DNA of 64,000 nt, from positions 1 to 64,000 of the forward strand of contig NZ_BJUB01000001.1 of the NCBI RefSeq assembly GCF_007989805.1, read 5' to 3'. Positions 1 to 64,000 of this stretch are shown here, piece after piece. The notes beneath the pieces are model-generated. The model was not told the origin of the DNA and made no database searches. It saw only the letters and a list, made by a program, of their open reading frames with translations. The translations under genes were made by a program, and so were the position numbers. This DNA comes from Cellulomonas xylanilytica. Its GTDB lineage: Bacteria; Actinomycetota; Actinomycetes; Actinomycetales; Cellulomonadaceae. Numbering within the stretch: position 1 is the first letter of the stretch; each line of letters starts with the position of its first letter.

Positions 1-774
<774 letters not shown>

Positions 775-800
775 CGCTCTAGGGGTCAGGTCGCGCGCGG

Positions 801-830
801 CGGGCACGGCACCGACAGGTGCCGTGCCCG
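801..830. terminator. Bidirectional intrinsic terminator between xylanase and ketopantoate reductase genes
   Basis: A perfect 13-bp stem (801-813 with 818-830) closes a GACA tetraloop between two convergent genes. It has no clear U-tract, as is usual in high-GC actinobacteria. Confidence 0.8.
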
Positions 831-843
831 TCGTCGCTCCCGC

Positions 844-1839
844 TCAGACGGACGTCTCGCTCAGCAGGGCGCCGGCCGTCGTCGAGCCGGGGGTGGCTCC
901 GGTGCGAGCCGCCTGCCGGGCGTGCCGCTGCAGGACGGCGTTCACCGGGGTGGCGACGCCGTGCAGCCGGCCGAGCAGCACGATCTCGCCGTTGAGGTGG
1001 TCGGCCTCGATCGACCCCGTGCCGCGCACGAGGGACTGCCACGACGACCCGCCGGTGCGCTCCTGCCCGGGCAGCCGGGTCATCCGGAAGCCGGCCCGCG
1101 CGGCGTCGTGCACGGCCTCGTCGAGCACCGCGACGCCTGCGGCGCTCAGCACCGCGCGGCCCTCGGCCTCGGCCCGGGCGGACAGCTCGGCGACCGCGTC
1201 GTTGCGCGTGGTGCCGCACAGCGCCTCGACGGCGTTACCCAGGTTCGACAGGAGCTTGCGGTACTTCCACTGCATGACGTCCGCGGTCACGGGGGCGTCG
1301 AACCCGGCGCCGACGAGGTCGCGGGCGTAGGCCGTGACCAGGTCGGGGTCGGCGACGGGGGCGGCCGGCCCGACCGTGAGGACGCCGGGCACGGGGGTCC
1401 CGCCCGCGGAGACGCGGCCGGGCTCGAGGTAGGTCGCGGGGAGCCAGACGCACATCGCGACGACGGAGGCGAACCGGCGCAGCGCCTCGCGCTCGTTGTC
1501 CACGCCGTTCTGCGCGCAGACGACGGGCAGCCGTTCCGCGGCCGTCCCGCCGCCGGCCACGGGGCGGTCCGCCCAGTCGCCGAGCGCGGCGGGCGTGTCC
1601 TGGCTCTTCACGGCCAGCACCAGCACGTCGTCCGCACGGAGCTCGACGTCCTGCGGCCCGGCGGCGACCGGCGGTTCCACCCGCACGGTGCCGCTGGCCG
1701 TCGTGACCTCGAGCCCCCGCGTCCGCAGAGCCTCCAGCTGCGCGTTGCGCGCGACGAGCACGACGTCCTTCCCGACGCTCGCCAGCAGCCCTCCGACCAC
1801 GCCGCCCACTGCACCTGTCCCGATGATGATGTGTCGCAC
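844..1839 (-). CDS. 2-dehydropantoate 2-reductase family protein (ApbA/PanE-like)
   Basis: A 331-residue NADPH-dependent reductase of the ketopantoate reductase family, which in pantothenate synthesis reduces 2-dehydropantoate to pantoate. The N-terminus is a Rossmann fold with GTGAVGG at residues 7-13 and the conserved AQNG block near residue 110. The C-terminal helical domain holds WKYRKLLSNLGNAVEAL around residues 191-207, with the catalytic Lys, and the SSW...EADHLNGEIV block that lines the substrate site. The GTG start at 1839 is chosen because the Rossmann strand RHIII begins right after it. No panB or panC neighbour is present, and actinobacteria often carry several paralogues, so the physiological substrate is uncertain. 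It is divergent from ppc and convergent with the xylanase gene. Confidence 0.85.
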   Translation of the reverse strand: MRHIIIGTGAVGGVVGGLLASVGKDVVLVARNAQLEALRTRGLEVTTASGTVRVEPPVAAGPQDVELRADDVLVLAVKSQDTPAALGDWADRPVAGGGTAAERLPVVCAQNGVDNEREALRRFASVVAMCVWLPATYLEPGRVSAGGTPVPGVLTVGPAAPVADPDLVTAYARDLVGAGFDAPVTADVMQWKYRKLLSNLGNAVEALCGTTRNDAVAELSARAEAEGRAVLSAAGVAVLDEAVHDAARAGFRMTRLPGQERTGGSSWQSLVRGTGSIEADHLNGEIVLLGRLHGVATPVNAVLQRHARQAARTGATPGSTTAGALLSETSV

Positions 1840-1944
1840 CGGGACACGGTCGCACGACGGCACGGTCCGCCGCCTGACGACGTCATCGACTACGTCACAC
1901 TGCCCATCGCTCGGACTGCAGGGACCGGATCCGGCCGCGTGCCT

Positions 1945-1950
1945 TAGTTT
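1945..1950 (+). promoter_or_regulatory. -10 hexamer of leaderless ppc promoter
   Basis: TAGTTT lies six bases before the ppc GTG, so transcription should begin at or next to the start codon. No Shine-Dalgarno sequence is present. Confidence 0.6.
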
Positions 1951-1956
1951 TGCCCC

Positions 1957-4665
1957 GTGACCGCACCCCTTCCCCCGAGCGACACCGTGCAGAGCCATGC
2001 CGCCGACGGCGCCACCGGCTCCGCCACGAGCCCCGTGAGCCACGAGGTGCCCGAGCCGCTGCGCAACGACGTCCGGGTGCTCGGCGAGTTCCTCGGCCGC
2101 GTGCTGCGCGAGGCGGGCGGCGACGACCTGCTCGCCGACGTCGAGCACCTGCGCGAGCTCGCGATCCGGGCGCACAACGGCCCCGACGCCGGGGCGCTGG
2201 CCCAGGCCGAGGAGCTCGTCGCCGGGTTCAGCCTGGCCCGTGCCGAGGAGGTCGCCCGCGCGTTCACGTGCTACTTCCACCTGGCCAACACCGCGGAGGA
2301 GTTCCACCGCGTGCGGGTCCTGCGGGACCGCGAGGCCAACCTCCTGCCGCACCACCTGGCGCCGGACGACTCGCTGCCGTCGGCGGTCGCGCAGCTGGCC
2401 GACGAGGTGGGCGAGGACGTCGCACGGCAGCGGCTCGCGGAGCTCGAGTTCCGGCCGGTGTTCACCGCGCACCCGACGGAGGCCCGTCGCCGGGCGGTGT
2501 CCAGCGCCATCCGCCGCATCGCCGAGCTCGTCGCCGAGCGCGACCTGCGCTACACGGGCGGGATGTCGCTGGCGGAGAACGACCGCCGGCTGCTGAGCGA
2601 GATCGACACCCTGTGGCGCACCGCCCCGCTGCGCGAGGCCAAGCCGTCCGTGCTGGACGAGGTCCGCACGGTGATCAACGTGTTCGAGGCGACGCTGGCC
2701 GAGGTGCTGCCCGCCGTCTACCGCCGCCTCGACGACTGGCTGCTGGCGGACGCCGCGGGCACGACGGCTCCGGCGGTGCGCTCGTTCGCGCGCCTCGGCA
2801 CCTGGATCGGTGGCGACCGCGACGGCAACCCGAACGTCACCGCCGAGATCACCGAGACGGCCGCGGCCATGGCGTCCGAGCACGCCCTGCTGGAGCTCGA
2901 GTCCTCGGCCCGCAAGACCGCCCACGGCCTCACGCTCGACGCCTCCGGGACGCCCGGCTCGGCCGAGCTGGGTGCGCTGTGGCAGCGCCAGCGCGGCCTG
3001 TCCGCGCCGCTGGCTACGCGGATCGCCGGCGACGCCCCCAACGAGCCGCACCGCCGGGTCGTCTACTTCCTGGCCGAGCGCATCGCGGCGACGCGGACGC
3101 GCAACGCCGACCTCGGCTACGGCTCGGCCACCGAGCTCGAGGCCGACCTCGCGGTCGTGCAGCGCTCCCTGGCGGAGGCCGGTGCGACGCGTGCGGCCTA
3201 CGGCGACCTGCAGCGCCTCCTCTGGCAGGTGCAGACCTTCGGGTTCCACCTGGCCGAGCTCGAGGTGCGTCAGCACTCCCAGGTGCACGCCGCCGCGCTG
3301 GCGGACCTCGCCGCGAACGGCATCGACGGCACCCTGGAGCCGCGCACGGTCGAGGTCATCGACACGTTCCGCGCCATCGGTGCGGTGCAGCGCCGCTACG
3401 GGGTGCTCGCGGCGCGTCGCTACATCGTGTCGTTCACGCAGTCGGCCGAGCACCTCGCGGCGGTCTACCAGCTGGCGGAGATCGCGTTCGCCGGGGTGGA
3501 CGCTCCCGTCATCGACGCGATCCCGCTGTTCGAGACGTTCGCGGACCTCGAGGCGTCCGTCGACATCCTCGAGGGCGCGCTGGCGCTCCCGCAGGTGCAG
3601 CGCCGGCTCGCGGAGAACGGGCGTCGCGTCGAGGTCATGCTCGGCTACTCGGACTCGTCCAAGGACGTCGGTCCGGTGTCCGCCACCCTGACGCTGGACG
3701 CCGCCCAGCGCCGCATCACGGAGTGGGCCCGGCGTAACGACATCGTCCTCACGCTGTTCCACGGCCGCGGCGGTGCCCTCGGGCGCGGGGGCGGCCCCGC
3801 CAACCGCGCTCTCCTCGCGCAGCCGCCGGGGTCGGTCGACGGCCGGTTCAAGCTCACCGAGCAGGGCGAGGTCATCTTCGCGCGCTACGGCGACCCGGTG
3901 ATCGCGGCCCGGCACATCGAGCAGGTCGCCGCCGCGACCCTGCTGGCCGGGGCGCCGTCGGTCGAGCGCCGCAACTCGGCCGCGACCGAGCGGTTCGCCA
4001 CGCTCGCGGCCAAGCTCGACGAGTCGTCGCGAGTCCGCTTCCACGAGCTGGTCAAGGCCCCGGGCTTCCCGCAGTGGTTCGCCGAGGTCACCCCGCTGGA
4101 GGAGGTCGGTCTGCTGCCGATCGGCTCCCGGCCCGCGCGCCGCGGCCTGTCGGTCGAGTCGCTGGACGACCTGCGCGCCATCCCGTGGGTGTTCAGCTGG
4201 TCGCAGGCGCGGATCAACCTCGCCGGCTGGTACGGCCTGGGCACCGCGCTGGCGGCCGCGGGTGACCTGGACGAGCTGCGTGAGGCGTACGCGCAGTGGC
4301 CCCTGTTCACCACGATGATCGACAACGTCGAGATGTCGCTGGCCAAGACCGACGAGCGCATCGCCGAGCGGTACCTGGCGCTCGGGGACCGCGACGACCT
4401 GGCGCAGCTGGTGCTCGACGAGATGGCGCTGACCCGGCAGTGGGTGCTCGCCATCACGCAGAGCGAGGCGATCCTGTCCCGCCGGCGGATCCTCGGCCGT
4501 GCGGTGCAGCTGCGCAGCCCGTACGTGGATGCCCTCTCGCTGCTCCAGCTGCGCGCCCTGCGCGGCCTGCGCACGGGCGACGCCCCGGAGCAGGCGGACG
4601 ACCTGCGCCGGCTCCTGCTGCTCACCGTCAACGGCGTGGCCGCCGGTCTGCAGAACACCGGCTGA
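1957..4665 (+). CDS. ppc: Phosphoenolpyruvate carboxylase
   Basis: Cytosolic anaplerotic enzyme that makes oxaloacetate from PEP and bicarbonate. The 902-residue length fits bacterial PEPC. Signature blocks are all present and in order: VFTAHPTEARRR near 168-179 with the catalytic His, GGDRDGNPNVT near 285, GYSDSSKDVGP near 563, FHGRGGALGRGGGP at about 601-614, and the conserved C-terminal QNTG. The GTG at 1957 follows a TAGTTT hexamer by six bases and there is no ribosome-binding site, so the transcript is probably leaderless. The gene stands alone, divergent from the ketopantoate reductase and closed by a 13-bp-stem terminator. A long open frame on the opposite strand is a GC-codon shadow. 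Confidence 0.98.
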   Translation: MTAPLPPSDTVQSHAADGATGSATSPVSHEVPEPLRNDVRVLGEFLGRVLREAGGDDLLADVEHLRELAIRAHNGPDAGALAQAEELVAGFSLARAEEVARAFTCYFHLANTAEEFHRVRVLRDREANLLPHHLAPDDSLPSAVAQLADEVGEDVARQRLAELEFRPVFTAHPTEARRRAVSSAIRRIAELVAERDLRYTGGMSLAENDRRLLSEIDTLWRTAPLREAKPSVLDEVRTVINVFEATLAEVLPAVYRRLDDWLLADAAGTTAPAVRSFARLGTWIGGDRDGNPNVTAEITETAAAMASEHALLELESSARKTAHGLTLDASGTPGSAELGALWQRQRGLSAPLATRIAGDAPNEPHRRVVYFLAERIAATRTRNADLGYGSATELEADLAVVQRSLAEAGATRAAYGDLQRLLWQVQTFGFHLAELEVRQHSQVHAAALADLAANGIDGTLEPRTVEVIDTFRAIGAVQRRYGVLAARRYIVSFTQSAEHLAAVYQLAEIAFAGVDAPVIDAIPLFETFADLEASVDILEGALALPQVQRRLAENGRRVEVMLGYSDSSKDVGPVSATLTLDAAQRRITEWARRNDIVLTLFHGRGGALGRGGGPANRALLAQPPGSVDGRFKLTEQGEVIFARYGDPVIAARHIEQVAAATLLAGAPSVERRNSAATERFATLAAKLDESSRVRFHELVKAPGFPQWFAEVTPLEEVGLLPIGSRPARRGLSVESLDDLRAIPWVFSWSQARINLAGWYGLGTALAAAGDLDELREAYAQWPLFTTMIDNVEMSLAKTDERIAERYLALGDRDDLAQLVLDEMALTRQWVLAITQSEAILSRRRILGRAVQLRSPYVDALSLLQLRALRGLRTGDAPEQADDLRRLLLLTVNGVAAGLQNTG

Positions 4666-4685
4666 CCAGACCGCCCCCGACGCTC

Positions 4686-4715
4686 GGAAGGACCCGGCCT
4701 GCGCCGGGTCCTTCC
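4686..4715. terminator. Bidirectional terminator after ppc
   Basis: Perfect 13-bp stem (4686-4698 with 4703-4715) with a CTGC loop, between the convergent ppc and FAD-reductase genes. The last bases of the reductase begin only six bases further on. Confidence 0.85.
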
Positions 4716-4720
4716 TGCGT

Positions 4721-5518
4721 TCACGGTCCGGTCGGTCCGAACCGCTCGGTGCGGATGCGCTCCGGGTCGTGGCCGAGGTCGACCAGGGTGTCGGCGACGG
4801 CCTCGACGAAGGGCGTCGGGCCGCAGACGAACACGTGCGCGCGCTCGTCCGGCGGGAAGCAGGCGGCCTCCAGCAGCGCGGCGTCGATGCGGCCCACCGG
4901 ACCGGTCCAGCTCTCGGGTGCCCGACGCGTCCACACCCGGGTGATCTCGACGTCGCCCCCGAGGGCCTCCAGCTCGTCGGCGTAGATCGCGTCCGCCGGC
5001 GTGCGCACGGAGACCACCAGCCGGAACGGTGCCCGGCTTCCGGCCAGCCGGCGGGTGCGCAGCATCGACATGAGCGGGACCAGACCGGACCCACCCCCGA
5101 TGAGCTGCACGGGGTGCGGGTCGGCGGGCTGCCAGACGAACCAGTGCCCGACCGGTCCGCGGAGCTCGATCTGGTCGCCCACCTGCAGGTCCTCGGTCAG
5201 GTACGGGGAGACCTCGCCGCCGTCGACCACCTGCACGGTGAGCGCGATCCGGCTGCCGTGCGCGGCGGGGTCCGGGGGGACGCCGGGGAGCCCCATCGTG
5301 CCGGCCGAGGCCAGGGAGTAGGAGCGCTGGGTGGAGTACCCGTCCTCGGCGGTCAGGCGGACGTCCACGTGCTGGCCGGCCAGGGCACCGCGCCAGCCGG
5401 GGACGTCGATCTCGAGCGTCATGGCGGTGGGCGTCTCGGCGGTGCGGGCGACCAGCGTGCCGACCATCCACGGGAGCGCGTACAGCTGGTTGTCGGAAGG
5501 AGTGTCCAGGGTGTCCAC
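4721..5518 (-). CDS. FAD/NAD(P)-binding oxidoreductase, partner of the molybdoenzyme
   Basis: A 265-residue flavin reductase of the ferredoxin-NADP reductase superfamily. RSYSLAS at 65-71 is the FAD-binding motif, GGGSGLVPLMSML from 141 is the nucleotide-binding glycine loop, and CGPTPFVEAV near 228 is the usual late NAD-domain block. There is no C-terminal plant-type 2Fe-2S domain, so electrons must pass straight to a partner. The start is GTG at 5518: its ribosome-binding site GGGGGA lies at the end of the sulfite-oxidase-like gene, whose stop is two bases away, so the two genes form a tight operon and probably one redox system. An internal ATG about 18 codons in is an alternative start. 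Substrate unknown. Confidence 0.85.
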   Translation of the reverse strand: MDTLDTPSDNQLYALPWMVGTLVARTAETPTAMTLEIDVPGWRGALAGQHVDVRLTAEDGYSTQRSYSLASAGTMGLPGVPPDPAAHGSRIALTVQVVDGGEVSPYLTEDLQVGDQIELRGPVGHWFVWQPADPHPVQLIGGGSGLVPLMSMLRTRRLAGSRAPFRLVVSVRTPADAIYADELEALGGDVEITRVWTRRAPESWTGPVGRIDAALLEAACFPPDERAHVFVCGPTPFVEAVADTLVDLGHDPERIRTERFGPTGP

Positions 5519-5520
5519 GC

Positions 5521-6123
5521 TCAGTCCCCCCAGTACCGCTGCTCCTTCCACGGGTCCCCGTAGGCGTGGTACCCGAGCCGCTCCCAGAACCCCCACGTGT
5601 CCTCGGTCATGAGGTCGAGGCTGCGGACCCACTTGGCCGACTTCCAGAAGTACAGGTGCGGGATGAGCAGCCGGGCGGGACCGCCGTGCTCGGGCGGGAG
5701 GGGAGCGCCGTCGTACTGGTAGGCGATCCAGGCCTTGCCGCCGCGCAGGTCCGCCAGCGGGACGTTCGTGGTGTAGCCGCCGTCGCAGTGCGCCATCGCG
5801 TACTGCTCCTCGGGGGCGACCTCGACGCCGTCGAGCAGCGTGTCCAGCGAGATGCCGCGCCACGCCGAGTCGAGCTTGCTCCACTTGGTCACGCAGTGGA
5901 TGTCCTTGACGATGTCGTCGTGCGGCAGGTGCGTCAGCTCCGACCACGTCCAGGACGCCCGGGGGGCACCGCCGGCGGTGATGGAGAAGGTCCACGTGGA
6001 CAGGTCGGCGCGGGGCGTGGGGCCGGCCGACAGCACCGGGAAGCCCCGCTCGAGGTACTGGCCGGGCGGGATCCGGGGGTCGACGTCGCGCTTGCCGCGG
6101 AACCCGCGGGAGATGATCGCCAT
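5521..6123 (-). CDS. Sulfite oxidase-like molybdopterin-dependent oxidoreductase
   Basis: A 200-residue protein of the oxidoreductase molybdopterin-binding family. The key Cys77 sits in DIHCVTKWSKLD, matching the molybdenum-ligand cysteine context of sulfite oxidase and MsrP-like enzymes. The blocks AHCDGGYTTNVPL and GGPARLLIPHLYFWKSAKWV are also characteristic. The protein is a bare catalytic domain: no dimerisation domain, heme domain, Tat signal or lipobox is visible, so it should be cytoplasmic. The next gene downstream is an FAD reductase starting two bases after the stop, which suggests an NAD(P)H-driven reductase rather than a cytochrome-linked oxidase. The true substrate (a sulfoxide, N-oxide or sulfite) cannot be read from the sequence. 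Confidence 0.88.
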   Translation of the reverse strand: MAIISRGFRGKRDVDPRIPPGQYLERGFPVLSAGPTPRADLSTWTFSITAGGAPRASWTWSELTHLPHDDIVKDIHCVTKWSKLDSAWRGISLDTLLDGVEVAPEEQYAMAHCDGGYTTNVPLADLRGGKAWIAYQYDGAPLPPEHGGPARLLIPHLYFWKSAKWVRSLDLMTEDTWGFWERLGYHAYGDPWKEQRYWGD

Positions 6124-6208
6124 CAGGTGGCCGTGGGGTTCGGCATGGTCACTCCCGGGTGTCGGAGACGCTCGGGATCATCATGCGGCCCCGCGTCGTG
6201 GATGCGCC

Positions 6209-6241
6209 AGAGGCCGGCCCGAGGAATCGGACCGGCCTCTG
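6209..6241. terminator. Terminator downstream of the DEAD-box helicase
   Basis: A 10-bp outer stem (6209-6218 with 6232-6241) encloses a short inner CCGA/TCGG stem with a GGAA loop. It lies just past the helicase stop and before the molybdoenzyme gene, which reads the same way. Confidence 0.7.
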
Positions 6242-6254
6242 ATCTGCAGGTTCG

Positions 6255-7640
6255 TCAGCCGCGCGAGTACACGACGCGCGGTCCGCCGGACGTCGACGCG
6301 CCGGAGCCGCCCGAGCCCCGACCGCTGCCGCCACGACGGCGACGCTGGCCGGACCCGGCTGCCGGAGCGGCCGCTGCGGGAGCGCCACCGCGGCCGCGGC
6401 CACGGCCACGTCCACCGCCGCCCCCGCCGCCACCGCCGGCCGGCTGCGCGGGCGGAGCGACGTACTTCACCGGCGCGGCGACCTCGCCGACGAGACGCGT
6501 GAGCGTCGCGTCGCCGGGGAAGACGGGCTTCGGCGTCGCGGTGATCTTGGCGGCACGCGTGAGCTGGCGGACGTCCCCGCGCTGCTCGGGCAGGACGATC
6601 GTGACGACGTCACCACCGGAGCCGGCACGGGCGGTACGGCCGGAGCGGTGCAGGTACGCCTTGTGCTCGGCCGGCGGGTCGACGTGCACGACGAGCTCGA
6701 TGTCGTCGACGTGGATGCCGCGCGCGGCGATGTCGGTGGCGACGAGCACCCGGACGGCACCGGAGGAGAACGCCTCGAGGTTCCGCTCGCGGGCGCCCTG
6801 GGCCAGGTTGCCGTGCAGGTCCACGGCGGGGATGCCGTCCATGGTCAGCTGCTTGGCCAGCTTCTTGGCCTGGTGCTTGGTGCGCATGAACAGCACGCGG
6901 CGGCCGGTGCCGGAGGCGAGGTGGTGGACGACCTGCTTCTTGGCGTCGGCGTCGCGCACCTCGAACAGGTGGTGCGTCATGGCGGCGACGGGGGACTCGG
7001 CGCTGTCGACGGAGTGCTCGACGGGCGAGGTCAGGTACCGCTTGACCAGCTGGTCGACGCCCTTGTCCAGGGTGGCCGAGAAGAGCAGCCGCTGGCCGGC
7101 CTTCGGGGTCTTGTCCATGATGCGCTTGACGCCGGGCAGGAAGCCGAGGTCCGCCATGTGGTCGGCCTCGTCCAGCACGGTGACCTGCACGTCGTCGAGC
7201 GTGAGGGCCTTCTGGTTCAGCAGGTCCTCGAGGCGTCCCGGGCAGGCGATGACGATGTCGATGCCGCCGTTGAGCGCGGAGGTCTGCTTGCCCTGGGACA
7301 CCCCACCGAAGATGACGGTCGTGTTGAGGCCGAGCACCTTGGCCAGGGGAGCGACGGTCGCGTCGATCTGCGAGGCGAGCTCGCGCGTCGGGGCCAGCAC
7401 GAGGGCCCGCGGGCGCCGCGGTGCCTTGCCCTTGCCAGCCGTGGCGGCGAGCCGCACGACGAGCGGCAGGGCGAACGCCAGGGTCTTGCCGGAGCCGGTG
7501 CGGCCGCGGCCGAGGACGTCGCGGCCCGCCAGCGAGTCGGGGAGCGTGGCGGTCTGGATGGGGAAGGGGGCGGTGATGCCCTGTGCCGTCAGTGCTGCCG
7601 TGAGGGCAGCGGGCACGCCAAGGTCGGTGAACGAAGTCAT
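6255..7640 (-). CDS. DEAD-box RNA helicase with Gly/Arg-rich tail
   Basis: ATP-dependent RNA helicase of 461 residues. The Q motif (PFPIQT, Gln29), Walker A GRTGSGKT at 46-53, DEAD in VLDEADHM, the SAT motif in LLFSATLD, and HRSGRTARAG are all present in order. From about residue 400 the protein becomes a low-complexity run of Gly, Arg and Ala, typical of RNA-binding tails in actinobacterial RhlE/DeaD-type helicases involved in ribosome assembly or cold response. The ATG at 7640 is preferred over an in-frame start 15 codons upstream because it has GAGAGG about seven bases ahead and starts directly at the Q-motif region. It is divergent from the ABC exporter across a 213-base gap. Confidence 0.93.
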   Translation of the reverse strand: MTSFTDLGVPAALTAALTAQGITAPFPIQTATLPDSLAGRDVLGRGRTGSGKTLAFALPLVVRLAATAGKGKAPRRPRALVLAPTRELASQIDATVAPLAKVLGLNTTVIFGGVSQGKQTSALNGGIDIVIACPGRLEDLLNQKALTLDDVQVTVLDEADHMADLGFLPGVKRIMDKTPKAGQRLLFSATLDKGVDQLVKRYLTSPVEHSVDSAESPVAAMTHHLFEVRDADAKKQVVHHLASGTGRRVLFMRTKHQAKKLAKQLTMDGIPAVDLHGNLAQGARERNLEAFSSGAVRVLVATDIAARGIHVDDIELVVHVDPPAEHKAYLHRSGRTARAGSGGDVVTIVLPEQRGDVRQLTRAAKITATPKPVFPGDATLTRLVGEVAAPVKYVAPPAQPAGGGGGGGGGRGRGRGRGGAPAAAAPAAGSGQRRRRGGSGRGSGGSGASTSGGPRVVYSRG

Positions 7641-7853
7641 AGAGAGAGCCTCTCGGGGCTGGGTCGGGGTCCGCCGCCAGAGCAACCAGAGCGGGTGCTC
7701 CGGGGGACCTCCACGACGCGGGGCGCGCAGGTTCGCGCAGCCCTTGGTGCGCCTACCCTCTCACACCAGCCGCCTCGGGACCGCTCGCGGTGTCGAGCGT
7801 CACAGGAGACGATCGGACCCCGAGGACCGTCTGACGAGGAGGAACGCGCCCGA
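7641..7853. promoter_or_regulatory. Divergent intergenic region, helicase and ABC exporter
   Basis: Noncoding gap between divergent genes. TACCCT at 7754-7759 is a possible -10 for the exporter and would give a leader of nearly 90 bases. No riboswitch or operator is recognised. Confidence 0.35.
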
Positions 7854-8603
7854 ATGACCACTCCCGTCATCGCGTCCGCGCACGAGCTGGTGAAGGTCTA
7901 CGGTGCCGGGGCGACCGCCGTCCGGGCGCTCGACGGGGTCGACGTCGACCTGGTCCGTGGCGAGCTGACCGCGATCATGGGGCCCTCCGGATCGGGCAAG
8001 TCGACGCTGATGCACTGCCTGGCGGGGCTGGACCGGCCGACGTCCGGGACGGTCGTGGTCGACGGTCAGACGGTGAGCAGCATGTCGGAGCGGAAGCTGA
8101 CGGCGCTGCGCCGCACGCGGATCGGCTTCGTCTTCCAGGCGTACAACCTGGTGCCCACGCTGACGGCCCTCGAGAACATCACGCTCCCGCTCGACATCGC
8201 GCGCCGGGAGGTCGACCAGGCCCATCTCGACCTCGTGGTGGAGACGCTCGGCCTCACCGACCGGCTGGGGCACAAGCCGAGCGAGCTGTCCGGCGGGCAG
8301 CAGCAGCGTGTGGCCTGCGCACGGGCCCTGGTGGCACGACCGGCCGTGGTGTTCGCCGACGAGCCGACGGGGAACCTGGACAGCACGTCGGCGGCGGAGG
8401 TGCTGGGCTTCCTGCGCAGCAGCGTCGACGACCTGGGGCAGTCGGTGGTCATGGTCACCCACGACCCCACGTCGGCCAGCTACGCGCACCGCGTGCTGTT
8501 TCTCGCGGACGGGCGGCTGGTGGGCGAGCTGCGCGACCCGACGGCGGAGGGCGTCCTCGCCGCACTCACAGGACTCACGGCCCGTCCCACCGGCGCGCCC
8601 TGA
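7854..8603 (+). CDS. ABC transporter ATP-binding protein (MacB/LolD type)
   Basis: A 249-residue ATPase of a MacB-type exporter. Walker A GPSGSGKST is at 43-51, the signature LSGGQQQRVACARAL near 146, Walker B VVFADEPTGNLD near 165, and the switch His in MVTHDP. The Q-loop region (FVFQAYNLVPTLTALENI) matches the LolD/MacB class that pairs with FtsX-like permeases. The ATG at 7854 follows GACGAGGAGGAA, a strong ribosome-binding site. The stop TGA overlaps the permease ATG by one base (TGATG), so the two subunits are translationally coupled. The cargo is unknown; no periplasmic adaptor gene is adjacent, as expected for a monoderm. Confidence 0.93.
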   Translation: MTTPVIASAHELVKVYGAGATAVRALDGVDVDLVRGELTAIMGPSGSGKSTLMHCLAGLDRPTSGTVVVDGQTVSSMSERKLTALRRTRIGFVFQAYNLVPTLTALENITLPLDIARREVDQAHLDLVVETLGLTDRLGHKPSELSGGQQQRVACARALVARPAVVFADEPTGNLDSTSAAEVLGFLRSSVDDLGQSVVMVTHDPTSASYAHRVLFLADGRLVGELRDPTAEGVLAALTGLTARPTGAP

Positions 8604-11149
8604 TGGTCCGGGTCGCCCTGCGGGGGGTGCGCGCGCACCTCGTGCGGTTCTGCCTGTCGGTGCTCGCCGTCGCGCTCGGGGTGGCGTTCGTCGCCGGGAC
8701 GTTCGCGCTGCGCACGATGCTCAGCTCCACGTTCACGGACATCGTGGCGACGACCACGCTGGGGGACGCCTACGTCCGCGGGTCGGAGGCGGCCGGCGGG
8801 ACAGGGGGTCCCGACCGGATCAGCCCGGAGGTGCGCAACCCCGTCCCGCTCACGCTGGTGGGCGACCTCGAGGCGGTGGACGGCGTGGCCGCGGTGCTGC
8901 CCGACGTCCAGGGACCGCTCGTGCTGGTCGGCGCCGACGGCACGGCGGTGCAGAGCACGCAGGCGCCGAGCTTCGCGTTCGCCTACGACTCCCGGGACCC
9001 GGCCGTGGACGTGGTCGACGGACGCGCCCCGCAGGCCGCCGACGAGATCGCGGTCGAGTCGGCGACGCTGAGCGCGTCGGGGCTGGCGGTCGGTGACGCG
9101 ACGAGCGTGGTGGTCGGCGGCGAGGTCCGGCCGGTGACGGTCGTCGGCGAGATCGGGCTGGGAGCCGCGCTGGCCGGTGCCACCGTCGTGTTCCTCGACC
9201 CGGCGACCGCCGAGGCCTCGTTCGCGCCGGACGGCACGGTCGCCACCATCGCCGTGCTCGCGGACGACGGGCTGTCCGAGCAGCAGCTGGTGGACCGGCT
9301 CGCACCCGCCCTGGCGTCCTCGGGCGTCCCGGCGGAGGCGGTGACCGGGGACGAGGTGCGTGAGCAGTCGACCGCGAACATCCTCACGGTCCTCGGGTTC
9401 ATCACCACGTTCCTGCTGGTGTTCGCGGGCATCTCGCTGTTCGTGGGCGGCTTCATCATCGCCAACACGTTCTCCATGTGGGTCCGGCAGCGGACGCGCG
9501 AGCTCGCCCTCCTCCGGGCGGTCGGCGCGTCACCGCTGCAGGTGTTCACGTCGATCGTCCTGCAGGCTGCGATCGTCGGGGTGGTCGGCGCGATCCTGGG
9601 CGTGGCGGGCGGGCTGGGGCTCGTCGTGGTTCTCCGGGGCGTGCTCGGCACGTTCGGCATGGACCTCACGGGCCGGGTTCCGGTCGACGGGTTCACGCTG
9701 GTGGTCTCCGTGCTCGTCGGGACCCTGGTCAGCGTGCTCGCGGCGGCCCTGCCTGCCCGCCGCGCGGCGCTCGTCCCGCCCGTGGAGGCGCTGCGCGACG
9801 AGGTGCTGCTGCCGGAGCGCTCGCTGACCCGGCGGGCGGCGGTCGGGATCGCGCTGGTGGTGCTGGGCGTCGCCGCCGTGGTGGTGGCGCTGCTCGACCC
9901 GACGGCGGACCGCGCCGGGGCGGTGCTCGGGATCGGCGCGGGTGCGGTCGTCCTCGGCGTGCTGGCCGCGTCGCCGGTGCTGGCGCGCGGGTTCCTGCGG
10001 GTGGTCTCGATGCCGTTCGCGGCCTGGCGGCCCGTGGGTCCGCTGGCGCGCGGCAACGTCACGCGCAACCCGCGACGCACGGCCAACACGGCGGGTGCCC
10101 TCATGGTGGGCATGGCCCTGGTCGGTGCTGCCGCGGTGATCGCGGCGACCACGCAGGCCTCGACCAGCGCCATCGTCACGCAGGAGGCCACGACCGACTA
10201 CATCCTGCGCGGCGCCGCGCAGGGCACGGTGCCGGAGCAGGCGATCACCGACGTCCGCGCACTGCCCGACGTCAAGGCGGCCGACACGTTCGCGACCGCC
10301 AGCGTGCTCGTCGACGACGCCCCGTTCGCCGTCACGGGCATCGACCCCACCGCCGTCGGCCGCAGCATCCGCACCGAGGTGGTCGAGGGCGACTTCCCCG
10401 GCGCGCTCGCGGCGGGCGAGGTCGCGGTGCAGCGGACCACGATGGACGACGAGGACTGGTCGCTGGGGGAGGAGCTGCGGTTCGTCGGCTCGTCCGGCGT
10501 CGAGACGCTCACCATCGGGGCGGTCATCGACTCGCCCGCGTTCGGGGTGCCCTTCGTCGTGTCGCAGGACGTGCTGGACCCGCTCTTCCCGCCCGACGAG
10601 CAGCGGGTGACCACCGTCTTCGTCACCGCGGCCGACGGGGCGGACGTCGAGGCGCTCCGCGGCGAGCTCACCGCGGCGGTCCGCCCGTACGTCGTCGTCT
10701 CGGTCATGGACAGCGAGGAGTTCGTGTCCGACCTGGCCGAGCAGGTGGACCGGGTGCTCGTCATCCTCTACGCGCTGCTCGGGCTGTCGGTCGTCATCGC
10801 GGTGCTCGGCATCGTCAACACGCTCGCCCTGTCCGTGATCGAGCGCACCCGGGAGATCGGGCTGCTGCGCGCAGTCGGTCTGGGCCGGCTGCAGCTGGGT
10901 ACCACGATCACGCTGGAGTCGGTGCTGACCGCCGTGTTCGGCACGACCGTCGGCCTCGTCCTCGGGGTGGCCCTGGCGGCGACGCTGCCCACGGTGTTCG
11001 CGGACGTGGGGCTGCGGACGCTCGCCGTCCCGTGGGGGAGCCTCGCGCTGATGCTCGCGCTCGCGGTGGTGGTGGGGGTCGTCGCGGCGCTGTGGCCCGC
11101 GGTCCGAGCCGCCCGCCTGCCCGTCCTCGACGCGGTCAGCACGGAGTGA
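8603..11149 (+). CDS. FtsX-like ABC transporter permease
   Basis: An 848-residue permease with a duplicated FtsX layout: a membrane segment at about residues 13-37, a large extracellular domain, three membrane spans with the conserved ANTFSMWVRQRTRELALLRAVGAS block near 285-308, a further span, a second extracellular domain, and three closing spans containing NTLALSVIERTREIGLLRAVG. It forms the membrane part of the exporter with the preceding ATPase. The length (about twice a MacB permease) fits the long-form actinobacterial permeases. It starts at the ATG that overlaps the ATPase stop. Substrate unknown; lipoprotein or peptide export is a family-based guess only. Confidence 0.92.
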   Translation: MVRVALRGVRAHLVRFCLSVLAVALGVAFVAGTFALRTMLSSTFTDIVATTTLGDAYVRGSEAAGGTGGPDRISPEVRNPVPLTLVGDLEAVDGVAAVLPDVQGPLVLVGADGTAVQSTQAPSFAFAYDSRDPAVDVVDGRAPQAADEIAVESATLSASGLAVGDATSVVVGGEVRPVTVVGEIGLGAALAGATVVFLDPATAEASFAPDGTVATIAVLADDGLSEQQLVDRLAPALASSGVPAEAVTGDEVREQSTANILTVLGFITTFLLVFAGISLFVGGFIIANTFSMWVRQRTRELALLRAVGASPLQVFTSIVLQAAIVGVVGAILGVAGGLGLVVVLRGVLGTFGMDLTGRVPVDGFTLVVSVLVGTLVSVLAAALPARRAALVPPVEALRDEVLLPERSLTRRAAVGIALVVLGVAAVVVALLDPTADRAGAVLGIGAGAVVLGVLAASPVLARGFLRVVSMPFAAWRPVGPLARGNVTRNPRRTANTAGALMVGMALVGAAAVIAATTQASTSAIVTQEATTDYILRGAAQGTVPEQAITDVRALPDVKAADTFATASVLVDDAPFAVTGIDPTAVGRSIRTEVVEGDFPGALAAGEVAVQRTTMDDEDWSLGEELRFVGSSGVETLTIGAVIDSPAFGVPFVVSQDVLDPLFPPDEQRVTTVFVTAADGADVEALRGELTAAVRPYVVVSVMDSEEFVSDLAEQVDRVLVILYALLGLSVVIAVLGIVNTLALSVIERTREIGLLRAVGLGRLQLGTTITLESVLTAVFGTTVGLVLGVALAATLPTVFADVGLRTLAVPWGSLALMLALAVVVGVVAALWPAVRAARLPVLDAVSTE

Positions 11150-11204
11150 GCAGCCGCTCAGCACGGCGTGACCCGATGTGCGCGCCCGCGGTGACCTCGG
11201 CCGA

Positions 11205-11210
11205 TACCCT
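11205..11210 (+). promoter_or_regulatory. -10 hexamer of leaderless CYTH gene
   Basis: TACCCT lies six bases before the GTG start. The GGAGG directly abutting the start codon is too close to work as a ribosome-binding site. Confidence 0.5.
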
Positions 11211-11216
11211 CGGAGG

Positions 11217-11858
11217 GTGAGCGACACGGGCTACGGCGACTTCGAGTTCGAGCGTCGCTTCTGGGCGCGTGACGTCCCGCCGGACCTCCTCGACGAGTCG
11301 CCCGCCCTCATCGTGCAGAGCTACGTGCTGGCCGACGCCGGGTTCGCCATCCGCGTCCGGGTGCAGGCCACCGTCGCGGGGCTCGTGCTGGACCAGGGGC
11401 TGGACGAGCTGGCGATCCTCGACCGCTACGCCGACCAGATGGACTTCTGCGCGATCACGGTCAAGGGGCCCATGAACGAGGGCACCCGCTACGAGGCCGA
11501 GCGCGAGCTCGACGTCTCCGTCGGGATCGAGCTGGTGCGACGCGGCGGCGCGCGGGTGGCCAAGACACGCCACTCGGTGTGGCTGGGCGACGACGGCTGG
11601 GTGGTGGACACGTTCGCCGGCGGCAACGCGCCGCTGATGATCGCCGAGGTGGAGCGCGGCGGACCCGTCACCGACCTGACCATCCCCGACTTCTGCGTCA
11701 CCGAGGTGACGTCGGACCCGCGGTTCTCCAACGACGCGCTGGCGGGGACGCCGTACGGGACGTGGTCGGCCGCCTACGAGTCCGAGCTGGCGGCCCACGG
11801 TCCCCGGTTCCTGGAGAGCCTCGGGCACAACCACCGCACGGTCGAGCCGACCGACTAG
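11217..11858 (+). CDS. CYTH domain protein
   Basis: A 213-residue CYTH protein of the superfamily that acts on triphosphate ends, including adenylyl cyclase class IV, thiamine triphosphatase and tripolyphosphatases. The N-terminal EFERR motif near residues 7-11 is the family's ExExK signature with Arg in place of Lys. ITVKGP near 81 and FAGGNAPLMIAEVE near 140 match the later strands and an acidic metal-binding position. The GTG at 11217 is chosen from the upstream -10 spacing; a GTG 13 codons earlier is possible. It is convergent with a CHAD-domain gene, and their stop codons interlock in CTAG. CYTH and CHAD are linked to polyphosphate biology in other bacteria; that role is inferred here. 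Confidence 0.85.
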   Translation: MSDTGYGDFEFERRFWARDVPPDLLDESPALIVQSYVLADAGFAIRVRVQATVAGLVLDQGLDELAILDRYADQMDFCAITVKGPMNEGTRYEAERELDVSVGIELVRRGGARVAKTRHSVWLGDDGWVVDTFAGGNAPLMIAEVERGGPVTDLTIPDFCVTEVTSDPRFSNDALAGTPYGTWSAAYESELAAHGPRFLESLGHNHRTVEPTD

Positions 11859-12730
11859 CCCATCCAGCGGCGGTGGCCGTGTCGCGCGACGCGCCGCAGC
11901 GGTTTCGCCGCGGCCTCCTGCGCCGCCTCACCGGCACGCTGCTCCAGCGCGTGCAGCCGCCCGTACGTGAACGTGCTCTCCCCGTCGAGCTCGGCCTGGT
12001 GGGCGAGCCGGCGCAGCGTCTCCTGCCGGGTCACCGCGTCGTGCTGCGTCCCGAGCACCTCCTGCACGCGGTGCGCCCGCCTCGCGCTGCGGCGGGCGGG
12101 GGCGCCGACGGCCTCCGCCGCGACCTCGCTGGCGTACCGCGCGCGACGGGCCGCCTTCCGGACCTCGTGCATCGCCTCGTCGCGGTCCTCCGGGTCCTCG
12201 CAGGCCGCGGCGATCTCCATCGCGTGGTCGAGGCGGTCCCACGCGCGGCGGGCACGCCGCGGCAGGACCGTGGTGGCGTCGCGGGCCGCCTTCGGGCCGC
12301 CCGGCAGGTCCTCGGTCAGCGTCGTGAGGAGCTCGGTGAACCGTGCCGACGCCAGCCAGGCGTCGAGAGCGTCCTGCGCGGCGAGGCGCGCGGCCGTGCG
12401 GTCCTCGTCGATCCGCTGCTCGACGGGTCCGACCACGAGCGACGGGTCCTCCTGCGACAGCCTGCGGCGCAGCGCGTGCCGCTCGACGTGGGCGTCCCGT
12501 GCGGCGCCGAGCACCCGGCCCAGCTCGGCGAGCTCGTCGCGCAACCGGTCGGTGACCGCCCGGTCCAGCACCGGGCGGTACACGGACAGTGCCGCGCGCA
12601 GCCGACGGGTGGACACCCGTGCGTCGTGGACGGCGTCGTCGTCCCCGTCCCGCACGGCGGGGACCGCGGCAAGGAGCCGCTCGACCTGGGTCGTGACGTA
12701 CGTCTGCACGACCTCGCGTCCGGATCCCAT
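11855..12730 (-). CDS. CHAD domain protein
   Basis: A 291-residue alpha-helical CHAD protein (conserved histidine alpha-helical domain). The first helix block has the HDARVSTRRLRAALSVYRP motif near residues 31-49, and a second half-repeat carries MHEVRKAARRARYASEVAA around 195-213. The conserved His and clusters of Arg/Lys are the features that bind polyphosphate in characterised CHAD proteins. There is no signal peptide, so it acts inside the cell. The ATG at 12730 is the first in frame before the domain. It is convergent with the CYTH gene and the two stops share the sequence CTAG. In many bacteria the two domains are fused or adjacent; here they are separate genes on opposite strands. Confidence 0.88.
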   Translation of the reverse strand: MGSGREVVQTYVTTQVERLLAAVPAVRDGDDDAVHDARVSTRRLRAALSVYRPVLDRAVTDRLRDELAELGRVLGAARDAHVERHALRRRLSQEDPSLVVGPVEQRIDEDRTAARLAAQDALDAWLASARFTELLTTLTEDLPGGPKAARDATTVLPRRARRAWDRLDHAMEIAAACEDPEDRDEAMHEVRKAARRARYASEVAAEAVGAPARRSARRAHRVQEVLGTQHDAVTRQETLRRLAHQAELDGESTFTYGRLHALEQRAGEAAQEAAAKPLRRVARHGHRRWMG

Positions 12731-12843
12731 CCGTCGAGCGTGGCACGACGGCCCCCCTGGCGCGCGTGCTGCCGGACCGCTCCCGGGTCCGACGTCGGCT
12801 CCCTCGTATGCTGGCCGTCGACCGCGACCAGGAGGTAACAGCT

Positions 12844-14628
12844 GTGCCGATGGGCCGTCGCGCCTCCGTGGTGGTCGCGCTGGTCGCCGTGCTCCCCGTG
12901 CTCGCTCTGGCCGGCTGCACGGACGACGGTGCGGTCGGGCCGACGCCGACGCCGAGCACAGCCGCACCGACCCCCACCCCGACGCCGACGCCCACGCCGG
13001 TCTCCGCCCGGCTCGAGGCACCGCCCGAGCCGGCGACCGTCCTGCCCGGGGTGACGCCGCAGGACGCGGCGCTCGAGGCGTCGCGCGCGGTGTTCGCCGC
13101 GGCACCCGTGGTGGTCGTCGCGCCGGTCGACGACGTCGCCGCCCAGCTCACCGCCGCGTCGGCGGCCGTCGCGCTCGGCGCCCCCGTGCTGGTGACCGGA
13201 CCCGGGCTCGACGCGGCCCCGGTCCTCGCCGAGCTGACGCGGCTCGGGACGCAGGCCGTCGTCGTGGTCGGAGCGGCCGCCCTGACGCCTCCGGACGAGC
13301 TGACGGCGGTGCTCGTCGCCGCCGGTGCCGGTGCGGACGCCCTGCGCGCGGCCACGGGGATGCGGTTCGGGGCGGCGACCGAGGTCGCCGCGGGGCAGGA
13401 GGCGGGAGCCGTCCGCGCGCTCGCAGGCCCGCGGCCGGCGGTGCTGGTGGTTGCCGGTGCCGTGCCCGTCCCCGCGCCCTCGCCGAGCCCGTCAGGATCG
13501 TCGACCCGGTCGCCGAGCGCGTCGCCGCCACCCTCGCCCACCGCGTCGCCGCAACCCGCGCTCCCGCCGGTCCGTCCGCCGGCGGCCGTCACCGGCACGG
13601 TCGCGCTCACCGGGGTCGGCGTCGACCCGCTCCCCGCGCTGGCGACGCTGCGAGCAGCGGGCGTGCCGGTGCTCGACACCCCGGGCGGCGACCCGCGTGC
13701 CACGACGCCCGGCGTCCAGGCCCTCGCTGCGGCCGCGCCGCAGCGCACGATCGCGCTCGGCGCCGCGTTCGGCCCGGCGGACCGGCTGGCCCGCCGGGTG
13801 GCCACGGCGTCGACCGGGGCGCTGCTGGGCGGCGGCGGTCAGCTGGTGTTCCCGCAGGTCCCCGGGGTGCCGGGCAAGAAGTACGTGGCGCTGTACGGGA
13901 CCCCCGGCTCGTCGGCGCTGGGGGTGCTGGGGGAGCAGGACGTGCCCGCCACGCTGGCCCGCGCCGACGCCACCGCCGCGCCATACCGGTCGCTCACGGC
14001 GGACGCCGTCGTGCCCGCGGTGGAGATCATCGCCACCATCGCGTCAGCCGGACCGGGGGAGGACGGCAACTACTCGCGCGAGCGGCCCGTCGAGGAGCTC
14101 CGCCCGCTGGTGGAGGCCGCCGGAGCCGCGGGCATGGCCGTGGTCCTGGACCTGCAGCCGGGCCGCACCGACTTCCTCACGCAGGCCCAGCAGTACGCCG
14201 ACCTGCTCGCGCTCCCGTACGTGGGCCTCGCTCTCGACCCCGAGTGGCGCCTGGCCCCGGACCAGGTGCACCTGCGGCAGATCGGGTCGGTCGGCGTCGA
14301 CGAGGTCAACGGCGTCGCGACGTGGCTCGCGGACTTCACGGCCCAGCGTGCGCTGCCGCAGAAGATGCTCGTCCTGCACCAGTTCGCGGGCCGGATGATC
14401 CAGGAACGGGCGCGGCTCGACACGTCCCGGGACGAGCTGGCGATCGTGATCCACGTCGACGGCCAGGGCTCGCAGCCGGCGAAGGCGGGAACCTGGAACG
14501 CGCTGCGCACGGACGCGCCGCCCGTGCACTGGGGCTGGAAGAACTTCTACGACGAGGACGTCCCGATGCTGGACCCGACCCAGACCTACCAGGTCCAGCC
14601 GGTCCCGGACCTGGTCACGTACCAGTAG
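12844..14628 (+). CDS. Secreted lipoprotein with cell-wall-binding-2-like region
   Basis: A 594-residue lipoprotein. The lipobox LALAGC places the acylated Cys at residue 25, followed by a Thr/Pro-rich linker (TPTP repeats, about 35-55). Residues roughly 80-190 alternate hydrophobic strands with GAPVLVTGPGLD and LGTQAVVVVGAAAL, the pattern of the cell-wall-binding repeat 2 family, and similar strands recur near 230-310. The C-terminal 230 residues read like a barrel enzyme domain (AGMAVVLDLQPG, LGLALDPEWRL-type strand, MLVLHQF, IVIHVDGQG, HWGWKNFYDED) but I cannot name it. The GTG at 12844 is chosen because AGGAGGT lies seven bases upstream. Its 3' end overlaps the convergent 67-residue gene by 14 bases. 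Function unknown. Confidence 0.8.
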   Translation: MPMGRRASVVVALVAVLPVLALAGCTDDGAVGPTPTPSTAAPTPTPTPTPTPVSARLEAPPEPATVLPGVTPQDAALEASRAVFAAAPVVVVAPVDDVAAQLTAASAAVALGAPVLVTGPGLDAAPVLAELTRLGTQAVVVVGAAALTPPDELTAVLVAAGAGADALRAATGMRFGAATEVAAGQEAGAVRALAGPRPAVLVVAGAVPVPAPSPSPSGSSTRSPSASPPPSPTASPQPALPPVRPPAAVTGTVALTGVGVDPLPALATLRAAGVPVLDTPGGDPRATTPGVQALAAAAPQRTIALGAAFGPADRLARRVATASTGALLGGGGQLVFPQVPGVPGKKYVALYGTPGSSALGVLGEQDVPATLARADATAAPYRSLTADAVVPAVEIIATIASAGPGEDGNYSRERPVEELRPLVEAAGAAGMAVVLDLQPGRTDFLTQAQQYADLLALPYVGLALDPEWRLAPDQVHLRQIGSVGVDEVNGVATWLADFTAQRALPQKMLVLHQFAGRMIQERARLDTSRDELAIVIHVDGQGSQPAKAGTWNALRTDAPPVHWGWKNFYDEDVPMLDPTQTYQVQPVPDLVTYQ

Positions 14629-14818
14629 TCCCGCGCTCGACCAGGAACGTCCGACCGCGGGCGTCGACCACGCGGTCGAACTGCTGCTGGAGCTCGGCGT
14701 CCCGGGCCACCTCGTCGTCGGACAGCACCTTGCGCGGACCGCGCGGGTTGCCCACCTGCGCCGGTCCCAGGTAGGTCAGCAACCACTCCGTCAGGTCGCG
14801 GCGCGGCTTCTTCGGCAT
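14615..14818 (-). CDS. Small charged protein of 67 residues, divergent from MarR regulator
   Basis: I do not recognise the family. The protein is basic at the start (MPKKPRRDLTEWLLTYLGP) and then acidic and Gln-rich (SDDEVARDAELQQQFDRVVDARG). It has no signal peptide or membrane span and is predicted mostly helical. It is judged real because GAGGAG sits five bases before the ATG and because it shares a promoter region with the divergent marR-type gene, with a 10-bp inverted repeat over both -10 elements. Its last 14 bases overlap the lipoprotein gene on the other strand. It may be the main target of the MarR protein. A protein-binding or small regulatory role is speculation. Confidence 0.7.
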   Translation of the reverse strand: MPKKPRRDLTEWLLTYLGPAQVGNPRGPRKVLSDDEVARDAELQQQFDRVVDARGRTFLVERGTTGT

Positions 14819-14831
14819 GGGGGCTCCTCGG

Positions 14832-14864
14832 TAGTTCGTGCCCTAACTATATGTGCACGACCTA
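14832..14864. promoter_or_regulatory. Candidate MarR operator over divergent promoters
   Basis: A 10-bp inverted repeat with one mismatch (TAGTTCGTGC at 14832-14841 and GCACGACCTA at 14855-14864) separated by 13 bases. The spacer holds a TATAGT-like -10 for the leftward gene, and the right arm runs into TAGGAT, the -10 of the rightward marR gene. A dimer bound here would cover both promoters. Confidence 0.6.
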
Positions 14865-14868
14865 GGAT
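14863..14868 (+). promoter_or_regulatory. -10 hexamer of leaderless marR-type gene
   Basis: TAGGAT followed after seven bases by ATG 14876. The hexamer contains the alternative upstream ATG at 14867, which argues against that start. Confidence 0.55.
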
Positions 14869-14875
14869 GAGCCAC

Positions 14876-15316
14876 ATGGACGATCCGCTCGCCGTCGAGG
14901 CCCAGGTCTGCCTGACCATGTCGGCGGCCGCCCGGAGCCTCGTCGCGTTCTACCGACCGTTGCTCGAGCCCCTCGGGCTGACCCATCCGCAGTACCTGAC
15001 GATGCTCGCGCTGTGGCAGTACGGCCGCCTCTCGCTCAAGGACCTGGCGGCGCTGCTGCACCTGGAGCCCGCGACCACGTCACCCCTGGTCAAGCGCCTG
15101 GAGTCGATGGGCCTCGTGCGGCGCGAGCGGGCCGCCGACGACGAGCGCGCGCTCGACATCGTCGTCACGGACGCCGGCCGCGCCATGCGGGCCTCGGCCG
15201 TCGGGATCCCGGCCGCGATGGTCGAGGGCCTCGGGCTCGCCCCGGAGCAGATCGAGCAGATCCGCGCGGCCGCGGAGCTGCTCATCACGGCGACGTCGGC
15301 GACTACGCCCGCATGA
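14876..15316 (+). CDS. MarR family transcriptional regulator
   Basis: A 146-residue winged-helix regulator that should bind DNA as a dimer and respond to a small ligand or oxidant. LTHPQYLTMLALWQYGRLSLKDLAALLHLEPATTSPLVKRLESMGLVRRERAADDERALDIVVTDAG, split across residues 34-100, gives the complete MarR helix-turn-helix and wing. One Cys near residue 10 and no other obvious redox pair is seen. The ATG at 14876 is chosen over 14867 because the -10 hexamer overlaps the earlier ATG. It is divergent from the 67-residue gene with a shared inverted-repeat operator, so autoregulation is likely. It overlaps the convergent VOC gene by 14 bases. Confidence 0.9.
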   Translation: MDDPLAVEAQVCLTMSAAARSLVAFYRPLLEPLGLTHPQYLTMLALWQYGRLSLKDLAALLHLEPATTSPLVKRLESMGLVRRERAADDERALDIVVTDAGRAMRASAVGIPAAMVEGLGLAPEQIEQIRAAAELLITATSATTPA

Positions 15317-15671
15317 TCTGCTGCACGGCCCACCGGTTGCCGTCGGGGTCCGCGAAGAACGTGAACCGGCCCCACGGGTACTCGACCACCGGCTCGGCCG
15401 CGACCCCGCGGCCGACCAGGTACTCGTAGGTCGCGTCTGCGTCGTCGACGACGACCTGCAGACCCTGCTGCGCACCGGCGGGCATCGACGTCATGCTCAC
15501 GTCGAGCACGATCGAGCACGCCGAGCCGGGCGGGGTGAGCTGCACGAACCGGAGGGTCTCGTCGACCGGGACGTCGTGGTCGGCGACGAAGCCCACCTGG
15601 TCGACGTAGAACGCCTTCGCACGGTCGATGTCCGTCACGGGGACGTTGACGAGCTCGAGCTTCATGTCCAT
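15303..15671 (-). CDS. VOC (glyoxalase/bleomycin-resistance fold) family protein
   Basis: A 122-residue single-domain VOC protein. It opens with MKLELVNVPVTDIDRAKAFYVDQVGF and ends with WGRFTFFADPDGNRWAVQQ, the paired beta-alpha-beta-beta-beta halves of this fold. Members bind a metal or hydrophobic ligand and include glyoxalases, dioxygenases and resistance proteins; the short single-domain form is often of unknown activity. The ATG at 15671 has AAGGAG six bases upstream, while an in-frame start 39 codons earlier would add a non-conserved leader over the divergent promoter. Divergent from the F420-type oxidoreductase gene. Confidence 0.88.
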   Translation of the reverse strand: MDMKLELVNVPVTDIDRAKAFYVDQVGFVADHDVPVDETLRFVQLTPPGSACSIVLDVSMTSMPAGAQQGLQVVVDDADATYEYLVGRGVAAEPVVEYPWGRFTFFADPDGNRWAVQQIMRA

Positions 15672-15755
15672 GGAGAACTCCTTCGGTGAGGTCGTGGACC
15701 CAGCCTCCTCGCAGAAGAGGTCAGATCCTGTCCGTGCGGCGAGCCGGGAGATCCG

Positions 15756-15761
15756 TAGGCT
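15756..15761 (+). promoter_or_regulatory. -10 hexamer of leaderless oxidoreductase gene
   Basis: TAGGCT, then seven bases, then ATG 15769; no ribosome-binding site. Confidence 0.55.
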
Positions 15762-15768
15762 CGGAACC

Positions 15769-16545
15769 ATGACGCACCCCATCCGCATCGGAGTCCAGCT
15801 CCAGCCCCAGCACGCCGACTACGCGCAGATCCGCGACGCGGTGCGCCGCACCGAGGACCTCGGTGTCGACGTCATCTTCAACTGGGACCACTTCTTCCCG
15901 CTGAGCGGGGACCCGGACGGCAAGCACTTCGAGTGCTGGACGATGCTCGGCGCCTGGGCGGAGCAGACCAGCCGGGTGGAGATCGGCGCGCTCGTGACGT
16001 GCAACTCCTACCGCAACCCCGAGCTGCTGGCGGACATGGCCCGCACGGTCGACCACATCAGCGGAGGTCGGCTGATCCTCGGCATCGGTGCCGGCTGGTT
16101 CGAGAAGGACTACGACCAGTTCGGCTACGAGTTCGGCACCGCCGGCTCCCGGATCGCGGACCTCGCGCAGGCGATGCCCCGCATCACGGCGCGCTGGGCC
16201 GCGTCGAACCCGGTCCCGACGCGCCAGATCCCCGTCCTGATCGGCGGGGGCGGCGAGCGCAAGACCCTGCGGGTCGTCGCGGAGCACGCCGACGCGTGGC
16301 ACTCGTTCGGCGACGTCGACACGCTCATCCGCAAGAGCGCGATCCTCGACGAGCACGGCGCCGCCGTCGGCCGGGACACCGCCGCGCTGGTCGAGCGGTC
16401 GGTCGGTGTCGGGGCGCCGCCGAGCGAGGTCGCCGACGCGTTGGTCGCGGCCGGGGTCACGCTCTTCACGGTCGGGACGAGCGGGCCCGACTACGACCTG
16501 TCGCTGGCGGCCGAGTGGGTGGCCTGGCGCGACGCGCAGGGCTGA
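15769..16545 (+). CDS. LLM class F420-dependent oxidoreductase
   Basis: A 258-residue luciferase-like monooxygenase-fold protein, probably reducing or oxidising a substrate with coenzyme F420. The barrel begins with IRIGVQLQPQHADYAQIRDAVRRTEDLGVD, and the markers NWDHFFPL, LVTCNSYRNPELLADMARTVDHISGGRLILGIGAGW and PVLIGGGGERKTLR are classic for this actinobacterial class (roughly residues 40, 75-110, 155). The length is short for the family (usually 280-330), with a compact C-terminus. It starts at ATG 15769, seven bases after a TAGGCT hexamer. It is divergent from a VOC gene and ends 30 bases before the phosphoesterase gene. Substrate unknown; FMN use cannot be excluded. Confidence 0.87.
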   Translation: MTHPIRIGVQLQPQHADYAQIRDAVRRTEDLGVDVIFNWDHFFPLSGDPDGKHFECWTMLGAWAEQTSRVEIGALVTCNSYRNPELLADMARTVDHISGGRLILGIGAGWFEKDYDQFGYEFGTAGSRIADLAQAMPRITARWAASNPVPTRQIPVLIGGGGERKTLRVVAEHADAWHSFGDVDTLIRKSAILDEHGAAVGRDTAALVERSVGVGAPPSEVADALVAAGVTLFTVGTSGPDYDLSLAAEWVAWRDAQG

Positions 16546-16561
16546 TCCGCGGCCACCCGCA

Positions 16562-16567
16562 TAGGCT
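16562..16567 (+). promoter_or_regulatory. -10 hexamer of leaderless phosphoesterase gene
   Basis: TAGGCT, eight bases before ATG 16576. Confidence 0.45.
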
Positions 16568-16575
16568 CGGCCCCG

Positions 16576-18201
16576 ATGAGCGAGCCGCGCAGCCCGGAGC
16601 CGGGCGTCGAGCGACGGTGGTGGCCGCGGGCTCTCGTGGTGGTCGCCGCCGTGCTCGTCGCGCTCACGTTCGGGGTCACGACGGCGTCCGTCGAGAGCAG
16701 CCTGGGCCCGCACGAGGCCCGGTACGACGTCACCACCGACGACACGGTGACCATCGACCTCGGCCCGCTCGGCACGCTCGAGATCGACTCGCCCCTGCCG
16801 CTGACGCTCGGCGTCCGGGTGACCGTGCAGGAGATCCCGGCGTCCGTCACCGAGCTCACCCCGGCGCGCACCCTGGCGGCGCTCAGCGGAGACCTGCAGA
16901 GCTACCTGCAGTTCTTCTCCGGCCCGCAGGGGACGATCCAGGACGTGGCGCGGGCGCTGGGCGTCGACGCGCTCGGGCGGACCGCCCTGGCGCTCGCGGT
17001 GCTCGTCGGCGGCTGGTACCTGGCCCGGCTGCTGGTCGGTGCGGCGCGCCGGGCGGAGCTGCACGACCGGCTGCGGCCGCACCTGCGCTCGGCGGTCGTC
17101 GGGGTCGTCGTCGTCGCGCTCGTCGGCACCGTCGTCACCTCGAGCCTCGGGCGCCGCGACCGGCCGTCGGTGTCCCAGCGGGCCTCGTCGGTGTTCGACG
17201 GCACGCACCTCGAGGGGGCTCGGGTGACGGGACGGCTCGGCGGTGTGATCGACACCTACGGCGGGCAGGTGGTCGCGGAGCTGCGCAAGAACGAGAAGTT
17301 CTACGCGGAGGCGAACGCGTCGGTGCAGGCCGCCTGGGACGAGCGGGAGGAGCTCCTGGCCGCCGACCCCGAGCCGTCCCCGACCGGCAGCCCGGAGCCA
17401 CGGGCGAGCGCACCGGCCGACGACGAGGACCTGGTGACCGTCGTCGTCGTCTCCGACCTGCACTGCAACGTCGGCATGGCACCGCTCATCCGGACGGTGG
17501 TGGAGAGCTCCGAGGCCGACCTCGTCCTCGACGCCGGTGACACGACGATCAACGGGACCTCGGTCGAGCAGTACTGCGTGACGACCTTCGCGCGCGCCGT
17601 CCCCGACGGCGTGCAGCTGGTGACCTCGCCGGGCAACCACGACTCCGCCGAGACGTCGAAGAACTACGCACGGGCAGGAGCCACGGTGCTGGACGGCGCG
17701 GTGGTCGAGGTCGACGGCCTGCGCATCCTCGGCGACAGCGACCCCAACGAGACGCGCGTCGGCGCCGGTGGCACGGCGCAGGCGGGCAAGGAGACCGCGT
17801 CCGAGGAGGCGCAGCGCCTCGCCGAGGTCGCCTGCGACGACCCCGACGGCGTGGACCTCCTGCTGATCCACACGCCCGCCGTCGGCCAGCAGACCCTGGA
17901 CGACGGTTGTGCCGCCGCGCAGATCTCGGGGCACCTGCACCGTCGGTACGGTCCCGAGCGGGTGGGCCGCAGCGTCCGCTACATCAGCTCGAGCACCGCC
18001 GGCGCCACCCTGGGCCAGGCGACCGTCGGACCGCTCAACGGCGTCGCCGAGATGACGGTGCTGCGCTGGGATCCCGACACCCGGCGGTTCGTCGACTACC
18101 AGCTGGTCCAGGTGCACCCGGACACCACCGCGACCGTCTCGCCCCGCCTGCAGTGGCCCGGTCCTCTCGCGCCTCAGGTCGTCGGCCCTTCACCCGTGTG
18201 A
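16576..18201 (+). CDS. Membrane-anchored metallophosphoesterase
   Basis: A 541-residue protein with an N-terminal membrane segment (about 18-38), two further spans (about 135-155 and 173-192), and a C-terminal calcineurin-like phosphoesterase domain. The metal-binding motifs are complete: SDLH at 293-296, GD within DAGDTT near 319, GNHD near 354 and GHLH near 453. A Pro/Ser-rich stretch around 270-285 separates the membrane part from the enzyme. The odd number of predicted spans places the catalytic domain opposite the N-terminus, probably outside. The substrate could be a nucleotide, cell-wall phosphodiester or phosphoprotein. It likely has its own leaderless promoter. Confidence 0.87.
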   Translation: MSEPRSPEPGVERRWWPRALVVVAAVLVALTFGVTTASVESSLGPHEARYDVTTDDTVTIDLGPLGTLEIDSPLPLTLGVRVTVQEIPASVTELTPARTLAALSGDLQSYLQFFSGPQGTIQDVARALGVDALGRTALALAVLVGGWYLARLLVGAARRAELHDRLRPHLRSAVVGVVVVALVGTVVTSSLGRRDRPSVSQRASSVFDGTHLEGARVTGRLGGVIDTYGGQVVAELRKNEKFYAEANASVQAAWDEREELLAADPEPSPTGSPEPRASAPADDEDLVTVVVVSDLHCNVGMAPLIRTVVESSEADLVLDAGDTTINGTSVEQYCVTTFARAVPDGVQLVTSPGNHDSAETSKNYARAGATVLDGAVVEVDGLRILGDSDPNETRVGAGGTAQAGKETASEEAQRLAEVACDDPDGVDLLLIHTPAVGQQTLDDGCAAAQISGHLHRRYGPERVGRSVRYISSSTAGATLGQATVGPLNGVAEMTVLRWDPDTRRFVDYQLVQVHPDTTATVSPRLQWPGPLAPQVVGPSPV

Positions 18202-18281
18202 TCTGGGTCACCCTGACCTAGGGTGGGTGTGCGTGCCGGCCTGAGCTCCTGTCAGGTCGGTCCGTGCGAGGGGGTGGACAG

Positions 18282-19856
18282 GTGACCCGAGGAGCCGTGC
18301 GGGTGGGCGGTGGGGAGCGGGACGCGCGAGCGCGTCCCGTCGTTCGCGCCGCGCTGACCTGCGCCTGCGTCCTCGTCGGCACCCTCGCCCTCGCCCCGTC
18401 GGCGTCCGCCGCCTCCGGCGAGGGGGAGCTGCGCCCCGGCGAGTCCCTCGGGTCGGGGCAGGGGCTCGTCTCGGCGGACGGGACCCAGACGCTCGTCGTC
18501 CAGCCCGACGGTGTGCTCGCGCTGTTCGGTGCCGAGCCCGAGCCGCGCTGGGTGTCCGGCCCTGCGGTGCCCGGCTCGTCCCTGGTCGTCGCCCCGAGCG
18601 GCGACGTGGCGCTGACGGCACCCGACGGCACCGTCACCTGGCGCCCGGACGCACCCGCCACGGTAGGGTCCCGGCTCGTCCTCCAGGACGACGGCGACCT
18701 CGTCGTCCTCGACCCGCAGGGCACCCAGGTGTGGGAGTCCGGGACCGCCGTGCGGCCGTCGATCCTCCCGTCGGGCGGTGTCCTCGAGCCGGGGGACGCC
18801 CTGTCCTCGCCCGACGGCCGCCACACGCTCCTCGTGCTCGACGACGGCGACGTCGCGCTGCTCGGCCCGGACGCCGCGACGCGGTGGTCCACGGGCACCG
18901 ACCAGCCGGGCGCCACCCTGACCCTGAGCGAGGACGGCAACCTCGTCGTCGCCGACCCGGACGGCGACCGCCTGTGGCGCAGCCGCACGGCCGGCCACCC
19001 CGGGTCGTCCCTGGTCCTGCAGGACGACGGCGACCTCGTCCTGTACGACGTCGCCGGGACCGCCGTGTGGAGCACCGGGACCGTTGTCGGTCCGCCCGCG
19101 CTGGCCGCCGGGACGCCGCTGGCCGCCGGCGGCCGGCTCACGTCCCCCGACGGGCACCTGCACCTCGAGCTGGGTGCCGCCGGGCTCGTCCTCGCGTACG
19201 ACGACACGGTCGTCTGGACCGCGGAGGCCCCCGGCGCGACGGCACTGGCGGTGCAGGGCGACGGCGACGTCGTGCTCACCGGCGCTGACGGCGCGGTCCT
19301 GTGGGCCAGCGCGACGCCGGGCCACCCGGGGGCGACGCTCCAGCTGGAGGAGGGCGCGATGCTGCTGCGCGCGCCGACCGGGCAGGAGCTGTGGCGCGTC
19401 GACGTCCCGGTCGAGCTCGTCGCGGGCAGCCAGGTGGCCACGGACTGCGACGACGTGTCCGGGCCGGTCCCGCAGGCGGACACCGTCGTCACCGCGTTCG
19501 GGGTGCGGGTCCACGCGTGCCTCGCCGACGCCGTCGACGCGCTCATGACCGCCGCGCGTGCCGACGGCATCGAGCTGCGCGCCTGGGGCTGGCGAAGCTC
19601 CAGCCAGCAGATCGCGCTGCGCGCCGCCAACTGCAGCGCCACCGAGGCCGACCCCTCGGTGGTCACCTGCCGCCCGCAGACCGCCCCGCCCGGCACCTCG
19701 CGCCACGAGCGTGGCCTCGCCCTCGACTTCACCGTCGCCGGATCGGTGCTGCGGTCCGGGTCGCCGGCCTTCGCCTGGCTGAGCCGGCACGCGCAGGACT
19801 ACGGCCTGGAGAACCTCCCCGGCGAGCCGTGGCACTGGAGCGTCGACGGCTGGTGA
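18282..19856 (+). CDS. Secreted B-lectin repeat protein with C-terminal VanY-type D,D-carboxypeptidase domain
   Basis: A 524-residue exported protein. The signal peptide spans about residues 20-45 (Ala/Leu-rich, ending SASA). Residues roughly 50-385 form bulb-lectin-like repeats built on LVLQDDGDLVVLD, LTLSEDGNLVVAD and LVLQDDGDLVLYD, each closing on a W-x-S-x-T strand; this resembles the mannose-binding QxDxNxVxY motif, partly altered. The last 120 residues are a VanY peptidase: SRHERGLALDF gives zinc ligands His475 and Asp482, and EPWHW gives catalytic Glu515 and zinc ligand His518. It should trim D-Ala from peptidoglycan stem peptides while the lectin part holds it to a cell-surface glycan. 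GTG 18282 is chosen because AGGGGG lies seven bases upstream. Confidence 0.87.
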   Translation: MTRGAVRVGGGERDARARPVVRAALTCACVLVGTLALAPSASAASGEGELRPGESLGSGQGLVSADGTQTLVVQPDGVLALFGAEPEPRWVSGPAVPGSSLVVAPSGDVALTAPDGTVTWRPDAPATVGSRLVLQDDGDLVVLDPQGTQVWESGTAVRPSILPSGGVLEPGDALSSPDGRHTLLVLDDGDVALLGPDAATRWSTGTDQPGATLTLSEDGNLVVADPDGDRLWRSRTAGHPGSSLVLQDDGDLVLYDVAGTAVWSTGTVVGPPALAAGTPLAAGGRLTSPDGHLHLELGAAGLVLAYDDTVVWTAEAPGATALAVQGDGDVVLTGADGAVLWASATPGHPGATLQLEEGAMLLRAPTGQELWRVDVPVELVAGSQVATDCDDVSGPVPQADTVVTAFGVRVHACLADAVDALMTAARADGIELRAWGWRSSSQQIALRAANCSATEADPSVVTCRPQTAPPGTSRHERGLALDFTVAGSVLRSGSPAFAWLSRHAQDYGLENLPGEPWHWSVDGW

Positions 19857-19879
19857 GCCGGACGTGGTGGGTCGCGCCC

Positions 19880-19885
19880 TAGGCT
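19880..19885 (+). promoter_or_regulatory. -10 hexamer of leaderless dtxR-type gene
   Basis: TAGGCT, seven bases before GTG 19893. Confidence 0.5.
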
Positions 19886-19892
19886 GGTCGCC

Positions 19893-20585
19893 GTGAGCAC
19901 GCCGACGACACCCGAGCTGAGCGCCGTCACGCAGGACTACCTCAAGGTCGTGTGGTCGGCTCGCGAGTGGTCGGATCAGCCGGTCACCACCAAGATGCTG
20001 GCCACCCGCCTCGGCGTCGGGGCCTCCACCGTCTCCGAGACCGTCCGCCGGCTCGCCGACAGCGGCCTGGTCACCCACCAGCCCTACGGCGCCGTCGAGC
20101 TCACGGCCGACGGCGAGCGCCACGCGCTCGCGGTCGTCCGCCGCCACCGGCTGGTCGAGACGTTCCTGGTGGAGATGCTCGGCTACGGCTGGGACGAGGT
20201 CCACGACGAGGCCGAGGTGCTCGAGCACGCGGTCTCCGACCTGTTCGTGGAGCGGCTCTCGGCACGTCTCGGGCACCCCACCCGCGACCCGCACGGGGAT
20301 CCGATCCCCGGCTCCGACGGCTCGGTCGACGTCCCGGCGGCCAGCGTGCTGTGGGACGTCGAGCCGGGGGAGTGGGCCGTCGCACGGATCTCCGACGCGG
20401 ACCCGGGCCTGCTGCGCTACCTCGAGTCGGTGGACCTGCTGCTCGACGCGCCGGTCACGGTGGTCGAGCGCCGCACGGTCGCCGGGGTGATCTCGATCCG
20501 TGCCGCGGGCTCCACCGTCGACCTCGGCGAGGTCGCGGCGCGCGCCATCTGGCTGGTCCCCGCGGCCGGGCACCCCGTACGCTGA
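19893..20585 (+). CDS. DtxR/MntR family metal-dependent regulator
   Basis: A 230-residue metalloregulator. The N-terminal winged helix (TKMLATRLGVGASTVSETVRRLADSGLVTHQPYGAVELTADGE, about residues 31-73) is the DtxR DNA-binding domain. The dimerisation helix carries HRLVETFLVEMLGYGWDEVHDEAEVLEHAVSD with the Glu and His metal ligands, and DPHGDPIP begins the linker to a C-terminal SH3-like FeoA domain. The C-terminal domain makes it more like the long iron or manganese sensors than short MntR. It probably represses metal uptake genes located elsewhere. It starts at GTG 19893 after a TAGGCT hexamer. The MFS pump gene 71 bases downstream may be a target, but no metal-box match is clear. Confidence 0.9.
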   Translation: MSTPTTPELSAVTQDYLKVVWSAREWSDQPVTTKMLATRLGVGASTVSETVRRLADSGLVTHQPYGAVELTADGERHALAVVRRHRLVETFLVEMLGYGWDEVHDEAEVLEHAVSDLFVERLSARLGHPTRDPHGDPIPGSDGSVDVPAASVLWDVEPGEWAVARISDADPGLLRYLESVDLLLDAPVTVVERRTVAGVISIRAAGSTVDLGEVAARAIWLVPAAGHPVR

Positions 20586-20629
20586 CGGTCATCCACCGGA
20601 GCTGACGACGTCGCACTCCGTCTCGCGAT

Positions 20630-20641
20630 CGAATCGATTCG
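20630..20641. promoter_or_regulatory. 12-bp perfect palindrome upstream of MFS gene
   Basis: CGAATCGATTCG lies 15 bases before the TTG start of the MFS gene and just before its ribosome-binding site. Its AT-rich centre stands out locally. It could be an operator; no known consensus fits confidently. Confidence 0.35.
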
Positions 20642-20656
20642 TCCGGAGGCTCCTCG

Positions 20657-21889
20657 TTGGTCACCCTGTCGCCCGCGCGCTCCCGCGCCGCGCTGCTCGC
20701 CCTCGCGCTCGGCGGGTTCGGCATCGGCACCACCGAGTTCGCGACGATGGGTCTGCTGCCGGAGATCGCCGACGACCTGGGCGTGTCCATCCCCGCCGCC
20801 GGGCACGCCATCACGGCCTACGCGCTCGGCGTCGTCGTCGGCGCCCCGACGCTGGCCGCGCTGGGCGCGCGCCTCGACCGGCGTCGGCTCCTGCTGCTGC
20901 TCATGGTCGCGTTCACCGTGGGCAACGTCCTGTCCGCGTTCGCGCCGAGCATGGGCTGGCTCGTGCTCGCCCGCTTCCTGGCCGGGCTGCCGCACGGTGC
21001 GTTCTTCGGGGTCGGCGCCGTCATGGGCACGGCGGTCGTCGGGCCCGAGCGACGGGGCCGCGCGGTTGCCGCGATGATGGCCGGGCTGACGGTCGCGTGC
21101 GCCGTGGGCGTCCCGCTCTCGACCATCGTCGGGCAGGCCGTCGGCTGGCGCTGGGCGTTCGTCGGGGTCGGCGTGCTCGGCCTGGTCACGCTCGCGGCGC
21201 TGCACGCCTGGACGCCGTCCCTGCCGTCCGCGCCCGGCACCACGGTCCGCACCGAGCTCGCCGCGCTGCGCAACCGCCGGCTCTGGATCGCGTTCGGCGC
21301 CGGCGCCGTCGGGTTCGGCGGCATGTTCGCGGTGTACTCCTACGTCAAGCCGCTGCTCACCGAGGTGACCGGTCTCGGGCTCGGCCTGGTGCCGCTGGTG
21401 CTCGCGCTGTACGGGATCGGCATGACGATCGGGACGGTGGTCGGCGGACGGCTGGCGGACCGGTCCGTGCTGGGCACCGTCATCGGCAGCATGGTGGCGA
21501 CCATCGTCGTGCTCGTCGCCATCGCGCTCGTCGGTGCGTACCCGGTGCCGGCCGTGCTCGCGCTCGTCCTGCTCGGCGTCACGTCGCAGGTGCTCGGCCT
21601 GTCGCTGCAGACGCGGCTGATGGACGTCTCACCGGCTGCTCCGTCGCTCGGTGCGGCGCTGTGCCACTCCGCGCTGAACCTGGGCAACGCCGCGGGGGCG
21701 TTCGCCGGCGGGCTGGTCATCGCCGGCGGGTTCGGCTACCTCGCGCCGGCCTGGGTCGGCGCCGGCCTCACGGCGGTCGGGCTGGTGGTCGTGCTGGTAT
21801 GCGGTCGGGGTGGGGTCCCGGTGCTCTCAGCGCCGGCGGGTGCCGAAGATCGTGCGCGTGATCTCACGCCCGAGCTGAGTACCCGCTGA
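20657..21889 (+). CDS. MFS transporter (AraJ/chloramphenicol-exporter type)
   Basis: A 410-residue major facilitator with 12 predicted spans. Helix 1 carries LALGGFGIGTTEFATMGLLP, the signature start of the AraJ/Cmx/PbuE drug-and-sugar efflux subgroup, and the helix 2-3 loop has the GARLDRRRLLL variant of the MFS loop motif. It should export a sugar, purine or drug by proton antiport. The TTG at 20657 is chosen for GGAGG seven bases upstream and because the first helix starts soon after. The last 63 bases overlap the convergent HerA-like gene, so both C-termini are coded antisense to one another. A nearby palindrome may be its operator. Confidence 0.9.
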   Translation: MVTLSPARSRAALLALALGGFGIGTTEFATMGLLPEIADDLGVSIPAAGHAITAYALGVVVGAPTLAALGARLDRRRLLLLLMVAFTVGNVLSAFAPSMGWLVLARFLAGLPHGAFFGVGAVMGTAVVGPERRGRAVAAMMAGLTVACAVGVPLSTIVGQAVGWRWAFVGVGVLGLVTLAALHAWTPSLPSAPGTTVRTELAALRNRRLWIAFGAGAVGFGGMFAVYSYVKPLLTEVTGLGLGLVPLVLALYGIGMTIGTVVGGRLADRSVLGTVIGSMVATIVVLVAIALVGAYPVPAVLALVLLGVTSQVLGLSLQTRLMDVSPAAPSLGAALCHSALNLGNAAGAFAGGLVIAGGFGYLAPAWVGAGLTAVGLVVVLVCGRGGVPVLSAPAGAEDRARDLTPELSTR

Positions 21890-23557
21890 CCGCAGCAGGC
21901 TGTCCAGCGGGCTGGTCCGGCTGGTCGACCGCCGGGGAGCACTCCGGCGGGCCTCCCGTGCCGCCTCGTCCGCACGGTCCTGCGCCTCCTCGGCCTCCTG
22001 CTCGCGGCGCGCGGCCTCCTGCGCCTGCTCGGCCCGCACGGCCAGCAGCTCGTACGCCGACTCCCGGTCGACGGCGACCGCGTACCGCGCGGACAGCGGT
22101 GATGCCGCGACGGCCGCCGCCAGGTCGGCCGCGGGCATCGGCTCCATCGACGACTGCGGCGCCCGCAACCGGGTCCAGGCCACGGGTGTCGGCGTCCCGC
22201 GCTCCGACTGCACCGTGACCACCGCCTCGCCCGTCCCGAGCGACTGGAGCAGCTGCTCGAGGTCGTAGGGCGAGGTCGGGAACGTCCGGGCGGCCGCCCG
22301 CAGCGCCTTCGCGTCGTCCGGGGTGAAGGCCCGCAACGCGTGCTGGACGCGGTTGCCCAGCTGCGCGAGCACGTCGGCGGGCACGTCCTTCGGGCTCTGC
22401 GTGACGAAGAAGACGCCGACGCCCTTCGACCGGATGAGCCGGACCGTCTGGGTCACCTGCGTGAGGAAGTCGGACGACGCGCCCGTGAACAGCAGGTGGG
22501 CCTCGTCGAAGAAGAACACCAGCCGCGGCTTGTCGGGGTCGCCCACCTCGGGCAGCACCTGGAACAGCTCGGCCAGCAGCCACATGAGGAACGTGGAGAA
22601 GAGAGCCGGCCGGTCCTGCACCGCGGGAAGCTCCAGCGCGCTCACCACGCCGCGACCGTCGGGCGTGGTCCGCAGCAGCTCCGAGACGTCGAACGCGGGC
22701 TCGCCGAAGAACGCGTCGGCGCCCTGGCCCTGCAGCGACACGATCTCGCGCAGGATCACCCCCGCGGTCGCCGCCGACAGCCCGCCGATGCCCTTGAGCA
22801 GCGGCCTGCCCTCGTCACTGACCAGGTACGCGATCGTCGCCTGCAGGTCCTTGAGGTCCAGCAGCGCCAGTCCCTGCGTGTCCGCCCAGTGCATGATCAG
22901 GCCGAGGCTCGACTCCTGCGTCGCGTTCAGCCCGAGAACCTTGGCCAGCAGCAGCGGCCCGAAGTCAGTGACCGTCGTGCGCACGGGCGACCCCTCGCCG
23001 AGCCCGCCGAGGCTGAGGAACTCCACCGGCGACGCCGTCGCCACCCACTGCTGACCCAGGCTCTGCGTGCGCGCGAGCAGCTTCTCGCTCGACGCACCGG
23101 GGACGGCCAGACCGGACAGGTCGCCCTTGATGTCGGCGACGAAGACCGGGACGCCCGCCGCGGACAGCCCCTCGGTCAGCACCTGCAGGGTCTTGGTCTT
23201 GCCCGTGCCGGTCGCGCCGGCGACGAGGCCGTGGCGGTTCATCATGGCGAGCGGGATGCCGACCGGTGCGCCGGGGATCGCGACGTCGTCCTCCACCAGC
23301 GCGCCGACCGGGAGCATCGGGCCGGTGAACGTGTACCCGGCGACGATCTGGGCGGCGTGCTCCGACAGCGCCGGTGCGTCGTCGGAGGGGGCAGGTGGCC
23401 CTGCCGTCCCTGCCGCTGCCTCGGCCGCGGCGAGAGCCGCTGCGGCGGCCTCCGCTCGGGCTTCCGCCGCCTCGGCGGCGGCCTGGGCGGCCGCGGCGCG
23501 CAGGGCGGCGAGGTCGGCGGCGGACGAGACGGGGGCCGACGACGTGGGGTCCGACAT
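21827..23557 (-). CDS. HerA-like helicase/DUF853-type ATPase
   Basis: A 576-residue P-loop ATPase of the HerA/FtsK clan. An Ala/Glu-rich helical N-terminus (about 14-55) is followed by the family's entry block (GYTFTGPMLPVGALVEDDVAIPG), Walker A GATGTGKT at 114-121, and Walker B VFFFDEAHLLF near 340. FVTQSPKDVPADVLAQLGNRVQHALRAFTP is the conserved C-terminal half of the DUF853 family. The tail is charged and Arg-rich. The role is uncertain: relatives are annotated as putative DNA helicases, and DNA translocation is likely. The ATG at 23557 comes six bases after TATGCT, so the transcript is probably leaderless. It is divergent from leuS and overlaps the MFS gene tail. Confidence 0.88.
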   Translation of the reverse strand: MSDPTSSAPVSSAADLAALRAAAAQAAAEAAEARAEAAAAALAAAEAAAGTAGPPAPSDDAPALSEHAAQIVAGYTFTGPMLPVGALVEDDVAIPGAPVGIPLAMMNRHGLVAGATGTGKTKTLQVLTEGLSAAGVPVFVADIKGDLSGLAVPGASSEKLLARTQSLGQQWVATASPVEFLSLGGLGEGSPVRTTVTDFGPLLLAKVLGLNATQESSLGLIMHWADTQGLALLDLKDLQATIAYLVSDEGRPLLKGIGGLSAATAGVILREIVSLQGQGADAFFGEPAFDVSELLRTTPDGRGVVSALELPAVQDRPALFSTFLMWLLAELFQVLPEVGDPDKPRLVFFFDEAHLLFTGASSDFLTQVTQTVRLIRSKGVGVFFVTQSPKDVPADVLAQLGNRVQHALRAFTPDDAKALRAAARTFPTSPYDLEQLLQSLGTGEAVVTVQSERGTPTPVAWTRLRAPQSSMEPMPAADLAAAVAASPLSARYAVAVDRESAYELLAVRAEQAQEAARREQEAEEAQDRADEAAREARRSAPRRSTSRTSPLDSLLRSAGTQLGREITRTIFGTRRR

Positions 23558-23563
23558 GTCCGG

Positions 23564-23569
23564 AGCATA
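23564..23569 (-). promoter_or_regulatory. -10 hexamer of leaderless HerA-like gene
   Basis: On the minus strand TATGCT lies six bases before ATG 23557. Confidence 0.55.
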
Positions 23570-23623
23570 CGACCGCGGCTCCGCCTGCACCCGGCCGCGT
23601 ACGTCGGCCCGACACGTGGTCGG

Positions 23624-23629
23624 TAAACT
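23624..23629 (+). promoter_or_regulatory. -10 hexamer of leaderless leuS promoter
   Basis: TAAACT lies six bases before GTG 23636. No T-box leader fits in the 78-base gap to the divergent gene. Confidence 0.6.
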
Positions 23630-23635
23630 CGCCGG

Positions 23636-26545
<2,910 letters not shown>

Positions 26546-26550
26546 CCCGC

Positions 26551-27516
26551 ATGCCCTCACGACGGCACGTCGAGCAGCCGTCGGTCGCGATCGTCACGGA
26601 CTCGACGTCGTCCCTGCCCGACGGTGCGGCGGAGCGCTGGGGCATCGGCGTCGTCCCGCTGGACGTCGTGGTCGACGGCGTCCGGCACGTGGAGGGCGTC
26701 GACCTGACGCCGGGCGAGCTCCTCGCCGCCGTGACCGCCGGCGCGAAGGTGTCGACGTCGCAGCCGCCGCCGGCCGCCTTCGCCGCGGCCTACGACCGAG
26801 CGGCCGCGTCGGGAGCGCGGGAGATCGTCTCGATCCACCTCTCGGGTGACCTGTCGGGCACCGTCCGGGCGGCGCAGCTCGCCGCCGAGGCGTCGCCCGT
26901 GCCCGTCCACGTGGTCGACTCGCGTGCCGTCGCCATGGCGCTCGGGTTCGCGGTCCTCGACGCCGCCCGGTTCTCGGTGGGCCCTGCGCCGGCCGAGCCA
27001 GCCGCCGCGCCGGTCACCGGACCCCTTGCGGCGGCGCGCGCGTGGTGGCGCGGCAGAGGGCAGGTCGAGCCGCTGCTGCCCACCGGGACCGAGGTCGCCG
27101 CCCGGGCCCGTGCGGTCGCGGGGTCGACGCGCGTCTGGTTCCTCGTGGACTCCCTGGACCACCTGCGCCGAGGCGGGCGCCTCAGCATCCCGGCCGCCGC
27201 GATCGGCATCGTGCTCGGCCTGCGGCCCATCCTCACGCTGCACGACGGCGGGATCGACGTCATCGAGAAGGTGCGCACGCGGCGCGCTGCCAGGGACCGG
27301 CTCGTCGCCCTGGCCGTCGCCGAGGTCGCCCAGCGTCCGCTCGCCCGCGTCGCCGTGCACCACCTGGGCCAGCCGGAGCTGGCGGCGACGATCGCGAGCG
27401 AGCTCGCGGCGGCGACCGGCGACCACCTAGCGGAGACGTCCGTGTGCGAGTCCAGCGCGGTGCTCGCCGCGCACGCCGGTCCGGGTCTCCTGGCGATCGT
27501 GGTGGCGGACGCCTGA
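26551..27516 (+). CDS. DegV family fatty-acid-binding protein
   Basis: A 321-residue DegV protein. These bind fatty acids and, in Firmicutes, hand them to fatty acid kinase (FakB role). The first domain has IVTDSTSSLPDGAAERWGIGVVPLDVVVDG and the STSQPPPAAF block near residues 70-80; VSIHLSGDLSGT near 93-104 lines the ligand pocket. WFLVDSLDHLRRGGRLS near 190 and GLRPILTLHDGGI begin the second domain. A Pro/Ala-rich insertion near 150-165 is unusual. The start is ATG 26551, six bases after leuS. No fatty acid kinase (DAK2) gene is adjacent. Confidence 0.9.
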   Translation: MPSRRHVEQPSVAIVTDSTSSLPDGAAERWGIGVVPLDVVVDGVRHVEGVDLTPGELLAAVTAGAKVSTSQPPPAAFAAAYDRAAASGAREIVSIHLSGDLSGTVRAAQLAAEASPVPVHVVDSRAVAMALGFAVLDAARFSVGPAPAEPAAAPVTGPLAAARAWWRGRGQVEPLLPTGTEVAARARAVAGSTRVWFLVDSLDHLRRGGRLSIPAAAIGIVLGLRPILTLHDGGIDVIEKVRTRRAARDRLVALAVAEVAQRPLARVAVHHLGQPELAATIASELAAATGDHLAETSVCESSAVLAAHAGPGLLAIVVADA

Positions 27517-27701
27517 CTGCCGCCGCACTCTCGCGACGACTGGCGGTGGCGTGACGAGCCCTCTGACCGACGTCCCCGGACCTGTCGCCCGTGCGGGCCT
27601 GTGACGCCGGTGATCCGCCCACAGCCCCGCCCGACGGGTCCTCCTCCCGGCCGTGCACGTGCGCGGCCTCTCGTCGTCGGCGCCGACCGTACGTTCACCG
27701 G
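27517..27701 (+). promoter_or_regulatory. Intergenic region upstream of comEA with -10 at 27690-27695
   Basis: A 185-base gap. TACGTT at 27690-27695, six bases before GTG 27702, fits a leaderless promoter. I see no strong terminator after the DegV gene. Confidence 0.45.
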
Positions 27702-28796
27702 GTGCACCGCCGTGATCGCGACCTCGCCCGGATCGCCCGGCACCGCCTGACCGCACTCACCACACCCCGCGCGCCCGCCGGACCCGACCATCGACCGGCT
27801 CCCGACGACGCGGGCGACGGAGGGCTGCTCGCACCGCCCGCGTCCGTCGGACTTGACCACCGACCGGCTCCCGACTACGCGGGCGACGGAGCGGCGACCG
27901 ATCTCCGCCCGCCGGCGGGCGTCCCCGCGACCACCCGGCGTGTCGCCGCGCACCCCGTGCGGTGGTCAGCCCCGGACGTGGCCGGCTGGGTCCCTCCTCT
28001 GGGACCCGCGCCGGAGCCGGGCGGGGCCGCGGTGCTGCCGTCCGCCGGCATCCCTGAGCGCCTGGAGGTCGGTGGCGGCCAGCCCGTGCCGCCACCGACC
28101 CACGCCCAGGCGACGCTCACGACCGCGGCGCTGCAGGTCGCAGCCGCCGGCTACACCGCGACCCACGGACACCCGGCGGCCCGCGCGCACGCGGCACGCC
28201 GCCGCGTCCGGTGGGCGATCTCCTGGCGGCTGGCCGCGGCGGCGGGAACCGTGGTCCTGCTCGTGGCCGGTGCGGTGGCCCTGCGTGCGGCCGCCCTCGC
28301 GCCCGGACCTGCGGTCGCGCTGCCCACGCCGGCCCCGAGCGTCCCGGAAGCCAGCGCGTCCCCGACCGGGACGGCGGACGTCGTCGTGGACGTCGTGGGC
28401 GCCGTCGCGACCCCTGGCGTCGTCCGCCTCCCGCAGGGGTCCCGTGTGGTCGACGCTCTGGCCGCGGCGGGCGGTGCTGGCGCGGACGCGGAGGTCAGCG
28501 CGCTGAACCTCGCGCGGGTCCTGGTCGACGGCGAGCAGATCGTGGTGCCCCGGCCCGGAGAGCGAGCGGCACAGCCCGGAGCCGCGGGGCCGGCGGGCGA
28601 GGGGGACGACCTCGTGGACCTCAACACCGCCGACGCCACGGTGCTCGACTCGTTGCCCGGCATAGGCCCGGTGCTGGCGGAGCGGATCGTCGCCCACCGC
28701 GAGGACGGCCCGTTCACGACGGTGGACGAGCTGGCGGACGTCGCAGGCATCGGCCCGACCCTGCTCGAGCGTCTCCGCGACCTGGTCCGCGTATGA
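27702..28796 (+). CDS. comEA: ComEA-like DNA-binding protein with long proline-rich N-terminus
   Basis: A 364-residue membrane protein of DNA uptake. Residues 1-165 are an unusual Pro/Ala/Arg-rich region with two near-identical 16-residue segments (DHRPAPDDAGDG and DHRPAPDYAGDG at their cores). One membrane span follows (about 172-195), then a SLBB-like domain (DVVVDVVGAVATPGVVRLPQG, near 228) and paired helix-hairpin-helix motifs (LNTADATVLDSLPGIGPVLAERIVAHR and ADVAGIGPTLLERLRDLV) that bind double-stranded DNA outside the membrane. GTG 27702 is chosen because TACGTT lies six bases upstream. The last bases overlap comEC in ATGA, so the two are translationally coupled. The long N-terminus would be cytoplasmic, which is atypical for ComEA. 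Confidence 0.88.
   Translation: MHRRDRDLARIARHRLTALTTPRAPAGPDHRPAPDDAGDGGLLAPPASVGLDHRPAPDYAGDGAATDLRPPAGVPATTRRVAAHPVRWSAPDVAGWVPPLGPAPEPGGAAVLPSAGIPERLEVGGGQPVPPPTHAQATLTTAALQVAAAGYTATHGHPAARAHAARRRVRWAISWRLAAAAGTVVLLVAGAVALRAAALAPGPAVALPTPAPSVPEASASPTGTADVVVDVVGAVATPGVVRLPQGSRVVDALAAAGGAGADAEVSALNLARVLVDGEQIVVPRPGERAAQPGAAGPAGEGDDLVDLNTADATVLDSLPGIGPVLAERIVAHREDGPFTTVDELADVAGIGPTLLERLRDLVRV
27775..27891 (+). repeat. Two imperfect in-frame 48-bp direct repeats inside comEA
   Basis: Copies at 27775-27822 and 27844-27891 differ at five positions and are spaced 69 bases apart, exactly 23 codons, so the protein carries the same repeat. Confidence 0.75.
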
Positions 28797-30550
28797 CCCC
28801 GACCGGCACACCATCGCCCCTGTCTCGGTCCGGTCGGACCTCGACGGTCGCGCCTCCGCCGGGAGCCTCGCACCCGACCATCACGCCACCGCGCCTGGCT
28901 GGTCCCGCTGCGCCCCCGCGACCAGGACCCACCCGAGAGCGCACGGGGACATTGCCGCCTCCAGCCCCGCCGTCGGCGCCGACCGGTGGGCACGGTCCGG
29001 ACGACGACCCATACCCACCGATCACCGTCGACGTGCGACTGCTCCCCGCCGCGGCAGTCGCGTGGCTGGCGGCACTGCTGGTCGCGCGCGTGCCGTCGGG
29101 CGCCGCGCTGACCGGTGCTGTGGCCTCTGTGGCCTGCCTCGCGGTCGGGGCCGGCGTCCTGGCGGTGGGCCGTCACGCCGGCCGGCGAGCACCTCGCGTC
29201 CGGGCGTACGGTGCGGTCGGCCCGGTCGTCGTCCTCTGCCTCGTCGCGGCGGCTGCCGTGCTCGGCGCGGGCGCGAGCCAGACCGCTGGACGCGAGGGCG
29301 GTCTGCTCCCGGTGCTCGTCACGCAGGGTGCGGTGGGCCGGGTCGAGGGCGTCGTCGTCGGGGAACCGACCCTTTTGCCGCCGGCGTGGCCCGGTGCACC
29401 GGAGCGGGTCCGGTCCGTCGTCGCGGTCGATCACGTCGCCGCCCGGGGTGAGGAGTCGGGGGGGACGGGTCAGGTGCTGGTGCTCGGACCGTCGTCGTGG
29501 GCTGCACTGCCCGCCGGTGCGCGGGTCGCGGCCACCGGCCGGTTGCGCGCGGCCGAGACGGGTACCCGGACGGTCGCCGTCCTGCTCAGCAGCGGGGTGC
29601 CGGAGCTGGTCGCGGCGCCGCCGCGGGCGGATGCGGCTGCCGCACGCTTCCGAGCGGGCGTCCGGACGCTCGCGGCGACGCTCCCGGGGGACGCCGGGGC
29701 GTTGTACGCGGGCATCACCGTCGGCGACACGTCCGCGATCCCCGACCCGCTCGAGGACGCTCTGCGCACCGCGGGGCTGACCCACGTCACGGCCGTGTCC
29801 GGCGCGCACTTCTCGCTGGTCGCCGCGCTCGTGCTCGCCCTGACCTCCGCGGTGCGGCTGCCGCGGCCGGTCCGCGTGGTCCTGACGCTGGCGGCGATGG
29901 CGGCGATGGTGCTCGTCGTCCACCCGTCCCCGAGCGTGCTCCGGGCTGCGGCGATGGGAGCGGTCGCGTTGCTCGGTGTGCTGCTCGGCCGTCCCCACCG
30001 CGCGCCCGCCGCCCTGGGCGCGACCGTCGTCCTGCTCCTCGTCGCGGACCCGTGGCTGGCCGGCGAGCTGGGCTTCGTGCTCTCGGTGCTCGCCACCGGG
30101 GCGCTCGTGCTGCTGGGTGGCCCGCTCGCCGACCGGTGGTCCGGCGCGCTCGGCCGTCCCGCGGCCACCGCGCTCGCCCTGCCCGTCGCTGCCCAGCTGG
30201 TCTGCGCTCCGGTGGTCCTCCTCCTCACACCCGCCGTGTCCCTGTACGCGATCCCGGCCAATCTCCTGGCCGCACCGGCGGTCGCCCCGGCGACCGTGCT
30301 CGGCCTCGCGGCGGGCTGCGTGGCGCCGTGGTGGTTCGACGGCGCCCAGGTGCTGGCGCTGGGTGCCGGCGCGGCGTGCTGGTGGATCGGGGCGGTCGGT
30401 CGCGTGGCCGCTGCGGCGCCCGGCGCGCAGGTGGCCTGGCTGCCCGGATGGACGGGCGCCGTGCTGCTCGCCGTGGCGGGCGCCTGCGCGATCCGGCTGC
30501 TGGCCGTCGGGCGGGCGACACCGACGTCGCCGTCGTCGGGACGTCAGTGA
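28793..30550 (+). CDS. comEC: ComEC/Rec2-family DNA uptake channel, without metallo-beta-lactamase domain
   Basis: A 585-residue polytopic protein. After a Pro-rich cytoplasmic start (1-75) come three spans, an extracellular OB-like region (about 185-300), and the competence core beginning GDTSAIPDPLEDALRTAGLTHVTAVSGAHFSLV near residue 320, followed by seven or more spans to the C-terminus. Full-length ComEC proteins carry a C-terminal metallo-beta-lactamase-like nuclease domain of about 250 residues; here the protein ends right after the membrane core (ATPTSPSSGRQ), as in many actinobacteria. Its start ATG overlaps the comEA stop. It would transport single-stranded DNA into the cell if competence is functional, which the sequence alone does not show. 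Confidence 0.88.
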   Translation: MTPTGTPSPLSRSGRTSTVAPPPGASHPTITPPRLAGPAAPPRPGPTRERTGTLPPPAPPSAPTGGHGPDDDPYPPITVDVRLLPAAAVAWLAALLVARVPSGAALTGAVASVACLAVGAGVLAVGRHAGRRAPRVRAYGAVGPVVVLCLVAAAAVLGAGASQTAGREGGLLPVLVTQGAVGRVEGVVVGEPTLLPPAWPGAPERVRSVVAVDHVAARGEESGGTGQVLVLGPSSWAALPAGARVAATGRLRAAETGTRTVAVLLSSGVPELVAAPPRADAAAARFRAGVRTLAATLPGDAGALYAGITVGDTSAIPDPLEDALRTAGLTHVTAVSGAHFSLVAALVLALTSAVRLPRPVRVVLTLAAMAAMVLVVHPSPSVLRAAAMGAVALLGVLLGRPHRAPAALGATVVLLLVADPWLAGELGFVLSVLATGALVLLGGPLADRWSGALGRPAATALALPVAAQLVCAPVVLLLTPAVSLYAIPANLLAAPAVAPATVLGLAAGCVAPWWFDGAQVLALGAGAACWWIGAVGRVAAAAPGAQVAWLPGWTGAVLLAVAGACAIRLLAVGRATPTSPSSGRQ

Positions 30551-30557
30551 CGTCTGG

Positions 30558-30563
30558 CAGGCT
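30558..30563 (+). promoter_or_regulatory. Weak -10-like element before holA
   Basis: CAGGCT six bases before GTG 30570. It departs from TANNNT at the first base, and holA may also be read through from comEC 20 bases upstream. Confidence 0.3.
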
Positions 30564-30569
30564 GTGCGC

Positions 30570-31589
30570 GTGCCTCCCTCCACCCGCCGTCCTGCGTCCC
30601 GCGCCGCGAAGGCCACGGCCGGCGTCTCGTGGGAGGCGGTCGAGCTGGCACCCGTCCTGCTGGTCAGCGGGGCCGAGGGTCTGCTGGCGGACCGCGCGGT
30701 GGACCGGGTCGTCTCGCTCGCCCGAGCGGCGGACGCCGGCGTCGAGGTCACCCGGCTGGACGCGGCCGACTACTCGGCAGGGACCCTGGGCGTGGTCAGC
30801 AGCCCCTCGCTCTTCGCCGAGGACAAGGTCGTGGTCGTCGACGGGCTCGAGCGCGCCGGTGAGGAGCTGCTGGACGACGTCACCGCGTACCTGGCGGCAC
30901 CCCCGCCCGAGGTCGTGCTGGTGCTGCGGCACGCCGGTGGACAGCGCGGCAAGAAGCTGCTCGACGCCCTGCGGTCGACCGGTGTCCCCACGGTCGCGTG
31001 CGACGTGATCAAGTCCGACGGCGACAAGAGCGCCTTCGTCTCCGCCGAGCTCCGGCGGGCCGGCCGCCGCGCCGACGCGCAGGCGGTCCGGGCGCTCGTG
31101 GACGCCGTGGGCAGCGACCTGCGTGAGCTCGCCGCGTCCTGTGCACAGCTCGTCGCCGACACCACCGGCCTGGTCGGCCCCGAGGCCGTCGAGCGCTACT
31201 ACGGGGGCCGGATCGAGGCGACGGGCTTCCGCGTCGCCGATGCCGCCGTCGCCGGGCAGTCGGGTCAGGCCGTGGCGCTGCTGCGGCACGCGCTGGCCAC
31301 GGGCGTGGACCCCGTCCCCGTCGTCGCGGCCCTCGCCGCCAAGCTGCGCGTGCTGGCCAAGGTGGCGGCGGTGCGCGGGCGCGGGGCCGGTGCGGTGCGG
31401 GACCTGGGTCTCGCACCGTGGCAGACGGACCGGGCGATGGCGGACCTGCGCCGGTGGACGCCCGAGGGCCTCGCCAGCGCGATCTCCGCGGTCGCGCAGG
31501 CGGACGCGGAGGTCAAGGGGGAGGGACGAGACCCGCAGTTCGCGGTCGAGCGGGCGGTTCTGCGCGTCGCAGCGGCCGTCGGTTCCTGA
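30570..31589 (+). CDS. holA: DNA polymerase III subunit delta
   Basis: A 339-residue clamp-loader delta subunit, which opens the sliding clamp for loading on DNA. It starts with a region matching APVLLVSGAEGLLADRAVDRV (AAA+ domain I without a Walker motif, as usual), continues with the domain II strand KVVVVDGLERAGEELLDDV, and the domain III helices with SDLRELAASCAQLVADTTG and VADAAVAGQSGQAVALLRHAL. Order comEA-comEC-holA is widely conserved, and rpsT is often close by; here rpsT lies 3.4 kb downstream with an inserted signalling block between. GTG 30570 is chosen for position; an in-frame GTG two codons upstream is equally possible. Confidence 0.93.
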   Translation: MPPSTRRPASRAAKATAGVSWEAVELAPVLLVSGAEGLLADRAVDRVVSLARAADAGVEVTRLDAADYSAGTLGVVSSPSLFAEDKVVVVDGLERAGEELLDDVTAYLAAPPPEVVLVLRHAGGQRGKKLLDALRSTGVPTVACDVIKSDGDKSAFVSAELRRAGRRADAQAVRALVDAVGSDLRELAASCAQLVADTTGLVGPEAVERYYGGRIEATGFRVADAAVAGQSGQAVALLRHALATGVDPVPVVAALAAKLRVLAKVAAVRGRGAGAVRDLGLAPWQTDRAMADLRRWTPEGLASAISAVAQADAEVKGEGRDPQFAVERAVLRVAAAVGS

Positions 31590-31600
31590 GAGTCGCGCGC

Positions 31601-32224
31601 CTACGCGGTGAGGGTGATCGCGGGACCGAGGACGTCTCCCTGCAGCAGGTCGAACCCCCACGCGCGGCACTCCTCGACGAGCAGGGAGTCGGAGACCCGC
31701 TCGGCGACCAGCTGGGCCCCGTGCGTCCGTGCCAGGTCCACCAGCGCCGCGCCCTGCCGCCGGACGTCCCGGCAGTCGATCTTCACGAAGTCGGCGTAGG
31801 GCATCATCGCGACCTGGTCGGGTTCGGCCGCGAAGTCGTCGATCGCGATGAGGTAACCGCGCTCCCGCAGCCGCTCCAGACCGTCCATGACGTCCTCGTC
31901 CGCCGCGACGGACTCGACGATCTCGAGCACCAGCCGGCCGGCGTGAGCGGGGAGCGGGCGGTCGTCCACCAGGAACGAGCGGGTGATGTTCACGAACGCG
32001 TAGGTGGTGGCCGCAGGGGGACCGTCACCGAAGAGGGCCTCGAGCACCGACGCGGTGGCGACGTCCTGGCGGTCGGACCGCCACCGGTCGACCTGCGCGG
32101 GGAGGCCGTCGCGCGACCGGTAGAGGAACTCGTTCCCGAAGAGCCTGCCGTCGGTCGTCCAGATGGGCTGGGACGCGATGGGCAGCCGCGACGGGAGGGC
32201 GGGGGAGACGACGGACGCGGTCAC
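31601..32224 (-). CDS. Compact EAL-domain protein retaining catalytic residues
   Basis: A 207-residue EAL-family protein, the fold of cyclic-di-GMP phosphodiesterases, in the short form related to YuxH-type proteins (PIASQPIWTTDGRLFGNEFLYR at the start). Most catalytic positions survive: Glu32 in the EAL-equivalent NEFLYR, Asn79 in VNITR, Glu101 and Glu104 in LEIVE, the paired Asp129-Asp130 in IDDFAAE, Lys148 in FVKID, Glu175 in VAERV and Gln195 in LLQG. The usual DDFG glycine is Ala. There is no HDOD, GGDEF or sensor domain. The GTG at 32224 is the likely start. It lies 88 bases downstream of a degenerate paralogue and is convergent with holA (11 bases apart). Activity is possible but unproven. 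Confidence 0.8.
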   Translation of the reverse strand: MTASVVSPALPSRLPIASQPIWTTDGRLFGNEFLYRSRDGLPAQVDRWRSDRQDVATASVLEALFGDGPPAATTYAFVNITRSFLVDDRPLPAHAGRLVLEIVESVAADEDVMDGLERLRERGYLIAIDDFAAEPDQVAMMPYADFVKIDCRDVRRQGAALVDLARTHGAQLVAERVSDSLLVEECRAWGFDLLQGDVLGPAITLTA

Positions 32225-32311
32225 ACTGGATGAGAGTGACGTCGCGCCGGTTCATGACGCGGTTCACCCGCTCGGAGCAACGGGCTGTGACGGGGCACGT
32301 CGGCCGACGTG

Positions 32312-33040
32312 CTAGAGGCTGACGCGACGGGCACCCGCGCGGTCGAGGACGCCGGCCCGCTCGAGCAGGTTTCCCTGGAAGAGCGTGAACCCGAGGTCGC
32401 GCGCGTGACGCAGGGTGTCCGGGGTCTCGACGTACTCGGCGACGAGCAGCGCACCGTAGGACCGCGCGAGGTGGACCACCGGCGGTCCCTCCACGTCGAG
32501 GTCGCGCACGTCGATCTTGACGAAGTCGGCGTGCGGCAGGAGGCGGCGCTGGTTCGGGTTGCTGACGAAGGCCGGGACGGCGACGCGGAAGCCTTCCTCC
32601 CGCAGCCGGCGGATGCCGGACAGGACGGCGGAGTCGACCGTCACGGCGTCGTTCACCTCGATCACCAGGCGGTCAGGCCTGCGCGGGATGGGCAGATCGC
32701 CCACGAGGTAGGCACGCGGGCACCGCACGAAGAGCAGCCGGCCGTTGGCCACGTGCTCGAGATCGGCCCGGCCGAACGTGGCGCCGAGGACGTGCGCGGT
32801 CGCCCGCTCGTGCTGGTGCGAGCTCCAGGACATCGCGCTCGCGGTGAGCTGGTCGGGGGAGCGGAACGACAGCTGGTAGGCGAACGGGCGCCCGTGCTCG
32901 GAGAAGATCCCCTGCCGCGCGACGAGCACCGGCTCGTGGGAGATCCGCTGAGCCCACTCCTGCCTGAGGGCAAGAGGGATGGCGTCCTCCACCGCGGCTG
33001 CCAGGTGCGCGAGCCGCCCGTCGGCGTCGTCGGGTGTCAT
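32312..33040 (-). CDS. Degenerate EAL-domain protein
   Basis: A 242-residue paralogue of the next gene with the same strand order but broken catalysis. The EAL Glu is Gln55 (FAYQLSFR), the metal-binding Asn is Arg106 (LFVRCPR), and the paired Asp residues are Pro155-Ala156 (VAVPAF). The scaffold positions LVIEVN, VKID (Lys175), VAEYVE (Glu202) and LFQG (Gln222) remain. A helical leader of about 35 residues precedes the domain. It cannot be a normal c-di-GMP phosphodiesterase and is best read as a ligand-binding or protein-interaction module, perhaps regulating its active partner. The ATG at 33040 is convincing. It is divergent from the secreted-peptide gene across a 214-base gap. Confidence 0.78.
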   Translation of the reverse strand: MTPDDADGRLAHLAAAVEDAIPLALRQEWAQRISHEPVLVARQGIFSEHGRPFAYQLSFRSPDQLTASAMSWSSHQHERATAHVLGATFGRADLEHVANGRLLFVRCPRAYLVGDLPIPRRPDRLVIEVNDAVTVDSAVLSGIRRLREEGFRVAVPAFVSNPNQRRLLPHADFVKIDVRDLDVEGPPVVHLARSYGALLVAEYVETPDTLRHARDLGFTLFQGNLLERAGVLDRAGARRVSL

Positions 33041-33254
33041 GGGATCTATGACACCACATGTTCGGTGCTGTGAACCGCCGCCGAGCGGGTGGAATTCTGA
33101 GCCGGTGCAGAGGGCTCCTGCTGAGCGGGCGCCGAACCGTGATCTTTCACCCTTTCAGGGCGGGACCGGTGAGTAACGGAAGACACGATGCGAGTCACAG
33201 GCCATCATGGGCACCACCTGCACGCCGGTACGACAAGAAGATGGAGCACCTCCC
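33041..33254. promoter_or_regulatory. Divergent regulatory gap between EAL pair and secreted-peptide gene
   Basis: A 214-base noncoding region. It holds short self-complementary elements (GTGA-TCTT-TCAC near 33139-33150 and CCCT-TTC-AGGG near 33150-33160) and GGAATT near 33092. I cannot match it to a c-di-GMP or other riboswitch. Small open frames here look like chance. Confidence 0.4.
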
Positions 33255-33395
33255 ATGCCCAGACCCCTCAAGTCCGCCATCGTGGTCCTCTCCGTGCTGG
33301 GGTTCCTCACCCTGGCACCGAGCTCGGCCCTCGCCAACGGCAGCGGCACCGTCATCAACGGCGGCGCCAGCGGCTGCTGCCGGATCATCAACTGA
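33255..33395 (+). CDS. Secreted 46-residue peptide, candidate pheromone or small effector
   Basis: A short gene with strong internal logic. The first 27 residues form a textbook Sec signal peptide: basic MPRPLK, a hydrophobic core IVVLSVLGFLTLA, and ALA before the cut. Cleavage would leave a 19-residue peptide NGSGTVINGGASGCCRIIN, Gly-rich with a vicinal Cys pair. The ATG at 33255 has GGAG eight bases upstream; an in-frame ATG 16 codons earlier would spoil the signal peptide. A hairpin follows the stop, and an HTH-TPR regulator starts 92 bases downstream on the same strand. I recognise no family. A peptide signal read by that regulator is the favoured idea, but a small surface or redox peptide is possible. 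Confidence 0.68.
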   Translation: MPRPLKSAIVVLSVLGFLTLAPSSALANGSGTVINGGASGCCRIIN

Positions 33396-33404
33396 CCCCA
33401 CCCG

Positions 33405-33457
33405 CGATGCACAGCAGAGGCACAGACACGCCGTCTCTGCTGGGGGGTGGTGCATCG
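33405..33457 (+). terminator. Long bulged hairpin between peptide gene and regulator
   Basis: CGATGCAC pairs with GTGCATCG (33405-33412 with 33450-33457) and AGCAGAG with CTCTGCT (33413-33419 with 33435-33441), leaving a one-sided GGGGGGTG bulge at 33442-33449. That bulge can alternatively pair with the CCACCC at 33398-33403. It may be a terminator for the peptide transcript or a switchable structure. Confidence 0.6.
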
Positions 33458-33472
33458 GGGGGACGTCACACA

Positions 33473-33478
33473 TACAAT
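33473..33478 (+). promoter_or_regulatory. -10 hexamer of the HTH-TPR regulator gene
   Basis: TACAAT, eight bases before ATG 33487, close to consensus. There is no ribosome-binding site, so the transcript is near-leaderless and separate from that of the peptide gene. Confidence 0.6.
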
Positions 33479-33486
33479 GACTGACC

Positions 33487-34809
33487 ATGACCACGATTGC
33501 TGACCGGGTGCGTGACGCCCGGCTCGCTGCTGGGTTGTCCCAGACCTCGCTCGCGGGCTCCGCGTTCTCACCCAGCTACATCTCCCTGATCGAGGCGGGT
33601 CATCGTGAACCGACCGACTCCGCGCTCGCCGTGCTGGCTACACGCCTCGGCACGACCCTCGAGTACCTGAAGCACGGCGAGGACGGTCCGAACGAGGCGC
33701 GCACGCGTCTCGAGATCGACTACGCCAAGCTCGACATGACGCAGGGCGACGCCGTCGGTGCGCGACGCAGGCTCGAGGCGCTGGACCTCGAGATCGTCTC
33801 GCCGGCCGTCCGCGTCGACGCGCTGACCACGCTGGCCCACTCGTTCGAGGTCCTGGGCGACCTCGAGGGTGCCGTCGCGATCCTCGAGCCGCTGCTGGCG
33901 GACTCGCGGGGCCGCGCGCACCACGTCGAGTCGGCCAAGCTGGCCAACGCGCTGGTGGCGTCGTACCTCGAGGCCGGTGACCTGCACCGCAGCGTCGAGG
34001 TGGGCGAGCGCACGCTCGACGAGCTCGAGGCGGCGGACCTGGCAGGGACCGACGAGCATCTCCGACTGGCGTCCACAGTGCTGTGGGCCTACGTCGAGCG
34101 CGGGGACCTCCTCTACGCGACGCACCGCGCGGCCGAGCTCGTGCGGCTCGCGGAGTCGCTGGGCAGCCCGCGTGGTCGTGGCAGCGTCTACTGGAACGCG
34201 GCGCTCGTGGCCGAGCAGCGGCGCGACTACGAGCTGGCGCAGCGGTACACGGAGCGGGCCCTCGGGCTGCTGTCCGAGGGCGAGGCCGACCGTGACCTGC
34301 CTCGTCTGCGGCTCAACTACGCGTGGCTGCTGCTGCGGTCGGACCCCGTGGACCCGCGGGGTGCGCTGGACCAGATCGAGCGTGCGACGCCCGGGCTCTC
34401 CGTCCTGGGCTCGGAGCTCGACCTGTCGCGTGTCGACGTCGAGAGCTCGCGGGCGTACCTGCTGCTCGGTGACGTCGACGCCGCGGAGCGGTTCGCGAAC
34501 GCCGCGCTCGAGCGGCTGGGCGACCCGCCGCGTCTCGAGACCGCCTTCGCGCAGCTGTCCCGTGGCGACGCGCTGCACGCGCGTGGCGACGTCGTCGGTG
34601 CGGCACGGGCGTACGAGTCGGCCGCGGACCTGCTCGGCATGATGTCCGCGTCCCGGCAGTCGGCGTCCGCATGGCGCGACCTCGGTGACCGGTACGCCAT
34701 GCACGGTGACAGTGCCGCTGCGGCGCAGGCGTACGACCGAGCGTTGCGCGAGGCAGGCTTCCGTCCCACGATCCCGCTCAGCTCCTGGGAGACCTGGTCG
34801 CTGATCTGA
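33487..34809 (+). CDS. XRE-family HTH regulator with TPR-like C-terminal domain
   Basis: A 440-residue regulator. Residues 5-62 are an XRE helix-turn-helix (RDARLAAGLSQTSLAG, then SPSYISLIEAGHREPT, closing with TRLGTTLEYL). The remaining 375 residues are tandem helical hairpins with TPR spacing and motifs such as AHSFEVLGDLEGAVAILEPLL, ASYLEAGDLHRSVEVGERTL, ALVAEQRRDYELAQRYTERALGLL and GDRYAMHGDSAAAAQAYDRAL, about nine to ten repeats in all. HTH plus TPR is the layout of peptide-binding receptors such as PlcR, PrgX and NprR, although many actinobacterial members have no known ligand. The adjacent exported peptide makes ligand sensing worth testing. Two duplicated terminator hairpins follow the gene. 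Confidence 0.88.
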   Translation: MTTIADRVRDARLAAGLSQTSLAGSAFSPSYISLIEAGHREPTDSALAVLATRLGTTLEYLKHGEDGPNEARTRLEIDYAKLDMTQGDAVGARRRLEALDLEIVSPAVRVDALTTLAHSFEVLGDLEGAVAILEPLLADSRGRAHHVESAKLANALVASYLEAGDLHRSVEVGERTLDELEAADLAGTDEHLRLASTVLWAYVERGDLLYATHRAAELVRLAESLGSPRGRGSVYWNAALVAEQRRDYELAQRYTERALGLLSEGEADRDLPRLRLNYAWLLLRSDPVDPRGALDQIERATPGLSVLGSELDLSRVDVESSRAYLLLGDVDAAERFANAALERLGDPPRLETAFAQLSRGDALHARGDVVGAARAYESAADLLGMMSASRQSASAWRDLGDRYAMHGDSAAAAQAYDRALREAGFRPTIPLSSWETWSLI

Positions 34810-34827
34810 TCGAGGTCGGAGAACAGC

Positions 34828-34861
34828 GAAGGCGTCACCCCGCAGGGGGGGTGACGCCTTC
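34828..34861. terminator. Terminator hairpin 1 after the HTH-TPR gene
   Basis: A 14-bp stem (34828-34841 with 34848-34861) closing a six-base loop, 19 bases after the stop. Confidence 0.85.
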
Positions 34862-34918
34862 ACTGTGTCTCCAGCCCAGCGTCTCTAGCCCGGCGGGTCA
34901 TGCCGGGGGAGAACAGCA

Positions 34919-34949
34919 GAAGGCGTCACCCGCACGGGGTGACGCCTTC
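34919..34949. terminator. Terminator hairpin 2, near copy of hairpin 1
   Basis: A 13-bp stem (34919-34931 with 34937-34949) with the same GAAGGCGTCACCC arm and the same GAGAACAGC prefix as hairpin 1, 91 bases further on. It faces the convergent rpsT gene, so each gene may own one copy. Confidence 0.85.
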
Positions 34950-35005
34950 GCTGCTGCTGTCCCGCTGGCGGTCACGGCGAGGCCGTGACCGTGCTCAGCG
35001 GTCGA

Positions 35006-35266
35006 TCAGAGTGCGCCGACCGACTTCGCCAGCGCCGACTTCTTGTTGGCGGCCTGGTTCTCGTGGATGACACCCTTCGAGACGGCCTTGTCGAGCTTGC
35101 GCGACGCCTCGACGAGGGCCGTCGAAGCGGCCTCCTTGTCGCCACCGGCGACGGCCTCGCGGACGCGACGGATGTGCGTCTTGAGCTCGGACTTCACCGC
35201 CTTGTTGCGCAGGCGCGCCTTCTCGTTGGTCGTGATGCGCTTGATCTGGGACTTGATGTTGGCCAC
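35006..35266 (-). CDS. rpsT: 30S ribosomal protein S20
   Basis: An 86-residue, Lys/Arg/Ala-rich helical protein that binds 16S rRNA early in 30S assembly. [26 protein letters not shown] and the C-terminal [19 protein letters not shown] match S20 across the whole length. The ATG at 35266 is the conserved start. The gene faces the HTH-TPR regulator and is followed by terminator hairpin 2. Its leader is long, about 130 bases if the TAACAT element is the -10, which leaves room for autoregulation as known for S20 in E. coli. Confidence 0.97.
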
Positions 35267-35405
35267 GTGTGGACTCTCTTGTGCGTTCGCCGAAGCGATC
35301 TGACAGGTCTAGAGGGCGCGCACAGCTCCGGGACTAGGGCGTGGGGATACCCGCGGAGAGGAGCTGGGCTTGTGCCCGCCGACCCGGGCGGACACGCGAA
35401 TGACC

Positions 35406-35411
35406 ATGTTA
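35406..35411 (-). promoter_or_regulatory. Candidate rpsT -10 and long leader
   Basis: TAACAT on the minus strand, with TTCTGC 18 bases upstream as a weak -35. The 207-base gap (35267-35473) also holds an AGCTCC/GGAGCT inverted repeat (35324-35329 with 35360-35365) inside the predicted leader. Confidence 0.4.
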
Positions 35412-35473
35412 GCAGGCCAGAGGCACCGGGCAGAACGGCGTGACTGGTCTCACCTGGCCGGCCTCCCGCAGGC

Positions 35474-35995
35474 TCACCAGCCCTGCGCGCGACGCAGGCC
35501 GGCGGCGACCTCGTCGAACAGGGCTCGGTCGACGATCGCGCCCTCGCGGCGGACCGCGGACGGCCGGAGCCGGAGCACGCGGTCCAGGCGGACCTCGCTC
35601 GGTCGTCGTCGGGAGTCCCACGCGCCCGTGCCGATGTCCATCCACACCCGGCCCCGCCGCGCCTCCAGGGCGGTGTCGCGCGAGTGGTCCTTGCTGGTGA
35701 GCATCAGCCCGAGGAGGTCGTCGGCGTCACGGCCGATGAGCAGGACCGGCCGGTCCTTGCCCTGGCTCGGGTCGTCCTCGAACGGGACCCACGCCCAGAC
35801 GATCTCGCCGGGGTCCGCGTCGCCGTCCAGCGCGGGGGAGTACTGCAGCCGGACGGTGCCGCGGTGGTCAGGCAGCGTGGTCGGGGCGGCAGGTCCGGTG
35901 GTCCGAGGGGCGGGTCCGCGGGAGGGGCCGGTCAGCCGGGCGACACCGTCGCGGAGCGCTCGTCGTACCCGGGTCCAGCGCGCGCTCGTCGTCAC
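35474..35995 (-). CDS. PemK/MazF-like protein, no partner antitoxin visible
   Basis: A 173-residue protein whose residues about 65-173 are a PemK/MazF-like SH3 barrel: DPGEIVWAWVPFEDDPSQGKDRPVLLIGRDADDLLGLMLTSKDHS, in pieces, carries the family's first strands, and RPSEVRLDRVLRLRPSAV carries a later one. MazF toxins are mRNA-cutting ribonucleases. Two things differ from a classic toxin: a 60-residue Arg/Pro-rich N-terminal extension, and no small antitoxin gene on either side (rpsT and a divergent ATP-grasp gene flank it). A chromosomal, non-toxic RNA-binding role is plausible. The GTG at 35995 follows TACGGT by six bases. Confidence 0.78.
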   Translation of the reverse strand: MTTSARWTRVRRALRDGVARLTGPSRGPAPRTTGPAAPTTLPDHRGTVRLQYSPALDGDADPGEIVWAWVPFEDDPSQGKDRPVLLIGRDADDLLGLMLTSKDHSRDTALEARRGRVWMDIGTGAWDSRRRPSEVRLDRVLRLRPSAVRREGAIVDRALFDEVAAGLRRAQGW

Positions 35996-36001
35996 GCGCC
36001 G

Positions 36002-36007
36002 ACCGTA
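36002..36007 (-). promoter_or_regulatory. -10 hexamer of leaderless PemK-like gene
   Basis: On the minus strand TACGGT lies six bases before GTG 35995. Confidence 0.5.
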
Positions 36008-36093
36008 CCGGGCTGCGCGCGCACGCATGAGGCCCGTGCGGTACGGGACCCGCCGGGGCGGGCCCACGTAACGCGGCGTTATCACCGGACGGA

Positions 36094-36099
36094 TACTGT
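36094..36099 (+). promoter_or_regulatory. -10 hexamer of ATP-grasp operon
   Basis: TACTGT, seven bases before ATG 36107. It heads the ATP-grasp/alpha-E/transglutaminase operon. Confidence 0.55.
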
Positions 36100-36106
36100 C
36101 CGGATC

Positions 36107-37699
36107 ATGGCCGACCTGTTCGACGACTACCCGACCGGACCGGCGTGGGACGAGATGATCGATCCCGACGGTGGCGGCTCCCGCGCGGCGTACGCCGGTC
36201 TGCACCGCGCGCTGGCGCAGCTGAGCGCCGGTGAGCTCCGCGCGCGGGCCGAGACGCTGGCCCGGTCCTACCTCGCACAGGGCGTGACGTTCGACTTCGC
36301 CGGCGAGGAGCGCCCGTTCCCGCTCGACGTGGTGCCGCGCGTGCTCGCGGGCGACGAGTGGGAGCACGTGGCGCCCGGCGTGGCGCAGCGGGTCCGGGCG
36401 CTCGAGGCGTTCCTGGCCGACGTCTACGGCCCGCAGCGGGCGATCGCCGACGGGGTGATCCCACGCGGTGTCGTCGTCTCGTCGACCAACTTCCTGCGTG
36501 CGGCGCGCGGCATCAACCCGCCGAACGGCGTCCGCGTGCACGTGTCGGGCATCGACCTCGTCCGGGACAGCCTGGGTGGCTGGCGGGTGCTCGAGGACAA
36601 CGTCCGGGTACCCAGTGGCGTCAGCTACGTGCTGTCGAACCGCCGGGCGATGGCGCAGACGTTCCCGGAGCTCTTCGCGGCCCTGCGCATCCGGCCGGTC
36701 GCCGACTACCCGCGGCGCCTGCTCGCCGCGCTGACCGCCGCTGCTCCCTCGGGGGTCGACGAGCCGACGGTGGTCGTGCTGACACCGGGCGTGTTCAACA
36801 GCGCCTACTACGAGCACTCGCTGCTGGCCCGGACGATGGGGGTCGAGCTGGTGGAGGGGCGCGACCTGTTCTGCTCCGGCGGGCGGGTGTGGATGCGTAC
36901 GACGCAGGGCCGGCGCCGGGTCGACGTCATCTACCGGCGCGTCGACGACGACTTCCTCGACCCCGTCGTGTTCCGCAACGACTCCTACCTGGGCAGCCCC
37001 GGGCTCATGACGTGCGCGCGCAACGGCACCGTGACGATCGCGAACGCGGTGGGCAACGGGGTGGCCGACGACAAGCTCGTCTACACCTACGTGCCCGACC
37101 TCATCCGCTACTACCTGAGCGAGCAGCCGATCCTGCGCAACGTCGACACCTGGCGGCTGGAGGAGCCCGACGCGCTCGAGGAGGTGCTGGACCGCCTGGA
37201 CGAGCTCGTCGTCAAGCCCGTCGACGGCTCGGGCGGCAAGGGTCTGGTCGTCGGCCCGAAGGCCTCCGCCGCCGAGCTGGCGACGCTCAAGGTGCGGCTC
37301 CGGGAGGACCCGCGCGGGTGGATCGCGCAGCCGGTGGTGCAGCTGTCCACCGTGCCGACGCTCGTCGAGGACGGCCTTCGTCCGCGGCACACCGACCTGC
37401 GGCCGTTCGCCGTGAACGACGGGGAGTCGGTGTTCGTGCTCCCGGGCGGGCTCACGCGGGTGGCGCTGCCCGAGGGCGAGCTCGTCGTCAACTCCTCGCA
37501 GGGCGGCGGGTCCAAGGACACCTGGGTGCTCGGCGGCGCCGTCCCGCGCCGCGCGGTGCGGCACCAGTCGGACCTCCCGCAGGCCGTCGCCCAGGACGCC
37601 GCGGTCCCCATCGACTCCAACCCCAACGACGTGCGCGCCCAGGTGATGCAGCAGCAGCAGGGCCGCACGACGACCACCGACGGAGGTGTCACGTGCTGA
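36107..37699 (+). CDS. Circularly permuted type 2 ATP-grasp protein
   Basis: A 530-residue ATP-grasp ligase with permuted domain order (DUF404/DUF407 family). NFLRAARGINPPNGVRVHVSGIDLVRD (near residues 125-150), EDNVRVPSGVSYVLSNR (near 163) and NAVGNGVADDKLVYTYVPDLIRYYL (near 310) are the family landmarks; VVKPVDGSGGKGLVVGP near 370 is the nucleotide-binding loop, and NSSQGGGSKDTWVL closes the domain. The family is proposed to form peptide-like bonds with its operon partners, an alpha-E protein and a transglutaminase-like protein, but its product is unknown. The ATG at 36107 follows TACTGT by seven bases. The alpha-E gene begins inside its last seven bases. Confidence 0.93.
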   Translation: MADLFDDYPTGPAWDEMIDPDGGGSRAAYAGLHRALAQLSAGELRARAETLARSYLAQGVTFDFAGEERPFPLDVVPRVLAGDEWEHVAPGVAQRVRALEAFLADVYGPQRAIADGVIPRGVVVSSTNFLRAARGINPPNGVRVHVSGIDLVRDSLGGWRVLEDNVRVPSGVSYVLSNRRAMAQTFPELFAALRIRPVADYPRRLLAALTAAAPSGVDEPTVVVLTPGVFNSAYYEHSLLARTMGVELVEGRDLFCSGGRVWMRTTQGRRRVDVIYRRVDDDFLDPVVFRNDSYLGSPGLMTCARNGTVTIANAVGNGVADDKLVYTYVPDLIRYYLSEQPILRNVDTWRLEEPDALEEVLDRLDELVVKPVDGSGGKGLVVGPKASAAELATLKVRLREDPRGWIAQPVVQLSTVPTLVEDGLRPRHTDLRPFAVNDGESVFVLPGGLTRVALPEGELVVNSSQGGGSKDTWVLGGAVPRRAVRHQSDLPQAVAQDAAVPIDSNPNDVRAQVMQQQQGRTTTTDGGVTC

Positions 37700-38622
37700 G
37701 CCGGATCGCCGAGTCGCTGTTCTGGATCGGTCGCTACGTGGAGCGGGCGGACGACACGGCCCGCCTGCTCGACGTGCACGTGCAGATCCTGCTGGAGGAC
37801 CCGTGGGCCGAGGAGGACCTGGCCTGCCGGTCGCTGCTGTCCGTGATGGACCGCGCGGCGCCACCCGCGCACGTCGAGGTCGGGCGCGAGTTCGTGCTGG
37901 ACATGCTCGCGTACGAGCGGTTCGCCCCGTCGTCGATCGCCGGGTCGCTGGTCTCGGCGCGCGAGAACGCTCGCCGTGCCCGGGAGATCATCTCCACCGA
38001 GCTGTGGGAGTGCCTCAACGCCACCTGGAACCAGCTGCCCTCGCACATGCGGCCTGCACGTCCGCACGACTACTTCACCTGGGTGCGGGAACGCGCGGCC
38101 ATCGTGGCCGGGATCATGGACTCCGCGACGTCGCGCGACGACACGTGGAACTTCATGGTGCTCGGCCGGTCGATCGAGCGTGCGGACATGACTGCCCGGC
38201 TGCTGACCACGCGGGCGCTCGCCGGCTCGGCCGGCCCGAGCTGGACCACGCTGCTGCGGTCGTGCGGCGCCCACGAGGCCTTCCTGCGCATGTACCGCGG
38301 GGCCGCGTCCGACGAGCGGGCCGCCGGCTTCCTGCTGACCGACCGGCTCTTCCCCCGGTCCATCGTGTTCGCGCTCAACCAGGCAGAGGCGTGCCTGTCG
38401 AACCTCGAGGGCACCTCGGACCGGGCGGCCGTCGACGACGCGCGGCGGCACATCGGGTACGTGCGCACCAACCTCGAGTACCGCCCGCTGATCGAGGTCC
38501 TCGACGCGCTGCCCAAGGAGATGGAGCGGGTGCAGCGCGCCTGCTCGGCAGCCTCGGACGCGATCCGCGGCCGGTACTTCCCGAGCGCGTCGTCGACGAA
38601 CTGGGTGGGGGAGGCACTGTGA
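37693..38622 (+). CDS. Alpha-E domain protein (DUF403)
   Basis: A 309-residue all-helical protein of the alpha-E/DUF403 family, which almost always sits next to a permuted ATP-grasp gene. LSRIAESLFWIGRYVERADDTARLLDVH at the start and NFMVLGRSIERADMTARLLTTR near 150-172 are its two internal repeats, each with an ExxxRxER-type motif. The biochemical role is unknown; an adaptor or substrate carrier for the ATP-grasp enzyme is the common guess. GTG 37693 has GGAGGT five bases upstream and overlaps the previous stop. Its last 15 bases plus the next codons are duplicated in front of the transglutaminase gene. Confidence 0.93.
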   Translation: MLSRIAESLFWIGRYVERADDTARLLDVHVQILLEDPWAEEDLACRSLLSVMDRAAPPAHVEVGREFVLDMLAYERFAPSSIAGSLVSARENARRAREIISTELWECLNATWNQLPSHMRPARPHDYFTWVRERAAIVAGIMDSATSRDDTWNFMVLGRSIERADMTARLLTTRALAGSAGPSWTTLLRSCGAHEAFLRMYRGAASDERAAGFLLTDRLFPRSIVFALNQAEACLSNLEGTSDRAAVDDARRHIGYVRTNLEYRPLIEVLDALPKEMERVQRACSAASDAIRGRYFPSASSTNWVGEAL

Positions 38623-38677
38623 GCGAGCCGGAGGGCGGGGTCGCCCGCAGGCTCACGAACGAGGAGGCACTGTGAGC
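38610..38677 (+). repeat. Direct repeat of gene-junction sequence with an 18-codon mini-ORF
   Basis: GGAGGCACTGTGAGC occurs at 38610-38624 and again at 38663-38677. Each copy contains a stop overlapping a GTG. The first GTG (38619) opens an 18-codon frame ending at 38675, where it overlaps the transglutaminase start at 38672. The repeat looks like a duplicated ribosome-binding/stop-start junction; the mini-peptide may serve only translational coupling. Confidence 0.6.
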
Positions 38678-39511
38678 AGGCTGCGGGTCGTGCACACGTC
38701 GACGTTCCGGTACGCGAACGCGGTCGTGGCGTCGTACAACGAGGCGCGGATGACGCCGTTGTCGCAGCAGGGGCAGACGGTGCTGGAGACGAGGATCGAC
38801 GTCCAGCCGCACACCGGCTGGCACGAGTACCGCGACTACTGGGGGACGGCCGTCTCGGCGTTCGAGGTGCTGACCCCGCACGAGTCGATGGTCGTCACGG
38901 CCGAGCACCTGGTCGAGGTGGCCGAGCGCCCGCCGCTGCGGTCCCCGGCGTCGTGGGACACGCTGCGGGGCGCGGAGCTGCGCGACCGGCTGGCGGAGTT
39001 CCTGTCCGACACGCCGACGACCGCGCCGCCGCCCGACGTCGCCGAGCTGGCGCAGCGGGTGGCGGGAGACCTCGAGCCCGCGGACGCCGCGCTCGCGGTC
39101 GCCGCCGCGCTGCGCGACCGGATGGAGTACATCCCGGGTGTCACCACGGTGCACACGCCGGCCGGCGAGGCGTGGACGGCCGGGGCGGGGGTGTGCCAGG
39201 ACATCGCGCACCTGGTCGCGGGCGGGCTGCGTGCCGTCGGGATCCCGGCGCGGTACGTCTCGGGCTACCTCCACCCGGACTCCGCGGCGCCCGTGGGCAC
39301 GACCGTGGTCGGGGACTCGCACGCCTGGGTCGAGTGGTGGGTGGGCGAGTGGGTCGCGTACGACGTGACCAACCGGGTCGTGGCAGGCGACCACCACGTG
39401 GTCCTGGCTCGCGGCCGGTCCTACGACGACGTCCCGCCTCTGCGGGGGATCTACGCCGGCGCGGGCACGCAGGCCGCGGAGGTCCAGGTGCAGATCACGC
39501 GCGAGGCCTGA
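38672..39511 (+). CDS. Transglutaminase-like cysteine protease family protein
   Basis: A 279-residue transglutaminase-fold protein. The N-terminal beta domain (LRVVHTSTFRYANAVVASYNEARMTP) is typical of the bacterial transglutaminase-like family. The catalytic triad is visible as Cys in GVCQDIAH near residue 174, His in GDSHAWVEWW near 212 and Asp in YDVTN near 230. It has no signal peptide, so it acts in the cytoplasm with the ATP-grasp and alpha-E proteins, perhaps hydrolysing or making an amide bond. GTG 38672 has GAGGAGG upstream and overlaps the stop of an 18-codon mini-ORF. It ends three bases from the convergent next gene. Confidence 0.93.
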   Translation: MSRLRVVHTSTFRYANAVVASYNEARMTPLSQQGQTVLETRIDVQPHTGWHEYRDYWGTAVSAFEVLTPHESMVVTAEHLVEVAERPPLRSPASWDTLRGAELRDRLAEFLSDTPTTAPPPDVAELAQRVAGDLEPADAALAVAAALRDRMEYIPGVTTVHTPAGEAWTAGAGVCQDIAHLVAGGLRAVGIPARYVSGYLHPDSAAPVGTTVVGDSHAWVEWWVGEWVAYDVTNRVVAGDHHVVLARGRSYDDVPPLRGIYAGAGTQAAEVQVQITREA

Positions 39512-39514
39512 GCG

Positions 39515-40213
39515 TCAGGGGGTCAGCCGGCGGTCCAGCGCGTCGTCGAGCACCGCGGTGGGTCCGTCGACCGTGAGGCGCGGGTCGGCGGACGTGGTCC
39601 GGCCCCACAGGAGCAGGGCGAGGGTCTCGGCCGGGCCGGTCACCGTGACGTCCGGCTGCCCGGTTCCCCCGAGCAGCCACGTCCGGTCGGCGTCGGCCGC
39701 CACCAGCCCGACCGGAGCGGGGAGCGCCTCCATGCGGCCCATCCGCTCCTGCCGCGGCTGCATGACGGTCACCACCTCGTCGACGGTGTCGGACCAGAGC
39801 GCAGGGTCGACGGTGAGCGGCAGCCCGCCGGCCGTCCGCAGGTCCCAGAGGTGCACGAGCGTCTCGTGGGTCTGGCGGCGGTGCCAGAACGACGCCGGGC
39901 CGTTCTCGACGAGGGTCCACGCGACGGCGTCCGGCCCGAGCGCGGTGAGCGTGTCGTGCAGCTCCGCCGCACAGGTGGCGTAGAGGTCCTCGAGCACGAA
40001 CGGGCCGCGACCCAGCGGCGTCTCCTGCTTCCGCCGGGCCTGCGCAGCCGCCCAGTGGTGGATGCGCGCCAGGTGCACGACGAGGTCCTTGACCCGCCAG
40101 CGACCGCACCACGGCACGCGCGTGGCGGGGTCGACGAGCGGGATCGTCGCGAGGAACTGGCCCTGGAGCTCACCGAGCGTGTCCAGGGAGGTGAGACCCG
40201 AGCCCGTCGTCAT
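39515..40213 (-). CDS. Maleylpyruvate isomerase/DinB-like family protein
   Basis: A 232-residue protein of the mycothiol-dependent maleylpyruvate isomerase N-terminal (DinB-like) family. [22 protein letters not shown] near residues 38-60 has the helix with the first metal His, and [21 protein letters not shown] near 110-130 holds the paired HxxxxH region. The C-terminal part ([16 protein letters not shown]) resembles the sterol-carrier-like cap of this family. Members use mycothiol, the actinobacterial thiol, but many are uncharacterised. ATG 40213 is chosen as the nearest start before the conserved helix. It is divergent from lepA. Confidence 0.85.
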
Positions 40214-40324
40214 GGGACCATGGTGGGACCGACCGCCGACAGCCACCAGGCTGGCCGCGGTCACCGTCCGTCGGGAAGGCGCCACCGCGTGCGCCGCCCG
40301 ACTCCAGCGCCAGGAGCAGTCCGC

Positions 40325-42205
40325 TTGTCCCCGATCCCGAGTGCAGCCGCGTCGTCGCGCATCCACCCCGCGGCCACGGCACCCGAGCTGCTGCGCAACT
40401 TCTGCATCATCGCGCACATCGACCACGGCAAGTCGACGCTCGCCGACCGCATGCTCCAGCTCACCGGGGTCGTCGACTCCCGGGCGATGCGGGCCCAGTA
40501 CCTCGACCGGATGGACATCGAGCGCGAGCGCGGCATCACCATCAAGTCGCAGGCCGTGCGGATGCCGTGGGGCGTCGGTGACGACGCCTTCGCCCTGAAC
40601 ATGATCGACACCCCCGGGCACGTCGACTTCACGTACGAGGTGTCCCGCTCGCTCGCCGCGTGCGAGGGCGCCGTGCTGCTGGTCGACGCCGCGCAGGGCA
40701 TCGAGGCCCAGACGCTGGCCAACCTGTACCTGGCGCTCGAGAACGACCTGACGATCATCCCGGTGCTGAACAAGATCGACCTGCCTGCCGCGCAGCCCGA
40801 GAAGTACGCGGAGGAGCTGGCCAAGCTCATCGGCGGGGAGCCCGAGGACTGCCTGCGCGTGTCCGGCAAGACGGGCGCGGGCGTCGAGGCGCTGCTGGAC
40901 CGGATCGTGGAGCTCGTCCCGCCGCCCACCGGCGACGCGGACGCCCCGGCGCGCGCGATGATCTTCGACTCCGTCTACGACACCTACCGCGGCGTCGTCA
41001 CCTACGTCCGGGTGGTCGACGGCAGCCTCAACCCGCGCGAGAAGATCGTCATGATGTCGACCCGCGCGACGCACGAGCTGCTCGAGATCGGCGTCATCTC
41101 CCCGGAGCCCGTGCCGACCAAGGGGCTGGGCGTCGGCGAGGTCGGGTACCTGATCACGGGCGTGAAGGACGTGCGTCAGTCGAAGGTCGGCGACACCGTC
41201 ACCAACGCGAGCAAGCCGGCGGCCTCCGCGCTGGGCGGGTACTCCGACCCCAAGCCGATGGTGTTCTCGGGCCTGTACCCGATCGACGGCACGGACTACC
41301 CGATCCTGCGCGACGCCCTGGACAAGCTGAAGCTCAACGACGCGGCGCTCAACTACGAGCCGGAGACGTCCGTCGCCCTGGGCTTCGGGTTCCGCGTCGG
41401 CTTCCTCGGACTGCTCCACCTCGAGATCATCCGCGAGCGGCTGGAGCGTGAGTTCGACCTCGCGCTGATCTCGACCGCGCCGAACGTCGTCTACGAGGTC
41501 ACGCTCGAGGACAAGAGCGTGGTCACCGTGACGAACCCCAGCGAGTTCCCGACAGGAAAGATCGGCGAGGTCCGCGAGCCCGTCGTCAAGGCGACGATCC
41601 TGGCGCCGAGCGAGTTCATCGGCGCCATCATGGAGCTGTCCCAGACCAAGCGCGGCGAGCTGCAGGGCATGGACTACCTGTCCGAGGACCGGGTCGAGCT
41701 GCGCTACCTGCTGCCGATGGCCGAGATCGTCTTCGACTTCTTCGACCAGCTCAAGTCCAAGACGCGTGGGTACGCGAGCCTCGACTACGAGCGCATCGGC
41801 GACCAGGTGGCGGACCTGGTGAAGGTCGACATCCTGCTGCAGGGCGAGACGGTCGACGCGTTCAGCGCCATCGTGCACAAGGACAAGGCGTACGCGTACG
41901 GCGTGATGATGACCGCCAAGCTCAAGGACCTCATCCCGCGCCAGCAGTTCGAGGTGCCCATCCAGGCGGCCATCGGCGCCCGGGTCATCGCGCGCGAGAC
42001 CATCCGGGCGATCCGCAAGGACGTCCTGGCCAAGTGCTACGGCGGCGACATCACCCGCAAGCGCAAGCTCCTGGAGAAGCAGAAGGAGGGCAAGAAGCGC
42101 ATGAAGACGATCGGTCGGGTCGACGTGCCGCAGGAGGCCTTCATCGCCGCGCTCTCCAGCGAGCCCGCCGGGTCGGCCGGCGGCAAGGACGCGAAGAAGA
42201 AGTGA
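40325..42205 (+). CDS. lepA: Elongation factor 4
   Basis: A 626-residue translational GTPase that can back-translocate ribosomes and aids 30S maturation or stress tolerance. AHIDHGKST at 30-38 is the P-loop, RGITI switch I, DTPGH switch II and NKIDL the guanine-specificity motif. The LepA-specific C-terminus ([12 protein letters not shown], just before a Lys-rich tail) is complete. The TTG at 40325 is chosen because AGGAG lies eight bases upstream and the product then begins at the conserved SPIPS leader. hemW starts five bases after the stop, a widely conserved pairing. Confidence 0.97.
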
Positions 42206-42210
42206 GCTGA

Positions 42211-43434
42211 GTGTCTCCGGCGCTGCCTGACGGCGATGCCGCACCCGACGACGGTCGCCTGCCGGCCTCGGCGCTCGAGGGTGCCGACGAGCGGGCGTTC
42301 GCCGTCTACCTGCACGTCCCCTTCTGCACGGTGCGCTGCGGGTACTGCGACTTCAACACCTACACGGCCACGGAGCTGGGCGGGGGCGCGAGCCAGGGCG
42401 CCTATGCCGACACGGCGCTGAAGGAGATCGCGCTCGCGGCTGCCGTGATGTCGGACCTGCCGCCGCGGCCCGTCAGCACGGTGTTCGTCGGTGGCGGGAC
42501 CCCGACCGTGCTGTCGGTCCCGGACCTGTCCCGCATGCTCGGCGGCGTCCGGGACACCTGGGGGTTCGCCGACGACGTCGAGGTCACCACGGAGGCGAAC
42601 CCCGACTCGGTCACGCCGGAGTCGCTGGCCGCGCTGGCGGACGCCGGGTTCACGCGGGTCTCCTTCGGCATGCAGTCCGCGGTGCCGCACGTGCTGGCCA
42701 CCCTCGACCGCACCCACGACCCGCGTCGCATCCCGGACGTCGTCCGGTGGGCCCGGGAGGCCGGGCTGGCCGTGTCGCTCGACCTCATCTACGGCACGCC
42801 GGGGGAGTCGCTGGACGACTGGCGCACGAGCGTCGAGACGGCGCTCGCGACCGGTGTCGACCACGTGTCCGCGTACGCGCTCGTGGTCGAGGCGGGCACG
42901 CGCATGGCCGTACAGGTGCGCCGCGGCGAGCTCGAGCTGCCCGACGGCGACGACCAGGCCGCGAAGTACGAGCTGGCCGACGACCTCTTCGAGGCGGCGG
43001 GGCTGCGCTGGTACGAGGTGAGCAACTGGGCCCGGACGCCCGCCGACGCGTGCCGGCACAACCTCAGCTACTGGCGGGGCGACGACTGGTGGGGCGTCGG
43101 TCCGGGTGCGCACAGCCACGTCGGCGGCGTCCGCTGGTGGAACGTCAAGCACCCGCGCGCGTACGCCGACCGGCTGGACCGTGGGCTGAGCCCCGCCGCC
43201 GGCCGGGAGACGGTCACGGGGGACGGTGCCCTGCTCGAGCGTCTGATGCTCGGCGTGCGGCTCGCCGGCGGCCTCCCGCTCGGCGACCTGCCGAGGGACG
43301 CCCGCCGGTCGGTCGCCGGGCTCGTCGCGGACGGGCTCGTGGACGGTCGCGCTGCGGTCGGTGACGGGCGGGTCGTGCTGACCCGTCGCGGCCGGCTGCT
43401 GGCGGATGCCGTGGTGCGGACCCTCGTCGACTGA
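42211..43434 (+). CDS. hemW: Radical SAM heme chaperone HemW (coproporphyrinogen oxidase-like)
   Basis: A 407-residue radical SAM protein. The 4Fe-4S cluster cysteines are Cys39, Cys43 and Cys46 in FCTVRCGYCDFNTY. FVGGGTPTVL near 90 and TTEANPDSV near 125 are the SAM-binding strands, and the HemW C-terminal domain follows. HemW proteins bind heme and insert it into respiratory enzymes; they lack the extra N-terminal residues that true HemN oxidases need. GTG 42211 is five bases after the lepA stop, so lepA-hemW is an operon. A short hairpin overlaps its stop codon. Confidence 0.94.
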   Translation: MSPALPDGDAAPDDGRLPASALEGADERAFAVYLHVPFCTVRCGYCDFNTYTATELGGGASQGAYADTALKEIALAAAVMSDLPPRPVSTVFVGGGTPTVLSVPDLSRMLGGVRDTWGFADDVEVTTEANPDSVTPESLAALADAGFTRVSFGMQSAVPHVLATLDRTHDPRRIPDVVRWAREAGLAVSLDLIYGTPGESLDDWRTSVETALATGVDHVSAYALVVEAGTRMAVQVRRGELELPDGDDQAAKYELADDLFEAAGLRWYEVSNWARTPADACRHNLSYWRGDDWWGVGPGAHSHVGGVRWWNVKHPRAYADRLDRGLSPAAGRETVTGDGALLERLMLGVRLAGGLPLGDLPRDARRSVAGLVADGLVDGRAAVGDGRVVLTRRGRLLADAVVRTLVD

Positions 43435-43452
43435 CGCCCCGCGGGACGTCAG
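43431..43452. terminator. Hairpin at the hemW 3' end
   Basis: CTGACG (43431-43436) pairs with CGTCAG (43447-43452) around a CCC...GGG core. It overlaps the hemW stop and precedes a convergent gene. Weaker than the other terminators here. Confidence 0.45.
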
Positions 43453-43465
43453 CCGGGCGGTGCCG

Positions 43466-43846
43466 TCAGCGCACCAGCTCCAGGCTGAACGGGTAGCGGT
43501 ACGAGCCGCCGCGCTGCACGGCCACGGCCGCCAGGACGCTCAGGACCAGGCTGATGAGGCTCACGGCGATGAAACCGAGCCAGCCGACGAAGCCGATGAC
43601 CGGGATCGAGCGGACGATGGCGCAGACGATGAGCGCGATCAGCACGGTGAGCTGGAAGTTGAGCGCGACCCGGGCCTCCTCGGCGGCGACGTTCCGCTTC
43701 TCGCGGTTCACCAGCCAGATGACCAGCGCGGCCACCCAGCCGGCGTAGAAGTACGCCAGGATGCCGCCCAGGTGCGCGAGCATGCCCAGGGTCCGGACCT
43801 GGTCCGCACTGCTCGGCGGGGGGCTCTGCGGGTGCTCGTACGACAT
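43466..43846 (-). CDS. DUF4870 membrane protein
   Basis: A 126-residue protein with three predicted spans. A Pro-rich start (HPQSPPPSS) leads to LGMLAHLGGILAYFYAGWVAALVIWLVNREK, the DUF4870 landmark, then a NFQLT helix and two spans with PVIGFVGWLGFIAVSLISLVLSV. The family resembles Tic20-like small membrane proteins, but its role in bacteria is unknown. ATG 43846 has GAGGAG eight bases upstream. It is divergent from another multi-span protein of Pro-rich start. Confidence 0.9.
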   Translation of the reverse strand: MSYEHPQSPPPSSADQVRTLGMLAHLGGILAYFYAGWVAALVIWLVNREKRNVAAEEARVALNFQLTVLIALIVCAIVRSIPVIGFVGWLGFIAVSLISLVLSVLAAVAVQRGGSYRYPFSLELVR

Positions 43847-43890
43847 CGTGGCTGCTCCTCGTCCGGGGCCGTCGACCTGACGGCACGCGC

Positions 43891-43958
43891 AGCCTACCGA
43901 CCACGACGGCACCCCGCCGGACGCGTCGACATGCCGGGAACGTCCGCGTTCCTTGACA
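43891..43958. promoter_or_regulatory. Divergent promoter region with inverted repeat
   Basis: The 178-base gap 43847-44024 holds a minus-strand TAGGCT (43891-43896), an inverted repeat GGAACG-TCCG-CGTTCC (43937-43952) and, right after it, a consensus -35 TTGACA (43953-43958) for the rightward gene. The matching -10 is not clear. Confidence 0.4.
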
Positions 43959-44024
43959 CGTGACCGCCGCCCCCGGTTCGCTGCTCGGTGGGCGACGATC
44001 GCCCTGTGACCAGGGAGGCCACAC

Positions 44025-45149
44025 ATGAGCGAGAACCCCGGCGGAACCCCGCCGCGCGACGACGACCCCGCGAAGGCGGCGGAGCCGGTCGAGCCGGTCA
44101 CCCGAGGAGGCGGCCCCGACGGCGGCTCGATCGAGCCGCCGACCACGCCGGACCCCGTGGTCCCGCCCGCACCCGACGCACCGCCCGTCCCGCCCGCGCC
44201 CGCAGCCCCCACGGGCCCGCCCGCGCCCCCGGCCCCGCCGGCCCCGTCGTACGGTCAGCCTCCGGCCGGGCCGCCGCCCGCCCCGGCGTACGGGCAGCCG
44301 CCCGCCGGCTCGTCGCCGTACGGTCAGCCCGCCCCAGGCGGCTACCCGCCGCCCCCGCCGCCGGGCTACGGCCAGGGTCCCGGCGGCTACCCGCCCGCGG
44401 GCGGGTACGGCCAGGCACCTCCCGGTGCGTACCCGCCGCCTGCGGGCGGCTACGGTGCGCCGGTCCAGGCGTCGCCCATCGGCGAGGCGTACTCGTACGG
44501 CTGGAAGAAGTTCACGCAGTCCGGAGGCCTGTTCATCGGCGCGGCGCTCGTGTGGTTCATCGTGGCGGTCGTCGTGTTCTTCGTCGTCGCGGCGATCTTC
44601 GGCGGGTTCGGCGCGCTGCTGGACCCCGACGGCGACGGCGTCAGCAACGGCATCGGGTTCGGGCTGTCGTTCGGCTTCATCGTCGTCTCGGCCGCGTTCG
44701 CCATCGTCAGCTACCTCATCCAGGCGGCGTTCATCCGCGCCGCGCTGACGGTCACCGAGGGCAGGCAGCTGCAGTTCGGCGACTTCTTCAAGTTCGTCGA
44801 CGCGGGGCCGATCATCCTCACGGCACTGCTGCTGGCCGCCATCGGCGTCGTGCTGAACCTCATCCCGTTCTTCGGCGGGATCGTCACGATCGCCGTGAAC
44901 TTCCTCCTGTTCTTCACGTTCTGGTTCGTGATCGACAAGCACCTGAGCCCGATCGACGCGCTGAAGGCGAGCTACCAGCTGGTCACGACGAACCTGTCGA
45001 CGACGCTGCTCTTCTACCTGCTGTCCATCGCGATCATCTTCGTCGGCGCGATCCTGTGCGGCATCGGCCTGCTCGTCGCCGTGCCGGTCGTCCTGCTGGC
45101 GTCCGCGTTCCTGTTCAAGCGGCTGCTGGGCGACCCGATCGCCGCCTGA
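44025..45149 (+). CDS. Multi-span membrane protein with proline-rich N-terminus
   Basis: A 374-residue protein. Residues 1-150 are disordered and Pro-rich, with repeated YGQPP/YGQ-type units (about seven) that suggest a surface or protein-binding tail. Residues 150-374 hold six hydrophobic segments, with EAYSYGWKKFTQSGGLFIGAALVWF at the domain start and DALKASYQLVTTNLSTTLLFYLLSIAIIF near 310-338, the pattern of the DUF975/glycerophosphodiesterase-membrane-domain-like families. The ATG at 44025 has GGGAGG seven bases upstream. Function unknown. A strong terminator follows. Confidence 0.85.
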   Translation: MSENPGGTPPRDDDPAKAAEPVEPVTRGGGPDGGSIEPPTTPDPVVPPAPDAPPVPPAPAAPTGPPAPPAPPAPSYGQPPAGPPPAPAYGQPPAGSSPYGQPAPGGYPPPPPPGYGQGPGGYPPAGGYGQAPPGAYPPPAGGYGAPVQASPIGEAYSYGWKKFTQSGGLFIGAALVWFIVAVVVFFVVAAIFGGFGALLDPDGDGVSNGIGFGLSFGFIVVSAAFAIVSYLIQAAFIRAALTVTEGRQLQFGDFFKFVDAGPIILTALLLAAIGVVLNLIPFFGGIVTIAVNFLLFFTFWFVIDKHLSPIDALKASYQLVTTNLSTTLLFYLLSIAIIFVGAILCGIGLLVAVPVVLLASAFLFKRLLGDPIAA

Positions 45150-45162
45150 ACCGTCATCCGAT

Positions 45163-45197
45163 CGGTGCCCGGTCGCCCGGTGGGCGGCCGGGCACCG
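45163..45197. terminator. Strong bidirectional terminator
   Basis: A 10-bp outer stem (45163-45172 with 45188-45197) stacked on a 5-bp CGCCC/GGGCG inner stem with a short GGT loop, between two convergent genes. Confidence 0.88.
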
Positions 45198-46055
45198 TCA
45201 TGCGGTGACGAAGTCGATGAGCTCCTCGACCCGCCCCAGGAGGCGCGGCTCGAGGTCGGCGTAGCTGCGCACCGAGCGCAGGATCCGCTGCCACGCACGG
45301 GCGACGTCCGCCTGGTCGTCGGCGGGCCAGCCGAGCTCGCGCAGGATGCCGCGCTTCCACTCGGTGCCGCGCTCGATGACCGGCCACGCGTCGAGCCCGA
45401 CGCGCTCGGGGCGCACGGCCTGCCACACGTCGACGTACGGGTGCCCGAGCACCAGGACCGAGCCGGCCGGTGTCCCGCGGACCGCCTCGGCGGCGATCCG
45501 GCTCTCCTTCGAGCCGGTCACGAGGTGGTCGACCAGCACGCCGACGCGTCGCCCGGGGCCGGGTCCGAAGTCGCGCAGGGCGTCCTGCAGGTTGTCGACA
45601 CCGTCGAGGAGCTCCACGACGACCCCCTCGAGGCGCAGGTCGTCGCCCCACACCTTCTCCACCAGCTCGGCGTCGTGCTTGCCCTCGACCCAGATCCGGC
45701 TGCCGCGGGCCACCCGGGCGCGGGCGTCGTGCACCGCGACCGACCCGGACGCCGTGCGCGTCGGACGGGCGGGCGCCGGTGCGCGGACCGGCGCGGTCAG
45801 CGCCACGGGCTCCCCGTCGAGCCAGAACCCCCGGCCGAGCGGGAAGGTGCGCGTCCGGCCGTGCCGGTCCTCGAGCACCACGACGTGCTGACCGCCGGAC
45901 TTCTCCACCCGGACGACCGCCCCGACCCAGCCGGTGGTGATCTCCTCGACGACGAGCCCGGTCTCGGCGGGCTGCGGGCGGCTGGTGCGGGTGGGCCGGT
46001 GGTGCGCCGAGGCGGTACCCCCGAGCACGTCGGAGCCGTAGCGGTCGTCGTTCAC
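45198..46055 (-). CDS. DUF3097 family protein
   Basis: A 285-residue actinobacterial protein of the DUF3097 family. After a short polar start, [26 protein letters not shown] forms an N-terminal beta region. [23 protein letters not shown] (near residues 118-140) then resembles the first strand and catalytic Glu of a TOPRIM fold, and [18 protein letters not shown] could carry the TOPRIM acidic pair position in altered form. The function is unknown; nuclease or primase-like metal binding is only suggested by that resemblance. GTG 46055 follows TAGGCT by six bases. It is divergent from hrcA. Confidence 0.87.
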
Positions 46056-46061
46056 CCGGGC

Positions 46062-46067
46062 AGCCTA
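46062..46067 (-). promoter_or_regulatory. -10 hexamer of leaderless DUF3097 gene
   Basis: On the minus strand TAGGCT lies six bases before GTG 46055. Confidence 0.5.
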
Positions 46068-46122
46068 GGGGCGCGGCGGTACGTCGTCCCGGTGCCGCCC
46101 CGTGCGTGTCGGGTCCGCGGCG

Positions 46123-46128
46123 TAGCAT
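46123..46128 (+). promoter_or_regulatory. -10 hexamer of the hrcA promoter
   Basis: TAGCAT; the start site would fall inside the CIRCE element that begins at its last base. Confidence 0.5.
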
Positions 46129-46154
46129 TGGCACTCGCGTACGGGGAGTGCTAC
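46128..46154. promoter_or_regulatory. CIRCE operator (HrcA binding site)
   Basis: TTGGCACTC, a nine-base spacer, then GAGTGCTAC. Each arm differs from the CIRCE consensus (TTAGCACTC-N9-GAGTGCTAA) at one base, and the spacer length is exact. It covers the -10 edge and start site of hrcA, 36 bases before the ATG. Confidence 0.9.
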
Positions 46155-46189
46155 CCGCGCGACGGCCCGGCGACGACGGAGGAGGCGAC

Positions 46190-47212
46190 ATGAGCGAGGA
46201 CCGACGGCTGGACGTGCTGCGGGCGATCGTGGAGGACTACGTCGCCACCAAGGAGCCCGTGGGGTCGCGTGCGCTCGTCGAGCGGCACGCCCTGGGCGTC
46301 TCGCCCGCGACCATCCGCAACGACATGGCGGCGCTCGAGGAGGGCGGCTACATCGCACAGCCGCACACCTCCGCGGGGCGGGTGCCGACGGACAAGGGCT
46401 ACCGGCTGTTCGTCGACCAGCTCTCGACCGTCAAGCCCCTGTCGAGCCCGGAGCGGCGTGCCATCGGCACCTTCCTGGAGACCGCGCAGGACCTCGACGA
46501 CGTCGTGGACCGCGCGGTGCGGCTCATCGCCCAGCTGACCCAGCAGGTCGCGGTCGTGCAGTACCCGTCGCTGCGGCGCTCGGCGCTGCGGCACGTGGAG
46601 CTCGTGCCGGTGGGCACGCGGCACCTGCTCGTCGTGCTCATCACGGACACCGGGCGCGTCGAGCAGCGGACCCTCGAGCTCGTCGCCGACCTCGACGAGT
46701 CCGTGGTCGCGCGCCTGCGCACCCGGCTCAACGTGAGTGCCGCCGGTCGTCGCCTCTCGGAGCTGCCCGTCGCGCTGGGCGAGCTGGCGGAGGGGTTCGC
46801 GCCGGCCGACCAGCACCTGGTCAACGCGGTGGTCGCCGTGGTCGAGGAGACGCTGGCGCAGGAGAGCGAGGAGCGGGTGGTGCTCGCGGGCACCGCCAAC
46901 CTCGCCCGCGTCGGCAGCACCGACGTGCGCTCGATCGGTCCCGTCCTGGAGGCGCTGGAGGAGCAGGTCGTGCTCCTGCGCCTGTTCTCCGAGATGGCCG
47001 AGGACCACGCGGCCGTGGCCGTGCGGATCGGCCGCGAGACGCAGCACGACGGGCTCGTCGAGACGAGCTTCGTGACCACCGGGTACGGGGACGAGGGCGG
47101 CGGGTCCGTCGCGCGCATCGGCTCCATCGGCCCGCTGCGCATGGACTACCCCGGGACGATGTCCGCGGTGCGTGCGGTCGCGCGCTACCTGACGCGCATC
47201 CTCGCCCAATGA
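46190..47212 (+). CDS. hrcA: Heat-inducible transcription repressor HrcA
   Basis: A 340-residue repressor that binds CIRCE operators and holds down heat-shock genes until its folding helper GroE is titrated. The winged helix is at the start ([27 protein letters not shown], then [41 protein letters not shown]). The GAF-like middle and the C-terminal [22 protein letters not shown] block are complete. The ATG at 46190 has GGAGGAGG upstream. A CIRCE sits over its promoter, so it is autoregulated, and dnaJ follows 97 bases later. groESL and dnaK are not in the window. Confidence 0.97.
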
Positions 47213-47309
47213 CACGCCCGACGGCACGGCTGACCACACGGCCGGCAGCACGGCACAGCACCCTCACCGCAGCACACGTACCCACCGCTGGAAGCGAGCA
47301 GAACCTCCC

Positions 47310-48437
47310 GTGACCGACTACTACGAGATCCTCGGCGTGCCGCGCGACGCGAGCCCGGAGCAGATCAAGAAGGCCTACCGCAAGCTCGCGCGCGAGCACC
47401 ACCCCGACGTGGCGGGGACGGAGGCCGGCTCGGACGACCGGTTCAAGGACGTGTCGCGCGCGTACGACGTGCTCGGCAACCCCGAGAAGCGCCGCGCGTA
47501 CGACCTGGGCGGCGACCCGTCGTCCCCGGGTGGCGGCATGGGTGGCGGGTTCGGCTTCCAGGACATCTTCGAGACGTTCTTCGGCGCCGCGACCGGTGCC
47601 GCCGCCCAGCGCGGACCGATCCCGCGCGCCCGTCGCGGGCAGGACGCCCTCGTGCGGCTCGACCTCGACCTCGCGGACGTCACGTTCGGGGTGCACAAGG
47701 ACGTCCCGGTGGACACCGCGGTCGTCTGCCCGACGTGCAGCGGCTCGTGCTGCCGGCCGGGCACGTCGCCGCGCACCTGCGAGGTCTGCGGCGGGCGCGG
47801 CTCGGTCCAGCGCGTCGCGCGGTCGTTCCTCGGCCAGGTCATGACGACGCAGCCGTGCGCCGCGTGCCACGGGTTCGGCACGGTCATCCCCGAGCCGTGC
47901 ACCGAGTGCTCCGGCGAGGGCCGCGTGCGGTCGCGCCGCACCCTCAGCGTGGACGTGCCGGCGGGCGTCGACACCGGCACCCGGATCAAGCTCACCGGCC
48001 AGGGCGAGGTCGGCCCCGCAGGCGGCCCGGCGGGCGACGTCTACCTCGAGGTGCGCGAGCGCAAGCACGACACGTTCGTGCGCCGTGGCGACGACCTGCA
48101 CGCCACGCTGGAGGTGCCGATGACGGCGGCCGCCCTGGGCACGGTGCTCATGCTCGACACGCTCGACGGTCCGCGCGAGGTCGACCTGCGGCCCGGCACA
48201 CAGCCGTCCCAGGTGGTCTCGCTCAAGGGCCTCGGCGTCGGTCACCTGCACGCCGCCGGGCGCGGCGACCTGCACGTCCACGTCGAGGTGCACGTCCCGA
48301 CGGCGATGGACGACGAGCAGGCCGAGCTGCTGCGCAGGCTGGCCTCGCTGCGCGGCGAGGAGCGCCCGGAGGCGCGGCTGTCCGCGTCCAGCTCGGGCGT
48401 GTTCTCGAAGCTGCGCGACAAGCTCTCGGGCCGCTGA
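47310..48437 (+). CDS. dnaJ: Chaperone DnaJ (type I)
   Basis: A 375-residue Hsp40 co-chaperone that stimulates DnaK. The J domain has the HPD tripeptide in REHHPDV near residue 34. A short Gly/Phe-rich linker follows (GGGMGGGFGFQD), then four zinc-binding modules: CPTCSGSC, CEVCGGRG, CAACHGFG and CTECSGEG (residues about 139-212). The first module reads CPTC-SGS-C, with Cys where the usual last Gly stands. The C-terminal substrate-binding domains are complete. This hrcA-linked copy is the DnaJ2 type of actinobacteria. GTG 47310 is fixed by the conserved DYYEILGV start. Confidence 0.96.
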   Translation: MTDYYEILGVPRDASPEQIKKAYRKLAREHHPDVAGTEAGSDDRFKDVSRAYDVLGNPEKRRAYDLGGDPSSPGGGMGGGFGFQDIFETFFGAATGAAAQRGPIPRARRGQDALVRLDLDLADVTFGVHKDVPVDTAVVCPTCSGSCCRPGTSPRTCEVCGGRGSVQRVARSFLGQVMTTQPCAACHGFGTVIPEPCTECSGEGRVRSRRTLSVDVPAGVDTGTRIKLTGQGEVGPAGGPAGDVYLEVRERKHDTFVRRGDDLHATLEVPMTAAALGTVLMLDTLDGPREVDLRPGTQPSQVVSLKGLGVGHLHAAGRGDLHVHVEVHVPTAMDDEQAELLRRLASLRGEERPEARLSASSSGVFSKLRDKLSGR

Positions 48438-48459
48438 GCGTGGCGTCCTCGACCGTGTC

Positions 48460-49218
48460 ATGAGCGCGCCCGTCTTCCTCGCCGAGCCCGGCACCCTCGA
48501 CGGCGTCACGGACGGCGCCACGTACCTCCTGGACGGCACCGAGGGCCGGCACGCGGGCGTGGTGCAGCGCCGCGGTCCCGGCGAGCGGGTCGACGTCGTC
48601 GACGGCGTGGGCGTGCGCCTGCTCGGGGTGGTCGGTGCGGTGACGCCCGAGGGCGTGCTCGTGCACGTGCAGCAGCGGGTCGTCGAGCCGGCTCCCGCGG
48701 TTGCGCTCGTCCTCGTGCAGGCGCTCGCGAAGGGCGACCGGGACGAGCTGGCGATCGAGGCCGCCACCGAGGTGGGCGTCGACGTGGTGGTGCCGTGGCA
48801 GGCGGAGCGGTCGATCGTCGTGTGGCGCGGCGAGCGGGCGGCCAAGAGCCGGGCCCGCTGGCTGGGGACCGTGCGGGCGGCGGCCAAGCAGTCGCGGCGC
48901 GCGCGGGTGCCCGAGGTCGAGGTCGCGCTCGACGGCCGCGCGCTGGTCGAGCGCGTCCGGGCGGTCGTGGCCGCCGGCGGTGCCGTCCTCGTGCTGCACG
49001 AGGAGGCGAGCGAGCCGCTGGCCTTGACCGCGCTGCCAGAGGCGGGGGAGTGCCTCGTCGTCGTCGGGCCCGAAGGGGGCATCGGCGAGGTCGAGCTGAG
49101 CCGCCTCGTGGAGGCAGGCGCCCGTGCCGTGCGGCTCGGCCCGCACGTGCTGCGGACGTCGACCGCGGGGCCCGTCGCCCTCGCGATGCTGGCCGAGCGG
49201 CTGGGCCGCTGGGCGTGA
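48460..49218 (+). CDS. rsmE: 16S rRNA (uracil-1498-N3)-methyltransferase
   Basis: A 252-residue SPOUT-class methyltransferase that modifies U1498 in the decoding region of 16S rRNA. The N-terminal PUA-like domain precedes the knot domain, where VGPEGGIGEVELSRL (near 200-214) and LGPHVLRTSTAGPVALAML (near 226-244) form the deep trefoil knot that binds SAM. The order dnaJ-rsmE is conserved in many bacteria. ATG 48460 is 22 bases after dnaJ, so it is probably in the same operon and under the CIRCE. Confidence 0.96.
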   Translation: MSAPVFLAEPGTLDGVTDGATYLLDGTEGRHAGVVQRRGPGERVDVVDGVGVRLLGVVGAVTPEGVLVHVQQRVVEPAPAVALVLVQALAKGDRDELAIEAATEVGVDVVVPWQAERSIVVWRGERAAKSRARWLGTVRAAAKQSRRARVPEVEVALDGRALVERVRAVVAAGGAVLVLHEEASEPLALTALPEAGECLVVVGPEGGIGEVELSRLVEAGARAVRLGPHVLRTSTAGPVALAMLAERLGRWA

Positions 49219-49366
49219 CCGGCCCGTCGAGGGGAATGCTGTGGGCGGTGCCTCGTAGACTGTGGACGCACGCCGCGAGACCCGCACCGCCTTCTGCACC
49301 GAGCTCGGTGCGGACGTCCGCACCGCCAGCACTTGAGCAAAGGAGCGCACGGCGCACGCCGAGCAC
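49219..49366 (+). promoter_or_regulatory. Intergenic region upstream of phoH with candidate promoter
   Basis: The 148-base gap holds TAGACT (49256-49261), a housekeeping-type -10, and GGGAAT (49232-49237) 17 bases before GTAG, which resembles a SigR/SigH-type redox or heat promoter. Either would give a leader of about 100 bases. Confidence 0.35.
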
Positions 49367-50365
49367 ATGACCGAGTCACCTTCCGCCGCTCGCTCCTCCG
49401 CCGCACCCGCGCGCGTCGAGCACCGGATCAGCGTCCCCTCCGAGGTCTCCATGGTCGAGCTGCTCGGTCTCCGGGACGAGGTCCTGCGGACCATCGAGCA
49501 GGGCTTCACCGGCGTCGACATCCACGTCCGCGGCAACGAGGTCACCCTGGCCGGTCCCGTCGGTGACGTGGCCCTCGTCTCGCGCCTCGTCGACGAGCTG
49601 GTCGAGATGGCAGCCGGCGGCACGCCGCTGACGGCCGAGGTGGTGACGCGGTCGGTCGCCATGCTGACCGCCGCATCGAGCGCCCGCCCGGCCGACGTCC
49701 TGTCCTTCAACATCCTCACGGGCCGTGGCCGGACCATCCGTGCCAAGACGTCGGGGCAGAAGGACTACGTCGACGCGATCGACCGGCACACCGTGACGTT
49801 CGGCATCGGGCCCGCGGGCACCGGCAAGACGTACCTCGCGATGGCCAAGGCCGTGCAGGCGCTGCAGGACCGCAAGGTGCACCGGATCGTGCTCACGCGG
49901 CCGGCCGTGGAGGCGGGGGAGCGGCTCGGGTTCCTGCCCGGCAACCTCTCCGACAAGATCGACCCGTACCTGCGCCCGCTGTACGACGCGCTGCACGACA
50001 TGGTGGACGCCGAGTCGATCCCGCGGCTGATGGAGGCGGGGACCATCGAGGTGGCACCGCTGGCCTACATGCGCGGCCGCACGCTCAACGACGCGTTCAT
50101 CATCCTCGACGAGGCGCAGAACACGTCCGTGGAGCAGATGAAGATGTTCCTCACGCGCCTCGGGTTCGGCTCGAAGGTCGTCGTCACCGGTGACATCACG
50201 CAGGTGGACCTGCCGTCGTCGCAGACGTCCGGGCTGCGCGTGGTCGAGCAGATCCTGCAGGGGGTCGACGACGTCGCCTTCTGCCGCCTGACGTCCTCGG
50301 ACGTGGTCCGGCACCGCCTGGTCAGCGAGATCATCGACGCGTACGCGCGCTGGGACAGGAGCTGA
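49367..50365 (+). CDS. PhoH-like ATPase (PhoH family)
   Basis: A 332-residue PhoH protein, a P-loop ATPase linked to RNA metabolism by its constant pairing with ybeY. Residues 15-110 form a KH-like RNA-binding start ([28 protein letters not shown]). Walker A GPAGTGKT is at 148-155, and Walker [22 protein letters not shown] near 244-264. The DITQVDLP block follows. ybeY begins eight bases after the stop. The start ATG 49367 has no close ribosome-binding site; GGAG lies 21 bases upstream, so the start deserves a check. Confidence 0.95.
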
Positions 50366-50372
50366 GGCGGCC

Positions 50373-50825
50373 GTGAGCGTCGAGGTCAACAACGAGTCCG
50401 GGTACGACGTCGACGAGGCGGAGTTCGCGGCGCTCGCGCGCTACGTGCTGGACGAGATGCACGTGCACCCGCAGACGGACCTGTCGGTCCTGCTCGTGGG
50501 GACCGACGTGATGACGGACCTGCACGTCAAGTGGATGGACGAGCCCGGGCCGACCGACGTGCTGTCCTTCCCGATGGACGAGCTGCGCCCGGGGCGCGAG
50601 GGGGACGTGACGCCTGCCGGGCTGCTCGGCGACGTCGTGCTGTGCCCCGAGGTGGCCGCGCAGCAGGCGCGCACGGCGGGGCATTCGACGGCCGAGGAGC
50701 TCCTGCTCCTGACCACGCACGGGATCCTGCACCTGCTCGGGTACGACCACGCCGAGCCGGAGGAGGAGAAGGAGATGTTCGCCCTCCAGCGTCGGCTGCT
50801 GCTGACGTTCCTGGCGTCCCGATGA
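50373..50825 (+). CDS. ybeY: Endoribonuclease YbeY
   Basis: A 150-residue zinc-dependent RNase needed for 16S rRNA 3'-end maturation and ribosome quality control. The metal-binding signature is intact: [11 protein letters not shown] at about residues 116-126 gives the three His ligands. The protein starts [25 protein letters not shown], usual for the family. The stop overlaps the next ATG (ATGA), so translation is coupled to the CNNM protein. It lies between phoH and era, the typical order. Confidence 0.96.
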
Positions 50826-52156
50826 CCGACGTCCCCGTCGCGCTGCTGGTCCTCGTCGCGGCGCTGGGCATCGTCGCGGCCGCTGCGCTGTCCGCGGGCG
50901 AGGTCGCGGTCGTCCGGATCTCCCGGTCGGCGGTCTCCGAGCTGCTCGCCGACGGGCACCCCGCGGCGAACCGCGTCCGTGCGCTCACCGAGCACCCGGC
51001 GCGCGTCGCGTCGGCGGCGGCGTTCCTGCGGCTGCTGGCGGAGATGACGGCGACGGTGTGCATCACTCTCGTGGTCTCCTCGGCGGACCTCGCGTGGTGG
51101 GCGGTGCTCCTCGTGGCGGTCGCGATCTGCGGCCTCGTGGCGTTCCTCCTGGTGCGGGCGAGCCCGCGCACGCTCGGCCGTCGGCACCCCGTCGCGGTGG
51201 TGACCCGGCTCTCGCGCGTGCTCGTGGCCGTGACGGCGCTCGCGGGCCGGCTGGGCGCCGCGGGTCGGCCCGGTGCCGGGTCCGCCGCCGAGGACGAGGA
51301 CGAGCTGCGGGACATGGTGCAGCGCGTCAGCGAGTCGGACGTCATCGAGGACGAGGAGCGGGAGATGTTCCGATCCGTCCTCGAGCTGGGCGACACGCTC
51401 ACCCGCGAGGTCATGGTCCCGCGCACCGACATGGTGACCGCGTCGGAGGACACGCCGCTGCGCAAGGCGCTCGCGCTGCTGCTGCGCTCCGGGTTCTCCC
51501 GGGTCCCGCTGGTCGGCGACTCCGTGGACGACCTGCGCGGCGTGCTCTACCTCAAGGACGTGGTCGCCCGGCTGCCCATCGCGCCGGCCGGCCGGTCCGA
51601 CCGCCAGCAGCAGGAGGCGATGCTCGACGCGCCGGCCTCGTCGCTCGCGCGGCCCGCCGTGTTCGTCCCGGAGTCGAAGCCCGTCGACGAGCTGCTGCGC
51701 GAGCTGCAGAGCGGCTCGTCGCACATGGCCATGGTGGTCGACGAGTACGGCGGCATCGCGGGCCTGGTGACCATCGAGGACGCCCTCGAGGAGATCGTCG
51801 GAGAGCTGACGGACGAGCACGACCCGACCGCGCCCGTCGTCGAGGAGCTGGACCCCGGGGTCTTCCGGGTCCCGGCGCGACTCGGCCGTGACGAGCTCGG
51901 CGAGCTGTTCGACCTCGAGGTGGACGACGAGGACGTCGACACCGCCGGGGGTCTGCTGGCCAAGGCTCTGGGCAAGGTCCCGCTCCCGGGCTCCGCCGGC
52001 GACATCCACGGCCTGCACCTCGTCGCCGACCGGGTCGAGGGCCGGCGGCGTCGGCTGGCCACGGTGCTGGTCAGCCTCGTGGACGACACGGACCGACCGA
52101 CGGACACCGCTACCCCGGGCCGCGCCCCGACCGACAACCACGGAGCCACCCGATGA
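50822..52156 (+). CDS. Hemolysin-family CNNM/CBS-domain membrane protein
   Basis: A 444-residue CorC/CNNM-type protein thought to handle magnesium or other divalent cations. Three to four spans in residues 5-115 (DUF21) are followed by an acidic linker ([26 protein letters not shown]), two CBS domains ([24 protein letters not shown] and [39 protein letters not shown]) and a C-terminal transporter-associated (CorC_HlyC) domain from about residue 335. The DUF21 part is shorter and more diverged than usual. Its ATG overlaps the ybeY stop, and its stop overlaps the era ATG. Confidence 0.92.
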
Positions 52157-53067
52157 CCTTCCACTCCGGATTCGCCTGCTTCGTCGGGCGGCCCAACGCC
52201 GGCAAGTCGACGCTGACCAACGCGCTCGTCGGCCAGAAGGTCGCCATCACCTCCGGGCGCCCGCAGACCACCCGGCACACCGTCCGCGGGATCGTGCACC
52301 GGGCCGACGCCCAGCTGATCCTCGTCGACACCCCGGGTCTGCACCGCCCGCGGACGCTGCTCGGGGAACGGCTGAACGCCCTGGTCAAGGACACGCTCAC
52401 CGAGGTCGACGTGGTCGGCTTCTGCCTGCCCGCCGACCAGCGGGTGGGTCCCGGTGACCGCTTCATCGCCGAGCAGATGACCGAGCTCGCCCGGGACGGG
52501 CGCGGTACACCGGTGGTCGCGGTGGTGACCAAGGCCGACCTCGTCGGCAAGGGCAAGCTGGCCGAGCACCTCATGGCCGTGCAGGCGCTGGGGGAGTGGG
52601 CGGACATCGTGCCCGTCTCGGCGACCTCCGGGTACAACGTCGACGTGCTGGAGAACGTGCTGATCGGGCACCTGCCCGAGGGCACGCCCCTGTACGCCGA
52701 GGGAGAGCTGACCGACGAGCCCGAGGCCGTCATGGTCGCGGAGCTGGTGCGGGAGGCCGCACTCGAAGGGGTCCGCGACGAGCTCCCGCACTCGCTCGCG
52801 GTCGTCGTCGACGAGATCGTGGCCCGCGACGAACCGGCCGCCAACGGCGTGCCCATGCTCGACGTGCGCGTGCACCTCTTCGTCGAGCGCGACAGCCAGA
52901 AGGCCATCATCATCGGCAAGGGCGGCGCACGGCTGCGTGACGTCGGCAGCCAGGCGCGCCGCGGGATCGAGGCCCTGCTCGGCGCCCGCGTCTACCTGGA
53001 CCTGCACGTGAAGGTGGCCAAGGACTGGCAGCGCGACCCGAAGCAGCTCGGGAAGCTGGGCTTCTGA
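52153..53067 (+). CDS. era: GTPase Era
   Basis: A 304-residue ribosome-assembly GTPase that binds the 3' end of 16S rRNA. GRPNAGKST at 12-20 is the P-loop, the DTPG switch II appears in LVDTPGLHRPR, and TKAD specifies guanine. The KH domain ends the protein, with IIIGKGGARLRDVGSQARRGIEAL as the RNA-binding GxxG region near 254. Its ATG overlaps the preceding stop (ATGA). The ybeY-CNNM-era order is standard for actinobacteria, and recO, often next, is absent here. Confidence 0.97.
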   Translation: MTFHSGFACFVGRPNAGKSTLTNALVGQKVAITSGRPQTTRHTVRGIVHRADAQLILVDTPGLHRPRTLLGERLNALVKDTLTEVDVVGFCLPADQRVGPGDRFIAEQMTELARDGRGTPVVAVVTKADLVGKGKLAEHLMAVQALGEWADIVPVSATSGYNVDVLENVLIGHLPEGTPLYAEGELTDEPEAVMVAELVREAALEGVRDELPHSLAVVVDEIVARDEPAANGVPMLDVRVHLFVERDSQKAIIIGKGGARLRDVGSQARRGIEALLGARVYLDLHVKVAKDWQRDPKQLGKLGF

Positions 53068-53069
53068 GC

Positions 53070-54659
53070 ATGCTGAGGTCGGGCGGGCGCGCGGTGTCAC
53101 GCGTGAGCACGGACGTGGACAGGCACGTGGGCCGGTCGTACCGGGTCGCGGCCAGCACGGCCCTCGGCGTCGTGATCCTGGCGGTCCTCGGCGCGGTCAT
53201 GGGACCGCAGTGGGACCCGGTCCCGCTGGCCGACCCGCTGGTGGTGGAGACGTCCTCGACAGCGATCGGCTCCGCCGCACCGGTCGGGACGTACGAGGTC
53301 CGGACCTCCGTGGTGACGGTGCAGCTCGACGGCGCGACCGTCGACGCCCGGATCAGCGAGCCGGTCGGGCTCGACGAGCCCGCACGCGGCGTCGTGTTCG
53401 TGCACGGCGCGGGCACGGGGCGCTTCGACACGGCGTTCCTGGAGCAGGCGCACGCGCTCGCGGCGTCCGGGATCGTGGCGATGGTCCCCAACAAGCGGCT
53501 CGACACGTACACCACCCGGCACCGTGACTACGTGCTCATGGCGGCGGACTACGCCGCCTCCGTCGCGGTGCTCCAGGCGTACCCGGGCGTCGACCCCGAC
53601 CGGGTGGGCATCTACGCCGAGAGCGAGGGCGGCTGGATCGCGCCGGTCATGGCCGCGCAGGACCCGTCGATCGCGTTCGTCGTCCTGGTCTCCTCCCCGG
53701 TGGTGCCTCCGCGCGAGCAGGCCGCGTTCGCGGTGGACTCCTACCTGCGCAACACGGGCGTGCCGCACGGGGTCTTCCGGGCGATCCCGCGGGCCGTCGG
53801 CATGTCGTTGCCCGGCGGAGGCTTCGAGTACGCGGACTTCGACGTCACGCCGTACCAGCGGCAGATGGAGCAGCCGGTCCTCGTGGTCTACGGGACCGGT
53901 GACGCCTCGATGCCCACAATCCAGGGTGCCGAGCAGGTGCTGCGGGACACCGCCGTCGCGGGCAACGGCGACGTGACCGTCCGCTACTACGAGGGGGCCA
54001 ACCACGGCATCCGCGTGGGCGGCGAGGTGGACCCCGTGTTCCTGCGGGACCTGTCCGGCTGGGTGCGGGGACTGCCGGCCACGGGCGACTCGGCACCGCG
54101 CGTCGCGGGTGCCCAGCCTGTGCAGACGTACGTCGCGGCGCCGGTGCCGGAGCCGCGGTGGTTCGGTGACGGCGACGTCGTGCTCGCGCTCGCGATCGGC
54201 GCCGTGGCGCTGATCCTCCTGGGCCCGCTCGCGGTCCTGCTCGCGCGCGGCGTGGAGGAGGCCACGGACCGGGTGCGCCGCCAGCGGGGTGCGACGGTGA
54301 CCGTCCCCGGCCCGCGGTTCGCCCGCGGGGTGCTGCCGCGGCTCGTCGCCCTGGGCGTCGGAGCCATCCTCACGGTCGCCGGGCTCGTCTGGTACATCGT
54401 GGCCGTCGCGCGCCTGGCGCTCGACTACCAGCGCAACGACGTGGTCGTGCAGGGCGGCTGGGTCCTGGTGCGGATCCTCGGCATCGCGGTGGTCGTGGTC
54501 GGTGTGCTGCTGCTGCGCCGCTGCCGTCGGGTCCGCCTCGCCGGTGGCGTCCCCGCGCCGGGGATCGTGCGGACCGCGGTGCTGTGGTCGGGCGTCATAG
54601 GCTCCGTCCTGCTGCTCGTCATCCTCGCGTACTGGGGTGTCTTCCAGCTCGGGATCTGA
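53070..54659 (+). CDS. Membrane-anchored alpha/beta hydrolase with three C-terminal spans
   Basis: A 529-residue protein. One N-terminal span (about 28-45) places residues 50-360 outside. That part is an alpha/beta hydrolase: oxyanion FVHGAGTGRF near 112, the nucleophile elbow GIYAESEGGW (Ser about residue 192, Glu-Ser-Glu-Gly-Gly rather than plain GxSxG), Asp in YGTGDASMP and His in EGANHGIR. Residues 365-529 hold four hydrophobic segments. The mix of an extracytoplasmic hydrolase and a C-terminal membrane block is unusual. ATG 53070 is two bases after the era stop. Substrate unknown, perhaps a lipid or a D-Ala ester. Confidence 0.8.
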   Translation: MLRSGGRAVSRVSTDVDRHVGRSYRVAASTALGVVILAVLGAVMGPQWDPVPLADPLVVETSSTAIGSAAPVGTYEVRTSVVTVQLDGATVDARISEPVGLDEPARGVVFVHGAGTGRFDTAFLEQAHALAASGIVAMVPNKRLDTYTTRHRDYVLMAADYAASVAVLQAYPGVDPDRVGIYAESEGGWIAPVMAAQDPSIAFVVLVSSPVVPPREQAAFAVDSYLRNTGVPHGVFRAIPRAVGMSLPGGGFEYADFDVTPYQRQMEQPVLVVYGTGDASMPTIQGAEQVLRDTAVAGNGDVTVRYYEGANHGIRVGGEVDPVFLRDLSGWVRGLPATGDSAPRVAGAQPVQTYVAAPVPEPRWFGDGDVVLALAIGAVALILLGPLAVLLARGVEEATDRVRRQRGATVTVPGPRFARGVLPRLVALGVGAILTVAGLVWYIVAVARLALDYQRNDVVVQGGWVLVRILGIAVVVVGVLLLRRCRRVRLAGGVPAPGIVRTAVLWSGVIGSVLLLVILAYWGVFQLGI

Positions 54660-54774
54660 CGACGGACGGCCCCACCAGCGGGTCGCGTTGTGTACGAAGC
54701 GCTCACGTACGGCACGATGTGCGCCGATGATCTGAACGGGTCTGTCAGGACCGTTCCCAGGACAAGGGGGTCGC
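54660..54774 (+). promoter_or_regulatory. Region upstream of the PP2C signalling operon
   Basis: A 115-base gap before the operon. It has GTACG...CGTAC symmetry near 54692-54710 and a ribosome-binding site AAGGGGG just before the GTG. A clear -35/-10 pair is not seen. Confidence 0.35.
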
Positions 54775-55680
54775 GTGCGCACGTCGTGGGGTTCGGCCAC
54801 CGACCGTGGCCTCGTCCGCGAGGTCAACGAGGACGCCCTCCTGGCCTACCCACCCGTCTTCCTGGTGGCGGACGGCATGGGTGGGCATGACGCGGGTGAC
54901 CTCGCGAGCCGCATCGCCGTCGAGGAGTTCGCGCAGCTCGCCGGGCAGGCCGCGGCCACGGCCGACGACGTGCACGCCTGCTTCGACCGGACCGCCGCGC
55001 GCATCCGCACCGAGTTCACCGGGGGGCGCCAGGGCGGCACGACCGTCGCCGGGGTCGCGGTCACCGAGCACGACGGCGGCTCCTACTGGCTCGTCTTCAA
55101 CGTGGGCGACTCGCGCGTGTACCTGTGGTCCGGCGACGCCCTGGAGCAGGTGAGCGTGGACCACTCGGTGGTCCAGGAGCTGCTGGACCTGGGGGAGATC
55201 GACCTGACCGAGGCAGCAACGCACCCGGAGCGGCACGTGCTGACGCGCGCCCTCGGCACCGGCGACCCGCCGGAGCCCGAGTACTGGCTGCTGCCCGCGG
55301 GCCTCACCGACCGGCTGCTCATCTGCACGGACGGGCTCACCCGCGAGGTCGGCGACGAGGACCTGGCCCGCGTCCTGGCGGAGACCGCCGACCCGCAGGA
55401 CGCCGCCGCGCACCTGGTCCGGCTCGCGCTCGAGCACGGTGCCCGGGACAACGTGAGCGCGGTCGTCGTCGACGTCGCCACCGCCGCCGGTGCGCACGAC
55501 GACGTGCACATCACCGTGCCCCGCACGGGGGCGGAGCTGGGCCCCTACGTGTGGGACGAGATGCTCAACGGCGTCACGGTCCCCCGCCGTGCGCGGACGG
55601 CCACCAAGCCGATCCCGCGCGTGCCCCCCGGACCCAGCACGCCGGACCCGAACCCATCGAACGAGGAGCTCCCGTCATGA
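54775..55680 (+). CDS. PP2C-type Ser/Thr protein phosphatase
   Basis: A 301-residue metal-dependent phosphatase. VNEDAL (17-22), DGMGGH (33-38), GDSRVYL, CTDGLT and DNVSAVVV give the complete set of PP2C metal-binding motifs. A Pro-rich tail of about 35 residues follows the fold. It should reverse the action of the kinase encoded two genes downstream. It has no membrane segment, unlike PstP. GTG 54775 has AAGGGGG four bases upstream. Its stop overlaps the FHA gene ATG (ATGA). Confidence 0.93.
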   Translation: MRTSWGSATDRGLVREVNEDALLAYPPVFLVADGMGGHDAGDLASRIAVEEFAQLAGQAAATADDVHACFDRTAARIRTEFTGGRQGGTTVAGVAVTEHDGGSYWLVFNVGDSRVYLWSGDALEQVSVDHSVVQELLDLGEIDLTEAATHPERHVLTRALGTGDPPEPEYWLLPAGLTDRLLICTDGLTREVGDEDLARVLAETADPQDAAAHLVRLALEHGARDNVSAVVVDVATAAGAHDDVHITVPRTGAELGPYVWDEMLNGVTVPRRARTATKPIPRVPPGPSTPDPNPSNEELPS

Positions 55681-57074
55681 GCGTGCCCGAGTACTCCACC
55701 GGCGAGTGGACGGCCGTGGTGCGCCCCGGGTTCGTCGCGCTGCTCGGCGCGGGGGCCGCCGAGTCCACCGTCCGTGCGCTCTGGCAGGACAGCGGCGAGG
55801 GCGTGTTCGCGGCGCTCGCCCTGCTCGCGCGGGACGGCTTCGGCGGTCTGCCGCCCTTCGCCGTCGTCGCCGTCGACGGGCGCCGGGTCCACGCCGCCCT
55901 GCGTGGTGACGTCGAGGTCGTCGTCGAGGTGGACGGACGGCAGGACGTGTGGCGCTCGGGCGAGGTCAGCACCTGGACGGAGCGGGTCCTCGAGGGCGTC
56001 GCCGACGTCGTCGTGCAGGCGGACGGTGCGCCGGCCGGGGGAGCGAGCCTCCCGCTCGCCGACGGGGTCGCCGCCGCGTCTCGCGTCCGGCTCGCGCTGA
56101 CCGCGCGCGACGTCTCCGAGGTGCCACCGACGACCGCTCCCGCGACCGACCCGGTCGGCGTGCAGCCCGTCGCGGCCGCGCAGGTGCCGTCCGTCGTCGA
56201 CGAGCCCGCCGCGCAGGAGCCGGTGCCTGCCGTCGAGGAGGCCCCGGTCGAGGACGAGCCCGCCGTGCAGGAGCCCGTCGTGCCCGCCCTCGAGGAGGAG
56301 GCGCCCGCCGAGGCCGAGCCCGAGCCCGCGTCCTCGACGATCGTCGACGCCGTCCCGTGGGAGACGTCCGCACCGGACCTCGTGCCCGGGCCGGCCGCCG
56401 GGGTCGTCGACGTCGTCACCTGGGACGAGCCGACCGAGGTCGAGCTGGTCCCGCTCGCCGAGGCCGACCCCGAGGACGAGGCGGACGACGCCGGTGCGGC
56501 TCCGGACGAGTCGGGCGTGGTCGCGGCGGCCGAGTCGATCCTCACCTCGCAGCTGCGCCCGCGCGGACGCGGCGACGCACCGGTCACCCCGCTGCCCGTC
56601 GGTGGTGCCTCGCTGGACGACCACGACGGTCTGACGATCCTGTCCACGGACCTCGCCGAGATCCGCGAGCAGCTCCCGTCGTGGGCGTCGGACGACCTGC
56701 CCGGGCCGTTCCGCACCCCGCCCGTGGCCAGCACGCCCGCGCGCCTCGTGCTGTCGACGGGTCTCGTCGTCCCGCTCGACCGTGCCGTGCTGCTGGGCCG
56801 CGCTCCCCAGGTCGCCCGGGTCACCAACCGCGAGCTCCCGCGGCTGATCACCGTGCCGAGCCCGCAGCAGGACATCTCGCGCACGCACGCCGAGGTCCGG
56901 GTCGACGGCGAGCACGTCGTCGTCACCGACCTCGACTCGACGAACGGCATCCACGTGGCCCGCCCCGGGGAGGGCGCGCGACGGCTGCACCCGGGGGAGC
57001 CCAGCGTCGTCGGCGTCGACGAGGTCGTCGACCTCGGCGACGGTGTGACCTTCTCGGTGGAGCGGGGTTCGTGA
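55677..57074 (+). CDS. FHA-domain phosphopeptide-binding protein
   Basis: A 465-residue signalling adaptor. Residues 1-140 form an unrecognised N-terminal domain (WTAVVRPGFVALLGAGAAESTVRALW). A long acidic, Pro/Glu-rich linker spans about 145-290, rich in EEAP and PAVQEP units. The C-terminal 95 residues are an FHA domain: VLLGRAPQ gives the Gly-Arg, ISRTHAEV the Ser-x-x-His that binds phosphothreonine, and DLDSTNGIHV the closing Asn-Gly. It probably recognises a phosphorylated partner of the next gene's kinase. The ATG overlaps the PP2C stop and its TGA overlaps the kinase GTG. Confidence 0.9.
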   Translation: MSVPEYSTGEWTAVVRPGFVALLGAGAAESTVRALWQDSGEGVFAALALLARDGFGGLPPFAVVAVDGRRVHAALRGDVEVVVEVDGRQDVWRSGEVSTWTERVLEGVADVVVQADGAPAGGASLPLADGVAAASRVRLALTARDVSEVPPTTAPATDPVGVQPVAAAQVPSVVDEPAAQEPVPAVEEAPVEDEPAVQEPVVPALEEEAPAEAEPEPASSTIVDAVPWETSAPDLVPGPAAGVVDVVTWDEPTEVELVPLAEADPEDEADDAGAAPDESGVVAAAESILTSQLRPRGRGDAPVTPLPVGGASLDDHDGLTILSTDLAEIREQLPSWASDDLPGPFRTPPVASTPARLVLSTGLVVPLDRAVLLGRAPQVARVTNRELPRLITVPSPQQDISRTHAEVRVDGEHVVVTDLDSTNGIHVARPGEGARRLHPGEPSVVGVDEVVDLGDGVTFSVERGS

Positions 57075-58639
57075 CCGCACGCCGCGAAGCGTCGACGCCG
57101 CCGCGCCTGCCGGGCTACGAGTACCTCCGGGTCCTCGGCCTCGGGGGCTTCGCGGACGTCTTCCTGTACCAGCAGGAGCTTCCGCGGCGTGAGGTGGCGG
57201 TGAAGGTGCTGCTGGCGGGCAGCCTCGACGACGGCGTGCGCCGACGGTTCCAGCAAGAGGCCAACCTCATGGCCCAGCTGTCGCACCACCCGTCGATCGT
57301 CACGATCTACCACGCGGCGATCGCCGCCGACGGTCGCCCGTTCCTGGTCATGGAGTACTGCTCCCGGCCCGGGCTGGCGGAGCGGTACCGGCAGGAGCGC
57401 ATCTCCGTCGCGGAGGCGCTGCGCATCGGCATCCGGCTGGCGTCCGCGGTCGAGACCGCGCACCGTGCCGGCATCCTGCACCGGGACATCAAGCCCGCGA
57501 ACGTCCTCACCACCGACTTCGGGTGGCCCGCGCTGACCGACTTCGGCATCGCCGCGACGACGGGCCACGGGGCCGGCGCCACGGTCGGCATGTCGATCCC
57601 GTGGTCGCCGCCCGAGCTGCTGGGCGAGCACCCCACGGGCGACGAGCGGTCGGACGTCTACTCGCTGGCCGCCACGATCTACTCCCTGCTCGCCGGGCGG
57701 ACCCCGTTCGAGGTCCCCGGTGGCCAGAACACCGCCCAGCAGCTGGTCGGGCGCATCGAACGGGCGCCCCTGCCGCCGACGGGCCGCAACGACGTGCCGC
57801 CGAGCCTGCAGGAGCTCCTCGAGCGCGCGATGGCCAAGCACCCGACCCGCCGCTTCGCGTCCGCGGCGGCGGTCGCGCGTGCGCTCCAGCAGGTCGAGGC
57901 CGACCTGCGGCTGCCGATCACGCCGCTCGACCTCATGGACGCCCCCGGTGCCGAGCCGGACGTCGGTGCGCCGGTCAGACCGTCCGCGGACGAGGGACGC
58001 GAGGACGCGACCCGGCTGCGCTCGATCGTCACCGTCGCCCCGTCGGCGCCCGTCCAGGAGCCGGTGTCTCCGCCGCCTCCCGGCGCCGACGAGCCGACCC
58101 GCCTGCGGGGCGTCACCTACGTCGCTCCCGAGCCGACCAGCGCACGGCCCGGGCCGGTGTTCGTCACGCCGGCCGAGACGGCGGAGCCCGAGCCGGACGA
58201 GACGCTCCAGCGCGGCAGGTCGCGCGCCGTGGCGGGCATCGTGTCCGGCGTCGTGGTGCTCGCCGCGGTGGTCGCGATCGGAGCGGCGGCCCTGCGCGGG
58301 GACGACCCGACCAGCGACGGACCGACGTCGGAGTTCACGCAGGACGCCCCGCCCACGCGTATCGCCGACGCCGTCCCCTCCCCGTCGGGGCTGCAGGGCG
58401 TCCGTCAGGGCGACGGTTCCGTGCTGTTCACGTGGGACAACCCGGAGCCGCAGGAGGGTGACCGCTACGTGTGGGGCGTCCTGCAGCCGACCGGCGAACC
58501 CGAGCTCGCCCTGATCGACGCGCTGAAGGTGACCGTCCCCGCCGACCAGGCGACGACCGCCCAGGTCTGCATCCAGGTCGCCATCGTGCGCGCGGACCGC
58601 CGGGTGTCGGCCGAGCCGGCGCAGGGGTGCACGTCATGA
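57071..58639 (+). CDS. Transmembrane Ser/Thr protein kinase
   Basis: A 522-residue Hanks-type kinase. The Gly loop GLGGFADV is at 23-30, the catalytic Lys45 in VAVKVLL, HRDIKPANV near 137-145, DFG near 157-159, and the activation segment TTGHGAGATVGMSIPWSPPELLGE in between. The C-terminal part has a Pro-rich juxtamembrane region (330-380), a membrane span (about 388-410) and a 110-residue extracellular domain starting from DDPTSDGPTSEFTQD. That domain is short and not a PASTA array, so it could sense through the giant surface protein encoded next. The GTG overlaps the FHA stop. Its stop overlaps the next ATG. Confidence 0.92.
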   Translation: MTARREASTPPRLPGYEYLRVLGLGGFADVFLYQQELPRREVAVKVLLAGSLDDGVRRRFQQEANLMAQLSHHPSIVTIYHAAIAADGRPFLVMEYCSRPGLAERYRQERISVAEALRIGIRLASAVETAHRAGILHRDIKPANVLTTDFGWPALTDFGIAATTGHGAGATVGMSIPWSPPELLGEHPTGDERSDVYSLAATIYSLLAGRTPFEVPGGQNTAQQLVGRIERAPLPPTGRNDVPPSLQELLERAMAKHPTRRFASAAAVARALQQVEADLRLPITPLDLMDAPGAEPDVGAPVRPSADEGREDATRLRSIVTVAPSAPVQEPVSPPPPGADEPTRLRGVTYVAPEPTSARPGPVFVTPAETAEPEPDETLQRGRSRAVAGIVSGVVVLAAVVAIGAAALRGDDPTSDGPTSEFTQDAPPTRIADAVPSPSGLQGVRQGDGSVLFTWDNPEPQEGDRYVWGVLQPTGEPELALIDALKVTVPADQATTAQVCIQVAIVRADRRVSAEPAQGCTS

Positions 58640-61600
58640 GGTGGCGTGCGGTCCGCTCGCGGGCGACCACGGCGGCGGCCGTCGTGACGGTCCCGGTGCT
58701 GGTGCTCGTGCTGGCACTGTTCGACCAGGGGTTCCCCCTCGCCCGTCTCGACCTCAACGACGGCGGCGTGTGGCTGACCGCCACGAGCAAGCTCCAGCTC
58801 GGCCGGTACAACGCGCAGGTCGAGGAGCTCAACGGCGGGCTGTCGGCGGCGGGCAGCACGTTCGACGTGCTCCAGGACGAGGGCGACGTGCTGCTGGTCG
58901 AGCCGGGCTCGATCGCGGTGGTCGACCCCGCGTCGGTCACGCTCGCCACCCAGGTCGCCGTGCCGGGCGCGAAGGTGTCCATGGCTGCCGGCGTCGTGGC
59001 GGTCGTCGACCCGGACGGGAACGTGTGGGTCCGGTCGATCGCCGACCTCGACACGCTGCGGATCGCGACGGACGCCCCCGACGTCGAGCTGGGCGAGGGC
59101 GGTGCCGCGGTGGTCGCGCGCAGCGGCGCCGTGCTGGCCGTGGCCGCGGAGGACGGGGCGGTCACGCGGGTCGACCTCGTGGACGGGACCGCCCGCAGCA
59201 CCCCGGTGGGAACGGTCGGCGCCGGCCCCGTCGACCAGGTGACCGCCGTCGGCGACGTCGCGGTCGTGCTGTCGGACGGCACCGTCCGGACGCCGGACGG
59301 CGAGGTCGAGGTCGACGGCGACGGCCTGGTCCTGCAGCAGCCCGGACCGGAGGCGTCGCGGGTGCTCGTGGCCAGCCGCACCGCGCTGCTGGAGGTCCCG
59401 CTCGACGGTGGCTCCCCGGTGGAGCACCCGACCGCGGGGTCCGGCGTGCCCGCCGAACCCGTGCAGGTCGGCCGGTGCGCCCACGGAGCCTGGGCGTCGG
59501 CCGTCGGCTCGTACCTGCAGCTGTGCGACGGCGACGACGCCGAGGTCAGCAACCTCGAGGAGATGTCGAGCGCGGACGTGCTGAAGTTCCGGGTGAACCG
59601 ACAGGTGGTCGTCCTCAACGACACGCTGCGCGGCCGTCTGTGGATGCCCCTGCAGGACACCGACCTGCGCGTGCCGAACTGGACCCAGATCGAGCCCGAG
59701 GAGGAGCCCGACGAGGCCGAGGAGGAGACCGAGGCGTCGGACACCACCCAGGACCTCGTCACCGAGTGCTCCGCCGAGTCGGCGCCACCGACCGCGGCCG
59801 ACGACGAGTTCGGTGTGCGGCCGGGCCGGACCACGATCCTGCCGGTGATCGACAACGACTCGTCCTCGGACTGCGGGATCCTCGCGATCTCGGTGTTCGA
59901 CCCCTTGCCCGCCGAGTTCGGGACCGTCGAGGCGATCTACGGGGGCCGTTCGCTGCAGGTCGCCGTCGCCGAGGGTGCCACCGGCACGGCCGAGCTGACG
60001 TACACGATCACCGACGGGCGCGGCACCAACGCCCCGTCCACGGCGCGCGTCGTGCTGACCGCCCGGGACGGCTCGCTCGACTCCCCGCCGGTCCAGCTGC
60101 GGACCGGGGCGCTGCAGGTGGAGCAGGGCGGGCAGGCCGACCACCAGGCCCTCGCGGACTTCCAGGACCCCGACGGCGACGACCTGGTGCTCGTCGGCGC
60201 CACCGCGGACCCCGCCTCCGGGTCGGTGCGGTTCCGCCAGGACGGTTCTGTGACGTTCCGCGCGGACGGCGCCCAGCTGGGCCGCACGAGCGTGACCCTC
60301 CTCGTGTCGGACGGCACCTCCACGACGGAGGGGCGGCTCGACGTCGACGTGCGCCCCACCGGCTCGCTGCCACCGCAGATCGACCCGGTGCACGCCGTGA
60401 CGTACGTCGACCAGCCCGTGACGCTCCACCCGCTGGACCTGGTGCGCAGCTCGTCGGCCGAGCCGCCCCGGCTCGCGGGTGTCGACGAGGTCGTCGGCGC
60501 CACCATCACGACCGACCTGCAGGGCGGCACCTTCACGTTCAGCGCGGCCCGTGCCGGCAGCTACTACGTGCCGTTCCTCGTCTCGGCCCCGCCGCAGCAG
60601 GCGACCGGTCTGGCGCGGATCGACGTGCGGGTCTGGCCCGAGACCGACCAGCCGCCGATCGCGGTCCGCGACCAGGCGTTCCTGCCGGCCGACGGCGAGG
60701 TGACGGTGGACCCCCTCGCCAACGACACCGACCCGGCGGGCAAGGTGCTGGTGCTGCAGTCCGTCGACGCGCCGGACGGGCTGCGGGTCGCCATCCTCGA
60801 GCACCACCTGGTGCAGATCTCGTCCGAGCGCACGCTCACCGCTCCCGTGGCGCTGCGGTACACCGTCTCGAACGGGCAGGACAGCACGGTCGGCGAGATC
60901 ATCGTGCACCCGGTGCCGCCGTCGGCCACGTCGCAACCTCCCGTGGTGCCCAACGTCGAGGTGGACGTCCGGACCGGCGGGGTCGTGACGATCCCGGTGC
61001 TCGACGACGCGTACGACCCGGACGGCGACCGGCTCACCCTGCGGACCGAGCTCGTCGAGCCCCTCGGCACGGGGGAGGGTCTGCTCTTCGTCTCGGGCGA
61101 CGTGCTGCGCTACCAGGCGCCCGACGAGCCCCTCACGGCGCGGGCCACCTTCGAGGTCGAGGACGCCACCGGCAACCTGACCGCCGCGACGGTGACCGTC
61201 CGCGTGCACGCGTCGGACGCGAGCACCAAGGCTCCGCCTCGGCCGAAGGACCTGGTCGCGCGCGTGTTCCAGGGCGACACCGTGCGCATCTACGTCCCGC
61301 TCGTCGGGATCGACCCGGACGGCGACGGCGTGACGCTGCTCGGCATCGCGTCGTCCGCGCTGCGCGGTCGGGTCGTCGCGACGGGTGCCGACTGGCTGGA
61401 GTACCAGGCGTTCCCCGACGAGGTCGGCACGGACGAGTTCACCTACGCCGTCGAGGACTGGGTCGGGCAGCGTGCGGTGGCCACGGTCCGCGTCGGCATC
61501 AGCCCGCGGCCCACCGACTCGGCGACCGTCGTGGCACGCGACGACGAGGTCACCGTGAAGCCCGGCCAGCGGGTCGAGGTCCGGGTGCTGGCGAACGACG

Positions 61601-64000
61601 TCGACTCGAGCGGCGGCGACCTCGCCCTGGACCCGGTGCTGGAGAAGGCGGACGGCGTCGACGCGGTGGTCGAGGACCGGCGCATCGTCGTGCGGGCCCC
61701 CGACGAGCCGGCGGTGCTCCAGATCGTCTACACCGCGTCCAACAAGCGCGGCGGGCGGGACACCGGCGTGCTCACCGTGACGGTGTCCGCGGACGCCCCG
61801 GTGCTGCCGCCGATCGCCCGCGACATCGTCGTGCCCGCGACCGACACGCTGGACCGCACCGAGGTCGCCGTGGACGTGCTGGCCGTCGCGCAGAACCCCA
61901 GCGGGCCGCTGAGCGACCTCGAGGTGTCGGTGCCCGGTTCGCAGGCGGACGTCGCGCGCGTCACGGAGGACGGACAGGTCGTCGTGACCCTGGTCGACCA
62001 CGCCCAGACGGTGCCGTACCTGCTGACCAACCGGACAGGGGCCAACCCCGTGGCGTCCTACGCGTTCATCACCGTGCCGGCGCTCGGGTTCTTCCGGCCC
62101 GTGCCCCGGCCGAAGGCCCCCGAGCTGCGCGTCGCGTCCGGCGAGCGCCTCGTCATCCCGCTCGGCGAGCAGGTCCAGGTGGCTCCCGGGCGCACCGCGC
62201 GGATCGCCGACTCCCTGGGTGTGTCCGCGACGCGGTCCGACGGCACGAGCCCGATCGTGGACGACGAGACCCTGCAGTTCACGTCGGCGCCCGGGTACGC
62301 CGGACCGGCGTCGATCACCGTCCCCGTCACCGACGCGTCCTCCCCGGGCGACACGTCCGCCCGGACGTCCGTCATCACGCTCCAGATCACGGTGTACGCC
62401 GTCGACGACTACCCGCCGACGTTCGAGCCGTCGACCATCGACGTGGCGCCCGGGGAGCCCGCGCTCGCCGTGGACCTCCGGTCCTTCACCACCGGGCCGG
62501 AGGGGGCGAACCCGACGGACGGCCGCTACGCCTACACGCTCGTCTCAGCGATCCCGGCCGGGTTCTCGGGCGCGATCACCGACGGCGTGCTGAGCATCGC
62601 GGCGGACGCGACGACGCCGAAGGGTCGCAACGAGACGCTGGCCGTCCGGGTGGGTTACGGCCGCACGGGCTCGTTCGAGACGTCCATCGGGGTCCGGGTC
62701 ATCGCCAGCACGCGGCCGACGGCGCGCGTGGTCGACCGCACCATCGACGGGGTCGAGGGACGGCAGAGCACCGTCGACGTCCTCGAGGGTGCGTTCAACC
62801 CGTTCGCGCCCGACCCGATGACCGTCGTCGGCGCCACGGTCGAGACGCCCGGTGCGGGCACCGCCGGGGCGACGGCCAGCACCGTGAGCGTGCGGCCGGC
62901 CGAGGGGTTCATCGGCCAGATGGTCACGCGGTTCCGCGTCCGGGACGTCACGGGCGACCCGGACCGCGAGGTCGAGGGTCGCGTCACCGTCGTCGTCCGC
63001 GGCAAGCCCGCCACGCCGAACGCCCCGCGGGTCGGCGAGATCCGGGACCGGACCGTCGTGCTGTCCTGGGACGCGCCCGACAACCGCGGCGCGCCGATCA
63101 CCGGGTACCGGGTCGTCGCGAGCCCGGGCAACCTCGTGCGGCAGTGCGCGAGCACGACCTGCACGATCGACGGCCTGACCAACGACGTCGAGTACACCTT
63201 CACGGTCGCGGCGCAGAACGAGGTCGACTGGTCGGAGCCGAGCGGACCGTCCGCCCCGGCACGACCCGACGCGGTCCCGGACGCGCCGTCCGCACCGACG
63301 CTGGACTTCGGCGACGGCTCGGTCCGGGCGACGTGGCCGGCGCCCGCCTCGGCCGGCTCGCCGATCACCAGCTACACGCTCGAGATCTCGCCCGCGCCGC
63401 CGGCCGGGCCGTCCTCGGTCACGTCCCCGACGACGAGCTACACGTTCTCCGGCCTGCGCAACGGCACGGCGTACTCCGTGCGCGTGCGCGCGCACAACAA
63501 GGCGGCGGAGCCCAGCGGCTGGTCGCCGTCGTCGCAGCCCATGGTGCCGGCGGGCGTGCCGGAGGCCCCGCTGAACCTCACCGCGCTGCGCGCGGAGACC
63601 ACGCTCGGCGGCCAGATCAACGTGGCCTGGACGGAGCCGGACGGGAACGGTGACCGGGTCACCGGGTACGAGCTGGTGATCTCCGGCGGGCCGAACTCCC
63701 GCACGGTCCCGTTCGAGGGGACGGGGACGACGTCGTACGCGTTCACCGACGCGGCCAACGGGGCGCCGTACCAGTTCTCGGTCCGGGCGAGGAACAAGGC
63801 GCCGGGGTGGTCGGCACCGGCGGTCACGACGGCCTCCACCTACGGTGTTCCGGCGGCGACCACGATCACCTCCGCGGTCGGCGCCCCCACGGCCGAGCCC
63901 GGCGACGGCAGCGTGCGGGTCGTCTGGGCCAGCGCCGACCCGAACGGCTCCCCGGTCACGTCCTACCGGCTGTTCGTGAACGGCACGGACATCGGCGACG
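58636..64000 (+). CDS. Giant secreted Ig-like and FN3 repeat surface protein (3' end outside window)
   Basis: The open frame runs from ATG 58636 to the right edge, at least 1788 residues with no stop. One N-terminal span (about 10-33, VVTVPVLVLVLALF) leaves the rest outside. Residues 45-345 look like beta-propeller blades (repeated VDxxxG strands), and an acidic stretch follows (about 352-375). Residues 380-1450 carry tandem Ig-like/cadherin-like repeats with the DPDGDxL calcium-type loop several times (near 515, 790, 895). From residue 1457 on there are four FN3-type domains, each opening with a PxAPxxP-type strand. It shares ATGA overlaps with the kinase, so it is part of the phosphatase-FHA-kinase operon. 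Confidence 0.9.
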   Translation, partial: MRWRAVRSRATTAAAVVTVPVLVLVLALFDQGFPLARLDLNDGGVWLTATSKLQLGRYNAQVEELNGGLSAAGSTFDVLQDEGDVLLVEPGSIAVVDPASVTLATQVAVPGAKVSMAAGVVAVVDPDGNVWVRSIADLDTLRIATDAPDVELGEGGAAVVARSGAVLAVAAEDGAVTRVDLVDGTARSTPVGTVGAGPVDQVTAVGDVAVVLSDGTVRTPDGEVEVDGDGLVLQQPGPEASRVLVASRTALLEVPLDGGSPVEHPTAGSGVPAEPVQVGRCAHGAWASAVGSYLQLCDGDDAEVSNLEEMSSADVLKFRVNRQVVVLNDTLRGRLWMPLQDTDLRVPNWTQIEPEEEPDEAEEETEASDTTQDLVTECSAESAPPTAADDEFGVRPGRTTILPVIDNDSSSDCGILAISVFDPLPAEFGTVEAIYGGRSLQVAVAEGATGTAELTYTITDGRGTNAPSTARVVLTARDGSLDSPPVQLRTGALQVEQGGQADHQALADFQDPDGDDLVLVGATADPASGSVRFRQDGSVTFRADGAQLGRTSVTLLVSDGTSTTEGRLDVDVRPTGSLPPQIDPVHAVTYVDQPVTLHPLDLVRSSSAEPPRLAGVDEVVGATITTDLQGGTFTFSAARAGSYYVPFLVSAPPQQATGLARIDVRVWPETDQPPIAVRDQAFLPADGEVTVDPLANDTDPAGKVLVLQSVDAPDGLRVAILEHHLVQISSERTLTAPVALRYTVSNGQDSTVGEIIVHPVPPSATSQPPVVPNVEVDVRTGGVVTIPVLDDAYDPDGDRLTLRTELVEPLGTGEGLLFVSGDVLRYQAPDEPLTARATFEVEDATGNLTAATVTVRVHASDASTKAPPRPKDLVARVFQGDTVRIYVPLVGIDPDGDGVTLLGIASSALRGRVVATGADWLEYQAFPDEVGTDEFTYAVEDWVGQRAVATVRVGISPRPTDSATVVARDDEVTVKPGQRVEVRVLANDVDSSGGDLALDPVLEKADGVDAVVEDRRIVVRAPDEPAVLQIVYTASNKRGGRDTGVLTVTVSADAPVLPPIARDIVVPATDTLDRTEVAVDVLAVAQNPSGPLSDLEVSVPGSQADVARVTEDGQVVVTLVDHAQTVPYLLTNRTGANPVASYAFITVPALGFFRPVPRPKAPELRVASGERLVIPLGEQVQVAPGRTARIADSLGVSATRSDGTSPIVDDETLQFTSAPGYAGPASITVPVTDASSPGDTSARTSVITLQITVYAVDDYPPTFEPSTIDVAPGEPALAVDLRSFTTGPEGANPTDGRYAYTLVSAIPAGFSGAITDGVLSIAADATTPKGRNETLAVRVGYGRTGSFETSIGVRVIASTRPTARVVDRTIDGVEGRQSTVDVLEGAFNPFAPDPMTVVGATVETPGAGTAGATASTVSVRPAEGFIGQMVTRFRVRDVTGDPDREVEGRVTVVVRGKPATPNAPRVGEIRDRTVVLSWDAPDNRGAPITGYRVVASPGNLVRQCASTTCTIDGLTNDVEYTFTVAAQNEVDWSEPSGPSAPARPDAVPDAPSAPTLDFGDGSVRATWPAPASAGSPITSYTLEISPAPPAGPSSVTSPTTSYTFSGLRNGTAYSVRVRAHNKAAEPSGWSPSSQPMVPAGVPEAPLNLTALRAETTLGGQINVAWTEPDGNGDRVTGYELVISGGPNSRTVPFEGTGTTSYAFTDAANGAPYQFSVRARNKAPGWSAPAVTTASTYGVPAATTITSAVGAPTAEPGDGSVRVVWASADPNGSPVTSYRLFVNGTDIGD

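Follow-up and report, generated by a model that had tools for sequence, protein, structure and literature searches.

The window, a 64,000-nucleotide stretch of Cellulomonas xylanilytica DNA, carries on its forward strand a gene whose predicted product is a secreted protein comprising a signal peptide, three tandem B_lectin domains and a C-terminal zinc peptidase of the M15B (VanY/LdcB) type. The gene and the features around it are as follows.

16576-18201, + strand: upstream neighbour, a Metallophos (calcineurin-like phosphoesterase) protein
18268-18274: putative ribosome-binding site GAGGGGG
18282-19856, + strand: whole gene, 524 amino acids, GTG start, TGA stop (open reading frame list; orthologues over nearly the full length)
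18282-18410, + strand: signal peptide, residues 1-43, read by eye, with A41-S-A43 preceding the cut
18423-18755, + strand: B_lectin domain 1, about residues 48-158, with W90, W120 and W151 (Trp pattern, structural model, hhalign against domain 2)
18756-19094, + strand: B_lectin domain 2, about residues 159-271, with W202, W232 and W263 (Pfam, VIA-align); holds the best-kept sugar site
19095-19409, + strand: B_lectin domain 3, about residues 272-376, with W312, W341 and W371; the most divergent (hhalign)
19434-19853, + strand: VanY (M15B) zinc peptidase, residues 385-524 (Pfam PF02557, solved chains, fold, conservation)
19893-20585, + strand: downstream neighbour, a DtxR-type metal-dependent repressor with a FeoA domain

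An alternative in-frame GTG is located at 18264; the start at 18282, chosen in an earlier note on this DNA, was kept because GAGGGGG sits seven bases before it. Many other open reading frames on both strands overlap the gene, as expected at ~76% GC. A chance frame or frame artefact was rejected, as this frame contains Pfam domains and has long orthologues. The signal peptide proposed earlier was borne out by eye, Ala43 being nearly invariant (at least 97% of 38 orthologues), and neither a lipobox nor a C-terminal anchor was seen by eye in the protein. Pfam assigns B_lectin (PF01453) at 48.5 bits (cut-off 32.4, E 1.4e-12), with the best stretch at residues 182-234, and VanY (PF02557) at 42.9 bits (cut-off 25, E 5.2e-11). 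An AlphaFold2 model built from 33 sequences has a mean pLDDT of 83.2, with values below 50 at residues 1-41 and, taken per ten residues, of 79-95 from residue 51 to residue 380; its pTM of 0.49 leaves the mutual placement of the domains unsure.

The lectin module and its sugar sites

Three B_lectin domains, each of three subdomains, are marked in the sequence by nine Trp residues (90, 120, 151, 202, 232, 263, 312, 341 and 371), which follow one another at steps of 29-51 residues, every one of them being conserved in 37 or 38 of 38 orthologues. Pairwise hhalign probabilities were 99.9 for domain 1 against domain 2, 99.6 for domain 3 against domain 2 and 99.4 for domain 3 against domain 1, with the VanY domain, taken as negative control, giving 0.4 and 0.1 against lectin domains. 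The middle domain of the model aligns with plant, fungal and UmbA4 lectin domains at Z scores of 16-20 and rmsd values of 1.0-1.9 (VIA-align, best 14 matches). The β-prism II fold was assigned to this domain by model comparison and to domains 1 and 3 by homology to domain 2. The B-lectin assignment of the earlier note stands in its fold, with Pfam above cut-off, although what were described there as repeats are three whole domains. Fold and above-cut-off Pfam match are shared with the monocot mannose-binding lectins of snowdrop and Gastrodia, from which the fusion differs in lacking the canonical sugar motif QxDxNxVxY, in presenting three tandem domains and in being joined to a peptidase.

Bacterial B_lectin domains are known best from bacteriocins. 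The best NCBIfam profile is that of the putidacin L1 family (NF033557, E 1.2e-44), although its 152.8 bits fall below the cut-off of 275, and the top Foldseek matches of the model are putidacin L1 (LlpA) and pyocin L1, which share the tandem arrangement of B_lectin domains. Superposition over both domains of these proteins is nevertheless poor (rmsd about 14-18), and the fusion is distinguished from them by its signal peptide, third lectin domain and enzyme, and by the lack of full sugar sites. The closest single structure, tied with plant and fungal lectins, is a region of UmbA4 from Streptomyces umbrella particles (9oee), taken here as the bulb lectin of that protein; it aligns at Z 20.0, with 44% identity across 115 residues. 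UmbA4 differs in that a trypsin-like domain and a β-propeller flank its lectin, and in that the propeller, through two sites, recognises the wall glycan of the target (accessible text of PMC13274773).

A β-propeller in place of the lectin was also considered. The best chains found by phmmer are designed propellers (Cake9, E 6.1e-22, in up to seven short pieces of which the best reaches 4e-4), ahead of putidacin L1 (1.1e-16), and propellers also occur among the Foldseek matches of the model. The propellers align at Z scores of only about 5, in contrast to 14-20 for most single-domain lectin matches and 10.9 for two partial ones; the propeller was rejected and these matches are read as repeat likeness.

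In the accessible parts of two papers (PMC3585409, PMC3916391), the B_lectin sugar motif is QxDxNxVxY. At its Q, D, N, V and Y positions the nine sites of the protein read QDVAF, ASDAT, QDDVL, LDDAL, SDNVA, QDDVY, EGALL, QDDVT and LEALR, so that none of the nine is canonical. The closest, Q247-D249-D251-V253-Y255, departs from the motif by Asn to Asp only; the motif Asn is retained at one site and the Tyr at one, never together. The LQDDGDLVxxD motif pointed out in the earlier note is present, but it is not the canonical sugar motif. Among 49 distinct fusions, 47 contain no canonical site, one (L102) contains one, inside its lectin part, and one (L096) contains six; with L096, described below, set aside, 47 of the 48 distinct proteins of the window's class are without any canonical site and one has one. 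Mannose binding through a canonical site is not supported for this protein, and the mannose guidance previously proposed is weakened by the absence of that site here and throughout nearly all of its class. Tethering by sugar is likewise unproven, since the canonical motif is absent.

Conservation is uneven along the module. Across 38 orthologues, the subdomains of W151, W232, W263 and W341 retain on average 2.45-3.11 of the five key residues, and those of W120, W312 and W371 retain 0.55, 0.32 and 0.45, respectively. The best site of each orthologue keeps four of the five residues in 24 of the 38, three in 12 and two in the other two. Some residues, among them the turn Asp and Gly, may be retained because the fold needs them. 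As judged from these residues, the lectin module most likely has altered or lost sugar sites. A module that no longer binds any sugar, and gives the peptidase a stalk, a spacer or a surface for docking to other proteins, is a possible but rather unlikely explanation: it would account for the near absence of canonical sites from the class and for the three poorly kept subdomains, and it agrees with the LlpA crystals, in which, according to the accessible text, a B_lectin site with Tyr replaced by Gln took up no methyl-mannoside (PMC3585409), but it does not sit well with the four better-kept subdomains and with the many orthologues that hold four of five residues at one site. The accessible text on pyocin L1 reports B_lectin sites that bind D-rhamnose in preference to D-mannose (PMC3916391), and that on the wall of C. 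flavigena describes a sugar content dominated by rhamnose, with lesser amounts of mannose and ribose, the form of the rhamnose not being given (PMC3035266). Going by these two accounts, the right kind of sugars may be present for the lectin module, although the sites here differ from those of pyocin L1.

The peptidase domain

The zinc ligands H475, D482 and H518 and the catalytic E515, at exactly the positions claimed in the earlier note, are invariant in all 38 aligned orthologues, as are R438 and Q443; S473 is conserved in at least 97% of the 38 and in 33 of 33 sequences of another alignment. The zinc motif is intact in all 49 distinct fusions. Residues R438, Q443, S473, H475, D482, E515 and H518 are spaced like Arg120, Gln125, Ser151, His153, Asp160, Glu204 and His207 of SpLdcB, a match of spacing and not a structural superposition, and in the accessible text on SpLdcB these residues are described as binding zinc, serving catalysis or recognising the terminal D-Ala (PMC4087270). 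The fusion thus resembles the M15B enzymes LdcB/DacB and VanYB in zinc ligands, catalytic Glu and substrate-site Arg, Gln and Ser at equal spacing, and differs from them in its added lectin module and in four conserved Cys of the peptidase domain (389, 413, 451 and 463).

Three solved D-Ala-D-Ala carboxypeptidase chains match by sequence (E 4.8e-7 to 8.6e-7). In fold, the L,D-carboxypeptidase BaLdcB (Z 13.1) and the D,D-carboxypeptidase VanYB (Z 12.8) are tied, with 24-29% identity in these alignments, and the NCBIfam LdcB and VanXY models match far below their cut-offs. Because the fold is equally close to both kinds of enzyme, VanY is a family label and does not name the bond that is cut; the D,D activity given in the earlier note was assumed from that name. 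The genome contains seven VanY-family places, that is, six besides the fusion gene, so that the role of the fusion may be redundant, and a single B_lectin place was found, the fusion gene itself. A VanY of glycopeptide resistance, removing the terminal D-Ala of precursors, would explain the Pfam family name and the resemblance to the VanYB structures, but BaLdcB matches as well, the genome has the six further family members, and no van gene is found among those immediately adjacent genes that have a Pfam match; we hold this explanation to be very improbable.

Related proteins, distribution and locus

Six further proteins (L088-L093), from five Cellulomonas genomes and one genome of a sister genus (G168), contain B_lectin on an NlpC/P60 peptidase, assigned by Pfam for L088, L089 and L093 and by sequence likeness for L090-L092. 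They resemble the fusion in joining a lectin to a peptidoglycan peptidase in related bacteria, and differ from it in their catalytic domain and in retaining six exact canonical sites each, in about nine subdomains in L089 and six in the others. A second kind of B_lectin-VanY fusion, also with six exact canonical sites, is encoded by L096:1871-3346 (+) (G056:C357, 13870-15345). Its lectin and the one of the NlpC/P60-linked L090 share 82% identity, which looks, at the level of sequence, like an exchange of the catalytic domain, and the 10.9 kb around it contain no match to the usual neighbours of the window's gene. In a tree of VanY domains, L096 groups with L094 (support 98/87) and the window's class forms a separate group (96/87). 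By BLAST, however, the L096 VanY domain scores almost as well against L018, a member of the window's class (159 vs 164 bits), so the separateness of L096 rests on the tree and the lectin. L094 (800-2527, -, in G008) is a Cellulomonas VanY protein in which a Tachylectin-type domain (Pfam 30.2 bits, cut-off 29.8) replaces B_lectin. In our reading of the sequences, VanY domains of this group appear to have acquired sugar-binding modules more than once.

Two longer Cellulomonas proteins that match the lectin profile, L097 (G050) and L107 (G017), have no exact canonical site either, so changed sites are not limited to VanY fusions. Another genome of the phylum (G925) encodes CHAP plus B_lectin (L124:841-2193, +), a further pairing of wall hydrolase and lectin.

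Of 81 genomes of the genus, 61 give at least one match at E 1e-10; by our reading of the matches, 48 show lectin and VanY in one open frame, 47 with the window's class and one (G056) with the other kind. Among named genomes, in a search that finds close relatives only, 56 loci were recovered, of which 23 match over lectin and enzyme, all labelled Cellulomonas and with 49-85% identity in the best segment, and 33 match the VanY part alone. A mis-assembled fusion was rejected in view of its occurrence in these 48 genomes and 23 named records, two sets that overlap. On the question of domain architecture raised previously, none of the 140 genomes outside the genus in a family set of 221 showed the fusion (at most six candidates scored per genome), the 11 genomes with a fusion in an order set of 396 all belong to the genus (at most three), and in a phylum set of 396 genomes, queried with L096, a match across both parts came from the window's own genome alone (at most four); weak fusions may escape these searches. 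Nine VanY-bearing frames from the phylum search contained no lectin domain when run against Pfam.

The phosphoesterase and DtxR genes flank the fusion gene on the same sides in all 23 named loci. The fusion was not seen in 33 of the 81 genus genomes, five of which are less than 90% complete. When 32 of these (all but G009) were searched for both neighbours, the two abut, ~50-135 bases apart, in six (G028, G038, G039, G047, G068 and G070); other genes lie between them in G013 and G027, and in the remaining 24 they lie far from each other or on separate contigs, or at least one of them was not recovered. The fusion gene is therefore dispensable, since these genomes show none and in six the neighbours abut, and its distribution is compatible with two histories, long-standing presence in the genus with several losses, or acquisition and subsequent loss. 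In G027 (L117) and G013 (L118), the genes between phosphoesterase and repressor look, by eye, to be of glyoxalase and sigma-factor type. C. septica has a shortened fusion of 465 amino acids on a 3.3-kb contig (L023/L099); its lectin match leaves out profile positions from about 223 to 278, through either a genuine deletion or faulty assembly. The window also encodes, at 12766-14628 (+), a Pro-/Ala-rich protein of 620 amino acids for which Pfam gave nothing at E 1e-4; a relative lies close to the fusion gene at 20 of the 23 named loci, and the three remaining ones are short or cut.

A mobile or phage origin was rejected: none of 50,697 phage records matches, and each of the nine matching plasmid records, none over 80% of the query, covers just one of the two parts, lectin or VanY. 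These same searches bear on the possibility that the protein is an antagonistic effector, its lectin aiming the peptidase at competitors' walls after the manner of lectin-like bacteriocins or umbrella particles. The putidacin L1 profile, best in NCBIfam albeit below cut-off, and UmbA4 as closest single structure speak for such a role, but the locus is fixed, none of the adjacent genes (one of which has no Pfam match) was recognised as being of immunity type, and stem-peptide trimming is non-lytic. Taken together with the phage and plasmid results, this makes an effector improbable. A secreted enzyme that takes D-Ala as a nutrient from the peptidoglycan of dead cells or competitors is no better placed and would likewise be surprising: export and the lack of a visible anchor agree with it, yet the three-domain lectin module is left unexplained and the only possible transporter gene alongside is an MFS gene of unknown substrate.

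Proposed function

The reading that we favour on balance, by no wide measure of confidence, is that of a secreted M15B zinc carboxypeptidase that trims stem peptides while held in the producer's own envelope by the three-domain lectin module. The protein would be exported via its signal peptide and retained in or on the producer's own wall by the lectin module, which would bind a wall polymer through altered sites, one of them best kept, and not mannose through canonical ones; the zinc enzyme would then take the terminal D-Ala off stem peptides, in a D,D or an L,D reaction. The reading as a peptidase of the own wall is supported by the intact active site, the fold, the long-kept gene at a fixed locus and the sibling lectin-NlpC/P60 proteins. 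Both the own wall and that of a competitor had been suggested as the site of editing; action on the own wall would fit better than attack, because the locus is fixed across the genus, trimming does not lyse and no immunity-type gene is recognised next to the fusion.

A more elaborate scenario, which we put forward tentatively and consider doubtful, combines multiple uptakes of sugar-binding modules (a three-domain B_lectin, a B_lectin of two domains that also occurs on an NlpC/P60 protein, and a Tachylectin) with a B_lectin pocket whose preference, in the main lineage, would have shifted through Asn to Asp and replacement of Tyr: a wall polymer of the genus would be bound in place of mannose, and trimming would be confined to places where this polymer is displayed.

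Glycan-binding modules on wall hydrolases are already familiar, and the B_lectin-VanY pairing is rated here as a variant of this design. The view that the pairing is not a standard architecture agrees with the literature searched, with subscription journals and preprints outside its scope, in which queries on B_lectin with VanY, on Cellulomonas with VanY and lectin, and on mannose-binding lectin with VanY (the last judged by titles and the opening lines of abstracts) returned no description of it; nor did the pairing appear among the entries listed for wider queries. The practical value is modest and the enzyme class ordinary. The occurrence in one genus of two natural forms, one with full sugar sites and one in which nearly all members have changed sites, allows one to ask what purpose the lectin serves and whether the places of peptidoglycan editing are set by wall glycans.
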